NCBI GenBank assembly: GCA_020726505.1
Contig: JAHLEZ010000009.1
Span: 2,170,001 to 2,234,000 of the forward strand
DNA length: 64,000 bases
Direction of reading: 5' to 3'
Source of the DNA: Leptodontidium sp. MPI-SDFR-AT-0119
Lineage: Eukaryota; Ascomycota; Leotiomycetes; Helotiales; Leptodontidiaceae
The translations under genes were made by a program, and so were the position numbers. A model generated the notes under the pieces. The model made no database searches and was not told the DNA's origin. It saw nothing but the letters and a program-made list of their open reading frames with translations. Within the stretch, counting starts at the first letter, position 1. The number at the start of each line of letters is the position of its first letter. Below, one piece after another: positions 1-64,000 of the stretch.

Positions 1-2
1 CG

Positions 3-3000
3 GATCGCACAGCACCAAACCAGTTCCAGAAGAGGACTTTTCGTCCAAGGAACCCTTCTAATGATCGTACGAATAGGAAATGTATTGTTTGTAAGAAGGA
101 AGGTTGCTGGTCAACAGATCATCCGGAGGCAGAGCAGAAAGCCGCGTGGGCGAAGGTCAAGAATCACCTAATGACCGAGTTCAATGGATCCGAGGAAGCA
201 ACTCAGGCTTTCTTAAGCTCGTACGAAGATTTCCCAAGGGAATTTGATTGTACGACAATAAAAGAAGTGCCAGAGGATACAGAGGAATGGAAGGACGAAG
301 ATGAGCCAGAAGGATTCTTTACGGAGTACGGGGAAGTCGACGGACGACAAATGATCCAAGTTCTAAACGACGAATCGACAAAACACGCCTTTTTGCAACG
401 AGACCCGACGAAGCATTCGTACGAAGGCGAGGTATTCGTCATTGGAGACAGATATTCGTCCGAAGTCTTCCAAGGGATTATGCCAGACAGCGGTGCTGCC
501 GGAATCTCTACCGCAGGAAAGCAACAAGTCCAAGCACTTCTGAAGCTTGACCCGTCGCTAGAAGTTGATCGTACGAGCAGCCAAACGCATACGATTCGAT
601 TTGGCAAAGGAGTAGCAGAATCAGAGGGATCGATACTCGTACGAACACCCATCGGGCAAGTGAGGTTCTGGATTGTTCCGACAAATACCCCGTTCCTGTT
701 ATGTATTCAAGATATGGACTCCCTCGGTGTACGATTAGACAACCTTCAGAATATTATGATTCAAGGGGATAAGAGAATTCCGATCGTACGAAAATGGGGA
801 CATCCATGGATGATGATTCATACGATGAAAGACACGTTCATGTACCAGCACTTCACGGAAACAGAGCTTAGGCAACTCCATCGACGCTTTGGACATCCTT
901 CAGTTGAGAAACTGTACCGCGTTCTTCAGCGAGCAGGACACGAGGAAACAAACCTTCGTACGATTGAGAAGATCTCAAAGTTCTGCGAACAGTGTCAGCT
1001 TCATACGAAGAACCCAGGTCGATTCAGATTCTCTTTAAAAGACGATATCGAATTCAATTTCTCTGTAATCGTGGATATTTTATATCTTTCAGGAGCAGCA
1101 GTCCTTCAAGCAGTTGACGAGGCAACCGGCTTTAATGCCGCTCGATTCCTAAAGGATAATTCAGCGAAGACAACGTGGATTACGCTTCGTACGTGTTGGA
1201 TCGATACTTACCTTGGACCCCCGGATTACTTCGTACACGATGCCGGGACGAACTTCGCATCATCAGAATTCAGAGCAAATGCTCGTACGATGAACGTCGA
1301 TGTAAAGGAAGTCCCAGTCGAGGCACATCAGAGTGTCGGGAAGGTTGAGCGGTATCACGCCCCTTTACGCCGATCGTACGAGATCATCTGGGACGAGACG
1401 AGAAGCGAAAACCTGGCAAAAGAAGTAGTCCTTCAAATGGCCGTGAAAGCCGTGAACGATACGGCTGGTCCAAACGGACTGATTCCAACACTTCTAGTTT
1501 TCGGAGCATATCCTAGACTTTCGTACGAAGACCCACCATCTGCGGATATGCTTACTAGAGCAAGGGCAGTTCGGATAGCAATGACGGAATTGCGAAAGAT
1601 TCAAGCCGTACGAAAGATCAAAGATGCTCAGAGTATAAGGAACGGCCCTGATATTACCGAGACCGTACGACTTCCATTACAATCTTCAGTGAAAGTATGG
1701 CGGGAGAAAAAGGGATGGACAGGCCCGTTTTCGTTATTATCGGTCACGGGGAAAGAGTGTGTTGTTCAATTGCCTTCAGGACCGACTTCCTTTCGTACGA
1801 CGGTGGTTAAGCCGTTTTACACGGAAGAAATCGCCGAGGCCCCGGAGGACCGTGTACGATCAGACCAGGTGTCTCCTTCAGTACGGCCAGTTGTCTTGAT
1901 TCCGTTTAAGACAAAGCAGGAACTCGAGAAGGGACTTGTACGATCACCAGAAGTTTTCCTGACTCGGAAAGAACAATCCGACTTAGACCTATCTCGTACG
2001 ATGCGAGCAGCAGGGAAGATCACCAGCCCTGGTCTTCCATTTGAAGAATCTCAACAAAAGGAGATTGATAGCTTGATTGCTCGAGGCGTATTTGAGTTCG
2101 TACGATACGACCCAAGGCAACATCGCGGACGGATCTTTAATTCCCGGCTTGTTAATGAAATCAAAGGGAAGACAACTGAAGCTCCGTACGAGAAATCCAG
2201 ACTCGTGATCCAAGCGTATAATGACGCGGGAAAGGAACAGATCCTCACTCAGTCTCCGACGATTCAACGGATCAGTCAGCGACTAATTCTGGCACTCTAT
2301 CCGTCACTCGTACGAAAAGGGTTATCGATCTTTATTCGGGATATTACTCAGGCGTATGTCCAGTCGACAACTTTTCTGAATCGTACGATCTATGCGAGAC
2401 TGCCAAAGCAAATTGCCAGCAACTACTCGCCGGATACAATCATGCTCGTACGAAAGCCATTATACGGTATCCCGGAATCAGGAACACACTGGTGGGGGAC
2501 GTACGACACACATCATAAGGTCAAGTTGCATATGGAAACGTCTTCGTACGATCCATGCCTTCTGATTACTCAACCAGGAATGCCGTTTGGAGTAGTTGGA
2601 ATGCAAACGGACGATACCCTGATCTTGGCTACTAACGAGTTCCAAGAGAAGGAGGAGAAAGAACTCGGGATTGCCGGTTTCTCTGCAAAACCGAAGGATC
2701 GTTTATCGTACGAATCACCCCTCGCGTTCAACGGATGTATCGTGCATGATCGAAAGGACTTCGTCCAAATCCTTCAGAAAGGGCAAGGCGAGAAGTTAGC
2801 TGAAGTTGACTTAAGAGCACCGGACCGTACGAACCAGTATCGGGAACAACGGGCTCGAGGGGCATATATCGCAACTTTATGCCAACCTGAAGCTTCGTAC
2901 GACCTATCAGTTGCGGCTCAATTCCAAGAACCAGAGGATACCGACGTAAAGAACTTGAATAAGCGCATTCAGTGGCAGATTCAAAACATCGGACGAGGAT

Positions 3001-3608
3001 TAAACTATATTCCTTTGGACTTACATCGTACGAAGTTATTTGTTTTTGTCGACGGATCCTTTGCGAATAACAAGGACTTAAGTTCCCAGCTTGGATACGT
3101 AATGATTCTCGGCACGGAGGACGACGACCCCGATTCGAACGATCAAGACTCGTTTCTTCTTTCTGGAAATCTATTTCATTGGAGTAGTACGAAGAGCAAA
3201 CGAGTAACACGAAGTGTCTTAGCTTCCGAGATTTACGGTATGGTTAACGGGGTTGATATGGCAATCGCGGTGAAGAGTACGATCGATATTATCACGTCGC
3301 GGCTTGAGATACCAGCGATCCCAATCGTTGTTTGTACAGACTCGTTCTCGCTGTACGAATGCCTCGTGAAGCTTGGCACTACGAAAGAGAAGCGGCTAAT
3401 GATCGATATCATGGCTTTGCGTCAATCGTACGAACGACGAGAACTTGCAGAAATCCGATGGATCAATGGTCAAGACAACCCGGCGGATGCGATGACGAAG
3501 TCAAACCCGAACAAAAGCTTGGAAAAGCTGATTGATAATAATCAGATTGTAGTACGAGTAGAAGGATGGGTTAAGAGGGAAAAGAAAGTAGAGCCAGGGG
3601 AGGAATAA
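3..3608 (+). CDS. copia Gag-Pol polyprotein, 5'-partial (protease, integrase, RT, RNase H)
   Basis: The frame is open from base 3, so the first ATG at 171 is internal and the true start lies upstream. In order I see a gag zinc-knuckle-like segment (CIVC followed by CWSTDH) near 84-125, a protease core DSGA near 486, an integrase zinc-binding part (LHRRFGH, then CEQC) near 875-1000, integrase catalytic residues in VDILYLSG (near 1070), HDAGTNF (near 1235) and VGKVERYH (near 1335), a reverse transcriptase with QTDD near 2608 in place of the usual YVDD, and RNase H motifs FVDGSF (near 3047), SEIYGM, TDSF and ADAMTKS. About 1,202 codons are present without a stop. The product would be cut by its own protease and would copy the element through RNA. 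Codons SYE, RT and VR/LVR recur because TCGTACGA is embedded in all three frames. A functional element is possible but not shown. Confidence 0.93.
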   Translation, partial: DRTAPNQFQKRTFRPRNPSNDRTNRKCIVCKKEGCWSTDHPEAEQKAAWAKVKNHLMTEFNGSEEATQAFLSSYEDFPREFDCTTIKEVPEDTEEWKDEDEPEGFFTEYGEVDGRQMIQVLNDESTKHAFLQRDPTKHSYEGEVFVIGDRYSSEVFQGIMPDSGAAGISTAGKQQVQALLKLDPSLEVDRTSSQTHTIRFGKGVAESEGSILVRTPIGQVRFWIVPTNTPFLLCIQDMDSLGVRLDNLQNIMIQGDKRIPIVRKWGHPWMMIHTMKDTFMYQHFTETELRQLHRRFGHPSVEKLYRVLQRAGHEETNLRTIEKISKFCEQCQLHTKNPGRFRFSLKDDIEFNFSVIVDILYLSGAAVLQAVDEATGFNAARFLKDNSAKTTWITLRTCWIDTYLGPPDYFVHDAGTNFASSEFRANARTMNVDVKEVPVEAHQSVGKVERYHAPLRRSYEIIWDETRSENLAKEVVLQMAVKAVNDTAGPNGLIPTLLVFGAYPRLSYEDPPSADMLTRARAVRIAMTELRKIQAVRKIKDAQSIRNGPDITETVRLPLQSSVKVWREKKGWTGPFSLLSVTGKECVVQLPSGPTSFRTTVVKPFYTEEIAEAPEDRVRSDQVSPSVRPVVLIPFKTKQELEKGLVRSPEVFLTRKEQSDLDLSRTMRAAGKITSPGLPFEESQQKEIDSLIARGVFEFVRYDPRQHRGRIFNSRLVNEIKGKTTEAPYEKSRLVIQAYNDAGKEQILTQSPTIQRISQRLILALYPSLVRKGLSIFIRDITQAYVQSTTFLNRTIYARLPKQIASNYSPDTIMLVRKPLYGIPESGTHWWGTYDTHHKVKLHMETSSYDPCLLITQPGMPFGVVGMQTDDTLILATNEFQEKEEKELGIAGFSAKPKDRLSYESPLAFNGCIVHDRKDFVQILQKGQGEKLAEVDLRAPDRTNQYREQRARGAYIATLCQPEASYDLSVAAQFQEPEDTDVKNLNKRIQWQIQNIGRGLNYIPLDLHRTKLFVFVDGSFANNKDLSSQLGYVMILGTEDDDPDSNDQDSFLLSGNLFHWSSTKSKRVTRSVLASEIYGMVNGVDMAIAVKSTIDIITSRLEIPAIPIVVCTDSFSLYECLVKLGTTKEKRLMIDIMALRQSYERRELAEIRWINGQDNPADAMTKSNPNKSLEKLIDNNQIVVRVEGWVKREKKVEPGEE

Positions 3609-3810
3609 CATCGTACGATACGATGATTTCATTTGTCAAATGCGTGTTTTTCATTTCATTTCAGTCACTCATTTGAATACCGTACGAAACGATGGTTATG
3701 CATTTCTCGACCAAACAAATAATATCTAATACGACGATCGACTACCTAACGACCAACTGTCCAACGATAATCCAACAACGAATCGATTAAGGGAAATCTC
3801 CATTGGTTTC

Positions 3811-3834
3811 CTTCGTACAGGCTCCTGTACGAAG
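3811..3834. repeat. 11-bp perfect inverted repeat built on the TCGTAC core
   Basis: The arms CTTCGTACAGG and CCTGTACGAAG are perfectly complementary around a 2-base centre. The arms contain half-matches of the dispersed octamer. The site lies 200 bases behind the polyprotein stop, in the 3' non-coding part, and just beyond the 3' end of the antisense gene at 3979, so it might act as a terminator-like or regulatory hairpin for either transcript, or as a paired binding site. Confidence 0.7.
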
Positions 3835-3978
3835 TACTTATCCCAAGCACCGCGCAAAGGTTGAAGATGAGCTTGAGTCCATTCACTTGAAGGGAGCCTC
3901 CGTACGATGCCCAGAAGCTTGGCTGTGAGAAGGAATTGTGCTTGCAAACAAAAGGGAACACAAAAGATACGTACGAAG

Positions 3979-5084
3979 TTACAAGACAATCGGAGCATCT
4001 CTGGACCCATCTTCTATCAAGCCCCTTCGTACAGGTCCAGCAATGAGTCCCTGTGGTGCCCTCCGCACAGCAACCACTTGAACTTCGTCACTCTCGTTTC
4101 CTGAACCTCCGTCTTCGGACGATGAGTCCTCAGGAGGGGGATTACAACGAGCGGCATGATCTCGCCACTTGCAGTTACCACAGCTATCCCCGAAATGACC
4201 TTGAACCGAAGCACAGTCAGGGAAAGGCGTTAAGCCACGCCGGGAACATTCAGCACAAGGAACAGCTCGGACAACACCTCTCGATTGAATCAAGAGGGCA
4301 TTGACGTACGAAGGCCGATGTGTCATAAGCTGCTGGGGTGTGATGCGCCCTTGTACGAAGGCGACATCACGTCCTGGCATGGCCAAGACTGTTTGTTGCA
4401 ACGCATTATGACACAACGGGCCCAGCTGCTGCCCGCCGATAATGAGCATGGGATGGGCGTTGGCGTTGGCAGCAGCCAGCGCGGCATTGACGGCGTTGAA
4501 GAGAACAAGGGCCCTATACGATGTTAGTTCTTAGACAAAAGGACCGGAGGTTCGTACGAGAAGCTATATCCTGGGGATAAGGGCCAGCTCGTATGAAGAG
4601 AAAAAGACTAACATTGTGTGGTGTGGTGTGGTGTGGTGTGGCTACGCAGGCGTTAGTACCACCTCACTAAGGTTGCAGCAGCTGTGCGAAGCTAGTCTCG
4701 AGGGGGTAGACTTCGTACGAGGGAGAGTACTCACCTGGTTGTGGTGGTGGTGGTGGTGGTGTTGTGGCCTACGGAAGACCTTTCGTTAGTACACAGCGAC
4801 AACGAATCAGATTACCTTGCAGGCAAGGCGGAAAAGAGAGGCGCCGATTCGTACGAGGCTATCTCAGGTCGTACAGAGAATATCTGAGGAGGAGGAGAGC
4901 TGTACGAAGAAGAGAAAGGGGACTTACTGTTGCTGCTGCTGTTGTTGCTGTTGGTTGAAGAAGAAGAGAAGAAGAAGAGAAGAGGGAATTCAGAAAATCT
5001 CTTTTGTGCGTGGAAAAGGCTAGCAGCCAGCTGGCGAGAGACGTACGAGGAAGGAACGAAGTCGTTCCTTCCCAAAGCGGTCAC
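3979..5084 (-). CDS. Antisense spliced gene in copia A, Cys-rich DUF3716-like protein
   Basis: The last exon (4513-3979) is an open frame with a Cys/His cluster: CAEC, then PFPDC, then GDSCGNC, then WRDHAARC. This spacing matches the fungal DUF3716 type, followed by an acidic Ser-rich stretch. Upstream, three introns on the minus strand have good signals: 4815-4769 (gtaatc, TACTAAC at 4791-4785, tag), 4734-4642 (gtgagt, TACTAAC at 4658-4652, tag) and 4612-4514 (gttagt, AACTAAC, tag). Splicing them keeps one frame through a His-rich exon (4768-4735), a His/Thr/Pro exon (4641-4613) and into the last exon. That frame continuity supports a real gene transcribed against the retrotransposon. The 5' end is unclear: the frame is open back to about 5084 without an ATG, so either an upstream exon exists or translation starts at the ATG formed across the 4613/4513 junction. 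A nucleic-acid-binding role is inferred from the Cys cluster only. Confidence 0.65.
4615..4641. repeat. TGTGG pentanucleotide microsatellite
   Basis: Five or so tandem copies of TGTGG/GTGTG. Read on the minus strand it forms the His/Thr/Pro exon of the antisense gene. Confidence 0.85.
4738..4766. repeat. GGT trinucleotide microsatellite
   Basis: A run of GGT/GTT triplets. In the antisense gene it encodes a poly-His stretch in the second spliced exon recognised here. Confidence 0.85.
4927..4986. repeat. CTG/TTG run followed by GAA/AGA purine run
   Basis: A CTG-rich triplet repeat (about 4927-4953) is followed by a GAAGAA/AGAG purine tract (about 4957-4986). On the minus strand these read as Asn/Ser-rich and Phe/Ser-rich sequence of the antisense gene's upstream frame. 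The purine tract could also be taken for a polypurine tract, but it lies more than 250 bases before the probable LTR. Confidence 0.75.
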
Positions 5085-5239
5085 TATTCAACATAGCGAG
5101 CCGAAGTCACATGGAGCACGTGCTTCGTACGAAGGAAGAAGAGGAGCTGGGGATAATGCGCTAGGTTGCGCGCACTTCGTACAGAGGAGAAAGAAGGAAG
5201 GTAGGAGAGTTTTTCTTCTGACAAAAGAAGAGTTGCCAG

Positions 5240-5514
5240 TGTTGGGATAGCCTTAGCTGAGGGGCATTCTCTTACTCTGACAGCTTCCAAAGATAGTCGT
5301 CTCTCCTGGCCGAGATGAAGCTTGGTTTCATACCTTGCCTCCTGGTTTCGTACGAGTAATGCTTATACGAGCTACGGGGTTTAGTACTTGATGTATTTAA
5401 GGTAGCTTTCCCTTTCGTACGAAAGGGACACACGGAATATACTTGATCAAACTTCACTTGTTATATTCTTTGTCACCCTGATATCAGGTATCGGACCTTG
5501 GTTAGATACCAACA
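5240..5514 (+). repeat. Probable 3' LTR of copia A
   Basis: The segment starts TGTTGG and ends CCAACA, a 6-base terminal inversion with the TG...CA form of LTRs. It is 275 bases long, a normal copia length. A purine-rich stretch (ACAAAAGAAGAG, 5221-5232) precedes it and could be the plus-strand primer. Two TCGTACGA copies lie inside. The gypsy relic resumes directly after 5514. The upstream partner LTR is outside the window, so the borders are inferred from the termini and the junction only. Confidence 0.55.
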
Positions 5515-5519
5515 CTAAC

Positions 5520-8500
5520 TCTCTTCTTCCCTAGCGATTACCTTAATAAGGCCGTACTACTTATTAAACAACTTCCTTAAAGGTTAGTTAACGTTTTAGT
5601 TCCGAGTGTTAACTAGTACTAAGTCGCTAATGTCCCAGTCGATAACGCGTCGCCCACGATTCACTAATCATTTTATTTTCTCTTATTAAACCTTAAGGAA
5701 CAATTGTACGATTTTTGTAACCTCTTTTATTCACAATACTACTTAAAGAGCCTTCTCTCGATTAAGTTTCTTTATTATTATAGCCGGAGGCTTTAAGTTA
5801 ATTAGGTCCTAGGAAGTCCTTAGCTTAACGCCGTTAAGTAATTAAAAAGGGGATAAGCAGCCTAGGGACTCGTGTAGTAACGTTAGTTAAGTAATATTTA
5901 TAATCAGTAAGAGATTACTTTAATTATCTTAATAATAGTAGTAAAAGGGACGAAGCCGCTACTTAATATATTAGTTTATTACCTCCGTTTAGCCGTCGAC
6001 GTTCGAGTTATACGCCGTCGTTAGCTTTACCTTAGTTCCGAGGATGTGATAATACTTTTTTTAAAAGGAGAAGACAAACTGAGGTCCACGATCCGAGATA
6101 ATAAAGTCTGGCATACCAAAGTATCAGGTCTAATAAATAAAGAAGAGAATAGCTATACCTTTCGCGGTAATTGTATTATTGCAGGGTATTAAGACTAGCT
6201 TCTTAGATAAGCAGTCGATAATAACTATAGCAAAGTTGTAGCCGTACTTGTTTAGTAGTAGCTTCGTAAAGTCTATCGTTAAGTGTTAATACGGCTAAGT
6301 AGGAATTAGTAAGGGATGCAAGAAACTAGGAGTCTTATTCCTATAGGCCTTTTGTCGAGAGCAACTATAGTTTACTACGTATTAAGCTATGTTCGTAACG
6401 AGGTCGTTCTAATAATATTTGCGACTTAGCAGTACCTTCATTTTTCTGATCCTTACATATACTACCGAAGGTTAGGAATGTACGTAGCGAATAAGTGTCG
6501 TGTGAAGCTCCGGCGGTTCTAAGGGCATTTTTAAGCGTCCTTAAAAAAGCAACTTGTCGTTTATTAGCTCGTAATTTAATGACTATTTCCTGGCTTTTTA
6601 TCAGAGAGGCTCTAGCAAAGGCGAAGACTTATTAACTAGGAGCACTTGATTAATAATATTATATTCCGCGATATTATAAGCTATTATAAAGTTAAGGTTA
6701 AGCTTCTTCGCGATAGGGGTCTCCGGGTCGATTAGCACTCTTGTATTTGGCTCGGGGTCTGGCTTTGGCCCGTCACGTGTCTCAGCGTCGTAATCCGGGA
6801 TTATAGCCTCCACAGGTGCTAAGGGTATAGTCCCTACGACTTCGATATAAGCGTTTATGAGGTCAACGGCGAAAAGTTAAAGATCGCTAGTGACTCGCGG
6901 GTTAATTTTATTTATTAGAATTAATTGTTAATTGCGAATAGCCCGCTTACGTGCCTTTGTGATCGTGAGGTTCTAATCCCGTTAAGATAGGGTATTAGTT
7001 AGCGTATTAGTAGTCTTAGTATAATATATAATCGTAAAATAGAAGTTCGCCAAGAACTCAACTCATCGCGCCTACTTAGCGATAAGGTTCTTAGTAGTTA
7101 TAAAATACTCTAGGGCTCGGTAGTTTATGTAAACAAGGACATTTTTCTAGGCACCTAAGAGCTCTGGGTGATATTGCTTAAATAACCAGAAAATCGCTAG
7201 TATTTCTTTATTATAAATAAGGTAATTAAGTTCGGGATCCGTTATTATCTTAGAAAAGTACCCTACTAAGTAATAAGTACCGTTCTCTTGCATTTAAGAT
7301 AGGATTTTAGCAACGACTTTATCCGAAGAGTTAGTCTTTAGTCACGTTTGCTTTACAAGGTCGTAGTAGCGAAAAACCGGCGTAAATTGGAGGGCTTCCC
7401 AAAGAGTCTCCCACGCGTTCTTACAAGCGTTGTCGAAGATAAAGGGGATGTTCTTCCCGATAAGTATTATAAGCGGTCGTGTAATACGATTATAATCCTT
7501 AATAAACTGGCGATAAAAGTTACAAAAACTAAGATAGCTTTATATATTCTTAATATTGTTAGTGTATCGCCAGTTCTTGATCACGTTAATCTTCTTTAGG
7601 TCTACCTCTATGCCATCGACTTCGATAATAAAGCCTAAGAACTTCGTCTTTTGCACACTAAACTTAGACTTCTTAATATCGGCCTGAAGTCCGTGTGCTT
7701 ATAATATTACTATTACCTTCTTAATATAGGCCTCATACTCCTCGGGAATTAATAAGTATATAAGGATATCGTCCATATAGGTAACGCAAAAGTCGTCGAG
7801 ATGCTTTATTAGGATATCGTTAATAAACCACTGGAAAATCGCCGGTCTATTAGTTAAGCTAAAGGAAAGAACCTTATACCTATACGTGCCGTATCGGGTT
7901 CGAAAAGTCGTGTAATCCTCGCTCTCGAGAAACATGCGAATACAGTAAAAGGCTTACTAAATATTAAGCTTCGTAAAGATCTTTGCCTTAGAAATACGTG
8001 TTATTATCTCATCGATTAGAGGGATCGGGTACGGGTTCTTCTTAGACAAGGTATTCAGCTTCTGGTAGTCGACGCATAGCCGGAGATTGCCATCGGCTTT
8101 CTTAGTAAAAAGAATAGGGGTCGTATATAATACGCTAAAGGGCTTAATAAAACCTTTATATAAGTTATTAATAATATACCGCTTAGTCTTTAATAGCTAT
8201 TCTTTAGTTATACGCTAGAGAGGTTCAAAGGACAAGTCGTTCTCCTTAGTAAGCTTAATCTAATGATCTACGTCCTAGCGATGCGTTAGTAACTCGTCGA
8301 AGGCTCGCCGGGAGAAGAGAGGAGTATACTCTTAATACTTTACCGGGAGCTTCTTACTTACTAGTTCGTCGTCTTACGTGTATTTAGCCTCTAGGGCCTC
8401 CTTTAGGGTTAAGTCTCTATTTATCGATACGAGCTTGATACTTAACTAATCTAAGGCCTCTCACCGGCGACGAGTTAACTCTTAGTTAATCTCACGTATT

Positions 8501-10790
8501 AATGCCACGAAGGTTTGCACCTTATTCTTTTTAGCCTTCTTAGGTCGGAGGTACGTCGTAGATATTACTACCGCTGATATAAGGAAGATTTCTGTAGTAA
8601 GTTCCTTTAGCTAGTGATTCGCTAAAGAGGCTTCACGAGCTCTTTTATCTTTAGGTAGTGGTCCCGGGTCACGGGATATTAAGGGGTTTAATTAATTTTC
8701 TATAACTCGTAGGCGCTTTTTGACTTCTTTAGTAAAGCTCGAGGGTCGAGTCGGCGAGACACTGGCGGTAGGTCGTATAAAAACCTTTATCTTAAGGGAA
8801 TCGTCGAGTACCGCAAGCCTAACTTATCTCTGGCGGTAGTTATTTATGTCCATAAGGGCATTTCTTTGTTCCGTATTAAGCTAGTGAGACTTAATAATTA
8901 ACTTATTAAAACAGTTAATGTCGACGAAGACTCGCTGGTTAAAGTACAATTAAACGGGCATATTTAATAGCTATTTTAGCCGATTGCGGTTCTTCGTATA
9001 TAACTGCTTTAGGTCGTAATACTCGAGGAACTTCCAATTAATCAGGACATCAGTGTTTCTTAAGTTAGTCATTAGGAAGGGAAAATTAATTCGCCGGCGG
9101 TCGATTGTTAAGGTAAGTAGGACGGCCGTATCGATTGGCTTGCCTTTCCTGCTATTATAGTTAATTGGGACGATTAGTTAAGGGAGAGATATAAAAGAAA
9201 TATTAAATTACTTAACAAATTAATATGCGAAAGAGGTTTTAATAGCACCGAAAATATTAACTTCACTATTAATATATACAAGTGTTTTAGTAAAGAATCT
9301 ATTCCTTCCTAGTTTAATATTAATTAAGAATTATTGCCTTTTAATAAAGGCACGAAAATCAAATACTAAGTTCTTCCACAAGTTATAGCCTATACTAAGG
9401 TGTAAGTCTTTGCCACAGCCTAGGAGTTTTTTAATAGCTCGTTAATCTCCAAATCTTCACCAACGACTAACTAAGAAATCGACTTATTAAGAGCCTAGTC
9501 TCTATGGCGCTTGGGATAATCGCTAGCCTAATGGCCGGTCTTACTACAATAGAGACAGGTGTCAGAAAAGACGTCCCTAGATATAAGAGAAGGTACAAGG
9601 GACTTAAGTCGGCGCAAAACGGGCGAAGGAGAGGACGTACGCGGGCGGACATCCGACGATTATCTTAAAGTCAGTAGTCTCTATGCGTAAGCAGCGGGGG
9701 TAAGTGAAGTCGAACGCTAATTGTCCTTTTTTAAGATACCGCGCGAGTCGCTAATACTAATGTTATTAAAAGAGACTCGAGGGGCTTCGCGAACAATAGT
9801 GGTAGCACGTCCATTAGCTTATTCGATAGCGATATTCCGCAGCTCGCGATTTGAGACGATTAAGAACTCGTCAAGAGCCGTATAGTCTCCGGCGAATTCA
9901 TACTTCTTAGTTTAGATATCATACTTAAGCTCATTTGAGACTTTCTCGCACACGTCGTCGAACTATTAGTTAGGTGAGATTTTTCCCATAATCGCGTATA
10001 TCGTAAACTTAGTGCGAAACTCATTGTAAGTTATACTACTTATTTATAATTAGTTATACTTGAGCTTAGTAACTTGTACTCGATTATAGTCAAAGAAACG
10101 CTAGTTTAAAGCCTTTAAGACATTAGCGGCTTCGTTAAAGTCTCTAGCGAAGTTAGGGTTTATTCGTTAAAGGATAATAGTCTTAGCTTCTCCCTTCGTA
10201 CACTTAAAATAGGCATAAACCTGCGATTCGCCGGTAAGAAAGTTACCCGAGTACTTTTAAATAAAGAGCTTTATATCTATCTTTTAAGCGTCGTATTTAA
10301 TTTCGCCCTTATAATTACTAAAAGGGGTACGAGGGTACTTGACCTTATTAGGCTCGACGGCAGGGATAGCAGGGTTTAACTTCGGGAGGTAATAGTCGGC
10401 GGTTAGCTGGAGGTCCACCGTAAAAGCACGTGTTAATTAGTCAAAAGGGGAAGAAGTGCGAGTCTCTTAACGAGGGTTATCGGTGGCATATTAAGCAAGG
10501 GCCTGCGTAACGGCAGCGGCGACAATAAAGCTTACGAAGTCCTTAATCAGCTAATCTACCCTAGCTTGTTGAGCGGGGGTAAGGCCTTTTATATTAATAG
10601 GCTCTGGCGATGCGTCGAAGAAGTTTTAGGGTTTATTCTCCAGGTCTGAGTCGAATCCGTCAAAGCTCTCTAGTTCCTCCGAGAAAGTCTCGACCGAAGG
10701 GACGGGAATATCGGTAAAGCCTAGCCGCAAAGGGGCGCTCCTTTCTTTAAAGCTTCGCCGGCGAGGGGGAAAAGTTAGCAAAAGTAGTAA
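5520..10790 (-). pseudogene. Gypsy Gag-Pol remains (minus strand)
   Basis: Recognisable pieces in 5'-3' order on the minus strand are: a Pro/Arg-rich gag start near 10790-10690; a zinc knuckle near 9560-9520 with CLYC and a following TGH but the last Cys lost; an RT fragment at 7935-7699 reading YTTFRTRYGTYRYKVL and YMDDILIY; and the integrase core near 6120-6040 (FGMPD...SDRGPQF). Stops and missense changes are everywhere and no long frame survives. The intact order of domains shows decay by point mutation, not rearrangement. It cannot encode a working polyprotein. Confidence 0.8.
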
Positions 10791-11072
10791 GGTAAGGTTA
10801 AGGGATATTTGAGGTTATTAATTAATTAATTAATTAATTAAATATGCGTTTTAAAACGACGGCGCGCGTTAAATTGCGGTAAGGCAGGTTAATCGCGAGA
10901 GAATATCTAGCTTTCTCTAAGACAGTCTACTACGAGGGTAGAGAAGTGCCTATCTATCGAATAAGCTAAGGTGTTAAGGCTTATTATTAACTTACTACAA
11001 GAGCAGGTCGATAAGGCGCAAGACCGGGTAAGATATAACGCTTTATAGCGAAGGGGTGTTAGTCTTTTCTTA

Positions 11073-11374
11073 TATTACGGCTAACTAAAGGTTGATACGG
11101 CGAGTTAACTTAAGCTTTATATTTGGGTCTAAGGCTACGCTTAGAATCGAGAAGAAAAGATAAGGAGGAAAGAAGAGCTCTCCGTAAGGAAGGGCTCGAG
11201 TATATATATATAAAGGACCCTCCTAATGGGGCCTAGCGTAGTCGAGTGCCATTCACGTCAACATGTCGCAGGCTCGCCACTTAATCCTCCCTATCGGGCT
11301 TAGCGCCGTCGCATAGCCAGCGATGCTACGAGCCCGTGTCGGTTAGAATACGAGGCGCATCGTAGGTCGTAACA
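11073..11374 (-). repeat. 5' LTR of the minus-strand gypsy relic
   Basis: On the minus strand it starts TGTTACGACC at 11374 and ends TAGCCGTAATA at 11073. The gypsy LTR at 37515 ends TAGCCGTAACA and shares CGTATCAACCT just before, so the ends are homologous and the final C is probably RIP-mutated. A TATA-like run (atatatatata, about 11201-11211) is inside. The length is 302 bases against 277 in the other copy. Confidence 0.7.
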
Positions 11375-12089
11375 TAATGTTAAAGAGTAAAGGGTTAATA
11401 TAGTCAATAACTTATGTATAGAGTTAATTGTATTTAATAACTAAGTTACTCTAGTCGCTCTTTTCGATAATAAAGACTTTAAAGGCTTTATTATATTCGG
11501 ATTCGACTACGGAAAAGAGTATTACCGGTGAGCCGTCTAATTATTTTATATTTTTCTTTTAAAAAAAACTTAGTCTCTATGTTAAAAACTAGTAGATTTG
11601 TTATAAGAGAAGGAACATCTAGTCCGTCAAGGTCGACGAGCGGCCAAAGGCCTCTATTATACGCTTGAGCTTGAAATTCAGTATTAAACTTAGTCTAGCC
11701 CTTCTGGTCCTTAATACGGTCGCTCCTGGAGTCGGCTATAGTTAATTTCTTAAGAATAAAGCGTAAATAAAGACGTGCGGTGATTGTTAAAAAAAGTAAA
11801 GAAAAAGATATAAAGTAGTATTTTACTAAGTATAAATTGTCGGGGCTTTAAGAGTTACATAACTCTTAACTATTACGTAAAATACTAAAGGGGTAAAGAA
11901 GTAAGAATTAGTAAAGTAGTAGGGAGCAAAAGATTAATTAAGAAGTGCTCTTGCCCTTTAGATTTAAGGGACAAGGCTAGCTATATATATATTAAGTAAG
12001 TAGGTTTAGCTAGCTACAGGTGCGCAGGAAGCACACCTGGCCGTCCATTAGGCTCGCGTAGCAGGTGCCGCTAGACATGTACTGTGACA
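11375..12089 (-). mobile_element. Fragment of an older LTR retrotransposon
   Basis: At 12089 the minus strand starts TGTCACAGTACATG directly after LINE sequence, followed by a TATA-like run (near 11980-11990), as in an LTR. Lower down (11760-11640) a minus-strand frame resembles gag sequence but carries stops. The gypsy LTR at 11374 interrupts it. I infer that this element inserted into the LINE and was later hit by the gypsy. The borders and family are uncertain. Confidence 0.4.
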
Positions 12090-12870
12090 GTCCTCTTTTT
12101 CTAAGAATTTATTCTAATGCTTTATTTTTACTATTTTAATAGTATTAAAGTATTAGTTTTTTGCTTCTTTTAGTTCTTCTTGAAATAAAGTATACTTTAA
12201 AGCTTTAGTCTTGCGATATAACCTTAGCATATTCTTCCGCAAGACTTTTAAGTCTTTATTTCACTAAGGTTTGCTATTAGTTGAGTGCTTTGACTTTGAA
12301 ATCGTCTGGTTGGCAGCTTCAACTATTTTACTAGTAAATATCTCTCCTAGCTTATCTAATTCTTAATTTGTATATATACAAGTAGTATTATAGTTAAAGT
12401 CTTAAAACGAGCTCTTAAGAGCTTGTTTAAACTTATACTATTCTACGTTTTTTATATTAAATCTTTAAGTTATAAGATGAGCTGTTTGAGTATTACTTGT
12501 AATAGTAAATAGGACCCCAAAGTAATCTAAGCCTGAGTCTGGCATAACTTGCCATTCTTCGATCTTATTAACAACTCCTTGAGTAGCAAATGTTAAATCA
12601 AGTACAAAGGGAGTTATTATATGAGGCCGGTAAAAAGTCCCTTCCCCTGGAGTATTTAGTAGATTTAAAGAGTGTTTTCTTATAATATCTAGTAAAAACT
12701 CGGCATTTAAGCCTGTAATTGCAGGGGGTCCCACCACGGGTGATGTGTATTAAAGTCCCCTAATAGTATTGTCTTCTCCTTGAATTCAAGGGGGAATAAA
12801 TCCGGCCTTTGTATTGTAGGTAAACTATTAAGGCCAAAATAGAATTATATTAGCAAATCTATGAGTTTTT
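12090..12870 (-). pseudogene. Tad-like LINE fragment: endonuclease domain and linker
   Basis: The minus strand reads GDFNTHHPWWDPL near 12765-12725, the hallmark of the endonuclease/exonuclease/phosphatase domain of non-LTR retrotransposons. It continues in the open frame 12737-12465 (AEFLLDIIRKHSLNLLNTP, DLTFATQGVV). Further on, FTSKIVEAANQT and a WWNKDL-like region lead towards the RT, which is not present. Only about 780 bases remain. The 3' part was lost or displaced at 12089 by an LTR element. It is lightly RIP-mutated and non-functional. Confidence 0.8.
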
Positions 12871-14044
12871 GGGCTACTGAAAGCAGGCCTCCAGGGAGAC
12901 TACATAATATAAGCAAGGCCAACGACCTCCTTGCCACGCTTTCCCAGACCTTTTAGGTTCAGTTCAAAGGCCCTTCGAGAGAGCTGCCCCTAGGCAAAAA
13001 CACTTCTCCACGCCTCCCACCTAGTTTGCTCCTTAAGGCTACGTGAATACCTCAAGGCCTTAACTAGACTTGTATCCCTCTCCGTAGACCGACACGCGCA
13101 TCCGTCCTCTCGAGCCATATAAACAATGTCTTTGTCGCTGCCATTATATGCTACGCCCCGCAGCTTTGCAAGCTGTTTCGCGTTACCTTACTAGATCTCT
13201 CCTCCCTACAAGGCCGACCGTGTCTCGCAGGACTTGCACGAAATACGCCCTTAGCCAAGTAATATACTTCGTGTGTTTCCATCCTACTAACTAAAACGCC
13301 GTCACAAAGCCATTCCATCTAATGTATAATTCGTCCGCGCAGATCGACCGAAAGTACGTTCGTAAAGAGGTTCGAAGGGATCGAGAGAGAGGTTTTCGTG
13401 TCCAGCCTGCATCTGCATAATCTTCCTTCAGTTTAGGCCATTAAAATCCCTCTTGCAACTGTCCAGCTTATTCCTTCTCCTCCAGCCTCAACTCTTGTGG
13501 GCCCCAGAGCCACTTCCCTCTTCCGCTGCTTCACTGGCCCCTAGAGACAGCTCCGCGCTTTCTTCCTTTCCCCCGTAGACTCCCCTAACCATCTGTAAGC
13601 CTCAGAATCGTGATTCCTACGTGCTGTTGATGTCGTGAAAACTCTGCGCGCTAGCGCCCTAGAGGTGACCTATCGATCAAGAAGGGTATTATACACTCAA
13701 GGGGATTCCCACGCGTTCGCAGGGCGTACCGTAACGAAGGGCCAGTACCTAAGTCTGGTTCTTGTCGTTGGATGGTTTTCATCTCCATTTGGTTGGTAGT
13801 CCTCTGTTCCAGGTCGAGTAGTAAAGACCTTCACTCCCAGTCCCTCCCCCGATTGAGGTGCAACCCCCCCCCCCCTAGCTCCAACCAACTCAATCTTAGC
13901 TCTCCAGACTCTCAAAAGAGAGCTAAAGGTTCGTAGGATGCACCACGTACAGGTGTTGAGTCTTCGCATCCCTAACAGGTCGGTTGTATTTCTCTTGCAA
14001 ACAAAGTTTACTTGCGTTTGCCTTTTCGAGTTTTGTGAATCCAC
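12871..14044. other. Transposon-derived sequence without a recognisable gene
   Basis: This stretch is less AT-rich than its neighbours and includes a C-run at 13867-13877. A 115-codon minus-strand frame (14044-13697) opens at GTG with a Lys/Arg/Asn-rich start, next to the putative LTR end at 14045. It could be the leader or gag start of that element, but I recognise no domain. Confidence 0.4.
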
Positions 14045-14515
14045 TGTAACGTTCCTGGGTCTGACTGGTACGCGGCGTACAGGCTCGTCTGTTGGTATCA
14101 GCTAAGAAGTACGATCACAAGAGGTTCGGTTCTCAATAGGAATTGAGACGTTACAAGCAATGGTTAAACTGCTATATGAATTTGAGCACGAAGCTCTACT
14201 ACCTAGGAAACTACTCTGTTTATATAGAACTTCGATCCCTGGTGCGAGCCCTGCTAGACGTCTCGCAGAGCTCGCTGCGAGTCTGCGAGCTTGTCTAGCG
14301 GGCTATCACATCACGTGATGTTGGTCGCGTGATCCGGGGGCCAGATAGCCGTCTGGTCGTTTACTCATTATAATGATGCTACGGTAAGGCGAGTCCTGGG
14401 ACCCCCTTGGCTCCTAGGAGCCGTGCTCCCAGGGACCGCTTGGTTCCTGGGACTACGCCAGCTCCTAGAACATCTCCTCCTGGGGTCCAGTGACATCCCA
14501 GGGGGGTTCGTGACA
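14045..14515 (-). repeat. Putative LTR on the minus strand
   Basis: On the minus strand the segment starts TGTCACGAACC at 14515, contains a TATATAAAC box near 14225 and ends GAACGTTACA at 14045. It is rich in GGGACC/GGTCCC and GGAGCC/GGCTCC hairpins (14390-14500). No partner LTR or target-site duplication was found, so it may be a solo or truncated LTR. Confidence 0.35.
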
Positions 14516-14801
14516 TCCACTAGGTCAAAGGGGTATTAAGGAGTAACGAACCAAAGGTGTTGAAGGCATTCTTAACTCAACGTATGCTTGTCACTTTAGT
14601 AATCTCTTTTCTATAAGTGGGAAACAGTAAGCCCATTGTAGTTGGCATTTTTTGCATATATGGAGGAGCGTTGAATAATACTCAAGAACAACAAAGGTCC
14701 ATTTAATATAGCTACGATATGGGGAAGTTTTATTTGTATAATGGCTGAATTCAAATATCTTATTATCACAAATTGACAAATCAGTAGAGAATGTTAGATT
14801 G
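14516..14801. other. Intergenic, no feature seen
   Basis: This is the 3' flank of the receptor gene that ends at 14802. It contains only short meaningless frames. Confidence 0.5.
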
Positions 14802-16857
14802 CTAGGTTATATCAGTCGTCTGCGTTTTATCCTGGTTTGGTGGATTCTCAAGTCTGGCTTGGTATCCTTGTATTTCGACGTCGAAGGATTTGAAAACCCA
14901 AGTCCCTCTTGCCCACTCAAGGTCATACGCATTCGCTGCCTTCTGGAACGCTTCTCGCGCATCCACAAGCAAACTCTCAAAGGTACGACGTGTGTTAGAA
15001 CAATAGCATCTTTTGCTCTCTTCGGCCAAGCACACAAGATGGTCAATCTTGATGATGACACTGGAAAGATCTGCCAGCGATCTCGCAGGCGTGGGATTAC
15101 TCGACGATGAGATTACCAGAAGTCGTTCTATGAAGCTTGTTGCCTCTCTAAATCTCTTCTCTTTGCGCAAGATCCGCGCGTAGACCTCAGCAAGCTCGTA
15201 GTCCGAAAATCGGAGCAAGTTCTTCCCTCTCTCATGGCTTTCCATAGCACGCAAGATCTGTGTCTCGACTAGCAGCGTGGCCTAACAGGTAGCACATGGC
15301 GAGCAGATAATGACATACGTCCCAGAGGAAATGCTTACGGCCGATATTGCGGCCAAAGATGCTGATACAGGAGCTGAGCAGACTCTCCGCATTGTCGAGT
15401 TTTCCTTCGTCAAGGGCAATGGAGCCGATGAGGATGTTCTTTCGTGCAAGCCAGTAACCAGAAGTATCATAGTCAGTGTTGCTCTGAGAGAATATACGTC
15501 GCACGTGATCGTGGTCTCCATTTCGATATAGTACGCAGGTGTAGATCTGAGCCATACAGACGCCATACATACTTTCCCATCGATCTGATGGCTTGTATAC
15601 GGAGAAGAATTCGTCACACACGGCCATACACTCTTTGCGGCGATTTTCGCTTAGCAAGTGTTTTGCCCTTTGCATGAGGAGCATTGAAGGAGGAATTTCC
15701 CACTCGCTTCCTGCCTCGCTGTGTCGTTGCAGAAGCTGTAAAAAGGTATCGGCCTTTTTCAAAGTGTTATCATCCACAGAGACAGAAACCCATGAACTCG
15801 TGGCAATGCTGCAGGCATATAGTTGGGGTGCCTTAATCAAATCAAACAGCTCGGGCGTATCTTCAAAGGAGCTGATACAAATAAACACTTGAGGGTAGAG
15901 CTCTGCGACGGAACCAAAGTTCCATTGGTCGAAAGCATTAAACATGGCTCGAGATACTAGGTTTATGGAAACTTGTGCCAGTTCGATGTGTCGTCGGGTG
16001 TTCTCGTGCCTGTGTTTTAACCAGGAATGCACAATCGGATGCATTGTGACGCTATTCGAGAACATCTTTCGCTTCACGAGGGATAATGAGATGAGCTTTC
16101 CTAGAGCAATAAAATTCTCTGCTTCGCTTACGATGTACTCTTGCGGTATGCGACCAAGGATGTCTTCCAGGTCAAGGTGGCTCTGAACAAAGGGCACGAA
16201 GCAGGTCAGGAAAGTATTCAACGTATTGCTTGGATTTCTGGAGAGATTCATGACTTGCTCGAGGGGAAGATCATCAGATCCGAAGTATGCCGCAATGTCC
16301 AACAGCCTGGCCGATAGCGGGTACAGTTTTTCGGCCATATCGTAAGAAAGCTCCCACGTTGTGGAAGTCGTATGCTCGTATTCCCACACGCCGCGCGGCG
16401 GTTCATAGCCAAGCATGCTTCCTCTCGCGGTATTGAAAATGGCATGATAGTCACATATCTCGACATCGAGTTCCGCAATATAAGCTCCAGCCTGATCAAT
16501 TGCCAAAGGTAGGTTGCCTAATTCTTGTACGAGGCATCGAGCATCTTCAAACTCAGATTGGGTGGGGTCATTCTTGAACGAACATCGTAGCAAGAGTTTG
16601 ATAGCTTCATCGTCATCCATTACATCGACATCAATCTTGCTTCCAAAGCGAGAGGCGATTTGTCGTCGACTTGTGATGAGGATATTTCCATGCGATACAC
16701 GAGGGAAAAAGTTGGATAGTTTCATAGATTCCAAATCATCAACGTTGTCGAAGATCAGAAGCCAATCTTTGTTTTCGGTCGCTGAAAGCCATTCCTTTAC
16801 AGCTTCCACGTTTGGTGTAAGCTCTATGTCAGGTGTAGCAGTAGAAGAGGATTGTGC

Positions 16858-16865
16858 ATTCCCGG
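16858..16865. repeat. hAT target-site duplication, left copy (ATTCCCGG)
   Basis: The 8-base sequence directly before the transposon end is repeated exactly at 19853-19860. Eight-base duplications are typical of hAT elements. Taking out the element plus one copy leaves the NB-ARC frame continuous. Confidence 0.93.
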
Positions 16866-19852
16866 CAGAGTGTCCAGTAAGTCAGCCGGCTTAAAAGTGG
16901 GTAAGTCAGCGACGGATTTCTCATAAGTCAATCAGTTTAGCCCTAGCCCTAAGTCAATCAGCTGTAATAGTCTTCGCTAATAAGCCTTAATCAGCGGAGT
17001 AGTTATTTTTGAGTGATTATAGGGTCATGTTGTAGATAGGGATGTTGATGCTTTCTTGATGACTTCGGTTAAGATTTTGACGATCCCGGAGCGGAAAAAC
17101 TGGCTCCAATAGGCCAAAACTCAGGCGGTGAAGCGCGGTAGGATAATTAAAAGCTCTTTAAGCTTTATCTAAAGTACACACTAAGTCGTTAATTTTGCCT
17201 ATACTACTATTAAAATCATGTCTCGTTATACTTTACTTGTTGTTATTAATCAAGCTGCCTCAGGGGACTCCCTAGTACTATTAAATGCCTCTCTGCCTAG
17301 TATTTTTGGCCGTATAATAGCTGGGTCTAGTGCAGGGGCACCCAAAGCTCTAGAAGCTGTCGTATCACTCCGTGATACTTGTATATATCTTAAGCCTATT
17401 TATAACGATTTATACGACCCTTTTTAGCCAGAGAGAGCTTCTTTACCTGCTTTTTATTCTCCCTACGATTATGGCCAGCCTTTATTTGACGATAGAGAGG
17501 TAGACTTAAGGAAGTTACCCTGTGGAAAGACTCTTGCTCCAGCACTAAAGAAACCACGTCGCTCTTGGATTTAGAGCCTTAGGTATTACTTAATTGAACT
17601 AGCACACCCTAAAAAGTATTAATATTAGGCGTGTAAACGTTATAAGTTAAGCTAGCTTATTTAGTACTAAGATGCCTTTACTAATGATTTTAGGTTATTA
17701 TAATACAAGGTTTTCTAAGCATAAGACTTACGTTTTCAACGCGAATAACCTTAAGAATGTAGAAGACCACGTCTTATACACACACTACTTGAATACGGGA
17801 GGAGATATATAGAGAATAGCGGCTGAAATATAACTTACACAAGCCTCTAAGTATATAGGGGATAACCCTAATCGTTAAATACCTTTCTAACAAAAGGAAT
17901 TTAAGAACGCCTTCTTGAAATAGGTTATCCTCGACGACGTGAAAGCACGGAAAGTAGCGTCAAAAAACCTTAAAAGACTATTCCGAATAGCTAACACTGA
18001 TATTATTAATGTATTACTTGATTCTTTATTAACTATAGCCTCTTAGATTAACAAAATGTTTAAATACTTTGAACTATAACTAATTACAGAGGTAGTAGGA
18101 GCTATCTCTAAGATTTCTATTACTTTTAATGGCTAAGGGAGCAAGAGAGAAAAGATTAGTGTTATTACTGTCGTCCTTTATTTTATTAACGCCAAAGGAG
18201 AGCTAGTTACTCGACTCGCAGGCTTGCTAGAGCTCTTAAGACATGGAAAAACAGGTGTCAGTACGTATTCTTTGTATTTTACGTGTTAATACTAACTCTA
18301 GATAGAGTAGTGTTCTATAATCCTTCCACTTCTTCGTCGATTTGGCATTACCTCTTAGAATCTCGGCTGGTTTGTCCTTAATAACGTAACTAACAACGAT
18401 ACTATACTTATAGAGCTCTCTAAAGTACTTAAATTCGACCCTAAATAGAGACGATTACGCTGTGTCGGACACATCCTTAACTTTATCGCCGAAGCCTACT
18501 TATTTGGTCAAGATAGCGCCAGTTTTGAGAGAGAATATAAGGCTGTAGGAGCACTTGTAAGGAGACAACTTTAGAGACAACGCGGAGTACTTAGAAAGCT
18601 ACATAACTTAGTAATACACGTTATAGCCTTAGGAAAGCGAACTGAGCTCTTTATTGAGTTACAAAAAGATTAGAATGAGGGGAGAGCTGTTGACTGTAGC
18701 TTAAAGCTAGTCTTAGATAGAGGAATACGTTAGAATGCGTCTTACGCAATAGTGACGCGCGCTCTCCTTCTCCGCGAAGCTCTCGATCGATATACTATTA
18801 AGTTAAGAGTATTAAAAGACGCCGACGACCTTAAAGTCTACTAAGAGGACTACTTGTTGGACGACGAATGGTCTACTTTAGAGTTTATCTCTAAGCAATT
18901 AGAACCTCTATTCCGTATTACTAAAGCACTCGAAGGAAATATAAAGCTAAAGGAAGGAGTTAGTAAGCCATCTCATGGCGCACTATGGGAAGTTTTACTT
19001 GCTTTTGAGAGCCTCCTGTAACACTTTGAGGCTCTCTAACGCGAAGCTGTACGTAGAGATTTCGACGAACGTATTTAGTAATTGATCACCTTAGCTTAGA
19101 ATAAGGCGTAAGAGTATTACGTTAAGACCGACTTATCTATTACGTGGTAGGCCTCCTTGGTTCTCTATCCGCGTTAGAAATGGATATATTTTGAAGAGAA
19201 GTGAACTAGCGCCGAGCGTGTATACGTGGTTAATAACAAGAGAGCTTTGAAGTAATTGTGGGAGAAGGAATATAAATCCGAGCCTTAGATTCGACAAGAA
19301 ACCGTCTTTCCTGAGCCTAAGCCTCAAATCGATTACTTAGAGGCTGTACTTAATAGTCTAGCACCTGCCGGAGGAAATGCTCCTATTCGCACTTTAAGTA
19401 GGAGGGATCAGCTTGTATAATACCTCGAGGAACCTACGTCGAATACTCCACCGTTTAAATACTAGAAATTAAGGCAGGCTTAATGGCCACAATTAGCTAC
19501 TATAGCGTTTGACTTTTTAGCTATTCTTACTATGAGTTCTGAGTGTGAGTGTGTTTTTTCCTCTTGTTCTAAATAAACAACTATAGAGACTTTAAGGTTA
19601 ACGGCGGAGATACTTTAGTATAAGGAATGCCTTAAGAATTGGGAGCAAAGAGGTGCTATTGATATTATGAGTTGTTACAATGTGGTTTGGCTAGGAATCT
19701 AGGAATCTATAGCTCTAATTTTAACCCCTGCAGCTTATTAGCAGCTGATAAGTTACTTAGTTAAGTTAGTCAGCTAGCAACTTATATGTAAGTCAATTAG
19801 TTGTGAAATCTAGCTCGCTGATGACTGACTTATTGGCTTATTGGACACTCTG
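16866..19852 (+). mobile_element. hAT DNA transposon 1, RIP-degraded
   Basis: The ends are CAGAGTGTCCAGTAAG on the left and, inverted, CAGAGTGTCCAATAAG on the right, with the 8-base duplication ATTCCCGG outside. Length 2,987 bases. The plus strand carries transposase remains from about 17218 onward; near 19530 it reads MSSECECVFSSCSK, the signature of the hAT C-terminal dimerisation domain. Many TAG/TAA codons interrupt the frame, mostly where Gln or Trp is expected. It sits inside the NB-ARC receptor gene. Confidence 0.9.
17218..19690 (+). pseudogene. hAT transposase remains
   Basis: The plus-strand frame begins MSRYTLLVVINQ at 17218, open for 69 codons, and continues with stops to the dimerisation motif near 19530-19610. 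No stretch longer than this survives. Inactive. Confidence 0.65.
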
Positions 19853-19860
19853 ATTCCCGG
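19853..19860. repeat. hAT target-site duplication, right copy (ATTCCCGG)
   Basis: Exact partner of 16858-16865. Confidence 0.93.
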
Positions 19861-21427
19861 TTAATTGTAGCCTCTTGGCAATCCCTGTAAAAGACCTCTG
19901 CAGAGTTCCAGGAGTATGAGCAGCTATCCAGAAGACAGCCATGTATTTTGTAGATGCATAGCTCTCATACGCAAATGCAGTAGCAATTTGTGTTTTTCCA
20001 ACCCCACCAAGACCAATAAGCGCAATTCGACCCTGCTTGCCGATACTCGCTTTGAACATAGTATGGATTTGCGCTAGAAGTTCGACACGACCAGTAAACA
20101 TGGCATTTTCAGCTTCTGGCACAATGAAGTGTCTCTCGGAAGGGCTTGAAACCGGTGCTGAGCCTCGTGTTACCAAAGATTCTCCAAATGCTGGCACTGT
20201 TTGAACACATTACCTGTGGTATCAAGAGTTTGTAGGTTGAGCTCAAGAGACACTTCTTTGGTCAAGCGCATTATCTCTGACAACACCACCTGAAAGAGCT
20301 TTTCATCATTCGACGAATGAAAGCGACACAAATCTCGATGGTTTGCTTGTAAGGCAATATAGACCTCTCCGGGATAACCCAGCGTTGCCGAGTCCCGATC
20401 TACAACCTAAATATCTACTGTTAGGTCCTTCTCTGAATCGTGATATTCGGGTTCGTAGCTTACAAGAGCATTGAGTCCTGGAGTAGGCAAGGTTTCGTAG
20501 AACGAAACTATTTTCATTTGAGGTGCAAGGTGTCTGAACATCTCAGTTATGCGAAACAATGTGTCTGAGTGTGATGCAAGTGCTTGGATACGATGCTTGG
20601 CGACACCTAGACCGGTCGCCCGAAGAATGTTAGACATGAAGGCGGCTTTAGACGCTATTTTACTTCCGCTGTGCGGAGTTCCTATTTCTGAATAAGTGAA
20701 CTGCAAGACTATTAGTTCTAGAAGCGGTCTATTACCCATGAAAATTATGGCTCTTGTAGCGAGCTTGATGCTGTGGTACTCTGGTATGTTCTGAGCCAAG
20801 ACCAAAGCCTATCAATAGTCAATTTTAAACCCAACACTCTCATAGACAGTCAAGTTACCTGCTTTACAACCAAGCCTCCAAGACTGTGCGCGATGAAGAT
20901 GATGGGACGGTGCTGATTCTGACTCATTCGTTATATTAATGAAGTTCAATATCTACAGAAGACTTTAAAGACTCACTATTCCACCTGCTCTCCGACTCAA
21001 TAACACCCGTAGCAGAAGTTCTCTGGAGTCATCTTCAATGTTATTGCCAGATGGATTGATAATCTTAGAATTGTAGCCAAATGTCATGATCCTAGCCGAT
21101 GGCAAAAAACTAGGCAGGAAGTCTCGTAGCCATAAGGCACCTTTCCCCTTACCATCAGTAGATGTCCACGTTCGATGGGCATCTCCATTCAGACCGTGTA
21201 CAGCAACTATACTGCTCCAATCAGCCTTGACGAGAAACAGAGTGGTTCAAGCTAATAATGAACTTCGCCACTTACTCGATTTCATGAACTTCTAGAATTT
21301 CAGGGCTTGGATTTGATCTACCCTCCGCAAGTATGAAAAGCCCGTACTTAGACGTTACGGACTCCGGAGAAGAAGGCTGAGAAATCAGCAAAGGGTCTGT
21401 TTTATGATCCTAGGATGAACTAACCAT

Positions 21428-22185
21428 GATATGTGGTTGGTGAAGCTTCTTATCAATGATTTGAATCTCCACAATCACTGAGAAACTTATACTGTCTCAT
21501 GCTAAACAGACGTTCCCGTGGTCGGGGAAGTAAAGAGCGAAGAGCAGGGTTCATATACACAGCTTGCAGCTGGCAGCTTCTGGTCAAAAGTGCTGAGAAC
21601 ACGTCATGAAACATTGTGAAACCACACCTTCAGCAAGCGATTGGCTTAAATAAACCATAGCGCGATGACTCTACGAAAATGAGGCGGGTTATTGAAGCAA
21701 GGCTGCACCTGGCCCCCGTTTGGCCCAGAAGGTTTTACCCACCAACCCTCAACCGCTCAAAATGTAATTTCGTCACAACAACGCAATTTGAGAAAAGTAG
21801 GCCGATATTTGGAATTAGCGACCCCATTTTCGTTATCTGTAAAGTTTGAGGACTTTCTGAGCACTTTCAAAAATCGCAAATATTTTGGCTAATGAAGCCT
21901 GAGGCAGAAATTATTGCTCTTTTCCTCGTCCGCGTTGCCCCCTCAGATTTTCTTTGATTCCAAACATAACTTGTGAGAGTGCGCTCGTAAACAGATACAT
22001 TCCTGTTCGCCGTTTGGGTGCACTCAGCCACGATGACTTCGACCAAGCTGGGAAGATTTATCACGGAGCAGTATAGCATCAAGGCTGTTCGATGTCGATG
22101 GACAGCAAGGTCTATGATACCGCTCTTTCGGCAACAAATCTTACCCTGCCCACGGTCAATTATCGCAAGGTCATATACCACGAAG
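21428..22185. promoter_or_regulatory. Divergent intergenic region
   Basis: These 758 bases lie between the starts of two oppositely directed genes (minus-strand receptor from 21427, plus-strand gene from 22186) and should hold both promoters. Short frames on both strands show no conserved domain. I see no clear TATA or CCAAT arrangement that I would rely on. Confidence 0.4.
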
Positions 22186-23107
22186 ATGCAGCCCGAAACT
22201 CCATCGTCCATTGCAGAGCTCCTGCAAAAGAGCGAAGCCAACTTTCCCACGAAGTGGCGCGCAGATTGTTGGTATCTCACGGTGGTAAGGTATACTCAAA
22301 ACGTATCCACAGCCCTAGCTCATTTGTCTCGTTGTAGGCCGCAGCACTCGTTAGTAGTGGGCAACCAAACCGCGTAGGAACATTGTATTCGCACTTAGTT
22401 GCCCAGGAGAGATACTCTGGTAGCCAACAGAGGCGGTAATTGATTCGTCGACTACGCGAAGCGTTGATCAAATGCATTCCACTCGTTGGCATACCTACTG
22501 TGATTGAAGCCGTCCTGTCGATCGTAAAGGTGGAAAACCCTCAAGACCGAGACTATTCGTTCACAAGGTACGTTTAAGAAGAGCTCCTTGACCCAACTTA
22601 TCCGAGACCAACGCTGATTCAGATTACATTGGTACAGAGAAAATTGGCAGGCCGATGATGCAAACCACATCCGTGCAAGAAAAGTTATAGACACGCTATA
22701 TCAACACGATCATGGAGAAGTAAAGGATAGCTTTGAAGCGCATCGTGAAATTGGTGAGTGCTCTGTATTTTGATACCTGAATAAATCGGCGAAGTGCTAA
22801 GTATAATGTGTTATACATAGCATGGATCTCAACCGAGATATCCTACGGCTTTTTTCTCGCAGAACATCGTGTACTTGATATAACGGAGTCTGAGTTTGTA
22901 ATTCTGCCAGCAATTATGTGTCAAAACCTCAAAGCACCAACGATGTGGCACCAGAGAGGGTGTTTGAGAGTAGGCATTACCAGGGCAGAGGTTAGGCATG
23001 TGCAGAAGGTTTCTGGGGCGATTGCTTCCTTTGGGGGTAGAGTTTTGGATAAAATTGGTGATGTTGACGACGTTCTTGAGGATCCCCGGGATATTATTTT
23101 AGATTAG
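22186..23107 (+). pseudogene. Carboxymuconolactone decarboxylase (AhpD-fold)-like protein, one nonsense codon
   Basis: Four exons join in frame: 22186-22284, 22338-22567, 22623-22753 and 22821-23107. Introns start gtaagg, gtacgt and gtgagt and end in tag or cag. The protein begins MQPETPSSIAELLQKSEANF, continues through LVSSGQPNRVGTLYSHLVAQ and the repeat-like block IRRLREALIKCIPLVGIPTV, and ends with a block reading WISTEISYGFFLAEHRVLD and PTMWHQRGCLRVGI. This pattern is known from fungal CMD-like proteins of about 220-240 residues; the substrate is unknown. One TAA at 22437-22439 stands where Gln is expected (CAA to TAA), the change RIP would cause. Everything else looks intact, so the loss may be recent. 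Confidence 0.7.
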
Positions 23108-23520
23108 TAGCCTTGCTAACTCGCGCATATGATAATTTCAATGTCTCGTACCTCTTACCCGGATATAAGACCTTTATAGTCCACTGATGTGGGCGATTAC
23201 CCATGACATAACATGGATCTATTTATATGAGGGTCTAGTTTAGGATCCTTGGAGCCTGTTTAGGCTCCCAGGAGAGCATCCCCAAAACTTGATAAACATG
23301 AAATGAAAAGGGCCTAGTCTATATCTAGCATGATTGGAGATCAAACGTGTGAGTGATCAGTGGTACCGCCCAGGGGCTGCTCAGGTGAGCTGGGTGAGGA
23401 GAGGGTGTTTAGCGCCTGAGTAGAAGCGGCGAGCTTCCTAACCAACCTTGGTACAGAGAAGAAAAAGTTGTGTTCAACTACTATTGCAGTCGTGTACGTT
23501 TCTCTATACGATTTCGAATA
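23108..23520. other. Intergenic between convergent genes
   Basis: No coding sequence recognised. A small GGAGCC/GGCTCC hairpin lies at about 23249-23272, similar in style to the hairpins in the putative LTR at 14390-14500. Confidence 0.4.
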
Positions 23521-23697
23521 ATCTAGAAAAAAGACCCGATCTTTCTAACTCCTCTCGATCTGGCTACTAGACCTAACAAAGCAAAAAATTTGTTCCGAGG
23601 GTCAGTTGACTCTAAATAGTGAGGCCTATGGCGATGTAGATTTATACTACTAACATATATTGCGTATAAGAGAGCCGCCAATAGGAAATCTGGAGTA

Positions 23698-23705
23698 TTT
23701 ATATA
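23698..23705. repeat. hAT 2 target-site duplication, left copy (TTTATATA)
   Basis: Repeated exactly at 27755-27762, directly outside the inverted ends of the element. Confidence 0.88.
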
Positions 23706-26700
23706 CAGTGTTCCGAATAGTATATGCAGTATGGACCACACCCCCCACTTCAGTGATATGGGACTATTCTAAAGAATACGTAGTGAATATAAACTATGCC
23801 TAGAAATACGTAGTAATATTAGCTTGATTTCTTGATATTATAATATTATTATTAGTATACTAGTATACTAACGCGCTTGCGAGGTAGTTAGAGGGGTAAG
23901 TCTTTAGCCTCGTAAATAATGCTTTAGCCTCGTAATTGAGGGGGCTAAGAGGAGGTTAGGAGAGGCTTACTTTTGGCTTACGATCTCTTTGCTTTCTAAT
24001 TAAACTTGTAAGAGAGTTTAAGGCCAAAGCACTCTAAGAAGAGCCCAAAACTATAAATTAACTATTCGGATGTTGTCCCTCGATTCCTTCGCATTCCCTC
24101 GATTTCTCTTGTATCTTAAGCATTTCTTGTGCCTTGATTTAGGTGTGATTTGGCGTAGATTCTAATGCCTGGATCCCTTCTGAATATAGAGTAGAAATGA
24201 GGATATATATTATCTATATCCTCTAAATATCCGCCACTCCCTGGATGTGTGATTCGGACATTACATTGCCTGTTTTTAGGTGTAAAATGCCTTGATTTTT
24301 ATGTCTTAAACCTTCTTAAATGTCACTGAATATAAGGATATACGTTAGCTTTATCCTTCGTTAACTCTAAACTTATTCCGCCCCTTGATTTAGTGCCTTA
24401 AGTATTAAAACTATTAGTTTTTAGTTTAAAAAATGAGCTGATTATAATGCCCGGATAGTATAGAGGAGATGAGGATGTTCGTGTTCTTAATTCTTAACTA
24501 TTTAGAAAAGAGAATAATACTTTGTAGGTAAGTTTAAGGATCTTAGGTGTAGAAATTAATTAGTTTCTGGCCTAAAATGTAAGTCTTTATTATGCCTAAA
24601 TACGGATAATACTAGAGGGGTATACTTACTTTAATTAACTATATAAGACTCGTATGTCTTACTCACTATATTACTACTATTACTAGCTATATCTCTGTTA
24701 AGTTATCACCTCTTTAAACACCTTGTCGTCGCTAAAACACCTCTTTAAGTACCCTCGCCGTCGTTATGTCGTCTTAAAGCTCTCTTGTTAACTTTGTGTT
24801 ATTTGACCCCCTGTCTAACGATTCTTCGGTTTTTATACTTAATATAAAAGAGGATAAGAAGTGAGAAGAGCCTTACTTTGATATTGTCGAAATGTTATAA
24901 GAAATCGTTAATTTAACTAAAAAGGATAAAGGTTAATACGTACTAAGCGTTCAAGTCAAGCTGCTATCTCTAGACTATTCTTAACTAGAGGATTCCTTTT
25001 CTTAAGACCCTATTAAAACAATTATTAACCTTGAGGGGAATGCTTACTAAGATACTATACTTACAGACGACGAGGACTATAGAATCGAACGCCACCGAAC
25101 CTCTTATATCTAGAACTATATGCCGAACGACAATCCCTAGTATATTTACTTTAGCGAGAAGAAACAAGTCGAATAGCGCTGTCGATACTGTGCTCGTTAA
25201 TATTAAGAGACCGGAGGTACTAGAATTATTGCCTATTACCTTTAAAAGCACTTAATATATAAAGACTCTCCTCGCAAGGAGCTTAAGAAGTGTATCCGTG
25301 GAGCTATCGAGACAGCTATAGAGAGTGTTATAGAGACCGGAGGATATAAAAAACGTCGAATAGAGACTCTAGAACTTATTACAGATGAGTCCAAAATTAA
25401 TCCTTATATACTTGAGCGTTTAATAATCCGCTGGTTTACTTTTAATTCTCTTCCGCTAACGACTGTAGAAAGTGAAGAATTCCGAGTTATAATAGAGTAT
25501 TATAATAAGGACGTCGGAGGCTAATTACTTACTTACAGCGACACAGTTAGAGAATAGGTTCTTCGTGCCTTTAAAGCTAAGAAGGCAAAGATGTTAATAT
25601 TCCTCTTTAAGGCCAGATCTCGTATTTATATTAACTGTGATCTTATAGTCTTAACGAATAGTCTTTTTATTATATACTAGTTTACTCACTTTATTAGCGA
25701 ACAAGGTGATTTAATGGCGATTCTTCTTATAATTAAGGAGATTCAAGGTCACTACGACAAAGATACGCTCGGGAAAGCGTCTATAGAGGTAATATTAGAG
25801 TAGTTATTTAGTGAGAGGATTAGATTTTAAGTTATAAATAATACTTTTATTAACGATACTATATTAAGGGTAATTGCCGTCTATAAGTTAAGGCTCCTTT
25901 CCTACGCTCTAATTAGTAGCAATACCTTACCGCCTGCCTATTACGGTTAACTCCTGCACTTTCGGCTCTGCGGATTAAACTGACTTAATTGACTTCGTTA
26001 ACTTCGCTCACTTCTTCACTTTATAGTACTCTTTAAACACTTTAAAATCGACTACGACGCCGAAGAATATAAATTACATTATTAAGGCTATATTCTCAAC
26101 CTCACCGGCGACTCCTTCCTCTTTAAAACACAAAACGACGCTCTCGTAAATCATAATAACAATTACTCTTTAACTAATAGTCTCACTAAGCTCGAGTTCG
26201 CACAATAGTAAAAGAAAGGTACTATTAGTAAAGCTCACAACTATACTATCAAATTCGGCCGCAGTCTTCTTAAGAACGGAATATGGATATAAATAGGTGG
26301 GAAGAAGCTCCCTCGGGACAATAGCATAAGGTAGACATCTATATATAAGCTAGTGAGTGCCTTAAATAACGAATCGATCTAAAAATTACTATTTAAGTTA
26401 TATAAACAGTATCTAGAGGTTATTAGAAAGGAGGACTAATTGACTAAGGATGACTTCGAGGAGCTTAAGAAGATTAGGTCCTTTCTTTAAGTTATATATA
26501 ATGCCATCCTCTTTATAGAAGGTCACAGTATAACCTTAGATCGAGTCCTTCTTATAATAGAGTTCGTGTTAGATCACTTTAAACGTAGTAAAGAAAAGTA
26601 TAAAAACGATCGATTCCTCTCACTTTATATTAACTCCGGCTAGTCGAAGCTTAATGATTACTACGCCTTAATAGACAAATCTCTTGCCTATGTGGCAGCG

Positions 26701-27754
26701 GTAGTTCTCGACCTTACAAGGAAGTGGCACTACTTTAAAAAGTAGTAGAAGGATACACACTTAGATTAGCTAGAAACCTAGAAGACTAAAGTTAAGACGT
26801 TTTAGGAGTATAAATACAAAGTAATGTTTATAGCTTACTTCTCTCCACTACTAGAATTATATACTAACTTCTAGTCTTCTACAAATAGGACGTAATACTA
26901 CAACCTTCTACCTCCTTATCCTCCTTCTCCTCTACTAAAAAACCGACTATTAACATATATATTACTTACCTCTAGCGGAAGTAAAAGTCTAAGGTTATTT
27001 CCAACGAATATAAGCTTTATTGTGCTACTTTACCTCTTATAACGAATATAAACTATAATCCGCGGGCTTAGTAGTTAGAGGCATTATAATAGACTACATA
27101 CCCTAATCTCTCTCGAATAGCTCTCGACATACTCTCTATTCCGGCTATGTCATCCGAATGCGAACGCCTCTTTTCTGCCACTAAAGTTACTATAATAGAC
27201 CGACGAAACCGCATAGGGATTGAGATAGTAGAAGTTTTAGAATACTTAAAATACTAGTTACATTTAAACAAATAGAGTAACGCCAAAAACGACGATTCGG
27301 GAGAGATTCTTACTAGAGCTACGTCATCTGCGAATTACATAGAGTTTACTTCTTGTAGAGGGCGATTAGGCTGATTTTTAAGTGTCCTAGATATGTTAAA
27401 GAGTCCTGTTTTACTGTATTTTTGAGGTTTATAAAGTGCCCAGATGCCTGTGTTTTTAATTATATTACTGCCCTAACACCCTAATATTTTCATTTTATAA
27501 GGTTCTTTAATTGTAGTCGTTTTTTTAGCTTAATTTTACGTCAATTAGGGCGTTATTATTGCGTTATTGTATAGTTAGTAGTCCAATTTAGGCTTAGCGC
27601 CGTATTTCTTCAGTTTCTTAGTATATCCTCGTACTGTATAGTATTATTACTACCCCTACTAATACGTATAGTCTCAAAGATACGATACGGAGTATGTATT
27701 AGACCACCCAAATCCCGAGCTAGTAATACAGATACTGCACTATTCGGAACACTG
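23706..27754 (+). mobile_element. hAT DNA transposon 2, RIP-degraded
   Basis: The ends are CAGTGTTCCGAATAGT on the left and the same 16 bases inverted on the right, each followed inward by GCAGTAT with small changes. The 8-base duplication TTTATATA lies outside. Length 4,049 bases, strongly AT-rich. It sits within the HET gene, the second hAT in this window to hit a recognition gene. Confidence 0.9.
25030..27260 (+). pseudogene. hAT transposase remains (element 2)
   Basis: The plus strand reads a BED-finger-like region near 25150-25260 (CRYCAR, then HL and H), then KKCIRGAIETAIESVIETGG and ESKINPYILERLIIRWF near 25290-25440, and near 27140-27200 the dimerisation motif MSSECERLFSATKVTI. Stops and frame breaks occur throughout. 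The order of domains is that of a complete hAT transposase, so the copy was once full length. Confidence 0.7.
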
Positions 27755-27762
27755 TTTATATA
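27755..27762. repeat. hAT 2 target-site duplication, right copy (TTTATATA)
   Basis: Exact partner of 23698-23705. Confidence 0.88.
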
Positions 27763-28731
27763 TATTCCAGGAAGATAACATAATACTTAGTTCATAATAA
27801 AATATATCCGAGATAATTCCAAGTTAATAGCGAGTTAAAGAATGTGGCTGGTTAGTAAATGTCGTCATGAGGACAGAACCACAGAGCACAATACGCATTA
27901 AGAGCGGCGCTACATCGGCGTCGTGTAATTCTCTCGCTACCACAGAGAAATTCCGCTTTCTCTGGGAGGGTTATTTCTTGAAGGACCCATATCCGTCCCC
28001 ACCAAGGCCGGGTAAAAAACCGCTTTATGCCAGCCATCAGTAACAGGTAATCCTGGTTGTGCCAGCCGCTAATGGAATAGAAAAGACTGTGCAGACTATG
28101 CAATGTATCTTGGTGGAACGTGAAGGGTATACCAACGGGCGTAGTTAGCATGACATTTGGTCGCCTTCGATCACGGGGCTCACGAGGCTGTAACGCCAGC
28201 TTTTGCCAGACTTCTTGGTAAGGCTCGGGTCCACTATACATGCCGCATGCCTCTGCTTTTTCTCCAAGGGAGTTTATAAATATTTCATTATTGAAACATC
28301 GTCACTCTGTGCTGGACCAAGCTAAGCAACGACCTTGTATGCTGTTTGGTAGATATCTGCTATAAGCCCAACTTGCTAGTAGCTTTTTTCTTCGTTGTCT
28401 GACTGATTGATTCAGAGGAAATCGATCCAGATCATAAGGTCTTCTTTAGGCGGCCTAAGTACTATAATCGCGTCGTATAGATTTTTGGTTACTCGAATCA
28501 TTGAATTTTCAACGAGTATCATTCTGACATCGGTGGCAATTCCCCAAACTTAGGACAAGGCTACATACAAATTTCGGATGGCTCGTGAAGGGCGGCGTGA
28601 AACATATGGCAAGCGGGGATGTGTTTGAGTTTTCCGTTTCCATCTGATAGTAGGAGTTTCAATAGCCTAATCTCGTTCCTGGAACGCTGCAACGTTCGAT
28701 ATTCGTATCCGTTTGTCTTCGGGGTAGCCAT

Positions 28732-29004
28732 GGTGGTACTGCTTCGAACCCTATTATGATTTGGATGAGTCTTGAACGGTTAGAAGATTCTCTTCCCACA
28801 GACCGCCGGCTTTGGCACATTAGGAGCTGGTTTTTAAACGTGATCTAGCCCATGTGGCTGCATGCCAGTCACATGGTCCTCAGCTAATCCTTTATCCTTT
28901 CACGGTAGGTGGGGTGACCAATAATCTGGAGTCTTGTTACGGGGTTGGAGGGGAAGCCGATTTTGTAAGCGTCTGTATTACTAAGCTGGACGTGGACGTA
29001 CAAC
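28732..29004. other. Upstream region of the HET gene
   Basis: This is the probable promoter side of the minus-strand HET gene, bounded on the right by a Tc1/mariner element. No specific site recognised. Confidence 0.35.
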
Positions 29005-29006
29005 TA

Positions 29007-30578
29007 CGAAGGCGGGCGGCATTGAAATCCGTTAGCGCCAAACTAGCGGTCTAAGCGAGTCATCTAAAGTAGTCTCCCCACATTCAAACTCAACAACTTT
29101 ACTTGAATATTACAAGCTTTCTATTAATCCAATTGGTTTAAAATTTTTAATATGGGGAAACCTGCGTCTCTTTCTCAAAAGATAGCTTTTTTAGTTCATT
29201 GTGAATACGTTGCGGTAGTGCATGCTGCGAAAAAGGCCGGTATCCCTCAAACTACGGCTAATGATATCAAACGACGGGCCGACGCGCTTAAAGCGGAGTG
29301 TGAGGCACAAGGATGGCCACCTCCTTCGTACCAAGAGTAAATTGAACGGAAAGTCGGTAGTGGAGCAAAGCCAAAGACGTCAGTTAAAGAGGTGTCGAAG
29401 TTATTAGATGCTTGTACACTCAACAGAAGGCAACGAAAGAAGCTCTGGCATGTTGTTGCGAAAGAGGGGTTCTTTGACTACCACCGTCGAACGATCGAGA
29501 AGAAACTCCGCGAGCGAGGCCTTCGTAGGGCCAAATCGACGAAGAAGCTCTCTTTGACAGATATTCAAAAGGCACAACGTTACGAGCTTGCACTTTCCCG
29601 AAAAGACTGGGGTTTGTTAGAGTGGCGGATGGTGATCTTTTCTGACGAAGCTTCAATTGTGGTCTCAGCAAAGCGTGGCATGCAAAATATCTCTCGATTT
29701 GTGGACGAACGATATTATCCCGATTGCATTGAGCGGCGATATAATAACTACTCAGAAGCGATGTTTTGGGGATGCTTTACATACGATCACAAAGGCCCAT
29801 CTCATGTCTACTACCCTCAAACTGCCGAAGAAAGAGCCACAGACGATGTTATACTCGACGAGCTAAACAATAAAGAAATCGAAGCTAAGTGTCGTGCTGC
29901 GTTTGATGCTTAAGAGAGAGCAAAAGAAGCTGAATGGGATCGGAAAGGTCAACGATGGCCAGCGAAAAGAGCGAGTTGGGAGGTATATTGGAAGAATCAC
30001 AAGTATAAGAGAGATGCTCAATCTCGGGGAGGAGTTAATAATATTCGTTATATTAACGAAGTGTTAAAACCTAAGCTTATTCCTTTTTGGGAAGAGTTAA
30101 TGGTTCAACGACACGAACCTGATTTGTTTGAGGACGAGATGTTACCGTACGTTTTTTAACAAGATAACGCTCCTTCTCACGCAAGCAAATGGACTCAACG
30201 AATCCTTAAGCAAGCTGGAATTCCTCTCTACGAGCATATAGGTAATTTAGCAGATCAGAACGCTATTGAAGGCGTGTGGATGCCAATGAGAATTGAAATT
30301 ACGAAGTAGTGGGATGCCCCTTATACGATTGAGTGGACAGATCGAGCTTGGAGACAGACTTGGGAAGATATTCCTATAGATAGAATTCGTGCATTAGTAG
30401 CCTGTCAAGCGGCAATTAATTCTTTAATAATTGAATGTGAAGGTGGTAATGAATTTCATAGGTAGTACTTAATTTGTAGTATAAATTGATAGGGAAGCGG
30501 GGTACTTTTTGGTGCCAAGCCTGGCTAGAGTCATTTACGTAAAATCGGCGCTAACGGATTTCAATGCCGCGCGCCTTC
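29007..30578 (+). mobile_element. Tc1/mariner element with TA target site
   Basis: Inverted ends of about 33 bases begin CGAAGGCGGGCGGCATTGAA on the left (29007) and match the reverse complement of 30546-30578 with one mismatch. Both are flanked by TA (29005-29006 and 30579-30580), the target duplication of this superfamily. Length 1,572 bases with a single transposase frame inside. Confidence 0.9.
29152..30465 (+). pseudogene. Tc1-type DDE transposase with five in-frame stops
   Basis: The frame starts MGKPASLSQKIAFLVHCEY (helix-turn-helix region) and continues in one phase to 30465. The catalytic residues are visible: FSDEAS (near 29640), QDNAPSH (near 30160) and DQNAIEGVW (near 30260), with 34 residues between the second D and the E (DD34E). 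Stops at 29338, 29911, 30157, 30307 and 30463 are TAA or TAG, most where CAA, CAG or TGG is plausible. The phase is never lost, so damage is by point mutation only. Without the stops it would be about 437 residues, slightly longer than common Tc1 transposases. Confidence 0.85.
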
Positions 30579-30580
30579 GT

Positions 30581-30947
30581 AGCCACAGGTGGCTTTCTTA
30601 CCTTTGGCTTAATAATCGCAATTGCGGCGTAAATATTGCGGGGCCCTTCCCCACTCAGATCGTCACTCGCTTCGATCCCAAAATTTACAGTTAATCCTGT
30701 TGCCTAAAAGTGTGTGACACCAAACAGCGGGCTTGAGTTCATCACTTTTCTCTCCAGTGTGCCATCACTTCAACGACATCCGACTCTCAGTGTTTGCCTG
30801 TGAGACATTCATTATTTTACTCAATCACCCTGATGAGAGACCAGCATCTGAGAGGGACCGAACTTGAATTGGATAAGTTCATCGGCGGCATAACTCATCA
30901 TCAACGGATCTGGCATCCTATCTACAGATACACACGACTTGTCCAAA
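30581..30947. promoter_or_regulatory. Upstream region of the split HET gene
   Basis: This is the 5' flank of the HET gene starting at 30948 and should hold its promoter. No motif stands out. Confidence 0.4.
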
Positions 30948-31256
30948 ATGAGGCTCATCAACGTTCATTCGATGAAGATAGAATACCACATCAATCCGCC
31001 CAAAAAGTATGCAATCTTATCTCATACAGTCGGACCGCATCAAACACGGTAAATTTGAGAAGTTTTAATAACTAATAAACTGTTTAATACATTATCTGCG
31101 CTAGCTTATAAGCTCTCTAAAGAATCCACTTTTATCCCGATCGGGTTAGCGGGGAAAAAGTTATTATTATATATGCCGAGTCTTGGCGTGCCAAGAGGGG
31201 TCCAAAATATTTGAGGATTTTTCTTTTTATATATATATACTTTTTAAATCCATTAG

Positions 31257-31441
31257 TGTCGTGCAGGCACGGGCTGACGCTCGGTTAGTTGTGCGCTATG
31301 CTAGTTTTGGATTCTGTTAGCGTATACCGCTTTTAGGAAAATAACGTGTTCCCCTAAATTCCTTATGTATTCTAGACAATAATTAAGCACTTTAATTCTC
31401 CCTACGTTAATCGCAAGGCTCTACTCTACTTCTATACTACA
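31257..31441 (+). repeat. 5' LTR of copia B, with adjoining primer-binding site
   Basis: It starts TGTCGTGCAGGCACGG and ends TACTACA. Directly after it, GTTATAAGCCCCG (31442-31454) resembles GGTTATGAGCC, complementary to the anticodon region of initiator tRNA-Met, the half-tRNA primer known from Drosophila copia-type elements. The one G-to-A change is RIP-like. Confidence 0.88.
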
Positions 31442-31454
31442 GTTATAAGCCCCG

Positions 31455-34400
31455 TGACGAAGCTATTAAGTTAGTATTCTTCCTTCTGTACTTTATAGAT
31501 CTAAGTAGAGTTATCAACGTAAGATTAGTAAGTGACGAATAACGTCGGCGCTTCCTACTTATTAATAAGTGCAGTTCACACTGCCATTTCCCTTTAACTT
31601 CTTTAGAAAAGGGTAAATCGAGCACCTATACTCGAGATTCTCTTCTCCTCTTTAATAAATCCATTGAACCCTCAAGAGAGCAGCCCTCTCTTCGCTATAG
31701 TAGACTTAACTTCAGTCTCCTCCTCTAATAATCGAACGCCGCTTAATTACAACAGGCAAACATGGACTCTATAGTACTAAGCCTTTAAATCCTTTTATAT
31801 CTTTTATAAGGTATAGACTTTAGTTAATCTAGAACTACTGGTCGCTCCAAATATCCTCGAAAACGAGCCTTAAGCACAAACGATTGACTAAGTGAAGGTA
31901 TAATAAGACAAGGAGGCTCTCGATTTCAACTTTAAAGAGTAAGTAAAGTAAGATAAAGACTAACGAGTACCCGAACTTAAGGGGCTTAAACTAAGTGTAA
32001 TACTTTTTATATTATTTAACGTTACTATAGTTACTTTAATATATACTGCCCTAATAAAGGAGCATGTTATAAAACACGCACAATGGTTAGAAAAGGCTCG
32101 GGCCTATAAGGCAGTATATAAGTGGATTCAAGAGACGGTTAATCCCTCGATCTACTAGAGTGCTATTCGGGAGTGTGAGATTAAGGAGGAATAGAGAGTA
32201 AAAGAGTAACCTGATAGGATAACGGACGAACCGAACGACCTACGATCTTAGACTTTGTAAATGCTCCTTAAGGTGTTAAAGAGAGACTACGTCCCTTTAG
32301 AAACAAGTAACCTCACTAAGGCTCAGGCTAAATACCGAGAGAAGCTCGAAGTCGTCAAAACAGGACGGGTCAATCCTAAGGTGTGGATTTAAGAGTAACG
32401 ATTAGCTTACTAAGATACTTTATTATACGATATTCTGGACGTTAAAGGCCCCTTGGCAATTATTAACTTTATTAAAGTAGTTCAAGAGAAGTTTACACTT
32501 AAATAGGGCCGCGAACGACTGTCTAAGGTCCTTAGGGATAATACTCTAGGAGTTGTTTACAAGTACTTATTACTTTAATACGTTAATTGGCTTTCGGCGC
32601 TTAATAAGGAGTCTTTTACGGCTACCGAAAGAAACAAGACAGTTAGATTGTACGTTATACTTGGAGGAAGATCGGATGCTCCAGGAGTATTACAGGTACT
32701 AAGGACCTCTTCGCCAAACACTTCGATTAACACTTGTCCTTGTAAAATAGGTTCTTATTAACATAGAGCAATCGATTGCTACAGACTTCGATATTGCTGC
32801 GACGGCTTAACTAGGGAAAAACTACGTAACTTACTGTCTTCGGAAGAAATCAAGGAAACCCGAATCAAGCTAGAAAAGGAGTTTCCCGAACTTAACCGAG
32901 TAATCGGCAAGAAAGTAGCGGTAAAGGAAATTACTAAGGGAATAACCTCCGAAAACTCTTCGTCTTCTCCGACAACCTCGGCAAAAGCCTTAGAGCTATT
33001 GAGGTATCCCGGCAATATTAATGTATATGTAATTAGTCCGGAGTTACTCGATGAGGCTCTCGTCACCTCTAGAATTTACGCTACTATTAATATAGATCGA
33101 CACCCGCTCTTAGAGAGTACCTTATTTAATAACGGAGCCGTTACTTATTTAGTTAACTTAGTTGCTTTATTAGAGCCTAAAACCTTTATTAAATTAACTA
33201 ACGACGACAGTATTAAAGCCGGAACGTCGAGCCTTATAATCAAGGGCCGAGGTACTCGTTTTTTTAAGGGTACTTTTTATGGCCCTAACAAACTAAATAC
33301 TAAAGACTTAAGGCTTTTTAACGTCGTTATTATTAAAGGATTTAATATTAATATTATTTCGGAAGCTCGTTTATTACAGGCAAGAGTTTAGTATAATAGG
33401 TTAGACTGCACGTTACGCGTGGGATTAACTAAAAAGAGTATTGTGTTAAAGTAATTAGAGCGACAGTTTAACTTAACTTTCTTTAAATATAAGCCTTTTA
33501 ATTACTCTTTAGCCTCCTTAATTACTTATAACTCTTTAATTCGCTTAACTTATACCTTTTTGATATTCCTTACACTTTAAAAGAGTATCTGGCAAGGCTT
33601 TTAATTAAGTCAATAATATTTGAGACCGCGGCTAGACGACGCTAGGTTATAGCACTTACGGGCAGGGCACCTAAGGAAGGAAGCGTTAGAGAATTTGGTT
33701 AAAAATGCGCGCAACGTCGAGATCTTAGGCACTACTTAAATTAAGTGTAAAGAGTACTCTTTAGTTATCGCGCAGCAAGTCGTTAGTCGAAGACCTTCGG
33801 AGAGAACAGTTACCCGGCCTTTTTATCGCATTTCTTAAGACTTATTCGACTTCCCTACTGGATTTAATAGGAATAGCTGGCTCTTATTAGTTAAAGACTA
33901 ATACGATAAGAAATTCTATGGATAGCTCTTGAAAAACAAAGGGTTAATCGCCGTCTTAGGAGCTCTCAAACCGTTTAAGGCGTGGACGAGACGTCAATTC
34001 GGACTCTCGATTTGCAAAATACGCTAAGACAACGACACCTCGGTTATAGGAATCAATAGATCAACCGAGTACGAAAAGTGGTGTACGGAGAATAGTATTA
34101 ATATTAAGGGTACCCCTTTATATATACACTAACCTAATAAGAGAGCTAAGCGTGTAGGCAAGGAAATCATCGAAAAGTCTATTAAGATGCGTCTTTTAGT
34201 AAACTTACTGAAAGAACTTTAGACGGAAGTAGTTATAGTAGTAATTACTCTTTATAACATAAGTCCGGTTACTCGGAAAGGCTTTAAGAGTCTAAATGAG
34301 ATCTTTTATACTTAGTTTAGGCAATATTTTCAGTACTACGACCCTAAGCTTATTTAGAAGCTCACTACTGATATACGACTTAACTAGAGTAACATATAAG

Positions 34401-37200
34401 CATACGGCTATAGAGCCTACCCTATAATCAAGGACCGAGAGGCTCTTTAACAAAAGAGAGCATTCAAAGTCAACTTAAGAGCGCACCTTGGATACCTGGT
34501 AGGATACGTCTCGTCTAATATATATAGGGTCTGGGTACCTCAATTACAGCGTGTAATAGTGACTTAAAACGTTGTTTTTAACGAATCCCTCTTTTATTCA
34601 GGCTCTTTAAACGTGGAGAGAGCGGTCGACTAGCCGCGCTTAATATTAAGAGATTTTACTAAAATGTTAAAAGAAGAGGAAGGACCCTAGGACGCTAGAA
34701 CCGATATAATCAATCGACTGAGCGCACTCGACATATTAGAATTAATAACAAGTACTACCTTAGAAAAGGAATAACTAAGCCAAGTAATAAGTTCTGTAGA
34801 AACTACTGAGTTTCTAATATCGGGGGTGCCACAGCCTTCGCTTAAGCTTTTAACTACGGGGTTAGAGTAACTAATACTACCCCTAGAAAAGTCAGGATTA
34901 ACAGAACTCGTTAGTAAAAACTCGGGGGTGAATTAACTAAAGAAGAGTACTAGACTTCTTACTCACGAGCACCCTAATTAGGTCTTAAAACGAGTCGACA
35001 AATTAAGACAGTTAGTGTCTTAGAGTATAACTAGGAGAGATGTCTTACGTAGCGTACTAAACTTTGAGAGAGATGTGGGAGCTAAGTGCTAATTAATACT
35101 ACAAGTTGTTATATTCTCTTAAGGGCTACACGACCGAGAGCGCGGTCTTAAGCGTCAGGGAGCACTTACTTAAGGTGTTAGCCCTAAGTAATCAGAAGCT
35201 CCGCCTTAAGTAATAGAGTATAAGGAGTATTTTAACTCGTTAGACTTAGGGGAAGAATTAAGTATAGAGTAATACTTACTACTTCCGGCCTTAATTAATA
35301 ATAACTTACTTAAACCTCTACAGAGGAAGAGGGTAAAAGATCGAGTAACTAGCGACGGTCGAAAGACTTAAGTTAGTAGTAAGATAACGAAACCGAATCG
35401 AAGCGTTTACACAGCAACTATTAGAGAGCTAATTACGGAATCGTTGAACCCGTCGAGTAACCGTGAGTATTTAGAGGACTTTCTAGGGACCTTTTGGCCT
35501 AGTTAAGAACTAGTGCGAAGAGACGGGAAAGACTTAAGCGCAGTCTACGCTATTATCTCAGCGTCTGTTCTTAAAAATGTCGAAATTCGATAACCGGTTA
35601 ATCTCCTACGAATACACCAATCTTAATTACTAAAGGACCTATTGAATTAGAGAGACCTCAAGGATTACCCTCTAGGAGAGCACTTCCGAGCCGACGTAAT
35701 TAAGGAAATCACTAACTTAGAGTCGCGCAACTACTAGAGAGTCGTCAAATAAAGCTTCGCCACTGAATAACTAATACTATTGAAATAGGTATTTCACGCT
35801 AAGGTCGATTCTTTAGGGTATTTGACTAAGTGTCGCTCGCGAGTTGTTGTTAGAGGGGATTTATAACCCGAAACGTCAATTCTTTTAATATATGCGGCCA
35901 CCTTAGCTGCTTGTTCTTTTAGGACCGCTATAGTAATAGTAGCTTAATTTGATTTAAAGATGATCTAATTTAATATTATTAACGCCTTTATTAACGCCAA
36001 ACGAAGCGAATCGAGTGCTCGCGTACGTTATTACTTACTAGACGGATTTAAACAAGACGGCATAATAGTAGAGGTTGATTGTGTACTTTATAGACTCAGA
36101 GACTCGCTAGTATTATAGTACGGAGACTTTACTGGAACCTTATTAAAGTTAGGGTTGATCCCCTACAAGGAGGAGCCTTGTATCTTTATAAACGAGCAAC
36201 GCTTAGTCTTTATTATCTTTTATATCGACGATATCCAAGTGTTATACTACACTTTAGCCCTTAAAGACGCTTAACCTATAATTAAAGGTTTATGTATAGT
36301 ATATGAGCTTACTAGAGGTGAACTAATAGAGTAGTTTTTAAGTGTTTATATTATTAGAGATCGTCAAGTGAAGACTATTTCTTTAGTACACGACACTTAT
36401 ATTAAAAAGGTTACTCTGTGATTTGACTTAGTAAATGGAAATTGCCTAAGTACTTTACTACCTTAAGTTGAGCTACTAAAGAATCAAGGGCAAGTAACCC
36501 TAGCTTAAATTAAGGAGTATTAAGAGAAGGTTGGCTTAGTACTTTACACGGTAATTATATTGCGCGTAGACGTTACGTTTGCAGCTTTAAGACTTTCTCA
36601 CTTCTTGACTAACCCCTCTTTAAAGTACCTTGCGGCAGTTAATTAGACTATTTGTTACTTCTTCGGAACCCGATTTTTGGCGATCACTTATAGTTACAAG
36701 CTACGTGACTCTCAGCTTATTATAGCTTTAGATGTTTTATTTGCAGACGATCTCGATACTAGGCGCTCTTTTAATAGTTATATTGTGATACTTTTTGGAG
36801 GTTTGATCTTATAGAGAGCGGCCTTATAAGATATAGTCACTACTTTAATTACACAGGCTGAGCTTTTAGGCGTTAAGCGCACGGCTAAGGAGATTATAGC
36901 TTTGTAGCGTTTTTTTCGGGAGCTACGTCTTAAGTTAGGGGAAATTTAGAGGATCTTTTGTGACAATTAGTAAACGATACGGTTAATCGTTAGGGAAAAT
37001 CAGCGCATCTCTACTAAGCTACGCCACGTTAATATTTAAAATATGTAATTACGTTAGGAGTTTTAAAAGGGCACTTTTTTAGTCGAATATTTACTTACGG
37101 GTTATATGCCCGCTAATAGACTTATAAAGAACCTCTCTCGACAGAAATTTGAGAATTTTGTTGTTCTTATTAACTTAGTGGATGTTCGTGCTTAATTAGA
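31455..37200 (+). pseudogene. copia B Gag-Pol remains
   Basis: The region is RIP-saturated; only short frames stay open, the longest at 32999-33391. That piece holds the protease (ESTLFNNGAVTYLVN, with N where the catalytic D of DSGA/DNGA should be). Near 33650-33720 the GAG-pre-integrase motif HLRAGHLRKEALENLV follows, with a stop in place of Trp. The RT is near 35940-36240 (FNIINAFINAKRSESSARV, then FYIDDIQ), and RNase H near 36740-37200, ending in ENQRISTKLRHVNI. Domain order is copia type: protease, integrase, RT, RNase H. Non-functional. Confidence 0.85.
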
Positions 37201-37509
37201 GTAACTTACTGTAGAGCCCTCGCTTTAAAGTAGGTCTTTATACACGTTCTTTACCTTTCCTTTGTTATAAGGGTAGTTTAACTGTGAGCTTACCTTGTGA
37301 ATATATAATGTATTTTCTTATGTATTTGTTATTCCTTTGTAAATTCTCTTACTGTTTTATTTACTTAGAGAGTAATTAAGCTCGGGGGTGAAATTCACGG
37401 CATTTAAAAGATTTAATTGCTCTTAATAGTTATTCGATTCTACAGTAAAAAAGTAGCGTAAGAAAGTAGTTATAAGGGGACACTTAGTTGTTTAGAGGTT
37501 CCTAAGCCT

Positions 37510-37514
37510 CGCCG
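37510..37514. repeat. Gypsy A target-site duplication, left copy (CGCCG)
   Basis: Repeated exactly at 43900-43904, directly outside the two LTRs. Confidence 0.93.
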
Positions 37515-37791
37515 TGTTACGGTATGGAAGTCACGGGTTAGGGGGGCAGATGAATGTCGCATATGATGTCGCATATGATGTCGCATATGCGACCTAGTAG
37601 GCCTAATCAGGACTAGCGCGCATCCTTTGATTTCTCCATGTATAAAGACAGGAACCAGAGCCAGCTACGCAGCTCTTCTTTCCTCGTCTTTTCTACTCGA
37701 TACTTAGCGTAACCTTAGGCCCAAATACAAGAGACTTGAGACTGCGTTGCTTGCAACCAGCTGTCGTATCAACCTGAGGCTAGCCGTAACA
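37515..37791 (+). repeat. Gypsy A 5' LTR
   Basis: Inside are three tandem copies of ATGTCGCATATG (37553-37590), palindromic CATATG cores, and a CATGTATAAAGACAGG stretch near 37637 that fits a TATA box. Confidence 0.95.
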
Positions 37792-38033
37792 TTAGAAAAG
37801 ACCATTTCCCCTGCCGCTGCGAAGCGTAATATCAACCCAACTAGTTACCCCTGTGTCGCTGCTTGCAGCATACAGCCAACTAGTTGCCTTACCTACCTAG
37901 TAGGTGCCTTCTAGTCAAACCGTTGATTAGAGTGTCTCTGGAACAAGCCAGAAAACCCCTTGTGTCGCCGCTGCCGTCTTAGCGCGTCACTGCCCTACTA
38001 CTCGCTGGCACGAATGCCAAATTACGAAATCAT

Positions 38034-39343
38034 ATGTCAAATCAACAATTACCACTACTACCCCCGTCTCCCCCTCGTCGGCGAAGCTCTAGAGAAAGAA
38101 GCGCTCCTTTGCGACTAGGCTTTACTAATACTCTTACACCTTTAGTCGAAACTCTTACGGAAGAGTCCGATTCCGACTCTAAGACCGAACCCCGGCGCAT
38201 CTTCGACGCATCGCCAGAGTCTATCGCTATCATGGAAGACCTTACCCCCGCTCAGCAGGCAAAGGTAGATTAACTGATTAAGGACTCCGTTAAATCTGCC
38301 GTTGCCGCGGCTGTCACACAAGCCCTCACCCAATATGCCATCGATAACCCCCGCCAAAAGACTCGCACTCCCTCCCCTTCTCACGACCGATTAGTGCGTG
38401 CTCTTACGGCGGACCTCCAGCCAATCGCCGGCTATTACCTCCCTCGCATCGATCCCTCTGTCGCCCCCGTTGATGCCAACAAAGTCGAGTATCCCCGCCT
38501 CGCCTTTACCGACCATAAAGGAGATGTCGAATACGACGCTTGGAAGATGGATATGAAGCTTTTCTTAGAGGAGTATTCTGGAAATTTTCGCTCCGGTAAA
38601 GCTCAAGTCAACGCTTACTTTAAGTGCACCGGAGGAGAGGCTAAGACTATCATCCTTCAGCACATGGACCCTGACTTCGCCGGTGTCTTCGACAGCGCCG
38701 CTGACGTGTTGAAGGCTTTAGACCAGCGATTCTTTGACCACAACCGGGTACAGGCCGCCCGTGCGAAATACAACCGCCTTGTTATGGGCACCATGACATA
38801 CAACGAGTTCCGTATCAAGTTCACTAACTACGCTACTACTGGAAAAATTGCACGTAGCCGCTGGTTTGAGGACGTATGCGAGAAAGTCTCAGCTGACTTG
38901 AAGCGTGACCTCCGCATCGAGAAGTACAAGATGAATGGAGACTACGCCACCTTAGACGAATTCCTCGCTATCGCCGATCGAGAATCTCGCAACATTACCG
39001 CCGAAGAGAGCCTGGCTATTCGCAAGTAGGTAGCCCCCGCTGTTACGTTTGAGCCCTCCCGAGGACGACTGTCTAGTATCCTGAAGAAGGACAGCGGGCA
39101 CCGAACCCCTCCCCGCTCTCCTTCCCCTGCTACTGTGCCTTATCGACTAACTTCGCCGGCCCTTCGCCCAGCAACCCCCGTCGTCCCGCCAGCTAGCACT
39201 TCGTGTTTGGAATGCAAGAGCCCCGACTACTGGGTTGCCGACTGTCCCGTCGCCCGCAAACAGAAGGAGCTGAGTCGAAAGATCGCCGCTGTTGCAATTG
39301 AGGACGACCTCTCTTCAGACGAGCTGTCAAAAAACTACTAGGC
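38034..39343 (+). pseudogene. Gypsy A gag, with stops
   Basis: It starts MSNQQLPLLPPSPPRRRSSR at 38034. A TAA at 38272 ends the first piece; the same phase resumes and reads through ADLQPIAGYYLPRI and a capsid-like helical region (LALKFGD type folds are not assigned) to TAG at 39027. The zinc knuckle near 39205-39250 reads CLECKSPDYWVADC, with Tyr where the metal-binding His is normally found (CAC to TAC), again a CpA to TpA change. The gag ends SDELSKNY at TAG 39341. Stops probably replace Gln or Trp codons. It would not give a working capsid protein. Confidence 0.8.
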
Positions 39344-39399
39344 CGTGGCAAAGACTCGCATTACGGCATAGGCCATGATATGTGGAAGGACTTGGGTTT

Positions 39400-42300
39400 C
39401 GACTTTCGCTCTCTTATTAGCGGAAAGTAATTTCTAACTAGAATTAAACTAGCTAGGAATGGAAACTACATTAACTCAACTGCGCATATTGATGGTGGAG
39501 TAAATATCTTTAGTGCTATCCGAACGACGGTAGCATTTCAACTCTCTAAACTCTTTAACGTCTCCTTTCTTACACTTCCTACGCCTATTATCCCTACAGG
39601 CTATAACGGCAAGCCTGGTGCTCCAATTACGTCGGTGATCCTCCTGACAATGACAGTTAATTGCCGGCGAATCAACTTCCCTTTCTTAGTAACGGACCTG
39701 GGGAGCACCGACGTCCTGATTGGACGTAAGTTCCTTGAGTACTACGACCTAAAGCTCGACTACGCCAAAGGCAAGAACCGCATCCACTGGCCAGAGGATA
39801 TGCCAATTACGCCGTACTTCGACAAGCGTCTCCTCGTCCAGCTGCCGAAGCTCCACTTAACCACGCAAATCGACTACTAGCTAGACGCTGAGCGTAGGGA
39901 CCAGCTAATAGCTTAGGAGGAACTAGCCACGGTTAGCCCCTTACCCCTAAAGGAGAAGAAGAAGAGTAAGCCTCAAAGCGACACACTACCTTCTAGGCGA
40001 CTCTCTAGTTTTATGCGGGACCTACGCCGGTGTCTCCAGAAGATGGAGAGCGCTCTCCTAGATTCTGAGCCTAGCGCGCATTTCGCCAAGGATTCAGAGA
40101 CTAGCGCGCATTTCGCCAAGCCTTCTAACCTACTAAGAGCCTCCGAAACCAGAGTCGATATTAGCCTTATTTCGGCTAACGCGATGGACTACTTTTACTT
40201 GGGAAGACGTCGAAAGCCACGCTCTAAGTATGTCTAAGGTAGTACGACCTTTATTACCTCTATAGCAGAGATTAATGCCGAGATCGCACGACGGGCTATA
40301 GAGGTAGAGCTAGCCGGCTTAAACGACGGCCTTTCACTAGAACAAAGCCGGGAAGCTAAGTATCAGTCTAACGAAGATATAGTCCAGGAGAAGCTACCTC
40401 CTCAATACAAGGAGTTTAAGTCCCTCTTCTCAAAGAGAGCCTCCGACGAGCTACCAAACTATCGACCAAGCACCGACCACCGGATTGAGCTGGACGCCGG
40501 AAACAACCTCTCGTTTAAGCCTCTCCGACGAATGACAGACGAACAGCTTACGGAGACTAAGCGGTATATCATCGATAACTTTTATAAAGGATTCATCGAG
40601 CCCTCAAGTACACCGTATGCAGCACCAATTCTCTTCGCCAAGAAAGCCGACGGTAGTCTTCGATTATGCGTCGACTTCCGGAAGCTAAATGCTATATCAA
40701 AGAAGGACTTATACCCGATCCCGTTAATCGACGAGATGATAGCACGAATTTCTAAGGCTAAGATCTTCACGAAGCTTGATATTCAGCAAGCTTTCCACCG
40801 CATCCGCATGTCAGCTAACTCTAAAGACTACACTACGTTTCGCACTCGTTATAGCACGTACAAGTATAAGGTGCTGCCCTTTGGACTAACAAATGGACCG
40901 GCTACTTTTCAGCGTTTTATTAATGAAATCCTTATAGAGCACTTAGACGACTTCTACTCAGCATACATAGACGACATCCTGATTTACTCGGACTCCCCTG
41001 AGGAGCATAAACTACACGTTAAGAGGGTTATGACGATTCTTCAAAACCACGGCTTACAGGCTAATATTAGGAAGTCTGAATTTGGAGTTACTAGGACTAA
41101 GTTTCTAGGCTTTATTATCGGCGTGGACGGAATAGAGGTCGACCTTGAGAAAGTCTCAGTAATTAATAATTAGTAATATACAAAGAACGTACGAGGCGTG
41201 TAAAGCTACCTCGGGTTCTGCAACTTCTACCGACGATTTATCAAGGACTACAGTTCCATCTGCCGCCCGCTAACCCGCCTCACTAGTAAAGACGTTCCTT
41301 TTGACTTTGACGACAAATGCCGAACGGCGTAGGAAACTCTCCGGACAGCCCTTAAGTCAGCGCCGGTGCTTCGCTACTACGACGCCTTTCGCTAAACACG
41401 CTTAGAGACTGACTCGTCCGATGGCGTAGCCGCCGGGGTACTCTCACAGCTTCAGGACGATGGACTTTTTCACCCCGTCGGTTACTTTTCGAAGACAATA
41501 GTAGATACAGAGCTAAACTACCCTATCTACGACAAAGAGATGCTGGCGATTTTCCGGTCATTCAAGCAATATAAGCCGGAGTTACTAGGTGCCCAGAAGT
41601 CAGTTCATGTGTACACAGATCATAAGGCCTTAGAGTACTTTATGACGACTAAGGATCTTAATACTAGGCAAGCACGATAGGCGGAGTTCTTTGCTAAGTT
41701 CCATTTTACGATTATGTACCGCACCGGAGTCACTAATACAATCGCCGATACTCTCTCTCGCCGCGATTAGGACCTTACTCCATTAGAAGCTCGCAAGCGC
41801 GTATTACGGAGTCAGCAGTTGATTCCCGACGACAAAATTGACCCCCGCATACGCCAAGAAATCGATGCTCCGGCTATCGACCTTATGGACGATGTAGAAT
41901 CCTATGTCACTACAGAGCTCTGCCCTATTAAGGCAAATAGAGAGGTTATAGGCCCAAAAGAGCCACCGCTAGGGAATTACTAAGTACTCGACGGCGAAGC
42001 GCCAGACCCGGCATCCGTGGTAGCATACGATATTAAGGGCTATAATATTATCGACTAAGTCATAGATGCAAACAAGGTTTCCGATTCGCTAGAGCCTCTT
42101 CGCCAGAAAGCTAGAGATCACCACTTAGACTACGAGCTGACTCAAGGAAAGCTTTATTTCCAAGGTCGTTTAAAAGTGCCGATGGAGCCTCCAGAGTTAC
42201 GTACTTCCTTGATTCGTCACGTGCACGCCTAGCCTTTAGTCGCGCATGCCGGAATTAGTAAGATAAGAGTAATACTAGGAACTAAGTACTATTAAAATGG

Positions 42301-43610
42301 ACTCGCAACCGACGTTGCTCGATACGTTGCTAATTGCAGCTGCTCCCGTATGAAGGCCCGTAGAGACAAGACTCCTGGCCTCTTGCACCCGCTACCTATT
42401 CCGGCTAGGCCATACTAACACCTGACAATGGACTTTACGGAACTCCCTTTAGATAAAGTAGGCTACGACGCTGCGTTTGTAGTTATAGACAGGTTAGCTA
42501 AGAAGCCCCTGTCCCTACCATGCCATAAGACGATTACAGCAAAGCAAATGGCCGAGCTGTTCCTTACCTATTAGTCGCGACACTTTGGTATGCCAGATTC
42601 TATTGTGTCCGACAGAGGACCTCAGTTTGTCTCGAGTTTCTGGAGGGAGTACTGCCGAATCCTTGGTACTAAGGTCAAGCTCACTACGGCATATAACCCA
42701 AACGTTGATGGCCAGACGGAAGTCATAAACTAATACATCAAGCAGCGACTACGTCTATTCTACACGTATTACTAAGACAACTGGAGCTCTCTCCTGCCAA
42801 TCATGGACATAGCTCAGCTAACTCTGCCTCACGAATCGCTCGGTAATATCTCGCCCTTTCAAGTGCTTAATGGGTATGAGCCACGCACCTCTTTTGATAT
42901 GTATAACCCCGATCCCCCACAGTCAGCTACGGAAAGACTGAATAGGGACGATGCTGTTAAAGTTACAACTAGAATGTAAGACGTAATAGACTTTGCTAAG
43001 TCATCTCTCTAATCGCAGCAAGACAAAATGAAACGACTAGCCGACCGAAGCCGCCGAGAGGTTGATTGGGAAGTAGGCGATACAGTCCTAATCGATACAC
43101 GGAACTGGAAAATGGATAGGCCTTCGCGGAAGCTATCTAACAAGTGGTATGGACCGGTTAAAGTCTTGAGGAAAGTCGGAGAGAGCTAGGAAGTGGAGTT
43201 ACCTGAAGATTGGCAAATACACCCCGTCTTCCATTCGCACTCGCTGCGCAAGCACGTCGCCGACCCCCTGCCTAGACAAGCCCGTCAAGCGCCAGCGCCA
43301 ATTCAGCTATTGCCTGAGCAAGACGAATAGGAGATTGAGGCAATACTAGGCTCAAAGCTAGTAAGCTCAAAGCTCAAGTATCGTATTAAGTGGCTAGGCG
43401 CCGACGAAGACCTAGAGTGGTACCCATGCTCGGATGCTATGACCGCACCTCACCTAATCAAGGCGTTTCACCTGCGCAACCCTCAGGCTAAAGGACCTCC
43501 TAGAGCTCTACCTAAATGGCTAGAGGCATATAATGCTAGCATCGACGATTACAGCGACTTAGAGGACGACCGAGTTATGCCTGTAACTGCGAGGACGCAG
43601 TTTCTCGGAG
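39400..43610 (+). pseudogene. Gypsy A pol: protease, RT, RNase H, integrase, chromo-like end
   Basis: Protease: IDGGVNIFSA near 39490, then LVTDLGSTDVLIGRKFLE near 39690. RT: open at 40532-41173 with LRLCVDFRKLNAISKKD, TKLDIQQAFHRIRM, VLPFGLTNGPATFQRF and the catalytic YIDDILIYS near 40965. RNase H follows ([17 protein letters not shown] near 41407; [11 protein letters not shown] near 41615). Integrase: a zinc-binding HVHA...H...C...C region near 42220-42350, MDFTELPLD near 42427, SDRGPQF near 42610 and GQTEV near 42712. The C-terminus (43360-43500) reads KWLGADEDLEWYPCSDA, chromodomain-like. TAG or TAA codons occur between and within domains, mostly at expected Trp and Gln. A G-run before the 3' LTR (43609-43618) is the polypurine tract. 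Confidence 0.88.
40061..40120 (+). repeat. Two tandem 30-base units in gypsy A pol
   Basis: The units at 40061-40090 and 40091-40120 differ at two positions and each encodes DSE(P/T)SAHFAK. They lie between protease and RT. Confidence 0.85.
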
Positions 43611-43622
43611 GGGGGGGGGTAG

Positions 43623-43899
43623 TGTTACGGTATGGAAGTCACGGGTTAGGGGGGCAGATGAATGTCGCATATGATGTCGCATATGATGTCGCATATGCGA
43701 CCTAGTAGGCCTAATCAGGACTAGCGCGCATCCTTTGATTTCTCCATGTATAAAGACAGGAACCAGAGCCAGCTACGCAGCTCTTCTTTCCTCGTCTTTT
43801 CTACTCGATACTTAGCGTAACCTTAGGCCCAAATACAAGAGACTTGAGACTGCGTTGCTTGCAACCAGCTGTCGTATCAACCTGAGGCTAGCCGTAACA
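43623..43899 (+). repeat. Gypsy A 3' LTR
   Basis: Identical to 37515-37791 by my base-by-base reading. Confidence 0.95.
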
Positions 43900-43904
43900 C
43901 GCCG
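43900..43904. repeat. Gypsy A target-site duplication, right copy (CGCCG)
   Basis: Exact partner of 37510-37514. Confidence 0.93.
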
Positions 43905-43922
43905 AATACAAAAACGAGTAAC

Positions 43923-44834
43923 TTATATAATTAGAAGGCCTAAAACTTCCCGAATTAAGTCACTTAACGTACTAGTAATTACCCTAACAAGCTCCTTAAC
44001 CCGAGTAGCTTGAGCTTCCTGCTCTAGTGTGAGAGTAACTCCAGGAGGCTTATTAGCTACTATAGCCCGGAAAGCAGCGAGACTAGGAGTAACACCAGCG
44101 ACGAACGCACTAACTCCACCAGTAGCTATAGCAGAAGCAGTAGTAGTAGGAGAAGCCGGAGTTGCTCCCTGAGGAGTCTCCTTACTACCCTCTGACTCCA
44201 AAGAGGTCTTAACGTAGAGAGCAGCCGTGGCTATACCTAAAGCACGACTAACAGAACTAGTTGCTTTATTAGTAGTTCCACTAGTAATAACTTGACTCTT
44301 AAGGGCCGTAAAAACAGGAGCTTTTAAGTGCTCTAATTCCTAAAAAGTCAGTAATTATGTGCTAAAAAAGAATAACTAAGGAATTTACCTTCTCACTTGC
44401 GTTATTTAAGAGCGTAGTATAGTACACTAGGAAAGGAGCCTAGGCAGTAACGGGAGTAACCTTGCAGGAGTGGCCCGAGGCGTACGCAAAGTAACGAGTA
44501 CCTTGTCTAATTATATTAAAGCACTCTCTAATACTCTTGGTTTAAAGGGCGCTATTAATGTAGCCCAAACAAACAACTAAACACTCAACTCCCTTAATAC
44601 GAGGAGCGCGAGCACGAGCCGGAGCCTAAGCAACCGCAGCAGCTCTCTTTAGAGCAGGAGCAGCCTTTAGAGCCTTCTTGGCTTCCTTCTTCTTCTTCGC
44701 CTATTACAATTAGTAATACTTAAATTAATACACAGCTTTAAGATCGACGATCAACTTAATTTAATTTAATAACTTACAATAACAGCTAAACAATTAGCCT
44801 TGACGGCCTTGGTAGAGCGCTTTGATACACCTAT
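43923..44834 (-). pseudogene. Antisense spliced gene in copia B, basic Cys-containing protein
   Basis: On the minus strand three exons keep one frame: 44834-44778 (19 codons; the first reads ATA GGT, probably ATG before mutation), 44700-44389 (104 codons) and 44339-43923 (138 codons plus stop). Intron 1 (44777-44701) starts gtaagt, has TACTAAT and ends tag; intron 2 (44388-44340) starts gtaaat, has TACTGAC and ends tag. The protein begins with Lys/Arg-rich sequence (KRSTKAVKA, then AKKKKEAKKALKAAPALKRA), then cysteines in VECLVVC, IREC and GHSCK, then an Ala/Thr/Ser-rich part and a helical end (VRVITSTLSDLIREVL). Three in-frame TAG/TAA codons stand at likely Gln positions. It lies between Pol and the 3' LTR, the same place and direction as the antisense gene of copia A, but I see no clear sequence similarity apart from the Cys cluster. 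Confidence 0.72.
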
Positions 44835-45107
44835 AGTATTAGTTAATTAATTTGTTAATTAATTAATTGGTTAATTGTGATTAGTTGATTAATTGGTAGA
44901 TCGAAATGTCGATCTGTATGTGTTGTAAAGAGGTTACAAGATTAAGAATCGAGTGGGGAATACGCCACTTTAAATAAAACGGTTGTTTGCTTAACTTGGT
45001 GGTACAGGTATAATTAGTGGCCTAATAGTTTGCTTTTGATGTTGCTCTCGCTTAGCGCAGCCAACCACAATACTAGTGGCTTACTATTGTCACTTGGCTG
45101 GGGGGTG
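44835..45107. other. copia B 3' non-coding region with polypurine tract
   Basis: A TTAATTAATT-type simple repeat lies near 44840-44875. GGCTGGGGGG directly before the 3' LTR (45097-45105) fits the plus-strand primer. It would also hold the promoter of the antisense gene. Confidence 0.6.
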
Positions 45108-45292
45108 TGTCGTGCAGGCACGGGCTAACGCTCGGTTAGTTGTGCGCTATGTTAGTTTTAGATTCTGCTAGCGTATACCGCTTTCAGGAGAATAACGTGT
45201 TCCCCTGAATTCCTTATGTATTCTAGACAACAATTAAGCACTTCAATTCTCCCTACGTTGATCGCAAGGCTCTACTCTACTTCTGCACCACA
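45108..45292 (+). repeat. 3' LTR of copia B
   Basis: It has the same 185-base length as the 5' LTR, starting TGTCGTGCAGGCACGG and ending CACCACA, followed by the duplication ATTAG. It is less mutated than the 5' copy. Confidence 0.92.
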
Positions 45293-45559
45293 ATTAGTGA
45301 ATATTTTTAGAAACTTTTTGTTTGTAAAATCCTTAATAAATATAATACAGCCTATAAGCCAAAAAATAGTGTTAGAATATTAGCTCTTATAAGTTTATTT
45401 AAACATTTTTATTTTTTATTATTATTTTAAAACCAAAAATTTATTTATTTATTATTTATTATATATATAGAGTTATTATATAAGAATTAATAATTATAAT
45501 AAATATTTAGGTATTTAAAGAATAAGATTGCTTAGTCATTAGCGTAGTTAGTCTTATAT

Positions 45560-46000
45560 TACAATCATAAAGCAATATCTTCTTGTCAAATATTTCTTCT
45601 TTTTTAAATATCGCTTTTTATAAAGCACTTTTATAACTGCTGAGCTAGTTACCGCGCTAGTAAATAAATACAAAATCTAACCAATCAAACTAATTCGTCT
45701 CTCTCCTACTCCACTATTCCTTCTAGGACTATATTAAACTCTTTCATCATAGTCTCCGAAATAGTCCTATGGCCGCTTTGTTTCTTAATACACTAAGCGG
45801 CTTGTTTGACGCTAAGCCCTTTTCGGTAAGCATCTATAAAGCGAGAAGCTCTATTATAGTACCTTCGTAGCGTATTAAGGGGACAGGAATCTAAAGCTTT
45901 AAAGTAAGCTTCTCTAGCCTAATAAATATTTCTTCTCGCTTAATTGCCAAGCTAGAACTTTACTTAAATAATTGATTTTTAAATTTCAACATTTTTAAAA
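45560..46000 (-). pseudogene. Helix-rich transposase-like remnant of the outer element
   Basis: The minus strand reads about 100 codons with stops at probable Trp and Gln positions. Recognisable words are LDSCPLNTLRRYYNRASRF and KKQSGHRTISETMMKEFN. The pattern resembles an N-terminal domain common in fungal DNA-transposon proteins, but I cannot name the family with certainty. Confidence 0.4.
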
Positions 46001-47967
46001 CCCTTTTAATATAAAATACGTGCACGATTAAGCGGAGTAAAATGCACTTATTAGATTTTTTTTGTGGGTCTTAATTAAAAAGTTGTTCTTTATTTTAGTC
46101 AAGTCTTGGCAAGGGGTCCAAAATATTTCAGAAATTTTTTTTCCCTGATATATTTAATAGTAACTTTTTAATTACATAGTAAATTAAAAAAAGTTAAGAG
46201 GCTAAATAGCGTTATTTAATAAGGCGTATATTTTGGATTAGATAGAATTCTACTTTTTTAACATTAAAATTTTTACCGTGTTTGATGCGGTCCGACTGTA
46301 CCTGGGGCAAGGAAGAAGTCACCTTCGTCGACTTCTTGCGAAATGATTCTCATACGTCCGAGATGAAAGGTTTCAAGAAGATCCGGTACACCTGCGAGCA
46401 GGCAAAGCAAAAGCAGATCCCATACGCTTGGATTGACACTTGCTGCATTGACAAAAGCAGTAGCGCGGAGCTTTCCGAAGCCATCAACTCCATGTACAAA
46501 TGGTACCAATTGGCAACTGTCTGCTATGTCTATCTTGAATACGTACAAGTCATATTTGGAGAGACCCAAGAGTTTTGCAAAAGTAGATGGTTTAAAAGAG
46601 GCTGGACCCTGCAGGAGCTGCTGGCCCCAATATCGATTGAGTTCTACGGGCGTAGCTGGGCGTATCTTGGCTCCAAAATGGATTTGCTCCAAGATCTAGC
46701 CTCTGCATCAGGAGTCTTCGAGACGGTACTTCGACGGCCGAGTTTGCTTCACACCACGAGTGTGGCCGCACGAATGTCTTGGGCAGCCGACCGGGAAACC
46801 ACTCGCAAGGAAGACCGAGCATATAGCTTACTGGGTATTTTCGCTGTCCATATGCCACTTCTATATGGAGAAGGCGGCGAAAAGGCTTTTTTCAGACTCC
46901 AAGAACAAATCATCAAGACTGTAGATGACGAGTCGGTAATCGCATGGCGTCAGAGAAATCGGTCTAGTCTACTGGCAGACTCACCCCGCTGTTTCAAAGG
47001 CATGAGAGACGTCATGCCGATGAAAATTGGTCTAGAGCTCTCCACCAAAAACACGTCCCATGAACCATTTTCCTTGACCAGCCGTGGATTGAAAATTGAG
47101 CTTCCATTAATTGAGCAAACCGGCCAAGGTGGACCAATTTATGCGGTACTCTCATGCTGCAAGTTATCTGCACCCGATTACTATCTTGCGCTCCCCCTCA
47201 GAAGAAACGGCATAGGCAGCGAAAACCGGTTTGAAATAAGCACCGTAGGCGTATTACAAAGCCCAGAAAGCTGTATGATAAAGAAGCTATCATTTTCGAG
47301 CGGAGATTATCGGACAATTTATATTTCGAGTGATCGGGACGGTTTTCGAACGGCACACGTGTTTTCATGTCGCGTTTACACTGACACTCAATTCGAATTT
47401 TCTCCACTATTGAACCTATCCTTCACTCATTGGAATGACCACAACCCTACGTACATGAAGGCCGCTGCCACGAAGCTCCTCCCAGGCCAAACTAAGGTCA
47501 CGATCCAATTTACCGCTAGTTTGATCTCTGAGGTTAGAATTGCGTTTCTAGGCATTATAGAGTGGGATATTATGCGCAACAAGGCTTCTATTCACGCAAT
47601 ACCAAGGCGATCAGACTTGTGGCCGAAAGACTATCTAGAGACTGCCTGCGACATCTATGGGATGAACCCGACCTCCCTTCCATCCACTACTCCTAGCACT
47701 CACGGACTGGGAATGTGTTGGCGGAGTCATGATGACGACAGTCTTTTTGTCGTGTTGTTCACGGGCCATTTTGGCTTAAGGATTAAAAGCGAAAAGGTCT
47801 ACCGGACCAACAAGTATTTCAACCGCCTCGAGAAGTTGGTTGACGAATCATCATTTGATTTGGCAGACGTCGTTGCAGTAGATGATCAGCTCTACTACAC
47901 TTCTGACGGTGGTCATTTTGGAAATAATGAAGAGGTAAAGGATATAGGGAGAAATGCGCACGACTGA

Positions 47968-48189
47968 GTGACATTTGGAGTAGGCTATTGAAGGTGAAAG
48001 GACGCTGTCTATGCCACTTCTTCTGAATTTGTTCTAATCTGATCAGTTTTATGTGGTATTGTAATAGAGCTTTTTGGACTTGCAACAATATAGTGTAGTA
48101 TCCATGATTCACGATACAGTTGTTATTTAGCACACGTGATATCGTAAATGTGTGGCGGGTGTATGCTGGGATAATGCAGCTAGCGTCTT
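47968..48189. other. 3' flank of the split HET gene
   Basis: Probable 3' untranslated region. No coding sequence recognised. Confidence 0.4.
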
Positions 48190-48590
48190 GACAATGTGGC
48201 TTAGTTTTAAATTCTAATACCAAAAACGCCTCATTTACAATCTAGTGGGCATCTACAGTGCTCACTCTAAAATTTTCTGCTATAGTAGCCCATTTTTGAA
48301 TATCCTTCTTTAAGTACTAGTTTTCTAATTCTACTATATATAACACTACTATGAGCTAGTTCGCGGCCTCTTTAGCATCTCGCTTAAATGTTAACTCCGT
48401 TATAATAGCGTCCCTTAACTTATTAACCTCCCCTATTAACCTTGAGTTTTCTGCTTCTAACTCTGGGATTCTATTAGTGAAGTTTATTACTAGTCTAGTA
48501 AAAAGAGTATGGTGGCGGGAGGGGGAGAGGAGGGAAGTCCCACAAATTAAGGTGCGGAAGTGACTTGGCTGTTGGGAGTGATGCATGACT
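48190..48590 (-). pseudogene. Degenerate coiled-coil fragment, possibly transposon-derived
   Basis: The minus strand reads IPELEAENSRLIGEVNKLRD and ELTFKRDAKEAAN, a heptad-like coiled coil, then passes stops into AFLVLEFKTKPHC. Such coiled-coil tails occur at the end of fungal pogo-type transposases, but no catalytic part is present here. The AT content and stops suggest RIP. Confidence 0.35.
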
Positions 48591-49109
48591 GAACATCCAC
48601 AGACAAGCCTGACCTAAGATCCTTGCGCTACCCCGGTAGTGCTCCGTACCTGAAGATAATTAGTTAGGGCAAAACAACCCCGCGCTCTCCCCGCATTTCA
48701 TTACGGACATTGAAAATAAATGACAGCCTTGAAGGTAAGGCTAGATAATCCGAATATGGCAGCAGTAAAGCTTAGACACCAAATTACTGATTTTATTGTT
48801 TTCTGTTATCTACTGTGCCATTCATTTAGCTCCCCCCTCAGCGACATGAACACATTATGCTCAATCGAGAGTGGCATCGAATATCCTACATTCTATCCCC
48901 TATGACTTCCCGAGTTTCTGCGGTAAGCCCGTGCGATTGGTAGGTCTTCCGCACTGTGGTGATGCTCGACGATGTCATTGCCGCTCAGCTGAAGGCGCCT
49001 CAACGCGACGTCTTCTCCAACCTTCATCTCACTCCACATCTATACTCCTTCGACGGCTCCACAGCTACTGAGAACCCTTCCTCCTGCGATCCTCCAACCT
49101 AGTCGAATA
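48591..49109. other. Upstream region of the HET pseudogene, shared with 55770-55990
   Basis: From about 48855 it matches the reverse complement of the region above 55750 (for example TGCTCAATCGA, CGACGTCTTCTC, AACCTAGTCGAATAATGCGT), so both HET copies kept their flank. No separate gene seen. Confidence 0.6.
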
Positions 49110-50321
49110 ATGCGTCTGTTACATTATAACGGCGATGGCCATTTCAGCTTGACCGAGTTCTTCAAGAGCGCCATACCTGAGTATGCTATACTTTCGCACA
49201 CATGGGAAGCGGATGAAGTCACCTTTGAAGATCTGCAGAATGGAACCGGCACGAAGAAGGCTGGTTACGAGAAGATACGGTTCTGCGGAGGTCAGGCTAG
49301 GCGTGATGGCTTGTAATACTTCTGGGTGGACACCTACTGTATCGATAAATCGAATAGCGCTGAGCTTGCAAAAGCTATTAACTCTATGTTTCACTAGTAC
49401 CGCATGTCGACTAAATGCTATTTCTATCTGCCAGATGTATCTAGAACTGCGGTCAACACTGATGAACTGGCCTGGGAATCGGCATTTCAGAAATGCAAAT
49501 AGTTCACTCGAGGCTAGACCCTGCAAGAGCTTATTGCGCCGACATCAATTGAATTCTTCGGCCAGGAATTCAAGCAGATTGGTAATAAGAGTTCTCTAGA
49601 GCAGCAAATTCACGAGATCACAGGCATCCCAAAGTCGGCACTTCAAGGAGCCTCTTTGTCGCAGTTTAGCGATAAGGAGCGATTTTCATGGATTCAACCC
49701 CGCCAGATCAAGGTCGAAGAAGATAAAGCGTACTCGTTAGTCGGCATTTTCGACGTTCAAATGCCCCTCCGTTATGGCGAAGGAATGGCGAATGCATGCA
49801 TCCTCGCCATTTCAATAACAGGGAAACTCCTAGTTCATGGCAACGAATCGTTCATGGGTTCCTCCGGAGGCGAACAGAGATCCACGTACTGGCTTTCCCT
49901 GCCCTGGACTTACGCCCTTCCTCTCGCTGTCGCCAGCTCAGTCATACACCGGCTAATCTCACAATCTATCTTCATCGCACGCACCGAAATTCTTGACACG
50001 TACGGTGAGCCGGAACCGCTATCTTATATGGATGTCGGCTACAACCCGCTCGCGATCCTCCTCTCGCTCCTTTTTGGTGTTCTGATGGTGCTCGCGATGA
50101 TTTTGAACGGGTTCAGGAAGTTGACGGACGGGAGTGTCTTGGTGGGGAATAATAGTCTAGCGATTTCAGCGGCGTGTTAGAGAGAAAAGGATGAGGGTGC
50201 TGAGAAGAGGAAGGTTTTGTGGGGTGCGGTTAGGCATGAAGCTGAGGATGAAACACCGGGACATTGTTGCTTTAGCAGTGAGCATGTTAAGAAGCCTAAG
50301 ATTGGGGATAAATATTTATGA
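49110..50321 (+). pseudogene. HET N-terminal part joined in frame to a DUF6536-type membrane protein end
   Basis: It starts MRLLHYNGDGHFSLTEFFKS and AILSHTWEADEVTF, then WVDTYCIDKSNSAELAKAIN, FTRG-stop-TLQELIAPTSIE and EEDKAYSLVGIFDVQMPLRY, all HET blocks. In-frame stops at 49314 and later replace expected Gln and Trp. At about 49800, in the same phase, the sequence changes to KLLVHGNESFMGSSGGEQRS, LLFGVLMVLAMILNG and NSLAISAAC, then after TAG (50178) to PGHCCFSSEHVKKPKIG and a TGA at 50319. That second part matches the C-terminal membrane region of fungal DUF6536 proteins. So the locus is a chimera of two gene fragments, both broken. It has no intact product. Confidence 0.75.
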
Positions 50322-50891
50322 GACATATCAGATGTATGAGCTAGATATATGGGTAATGTAGATGACTGAATGATACCATGTTCAAAGACTTTCCGTTCCG
50401 AGTCTAGATTCCCATGCTTGAGAGTGCAAAGATTGAAATACCTCATCGCTTAAATGTGTAAATAAACAGAGGAGAGTGACTGATTGTCCACGAATCTCAG
50501 CGAATCGTCCAGAACCAATTGAAACATCCCTCTCACACCATATACTGAAACTCGAAGCCACTACTCGCCACAGAGTGGTACAGACAGCACAGTCTTCGAA
50601 ACTTCCAAAGTGCCCAAGGAAAACTCCAAATTCTTGACATCTCGCTTCTCTAACGACAACCATACTGCTTGTTTCCTATCGTGAGCGGTCTCCCGAGGCC
50701 ATGGTCTGCATCTCAATAGGCTCTCCAATCCGCGCTTCTGTGTCCCGGCGCCTGAGGTTCTCTGTGGTTATGCTCGAGCTACCTGTTGGGATTCCTGACG
50801 ATTGCGAGTTTCCGGATTAAGTGTCATGATCGATGTGAGGAGTGACGCTAGTCCGTTTCTGAGCTTCGCTTTCTTCTGTAGAGAGCACGCC
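50322..50891. other. Intergenic between convergent pseudogenes
   Basis: No gene recognised; only short frames on both strands. Confidence 0.45.
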
Positions 50892-51921
50892 TTAGCTGCG
50901 AAAGAAATATGTTTCGTTGATTTTCTCACCAGAGTAAATGCTCACAGCATTCAGGATTGGCAGCAAGAGGAACAGAAGAGGGGTGATCTGCCCGTAGCCC
51001 CAGCTCCTCTCACTCGTGCCGCCTGTAGCTCCACCAGCAGGCCCCCATTGAATGAAGCCAATTTCCAAGAAGTAAGGCAACAGCGAAGTAAATACAGGTG
51101 AAAGAGGCAAAAAAGGGATGAACCACATGCATAAAGCCGCGAGCCGCCTCCGAAGTTCCACCTCAATTATTATACCTGTACCTGGAGCAGAGGGGTTGAG
51201 CCATGCATCATGACTATTGGGAAAAGTGAGGTAGCTGCATGTATACCAGAATATGATTAGAGTCAATGATAGTGCCAGCAGGCCTATAAATGCTCCCAGA
51301 AGCGCTACTTCTTGATTGTACAATGTAGAGTATGAGGGTTGGCCTGGAGGGGCGTATATTTGGAACGCAGGCTCCATGGACGTTACGAAGCCAGGCCCCA
51401 CTTGCAGGATAATTATATTGGCCGTAAGTAAAAGCATACTGATGGTCATAACACCGATTCGCATTTGGCGTGCGAGGGCATGGGTGTGGAAGTATTTGCG
51501 AAGAATGATGACACTCAACGAATGACAAGATGTGGACATTGTTGCCAGAAAGGTAATTATAGCTTGATGGTAAATACTTAAACCTTCGAGCTTGATGAAG
51601 CCTGCTAGTTGGAGCCCGAAGCCGGTGATGAGGATTTGGTCGCTGAAGCCGAGGACTTTCTCTTCCACCTTGATGAAGAGTGGGGATCGTTTGCGTAGTC
51701 CGACCTAGTAGAGTTCGATATCAATGCAGAGCCCGATGGCAACGACGAACGTGATGATGAAGGAAATGATGACCTGGGATGACTCGTCAGTCCAGTGCTG
51801 TTGACGGCCGAGTAAAGGTCATTCTCACCCCAATGCCAGCAATATCAGGGTCTGGGGCCGGCGCAGTAAAACCTCCAGATGACTGGCCACCGGAATCTGT
51901 CGAGGCGATTGAAGGAGCCAT
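50892..51921 (-). pseudogene. Fungal multi-span membrane protein of unknown function
   Basis: The minus strand starts MAPSIASTDSGGQSSGGF at 51921 and reads PDPDIAGIGVR, the typical start of a family of fungal integral membrane proteins. A frame change (or a 31-base gap, too short for a normal intron) lies near 51800. Then SQVIISFIITFVVAIGLCID follows, TAG at 51707-51705 where Gln is likely, and an open frame 51668-50892 with LGFSDQILITGFGLQLAGF and about six further hydrophobic spans. The function of the family is not known. The single stop and frame change suggest a young pseudogene. Confidence 0.6.
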
Positions 51922-52352
51922 GGATTACGATGGAAAAGCTGGGGGTTCAAGGATGTAATGCGGGAAAGAAGGTCGAGTGAAAATTCAGCCTCATCATGAC
52001 GCCCGATGCGGCAGGGCTGCCGGTCAACCAATCAAAAATGTTAGCAATATGGGCTGTGCTGCGTTGATCTCTGTACCTGCGTACTTATGATCACGCTGCC
52101 CCTATTTCCCCTATTACTCTGTACGCTCTCTCAGATAGAATTCTACATGCTTTTCTATCAAAAAAGGAGCAAAGGCGCATTACAACAATCTCCAAATGCA
52201 GCATAGAAAGATAGAGGTACATGGCACGGGGCCTTATATGTGACATAATATATTACAATAGACACTGACACAAGGCACAAAATGCCTGCTCGAGGTAACC
52301 ACGTCAAGCTGAAGCACCATCATCTCAAAAAGTGGCCTCGTCAACCACTTCC
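51922..52352. other. Upstream flank of the membrane-protein gene
   Basis: Short frames only. The promoter of the minus-strand gene should be here. Confidence 0.4.
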
Positions 52353-52830
52353 TCAGAATATTGCTCTATCCGTACCATGAGCACCGTGAATTTCAATCAC
52401 ATCCACGCCCGCCAGCGTAGCCCTCCTGGCCGCAGCCGCAAACGCCTCCACGACCTCTTTTATCTCCACCACTGTCATCTCTCTAGGCATATTATAACCT
52501 TCTTTAGACCACGCTATCGCACTCGGCCCCACCACATTCCCAGGCCATCCACCTACATCCTCCCCAGTAACAACACTCTTCCCCCTCTCCCTACCTAACC
52601 ATGGCGCAATAGTACTCGCCATTCCTTCCTGCATGTGCGAGTTGAATCCCCACCTTCCCGCCCACAGAATGGATAAATTCACACATCTTCCTCACGCCTT
52701 CGATCTGGCGATCTTCCTATAGCCCGCTGTCGTTTGGCGATATCCTCCCATTCCCTGTTACGGCAGTGGCTTCGATAAAGACAAGTGAGGAGCCTTTTAG
52801 GGCGTACTGGAGGGAAGTGACAGTGACTTA
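52353..52830 (-). pseudogene. Old-yellow-enzyme (NADH:flavin oxidoreductase) fragment
   Basis: The minus strand reads GSSLVFIEATAVTGNGRISP, NDSGL-stop-EDRQIEGV and KVGIQLAHAGR. After a frame change it continues with VVGPSAIAWSKEGYNMPREM and VDVIEIHGAHG. These are the central FMN- and substrate-binding blocks of the OYE family (the HAGR and HGAHG words are diagnostic). It breaks off after HGAHG, about half way through a normal 370-400 residue enzyme, and the N-terminal third is missing. One TAG replaces the expected Trp. Confidence 0.75.
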
Positions 52831-52983
52831 TGCATGACTGAACCGCTGAGACTGCGGAGTGCTCCACCGGAGCCTTCACCTCAGTCAGCAATCGCGGAAA
52901 AAGCTTGATTCCTGCTGCCTGAAAAGTATCTTCTTTTGTCAACGCTTCATGACTTGTCGCTACCTCAGTTCTGATCGGACATC

Positions 52984-54636
52984 ATGAGTGCGACGTTGCA
53001 GCATAAAGATTACACGGTCGGGTGGATATGCGCCCTTCCGGCGGAGTTGAGCGCAGCTCGAGCAATGCTGGACGAGATTCACGAGAGCTTATCACAGCCT
53101 CCCACCGATCACAATGCGTATACCCTTGGGCGAGTCGGGAAACATAACATCGTGCTTGCTGGACTACCCCTAGGCGGGACCGGGACCAACTCTGCAGCTA
53201 TAGTTGCAGATCAAATGATGCATTCATTCACTATTAGATTTGGTTTGATGGTGGGCATTGGCGGTGGGGCTCCTAGTTCTGACTGCGATTTGCGGCTGGG
53301 TGACGTGGTAGTAAGCAAGCCAGGACTTGACGATGGCGGTGTCGTGCAATACGACTTTGGAAAGACTTTGCCCGGCGGATTCCGGCGCACTCACACCTTG
53401 AACAAACCACCTACAGTGTTGTTGACGGCGCTCACCAAGCTGATGTCGGAGCATGATCACAATGGAAACAAAATCGCTCAATACCTCGAGGGAATCAACA
53501 AAATGAAGACCCCGTCGAATTATAAGCACCCAGGACCGAAGTACGACCAGTTATACGTATCATATTATGATCATGTCGATCCTGATCCAAAATCTTCATG
53601 CGACAAGTGCGACAGCAGCAAATTGGTCCATCGAGCAGATCGCGGGTCCTCAAACGACGTTCAAGTCTTTTACGGCACAATTGCCTCTGGCAATCGAGTG
53701 ATGCGGTCTGGTGTAGAGAGGGATAGGCTCAGAAAGGAGTTAGGGGTGCTGTGCTTCGAGATGGAAGCAGCAGGCCTAATGGACAACTTCCCATGTGTTG
53801 TGATACGAGGAATATGTGACTACGCAGATTCACATAAGGACAAGAGATGGCAAGGCTATGCCGCAGCTACAGCAGCAGCATGTGCTAAGGAACTCCTCAG
53901 CATTATGCCTACAGAACACGTCAATGATTCTCCAGTAACGGAGCCAACACTGAGCTTACCGCCGCCGCCGCCGAATCGCAACCCAATTGTGATACCTCGT
54001 CAAGTGCCTTTTTGGATATTAACTGTCAGAGAGCCAGGCCATTATCAAGACTACTGGCACGACCCCAAACATATCACGCCAAGGATGGAGAGCAGACTAG
54101 CCCATTTCATGCAGCAATACCGTGAATTTATGAGTGTGGAAACGGATGGAACCACAGATTCTGTCCAAAAACAAATGCTCTTCAGAGCAATGCTAAAAGC
54201 AGCCGACAATTCCATGGTGGCGAATAACGACGAGAAGCGGACGCTGTTACACTATATGGCCATGAATGGGGTTACAGACACGATACAGGCAGTGGTCGAG
54301 GCGGGATTTGACGTCGAAGCCAGAGACTCGGACTACCGGACGCCTTTGCACTTAGCAGTGATAGGCAATCATGCCGAAACCGTGGACGTGCTTGTCGAGA
54401 GATGCGGAGCCAATGTGCACGCTCAGGACTTGAACAAACTGCTGCCTTGGCACTGTGCAGTAGCCATCGACTTGGACAATGGTATCGACAATAGCGACAG
54501 AATATCATCCAAGATGCAGATCTTAAGGCTTTTAGCAGCTCATACCGACCTAGGCAAGGTATCTAGCCGGGTTGCTAAAGGAATACTTCAACGCCTGAAA
54601 GATGATCCTACAGCAGACATGGAGCTTAGGGCCTAA
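52984..54636 (+). CDS. Nucleoside-phosphorylase-like (PNP_UDP) protein with ankyrin repeats
   Basis: An uninterrupted 550-codon frame starts MSATLQHKDYTVGWICALPA. Residues 10-315 form a PNP/UDP-phosphorylase-like domain: LGGTGTNSAAIVADQM, LMVGIGGGAPSS, GVLCFEMEAAGLMDNFP and VIRGICDYADSHKD are its phosphate- and base-binding stretches. A Pro-rich linker follows at about 322-330, then ankyrin repeats at about 415-500 (EKRTLLHYMAMNG, YRTPLHLAVIGNHAETVDVL). In many fungi this N-terminal domain sits on NLR receptors with a NACHT or NB-ARC in the middle; here that part is absent and the domains are directly linked. It is the only undamaged recognition-type gene in the window. It starts 154 bases from the OYE fragment, which points the other way. 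Role in self/non-self sensing is inferred. Confidence 0.88.
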   Translation: MSATLQHKDYTVGWICALPAELSAARAMLDEIHESLSQPPTDHNAYTLGRVGKHNIVLAGLPLGGTGTNSAAIVADQMMHSFTIRFGLMVGIGGGAPSSDCDLRLGDVVVSKPGLDDGGVVQYDFGKTLPGGFRRTHTLNKPPTVLLTALTKLMSEHDHNGNKIAQYLEGINKMKTPSNYKHPGPKYDQLYVSYYDHVDPDPKSSCDKCDSSKLVHRADRGSSNDVQVFYGTIASGNRVMRSGVERDRLRKELGVLCFEMEAAGLMDNFPCVVIRGICDYADSHKDKRWQGYAAATAAACAKELLSIMPTEHVNDSPVTEPTLSLPPPPPNRNPIVIPRQVPFWILTVREPGHYQDYWHDPKHITPRMESRLAHFMQQYREFMSVETDGTTDSVQKQMLFRAMLKAADNSMVANNDEKRTLLHYMAMNGVTDTIQAVVEAGFDVEARDSDYRTPLHLAVIGNHAETVDVLVERCGANVHAQDLNKLLPWHCAVAIDLDNGIDNSDRISSKMQILRLLAAHTDLGKVSSRVAKGILQRLKDDPTADMELRA

Positions 54637-55380
54637 GAGACACAAAGTATTGGCCCAATTCATGTGGAAAACAGTGGTCTCACACAGGGATGACCTCATT
54701 CACAAGCGGTTATTGCAAGACCTTGTTCAGGAGCTTGGGAACTTCGCAGTCGATGTTGTATTAGCAATGTCCGATTACAACACAATGTACTAATTTGTTT
54801 TGAACACATATGCCTGGATTAGTTTCTACTCCTCATTGCTGCGAGGGAAAGAAATCTATTGAGTCTACTCAAGGTGACCCTTTCAGAAAATCAATCCTCT
54901 CTCGGTGATTACAACATTGCCTACTCGTTGCCCGATGCAGTACCATTCTGTGCCGGAGCAGGCTTGCGCTGCTTTGGTTCTTTCATCTCTCAGTCTGTCT
55001 CAACACTCCACACCCTCGCCAGCTCCCTGTGTACGTGTCCCTATATCCGCGCGGTGTACAGCCGTCTCGTACAGATGCAGCCAGAAGGTCGACTTGCTGG
55101 ACCAGGCGCTCCAGTATTTGGGGCACTGGGGGTCCTCACAGTATTATGCCCACCGACTAGCCAGTATCTCTTTATGAGCTGCTCCTGCTCGTTCCCTTCC
55201 TCCTGCTGGTCGTCCCCCTCGTGGCATACTGATGTGCACTTTTCCTCTGAAGATGAGTCCAGAGATGAGAGCCAGCGCCTCAGAGTTGGAGGAAGTTGAT
55301 GCCCAAGACGTGGTTGGTGGTCTCGCATTTGAAGCTGCTGAGTCAAAGCTGTTTATGTTCTCTGGATCAGAGTCTGTAAG
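54637..55380. other. Region with overlapping unsupported frames
   Basis: Frames of 146 codons (plus, 54859-55299) and 101 codons (minus, 55041-55346) overlap, and neither has a recognisable domain. The minus frame has Ser/Glu-rich sequence and could be a decayed continuation of the HET fragment at 55749. Confidence 0.4.
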
Positions 55381-55529
55381 TCACTTCACACCGCGGGTAT
55401 GGAACACTGGCGAACAGAAAATGGAATGTGCGGACTCTGAAAAGCCGGTGATTTTAAAAAAAAATAAAAAAATAAAAAAAAACAGAGAAGAAGAAAGCAG
55501 CCAAGTAAATATTACATTGGATTTATCGA

Positions 55530-55749
55530 TACAGCAGGTATCCACCCAAAAGTATTGTAAATCGTCACGCTTCGCATGTTCTCTGCAGAACTGTATCTTA
55601 CCGTAGCCAGTCTTACCTTTACTCTTGCCGTCTGTCAGATCCTCTGCTCCCCATATGTGCGACAGTATAGCATGCTTCTTGGGTATATCGCCTTCGAAGA
55701 ACTCGGTCAGGCTGAAATCGCCATCGTTGTTGTACTGCAGCAGACGCAT
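55530..55749 (-). pseudogene. HET N-terminal fragment
   Basis: It starts MRLLQYNNDGDFSLTEFFEG, then KHAILSHIWGAEDL, and YFWVDTCCIDKSN, the first HET block. A short deletion after WGAED removes the TFEDM-type residues. After CCIDKSN the similarity ends at GTAATATTT, followed by a T-rich run, so the rest of the gene is lost or lies behind an intron I cannot follow. It is the inverted paralogue of the locus at 49110. Confidence 0.75.
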
Positions 55750-55990
55750 TATTCGACTAGGTTTGAGGGTCGTAAAATCGTAAAGAGGAGGGTCCTCGGT
55801 AGCTGAGGAGCCGTCGAAAGAGCATAATGCGGAGTGAGGTTAGAGAAGACGTCGTGTTGAGGACTCAGCTGAGCGACATCGTTGTACATCACTGGAAGCG
55901 CGCAAGATCGGCTGGTCGCTCAGGCTGGAATTCTGGATACCATAAGCATAGGTTACTCAAAACCACTTTCGATTGAGCATGATTTGTTCT
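55750..55990 (-). repeat. Inverted copy of the HET upstream region
   Basis: Reverse complement shares many words with 48855-49109, including AACCTAGTCGAATAATGCGT at the start codon and CGACGTCTTCTC. With the coding similarity that follows, the two copies form an inverted duplication of roughly 450-500 bases spanning each start. Confidence 0.7.
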
Positions 55991-57311
55991 TATCGTCGAA
56001 AAGGAAGCTGAAGGAATTCGAGAGTGGATGATAAGAACAAAAACCTAGGATCCTGAATTCACATTCAATCTTTGGAGTTCGAGCCTCTAGCCTTGAACTT
56101 AGGCAGCTGTGGATCGACTTGGAGAGGGAGGTCAATGCAGCTAGAGAGGTTATATTTCTCTCCCTCGGTGAGCTGATGTTTCTTGAATGATTGTTCTTCT
56201 AGGGAGAACGTTTCATGTAGCTGGAAAGCGTGGTTTGAATTTGGTTGAGGAGCTGATGTTTCTCCAGTGATTCTGAGGTGGGCGTTTGATGTCGTTCGGG
56301 AGGTTGGTTTTGTTTTTGTTGCGGAGTTGAGGTAGTGCAGAAGCTTGGTGCTTCTCTGCTGCTAAGATTTATAATCTCGATGAACGATTTTGGCCGGGAC
56401 GGAATTTGAGGTTGGTGATGAAGTTGTGGATATGTCGGAGAAAAGTGAACTTTACTTAGCGCTAAACGCGTTAGAGGCGTCGAATCAACTCCGCAGATCT
56501 CCAAACTCTAGTAATGAGGTGTTTGGGTCTTTTGGAATTGTTATAGAATTTGCGATGTGAATCTGGAGTTGTGGTGGAGGTTGACAGTTGTTTGTTGTTG
56601 TTGTTGAGGAAGAAAAGAGACGAGGCTGCAACGAAAGGTCGGAATGGCCACTAGTGCAGCGAGCCCCCGCTTCTGTCGTGAATGCCGTTCCCATAAACCG
56701 ACCTATCGGGTGTTTCTGCTGCGTGGTAAACTCGGTCTTCATATGTCAATCTTATCAAGTCCTCTCGGAAATGGATACCTTTCACTGGTATGCTGTGCTT
56801 GCAGTTATTGCAGACTTTTCTATTGTTTTCTATAACGACGAGAATTCCAATTAGGTTTCTGCGTACTTGCACGACGTACACACCTTATCTCATCTCATAG
56901 CAGACCCATCAGCATGCCCTGTTCCAACTTGCTGCGATGGGAGGGCTGGATATCGGTGTTAGGGGTGTTCTCCGAAGGGTTCATCTCCAATCCAAGCCAC
57001 AAAGTTCGGTCGTGGGAAAAAATAGCACATTCTTCCAGCATACGTGCACGATGGCATCAAGCTGCGGCGAGTATGCCAAGGATTTTAGCAATATAAAAAG
57101 GACATCTCGAATGATACGGTATCAGAATAGGAAAGCTATTTTGAGTTACTGTCGAAGAGCGAAAGGGGGATCTTCTAGAACTAGACAGTTCTAAATTACG
57201 CCATGGAGAGCAATATTCAAGTAAACAGGACGAGTGTATTGATTGCGGAGAGGGGTAAAATAGGAATTGTCTGTTGACAAGAAGCACATATACGTAGCGC
57301 GCAACCATGTT
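55991..57311. other. Intergenic, no recognised gene
   Basis: Several frames of 60-100 codons occur on both strands, overlapping each other. None shows a domain. One minus-strand frame (56881-56651) has VCNNC but no matching second pair. The 3' end of the large minus-strand gene lies at the right edge. Confidence 0.45.
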
Positions 57312-60300
57312 TCAATCCACCTCATCTTCTACCGACTGTGCACCGGTTCTTCGCACTTCATTGGTCCCCTCCGCATGCCGTGCCCGTGCATGCTGATTCT
57401 CATCAGGAGCGAGTTCCTCAGGGTCATAGGAGGTCCATGCACCTGGCATCGCTTGTTTCTTTGCACCTGAACTCGAGGCTGCTTTACTTGTCCAGGCCTT
57501 TGTGCCCGCATTACTCATCGCACTCGTTGGCTGCGACTTAACCCCCAAACTACTCTTTATCCAATCCATGCTCAATTTATTCCCACTCTTGAGCCGCAAG
57601 TATACACTGGGTGGAGCCGTCTTATTCAGAACACCCGCGCCTCCTTCCTGCATCTGCACCAATTGTCTTCCGTACACAGGAATGATCTCCAGATTTTTTA
57701 CAATAGCCACTAGGTCCTCCGTCCGGGGAACTTTGTCTTCGGCGCGGTCAATGGCCTCCTCGATCGCATCGAACTGCTTCCGATACACTTCTTTCTGGTC
57801 GCGGAAGTCACTCGCCTGATCGATTTTACCCAGAACCATAGCATCCCTGGCCTGGTAGTCGAGATATTTGATGATTGCATCATTGAAAGCCACCATAGCA
57901 TTGTGCTTCAGATAGATGCCGAATATGGCAAGCGACTGTTGCACAAGCTGATTGGCTTTGTCGAGCTGCTTCTTCTCTTTTTCAATCACCGCAAGTATAT
58001 CCTCTAGGGAGGCCAGGCCGTTGACATTGTTCCAGATTGCCTTATAGACAGCGGGATTTGGCAGTGACTCATGATCAAGTCGGTAAGAAACGTGAAGATG
58101 CACCGACCAAGGGTGGCCACAGACTAAGCAGTTTTGCCCATTGTTGCCGAATGCAAAGCACTTCGCAAGCTCCGCAAGGCCCACCGTCTCTTCCGCTGTT
58201 TCGATGTAGTATGCCTTGTGGCAAATCTTGGTATATTGCTTGATGCTGGCCTTGTCTACCAAGACTACTTCACCACACGATGGGTCGGAACACACCGTCT
58301 GGGGTTCTTTCAAATTACGGCGGACAGGGACAATGTAGTCGATCTCGAACTCTTCGTCCAATTTGCGGCCCTCGGCATGAAGTTCGCTGAGCATTTTCTG
58401 CGCCTCTGCATGCTTAGCCTTGGTGGCTTTTATGGCTGTAACTATTGCTACCATGGGCTTCGTCATGCCGGCGATTATATTGCGCGTTCTGTACAGCGCT
58501 AATGTCTCTTGACCGCGATGTACAGGCAATTTCATCGTTGTATGTATAAGTCGGCGGGCCTCCTTGGCTGACTGGATCCAGCTGTCTTCGACTGTCGCTT
58601 GCGATGCGATAGTTTTGTTCCGCAATTTCTTTGCGGCTAGGTACCGAAAAGCCTCTGAATCAAAGAAGAAGCTGTTATGGTATCCAAGGCTCAGACCGGT
58701 AGCCTTATCCTTCAAAAGGGTCTCAAGCGGTGTCCGCGTGTCTCCAAAGCTAAAATTGGTGTTACGGGCATTCGTGCATCCGAACACCATGTTTTTGGAC
58801 GTCTCCTTGTGTTAGTGTGACAGTAGCTCAGTGACACAGAAGTCGAAGACTGGTCCAAGACGTGCACTGTTCGGTTTAAGCAGCAAGAGTACAGTGTGGA
58901 TTTTGTCAACTGACTCGAGAGTGTTGAGGATATCCTTCACATTTTCATGGTCTCGAGCGACACCCCGCGTGTCTCCTATACCCGGTGTGTCGATGAGGCT
59001 AAACCGCTTCCCATCAAGCTCAAATCGATAGGTGACGGATTTTTGTGTAGCAGACTGTCCCTTTCGTGAGAACTGTTCGAACTCCCCTGCATGCCCGACG
59101 GTGACGTGGAATGTTTCGTCTCTTTCATCGCGGCGCTCATCGAAGGAGAATTCGCTAGGAATTGCAAACTGAAGTGGGCCCTCATCAGCCAGTGCGTCAC
59201 TCAGAGATCCAAACTTCATGTAGTTGACAAAGGCGTTGATGAACGTCGATTTTCCCACCCTAGTTTCGCCCAGGATCAGGATGTTGTACTCCTCAAATGG
59301 ATCCAGAGCCTTCAGTACGGTACGCATGGCTTCAGTATCCCTGTATTGCTCGTACCGTGTCCCGTGCTTGTTACTGCTACACTTAAAACTTGCATCGGGA
59401 ACCATGTATCGCCCACAATCGCAATAAAAATAGTCATCTGTAAATCCGAAGCAAACCCGCTCTCTGCAAATAGGACAGGTCCATTCCAGGACATTGTTCG
59501 CGAAGCAATGTCTGCCAGGGCATTTGATCCGAACGATGCGACGTCCTGCAGGAGGGTTGAAGGCGGTGGGGCGTTCCAAATCGCTCATGTCCATGCAGTG
59601 CATAAGGTCCTTATCTGCGAGATCTAGGTACTCCTGGACCACATCCTCAACAACAACTTCGTGTCCACGCACCTGCTGAATCAACGCCTTGGCCAACTGC
59701 CTTTGGCTTCCAACATCACAGTCGACGACAGTAATCAAATAAGAATCATTATTGTTTTTCAACAAGTCCATCAGTCTCTTGTAGGTTGAGAGAAACTCCG
59801 GCATAGCCCTGGTAGCCTCGTTGTAATACAACACGTACAGATCCTTGGAATCAGCGTTGCTGTAGAGGCTCTGCAGGTCACTTGCGTTGTTTCCAATGTA
59901 TATTGCTCCAAGCAGTTCCAACTGCTTTGCCAACTTTATCTTGTCCAAGTACTCGAAAGTAATCGTGAGAGCAGCTTCAGGTGCTGTTTGCTCGGTTTCC
60001 TGATCCGCAAGCAACGCCCGTAAAGCTTGCATGTCATCGTCTCCCGACCTAACGGCGAGAAGACCAGCACCGAAACTCCTTTTTGAGATTTTCTCCTGGC
60101 TTATCGCATTGGCTGCATAAGTCCTTGCCCGGGCTATGTGTGTGGCCGGTATGCAATACTTGTGTTGAGACACTAAGTCGTAGTAGTCGTTGAGTTGTTG
60201 CTTGGCAGCGGAGGCTCGGTCGAAGTAGTTAATCCAATCTAAGAGACAGTCTTCATCAAGGTCACGTACGACCCTTTCGAGAGGTACCGGATGCTTCAGT

Positions 60301-61223
60301 GCCTTCGCTACCTCGGCAATTGGGATGATCTGGTAAGAGAGGGGTACTCCCTTCCCCTTGTTGGCCTTCTGCATGGCTTCGGGCATGGTCTTAATGAATT
60401 TGCAGACATCTGCATACGTCGTGGGCATGGCTCCGTCCATGACAACGTCCGCACTGACCTTGAACTCGAACGAAGATGCGACTTCCTCGAGTTTGTTGTC
60501 GGATTCAAAGCCTCCACCAGCATGGGCGCAGCCAATTGACTTGATCAAGCTCGTTAGGGGGCCCATCTTTCCCCCCAAAGAAGAGGTTTCATACTTCTCT
60601 TCTCGCTTCTCGGGTCCATCAGCTTGCAACCCATGCTGGCTAGTCGAACCGATGTTCTTCTTACTGGACTTCACAGGCTTTCCGCCCTGGCCTCTATCCA
60701 CTCCGAGCGACCCACTAAAATTGAGAAGCTCGTCAGTAGATGCTTTGGAGCTCTTCACCGTCACAACGCTTCTGGCGCCCCACCGGACACCAACAACAAC
60801 GTGCGTCGCCTCTTCATATTCCAACGCATCCAGGTCCAGTACCGGCCATAGTTTGCTATTAGCAATACGGAGATTCTCGTCCACAGTCCTGATGTTGCAT
60901 AAGGTAGATGCTTGTTGAACAAGGGCACTGGTTTTATTCTGTGACAGATAGTTACCGCTCCCGCTAACTGTCAAAAGCCCGCCCAGGAAACTGGCACTGA
61001 GATCTGCTGTAATGTTGAGCTTAGAGAACTTTTCCTCAAGCGTGTCGCTCATGCAAAGGTCGTAGCTGGTGTATTGAACGTCGGTCGACTCAATGGCTTC
61101 CTCCGGAATCTCGGCGGTGAAGATCGACCGTGACAATACGGTATCGCAAGTCGCATTGTATAGTCTTCCAAGTGCTGCCGCTGGTCCGATGGCGGTACGC
61201 GTTGCTTCCATGTTTCGAGACAT
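57312..61223 (-). pseudogene. SNTX-like / thioredoxin-like / AIG1-type GTPase protein with one internal stop
   Basis: The minus-strand frame starts MSRNMEATRTAIGPAAALGR at 61223. Residues 1-300 resemble the N-terminal domain of stonustoxin-related (SNTX) proteins (ALGRLYNATCDTVL, SASFLGGLLTVSGSGNYL). Then comes a helical part and a thioredoxin-like part (QLELLGAIYIGNNASDLQSL, about 430-520). A Cys cluster follows at about 560-615 (CPGRHCF, WTCPICRERVC). The GTPase domain has the P-loop GETRVGKST at about 652 and DTPGIGD at about 746. TAA at 58814-58812 interrupts the frame, which continues in the same phase to 57312 with MVFGCTNARNTNFSF, a second Cys cluster (CSDPSC, CLVCGHPW) and coiled-coil. 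The stop probably replaces CAA (Gln). Length about 1,303 codons. In fungi such proteins are uncharacterised; relation to animal toxins is by domain only, and a role in immunity or pore formation is conjecture. A truncated 803-residue protein could still be made. Confidence 0.8.
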
Positions 61224-61790
61224 GGCTGCGGTAAGGCTGGGATGCAGCGGTAAAGCTTCACCAGAAGGCGAATTTGCAAGTGACTAGACTGAATATGCTT
61301 ATAGCTTGAGAGGAGTGGATGAACGCCCTTGGTGATACTAGCAGGAGAATGGCCGACCCGTTCCGGCCACAGGGCTGTGAGGTAGCGATTCTGCAGGTTT
61401 CTCAGAGAGTTGGTTGATCGGACCTGGCGCATGGCCATGATAGCCCCGCTTGCCCAAGACTCAGCACAGCCACAAGCTGATTCGAGCCAAGCCACAAAGC
61501 GGATCTTAGGTTAGCTCACTGTCAATTAGCCGGACATCCGCACCTTACCCGCTATGGGTTGGAGGAGCATTTAGGCTGGCTGTCTTGTGGAAGAACCCGA
61601 CGAAAGGCGGACCGAAAGCGAGTAGGCAGGTAATGGTGGCGGGAGGAAGGGGAGAGAGGAGGAAAGTGCTACCCCCGCGGGACCTTGCTTCGCGTAGCTC
61701 TTCCGAGATAGCCTCGCCTTTTCTCTCTACGACTAGACAGCCACCTAGAATCGGGAACTCGTTTATACTTAAGTTATAGTACTAGTCATA
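61224..61790. promoter_or_regulatory. Upstream region of the SNTX-like/GTPase gene
   Basis: It should hold the promoter of the minus-strand gene. Around 61632-61662, GGTGGCGGGAGG followed by a GGGGAGAG purine stretch resembles 48510-48545, suggesting a shared dispersed repeat. Confidence 0.4.
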
Positions 61791-63130
61791 CTACTAGATA
61801 GTAACCTAAACCCCGTTATATAGAAATAAGATTAATTACTTAAGATGTCCTAGAAGTTTACTTACACGAATCTACTTACTTAAGACATAGAAAGCTACTT
61901 AAAGTTCGATTTTCTAAGATATATAGTCTTCCCCTCTAGGAATTATATCCTTAGTTATAAGGTATAAATAGAAGGTAATAACGACGAGATAGCTATTAAT
62001 AATATATAAATAAGGTAATAATCGATATTATTTAAAATTTAAATTCTACTTTATAAACTAACTCCTTAAACTACATTAACGCCAAAGTAATACTTTAAAG
62101 AAATATATAACGCCACGGCTCCTCGCGTATCTTTAGTTAAGCGCCGAAATAAGCCGTACTCTAATATTTAACGGCCGTTAAAAATGGCTTCTTATAACGT
62201 TAGAATTAGGCTAAACGAGTTCTTTAAAGGGCTAAATCTCTTTAGTAATTACGACTTTAACTTACTAATTTATATTATATTAGTCGTTATACTCTTTTTA
62301 AGTCAAGGTGACGTTAGCCTTAGTACTTAATTTTATTAACTTTATATAATTAAGTTTACTAGTAATCTTTAAGAAATTAAGCTATAACTTCGGATCGGGT
62401 CCTTAAATAGCTTTATTATAACATCTAAGCTTTAAGGTATACCGCAACTGCCCCGACATAACACTAAGGAAATCCTATTAAGTATCTCGAAGGCGCCATT
62501 TCCTTGTTTTTATTAGCTAAAATTATCTTCTTTTGCCGATTTATTAAAGCGCCTCCTTTTTACTAATAAAGTATTCTTGTAAGTAAAGGGATTTACTATA
62601 GTTTTTCTATAACTATATATAATAATAGATCGTTCGAAAGTATCTTTATAAGTATTATATAAAAAGCTACTACTAACCTCGTCGCCGGTTTAAGATAAAT
62701 TACACAAGATATTTCGTAGTAAAGTCTTACGACATAGTATATAGTCTTAAGGGACATTACTAGAGATATTTATTAAGTTAATACTTATACTTAAGAATTT
62801 ATTAAGTAAAGTAACGTAACTCTTTATAACACGTAATATTATAGCGCTAATCTTTTCTTTATTAGAAAGAGTACTAAATGTTATAGGCTAATAGACAAAT
62901 TTAAGTCTAAGTATAGAGTTTAGCGAGTAATCTAAGTGATTTAAGCTCAGTTCGAGAAGTATTTATACTATTTTCTCTTTTAGAAATAGTACTAACGGCT
63001 ATAAATACGAAGAGTTATAAAGAGTATATAGAAAAGCTCTTATTACCTCGGATCTGTTTTTTTTTTCATTCTTATTAATTAAAACGCTCTTTATAAAGTT
63101 GGAAAGGCACAGTAAAATAAAGTCTCTTAA
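61791..63130. other. AT-rich RIP-type sequence without recognisable genes
   Basis: Stops occur densely in all frames and TpA is abundant. It looks like decayed repetitive DNA or the lost C-terminal part of the NACHT relic to the right. I cannot assign a family. Confidence 0.5.
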
Positions 63131-64000
63131 CTAGTTACTATCTCTAAAATTACTCGTAATAAGTAGTGGTTCAGGAATCCAGGAAGACCTCCAAATATTA
63201 AAATTTTTGAGGAGCCTTGTTTGGAAATCATGGGTTTTATCGTGGTCATTGCTATGATACGCATAGATAGTAACATCTTCTGCGATAAGCGAGGAATCTA
63301 TATCCCGTATATACCTGTCGCTCTTTTTAACACTTTTAAATACGAGGATAAGGACCGAAGATCTCAACATAGCGACATTTAGTGAGAATGTAGATAAACT
63401 CGTATACGAGAGGATCCTAGCCTACTAAGAGTCTTGCTCTAGAAAGTCTCGAGCCGTCCGATATATATATACTATTGCAGAATGCTACGAGATCGTAAGA
63501 GAATGTTTTATATTTAAAACTTCTAAAAAGCCTGCATAACGCGTAGTGAGGTAGATTTAAGTATCCTCGCATTCCGTATTTAGCTCCTGTGTTAATATTG
63601 TTATAACGGTTTCTAGCTCGTAGTCCTCGCTTAAAGCAGCGAAAAGTTTCACTATAGTCAGCGGAAGGACGCCCTTAGGATGGGCCTGCTAAATTAAGGG
63701 ACAAAGATTTTCGGCATAGTCTCGAGTTGTCGTACGTGCCTTTTCGAAGGGGTCGAGTTCTAGGTGTCTCGTCTTCCTTATTATTTAAAACGCTTTTAAA
63801 GCCCATTTAAGATATATAAGTTTAATTTGCCCGAAAATGGAAGTATACAAAGGGTAAAGATTTGTTAGGAATAACCTTAGTCGTGTCTAAAGTTAAGTTT
63901 TAGAGTCTCTATTATTGGCTCCTCGCAAAAGTAATATAATAACTAGTTTTACCTAGAGAAACACACCTTACGCTCTTTCCGTGATCTCGAGGGCGAGCGA
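63131..64000 (-). pseudogene. NACHT-type receptor remnant, cut by the window edge
   Basis: The minus strand, read from 64000 downward, gives EITERA-stop-GVFL, a block usually reading ITE(K/R)ASGVFLWV behind the NACHT domain, then LYTSIFGQIKLIYLKWALKAF, LEVLNIKHSL and YRTARDFLEQDS, a block usually reading (L/F)HRTARDFLE. The last open piece is 63370-63131. Many stops interrupt, in RIP style. The NACHT ATPase itself would lie to the right of the window. It adds another recognition-type gene to the cluster. Confidence 0.6.

Follow-up and report, generated by a model that had tools for sequence, protein, structure and literature searches.

The Ty1/copia retrotransposon at the left end of the window (the whole 64,000-nucleotide stretch analysed) carries 37 exact sites of the 8-bp palindrome TCGTACGA in its 7,587 bp, and two further families of the same genome, a second copia family and a Helitron, carry similar dispersed motifs, each family with a different one. 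The pattern points to elements that label their own DNA for binding by a protein. A protein-binding site, one of the readings offered in a preliminary description of this DNA, was kept as the most likely one: TCGTACGA is considered a candidate double-stranded DNA site for a protein encoded by the element, likely the DUF3716 protein, which would counter the silencing of its own family. By analogy and sequence, this proposal as a whole is given an even chance.

The identification as a copia retrotransposon, made in the preliminary description, was supported by the LTRs, the target-site duplication and the reverse transcriptase, while the extent given there (65..5422) had to be revised: the first base of the element lies at C69:2167928, 2,073 bp to the left of the window, and its last at window position 5514. 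The full element is intact, with identical 275-bp LTRs and a 5-bp target-site duplication. It belongs to the Ty1/copia class by its LTRs with TG...CA ends, the short duplication and an integrase upstream of RVT_2. In Pfam, RVT_2 was found at residues 658-824 (E 2.4e-8, above its cut-off) and the integrase domain rve at residues 302-378, under its cut-off (18.7 of 32.6 bits). The ATG-initiated ORF within the polyprotein open frame spans 171-3608, and the scan of six ORFs showed the copia domains and DUF3716, nothing else. In the genome, 16 full-length copies were found, of which 15 have their frames fully open, and the duplication was perfect over 5 bp in 12 of the 12 copies checked; the element is young. 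One copy (C34) sits within the LTR of an older copy, and the C1 pair is arranged as an inverted dimer and lies in a repeat of the kind that also hosts the C69 copy. The features in the window are as follows.

1..5514, plus strand: copia element, 3' part (5,514 of 7,587 bp; the remaining 2,073 bp lie left of the window)
1..3608, plus strand: in-window part of the polyprotein open frame (1,732 residues in all), integrase before RVT_2
3979..4514, minus strand: last predicted exon of the antisense DUF3716 gene
4141..4299, minus strand: DUF3716 domain (PF12511), six cysteines
5240..5514, plus strand: 3' LTR, 275 bp, TGTTGG...CCAACA, exactly equal to the 5' LTR, two motif sites
5515..5519, unstranded: target-site duplication CTAAC
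65..72, unstranded: TCGTACGA site, exact match
219..226, unstranded: TCGTACGA site, exact match
417..424, unstranded: TCGTACGA site, exact match
569..576, unstranded: TCGTACGA site, exact match
637..644, unstranded: TCGTACGA site, exact match
784..791, unstranded: TCGTACGA site, exact match
956..963, unstranded: TCGTACGA site, exact match
1283..1290, unstranded: TCGTACGA site, exact match
1374..1381, unstranded: TCGTACGA site, exact match
1521..1528, unstranded: TCGTACGA site, exact match
1793..1800, unstranded: TCGTACGA site, exact match
1994..2001, unstranded: TCGTACGA site, exact match
2098..2105, unstranded: TCGTACGA site, exact match
2308..2315, unstranded: TCGTACGA site, exact match
2381..2388, unstranded: TCGTACGA site, exact match
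2446..2453, unstranded: TCGTACGA site, exact match
2544..2551, unstranded: TCGTACGA site, exact match, SYD/TYD column in homologs
2706..2713, unstranded: TCGTACGA site, exact match
2895..2902, unstranded: TCGTACGA site, exact match
3026..3033, unstranded: TCGTACGA site, exact match
3426..3433, unstranded: TCGTACGA site, exact match
3611..3618, unstranded: TCGTACGA site, exact match, directly 3' of the polyprotein stop
4552..4559, unstranded: TCGTACGA site in a probable intron of the antisense gene (judged from splice-like signals)
4713..4720, unstranded: TCGTACGA site in a probable intron of the antisense gene (judged from splice-like signals)
4849..4856, unstranded: TCGTACGA site, exact match
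5125..5132, unstranded: TCGTACGA site, exact match
5348..5355, unstranded: TCGTACGA site in the LTR, exact match
5415..5422, unstranded: TCGTACGA site in the LTR, exact match

Counting confirmed the 28 exact octamers previously reported between 65 and 5422 and their absence from the rest of the window. The roughly 25 near matches also held, with 24 one-mismatch sites below position 6000 (23 inside the element); 16 more lie beyond that position. Less than 0.1 exact copies had been expected by chance, whereas shuffling the entire window 100 times with dinucleotides preserved gave an average of 0.88 and a maximum of 4, so that the chance expectation is higher than first given, yet negligible. It had been allowed that other copies might lack the octamer or that it might be equally common in unrelated sequence. 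Neither objection held: the three copies examined whole have 37 exact sites each, each of the 16 intact copies has 11-12 in its 3.1-kb DUF3716 locus, and no exact site lies in the window outside the element. Genome-wide, TCGTACGA occurs 2,223 times vs 1,186 for the reversed pattern taken as control.

The open frame contains 27 of the 37 sites, and the others include sites in probable introns, LTRs and non-coding DNA, in line with the earlier view of a motif that runs through LTR and non-coding DNA and is bounded by the element. The codon phases had been given as 8/5/8, which corresponds to 8/5/7 in the ORF at 171-3608 plus the site at 65, which shares its long open frame. The codon-shuffled null proposed in the preliminary description, run by permutation over the whole open frame, gave a mean of 2.8 and a maximum of 9 in 2000 trials, compared with 27 observed. 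With all three phases in use, this supports the view that the protein does not explain the motif.

The antisense gene, the spacing of the sites, the motifs of the sister families and the relatives in other organisms are all absent from the preliminary description. Exact sites are at least 57 bp apart, a minimum that none of 5000 random placements attained, and the 70 element sites with at most one mismatch show no gap under 20 bp, with 11.2 such gaps expected. Wide spacing of this sort fits protein binding or a requirement for evenly distributed coverage, and speaks against tandem duplication. Beyond the octamer, the flanks have nothing in common except a weak one-base preference on each side. 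A tandem or low-complexity origin was rejected, since the flanks are not common and the sites avoid one another.

The residues at motif codons are conserved in a clade of related polyproteins. Among 120 homologs, motif-compatible peptides reached at least 2.9 times the expected number in 14. A single clade accounts for 13 of these; it was taken from the tree of all 121 rows and comprises 13 relatives, the window element and its near copy. In this clade, residues at motif codons match the window element at 0.60 vs 0.47 in control columns chosen for matching outgroup conservation, and 0 of 2000 resamples reached 0.60; the site positions are retained in proteins that are about 60-70% identical. 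Among the 6 members of the sister group, no excess was seen at these codons (0.44 vs 0.41, 171 of 2000 resamples), and P0146, which belongs to the clade, is not enriched (8 vs 5.0 expected). At site 2544..2551, SYD was found in 10 of 12 motif-bearing homologs and TYD in 81 of 106 others, a partly circular comparison since the 12 were picked by motif-compatible peptides, with P0076 lying outside the tree clade. With the tree-defined clade, the excess was slightly smaller than with the 12 picked homologs, still clear. At unshared positions of the aligned pol region, 11 proteins (P0068-P0077 and P0080) gave 30 motif-compatible peptides vs about 33 expected, so recent site gain is not seen in that region. 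A screen for other motifs put 11 of the 120 proteins over threshold: 7 with the TCGTACGA family of words, P0109 with GTCGAGGT (19 vs 3.1), P0150 with AGCTCTAG (24 vs 6.0) and two with CCCCCCCC, ascribed to composition. The search for the relatives' DNA gave no match among viral or prokaryote contigs.

In the sister copia family the motif is CCGAAWC, a non-palindrome that occurs on both strands as direct repeats stepping by 11 bp, roughly one turn of the DNA helix (CCG-N8-CCG 29 vs 3.1 expected). The Helitron, identified by its Helitron_like_N domain (PF14214, E 1.8e-19), uses CCGTAA on both strands (59 vs 13.2 expected). CCGTAA is bounded by the element and is missing from the sequence on its left side and from an insert nested in it; the ends of the element were placed by motif density alone. 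The best 7-mers of the two motif-bearing families scored -11.2 and -11.5 vs -6.1 and -7.2 for the best of 60 shuffles each, and the best of 19 control stretches scored -6.7, simple repeats left out. Helitron sites show no mutual avoidance (12 gaps under 30 bp vs 12.9 expected) and those of the sister copia come as close pairs, indicating that the spacing rule is special to the TCGTACGA family.

DUF3716 was assigned in the copia element with 53.3 bits vs a cut-off of 22 (E 2.7e-14) and in the Helitron with E 3.3e-9, two unrelated element classes. Both assignments rest on Pfam, since a custom HMM contained the two domains and its scores for them are circular. The domain, with the cysteine pattern CX2C-X10-C-X10-C-X2-C-X8-C, is free of stops in 16 of 16 intact copies; none of the splice models tried for the remaining exons yielded an open frame. 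In the nearest outside relatives, DUF3716 is 98% identical and the polyprotein 96%, so the gene decays no faster than the polyprotein there. The domain is fused to GCR1_C, annotated as a transcriptional activator, in one relative. The predicted model (pLDDT 84) matched no solved fold, and a search for Zn2Cys6 (PF00172-type) gave no Pfam match at E up to 1 and no PDB match, small domains being easily missed. Motif-compatible peptides in DUF3716 homologs were set aside as evidence, since most of the signal comes from a single conserved FVRG column and higher scores were obtained with other palindromes. The link between DUF3716 and a motif rests on two families in one genome; the seven DUF3716 loci outside them showed no dispersed motif in the 3.1 kb taken from each. 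The sister copia was rejected as a DUF3716 carrier, with nothing found by HMM or profile comparison. It encodes a cysteine-rich antisense ORF, for which neither a homolog in the protein search nor a PDB match was obtained. Having the motif and no recognisable DUF3716, it indicates that this domain is not required for the trait.

In the proposed mechanism, selection would have distributed TCGTACGA over the full length of the element, allowing a protein specific for this sequence to cover its own family and little else. The reader is probably encoded by the element itself, the candidate being the small cysteine-cluster DUF3716 protein from the antisense strand, and its binding would counter heterochromatic silencing, as Arabidopsis VANC does. 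Protein and sites may change together, for which reason related elements would use other motifs. The broader idea, which we consider plausible but hold a little short of an even chance, is that copia elements and Helitrons share a portable module of DUF3716 and a private motif, dozens per copy and altering conserved polyprotein residues, as a general self/non-self code of fungal transposons in which protein and motif co-evolve.

Dispersed double-stranded sites do not need a self-encoded reader, and the sister copia has its motif with no recognisable DUF3716. A host transcription, architectural or replication factor might therefore bind the sites for expression, nuclear position or insulation, with DUF3716 as a separate accessory. 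This was judged unlikely, since one host factor would favour one motif and the genome has three in three families. Moreover, TCGTACGA outside intact copies (2,223 minus 592, the latter extrapolated as 16 x 37, the remainder still including old copies) is not far above the control of 1,186. That DUF3716 reads the motif to limit copy number or to silence, through self-restriction, targeted integration near kin or recombination, is quite unlikely: copies do nest in one another and in repeats, as with the C34 copy and the C1 dimer, but 16 full-length copies, 15 of them fully open, speak indirectly against strong self-restriction.

Self-complementary sites spread evenly through the entire element would also suit a role in RNA, with UCGUACGA recurring along the genomic RNA as a signal for packaging or dimerisation. 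We regard this as very unlikely, since the sister motif is non-palindromic, on both strands and at an 11-bp step, and the Helitron motif also lies on both strands; Helitrons have no RNA genome. Because of this use of both strands, the RNA-processing mark suggested in the preliminary description is unlikely as a general answer. Protection against RIP was contradicted by an old copy, in which motif CpG bases were mutated (14 of 44) at least as often as those outside the motif (65 of 318). For a mutational or neutral origin by drift, gene conversion, tandem duplication or composition bias, no supporting point was found; against it, the sites avoid each other and share no flanks, the counts exceed the codon and dinucleotide nulls, and sites are kept at homologous positions in the clade, making it extremely improbable.

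A literature search on DUF3716, TCGTACGA, fungal transposon anti-silencing, copia antisense ORFs, motifs dispersed for self-recognition and VANC in relation to Helitrons and fungi found no such system among titles and the openings of abstracts. To our knowledge, this would be the first retrotransposon whose coding sequence has been shaped to accommodate a dispersed DNA mark specific to its family. The proposal assigns DUF3716, a domain of unknown function from fungi, a role open to testing. If proteins with this domain read private motifs, they would be naturally occurring DNA-binding proteins with sequence specificity and with their targets already paired to them. They would also form, next to VANC, a second system of independent origin for work on the co-evolution of transposons and silencing.

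Zn2Cys6 (Gal4-type) fungal regulators recognise CGG/CCG-containing sites. CCG or CGA triplets occur in all three motifs, arranged as a palindrome, as a direct repeat or singly, and the DUF3716 cysteine spacing looks like a longer-looped version of theirs, a resemblance only, with neither sequence nor fold match found. DNA uptake sequences are likewise short self-recognition motifs across coding DNA, but they are bacterial and host-wide, whereas TCGTACGA is limited to one mobile-element family. TET/JBP dioxygenases, described as an accessory gene on several classes of fungal mobile elements, DNA transposons including Helitrons, have been proposed to oppose silencing (PMC12730594); they differ in being enzymes, and that paper reports no retrotransposon carrier and, in the parts considered here, no dispersed motif. 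The closest parallel is with the Arabidopsis VANDAL (Mutator) transposons, whose VANC proteins are described as reading family-enriched short motifs that differ between related families (PMC5735166, PMC10398659, PMC12859917). Neither a VANC protein (DUF1985/DUF287) nor a Mutator type was found by Pfam in the six ORFs scanned. Both systems have a dense family-specific motif in their own copies, different in related families; an element-encoded protein that reads it is shown in VANDAL and proposed here. VANC21 sites are reported mainly in non-coding DNA, in one orientation and often as tandem repeats (PMC5735166), while TCGTACGA is palindromic, at least 57 bp apart and present in coding DNA in all phases. 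The carriers here are copia retrotransposons and a Helitron of a fungus, with DUF3716 as the candidate protein.

The octamer palindrome TCGTACGA was counted 28 times in the window, all at 65-5422 and with none elsewhere in the window, which reproduces the number and the confinement given in the preliminary description; 100 dinucleotide shuffles of the window gave a mean of 0.88 and a maximum of 4. The window corresponds to C69:2170001-2234000. The Ty1/copia element that bears the motif spans 7,587 bp, from C69:2167928 to window position 5514, with two identical LTRs of 275 bp (ends TGTTGG...CCAACA) and CTAAC as TSD. The full element has 37 exact sites, as does each of two copies on contig C1. 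Its 1,732-residue open frame bears 27 of them, in phases 11, 9 and 7, and codon permutation within each amino acid gave a mean of 2.8 and never more than 9 in 2000 trials. The protein thus does not account for the dispersal, in agreement with the preliminary description. Outside the frame there are ten sites, some in the LTRs and the 3' region, others in probable introns. The flanks of the octamer show a weak T/A bias at one base per side and nothing further. The sites keep apart from each other: the smallest gap between exact sites is 57 bp, matched by none of 5000 random placements, and when sites with one mismatch are included (70 in total), gaps below 20 bp are absent, against 11.2 expected.

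A six-frame search of the genome (77 Mb, 69 contigs) gave, among 40 scored of 388 candidates, 16 full-length copies with 100% protein identity, 15 of them stop-free and the last interrupted by one TAG; 24 more matches had 49-93% protein identity. A perfect 5-bp TSD was found in all 12 copies with ends checked. All 12 insertions checked (loci L040-L068) have AT-rich surroundings (GC 0.30-0.41), which suggests that the element inserts into mutated repeats or survives there. Two copies (L009/L010, C1:454629-470815), identical across 7,588 bp, form an inverted head-to-head pair about 1 kb apart within one older repeat. At C34:1773339-1781206, a copy has apparently inserted into the LTR of an older one; the polyprotein of the latter is 93% identical and has 22 stops.

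Protection of the element from RIP was considered as a role for the motif and was examined in the degenerate copy L035. Relative to the young element, its aligned stretch shows 369 substitutions. Since 357 of these are C>T or G>A, with CpA hit most strongly (208/336), its ancestor most likely had the same motif sites. Among the 11 sites that could be aligned, 3 are intact and the other 8 are altered, solely by C>T or G>A changes. CpG bases were mutated at 14/44 within the motif versus 65/318 outside, which rules out the motif as a shield against RIP.

Relatives were read through their proteins, the peptide signature of the motif being SY[DE], VR and RT. In the best 120 of 735 polyprotein matches from a search of 5.8 billion proteins, compatible peptides reached at least 2.9 times expectation in 14: 13 had 13-26 against 3-5 expected, and P0096 had 9 against 3.1. 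P0171 was intermediate (11 against 4.3), and the remaining 105 were closer to background. A maximum-likelihood tree of 40 rows, sampling 25 of the 106 other homologs, placed the element, 12 of the 13 strongly enriched proteins and P0096 in one clade (support 100/100), adjoined by the enriched P0076 together with two unlabelled rows. A faster tree of all 121 rows gave the same clade (support 0.99) with P0146 added, a protein that lacks enrichment (8 against 5.0 expected). With this latter clade (13 relatives, near copy P0067 omitted), the 64 motif-encoded columns match the element at 0.604, versus 0.473 in control columns of comparable outgroup conservation, and 0 of 2000 resamples reached the value of the motif columns; an earlier test with 12 hand-picked proteins gave 0.627 versus 0.471. 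The outgroup of 106 matches the element at 0.41 in motif-encoded columns and 0.58 elsewhere, and the sister group of 6 lacks a clear excess at motif columns (0.442 versus 0.410, 171/2000 resamples). Since motif columns follow the element in the clade, as at site 2544 (SYD in 10 of the 12 hand-picked relatives, TYD in 81 of 106 others), the motif appears to have taken the place of residues that other homologs conserve. The protein sequences thus point to a motif common to relatives of the element. In the aligned part of pol (60 of the 120 proteins), compatible peptides at positions not common with the element were close to background. In the homologous polyprotein P0109, peptides compatible with GTCGAGGT number 19, most of them in two phases, where 3.1 are expected; this protein possibly represents another family with its own motif.

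A second copia family (L070-L072, three copies 89-93% alike), with a polyprotein 49-51% identical to that of the element, has at most one TCGTACGA per copy and 14, 14 and 9 copies of CCGAATC, both strands counted. The unit in L070 is CCGAAWC in direct orientation with an 11-bp step: CCG-N8-CCG occurs 29 times against 3.1 expected, and the best gapped pair has a log10 p of -18.5. No value stronger than -5.5 came from 60 shuffles, and none stronger than -7.4 from 19 control stretches, which comprised 8 chunks of the window, 9 loci and the two flanks on C15. The family is large and heavily mutated, with at least 101 matches (292 candidates), which include 16 hits to the first family. At a like position, it has an antisense cysteine-rich ORF with at least 150 genome matches (233 candidates), many with stops, and no demonstrable relation to DUF3716.

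The third family, on contig C15, is a Helitron by PF14214 (E 1.8e-19). Here CCGTAA occurs 59 times against 13.2 expected (6-mer log10 p -19.7), on both strands and mostly with R-N just before it; the best 7-mer reaches -11.5, versus at best -7.2 in 60 shuffles and never beyond -6.7 in the controls. Equally high-scoring simple repeats, e.g., CCTCCTC, were left out. Counts of CCGTAA per 500 bp run at 3-7 within the Helitron and are zero both in its left flank and in a nested insert; just to the right of the insert they are 3 and 1, followed by scattered singles. The sites show no mutual spacing, and the related copies L034, L037 and L039 have variants of the same words. The insert (L073+L074, concatenated C15 coordinates 11007-13096) has terminal inverted repeats, lacks the Helitron motif and is, from its look, presumably piggyBac-like. 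Separately, an AT-rich repeat at window 5516-12016 has 8 copies of CCGGCGA where 0.6 are expected, which is borderline against shuffles of other stretches.

The candidate motif reader is encoded within the element:
Window 3979-4514, antisense to the element, DUF3716 gene (E 2.7e-14)

PF12511 has 28 matches in the genome: the 16 intact element copies, 1 degenerate copy, 4 in the Helitron family and 7 elsewhere, these seven with no dispersed motif in the 3.1-kb stretch examined at each. Two DUF3716 matches less than 2 kb apart (C56:2113778 and 2115489; L026, L030), without dispersed motif, are perhaps host genes. For the nearest outside relatives, P0067 (polyprotein, 96%) and P0001 (DUF3716, 98%), the source is given as a JGI contig with a length of 5,528 bases, probably one and the same in both cases. 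In a Blastomyces percursus homolog, DUF3716 is fused to GCR1_C. The spacing of the six conserved cysteines of DUF3716, CX2C-X10-C-X10-C-X2-C-X8-C, is reminiscent of Zn2Cys6 clusters, but searches gave neither a sequence nor a fold match.

Several features make it very probable that the motifs are recognition sites on double-stranded DNA: both strands are used, one family has an 11-bp helical step, one of the carriers is a Helitron, and sites of the first family are mutually spaced. Because they are family-specific and different between relatives, the reader would change along with the element and would most simply be element-encoded. Two unrelated element classes with such motifs contain DUF3716, whereas the second copia family has a motif but no recognizable DUF3716; on balance, we lean slightly towards DUF3716 as the reader. 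Binding might then relieve silencing of the reader's own family, an outcome proposed tentatively, by analogy with VANC. These weightings are judgements. No description of DUF3716 function or of such dispersed motifs in retrotransposons was found in the open-licence literature, which is weak as absence.

The nearest known logic is that of VANC/VANDAL in Arabidopsis, where a protein encoded by the element binds a 9-base motif enriched in the element's own family and strips silent marks (PMC5735166). Unlike VANDAL, the present elements belong to other classes, encode another protein, and carry their sites in coding DNA, outside tandem repeats; the system is not VANC by membership.
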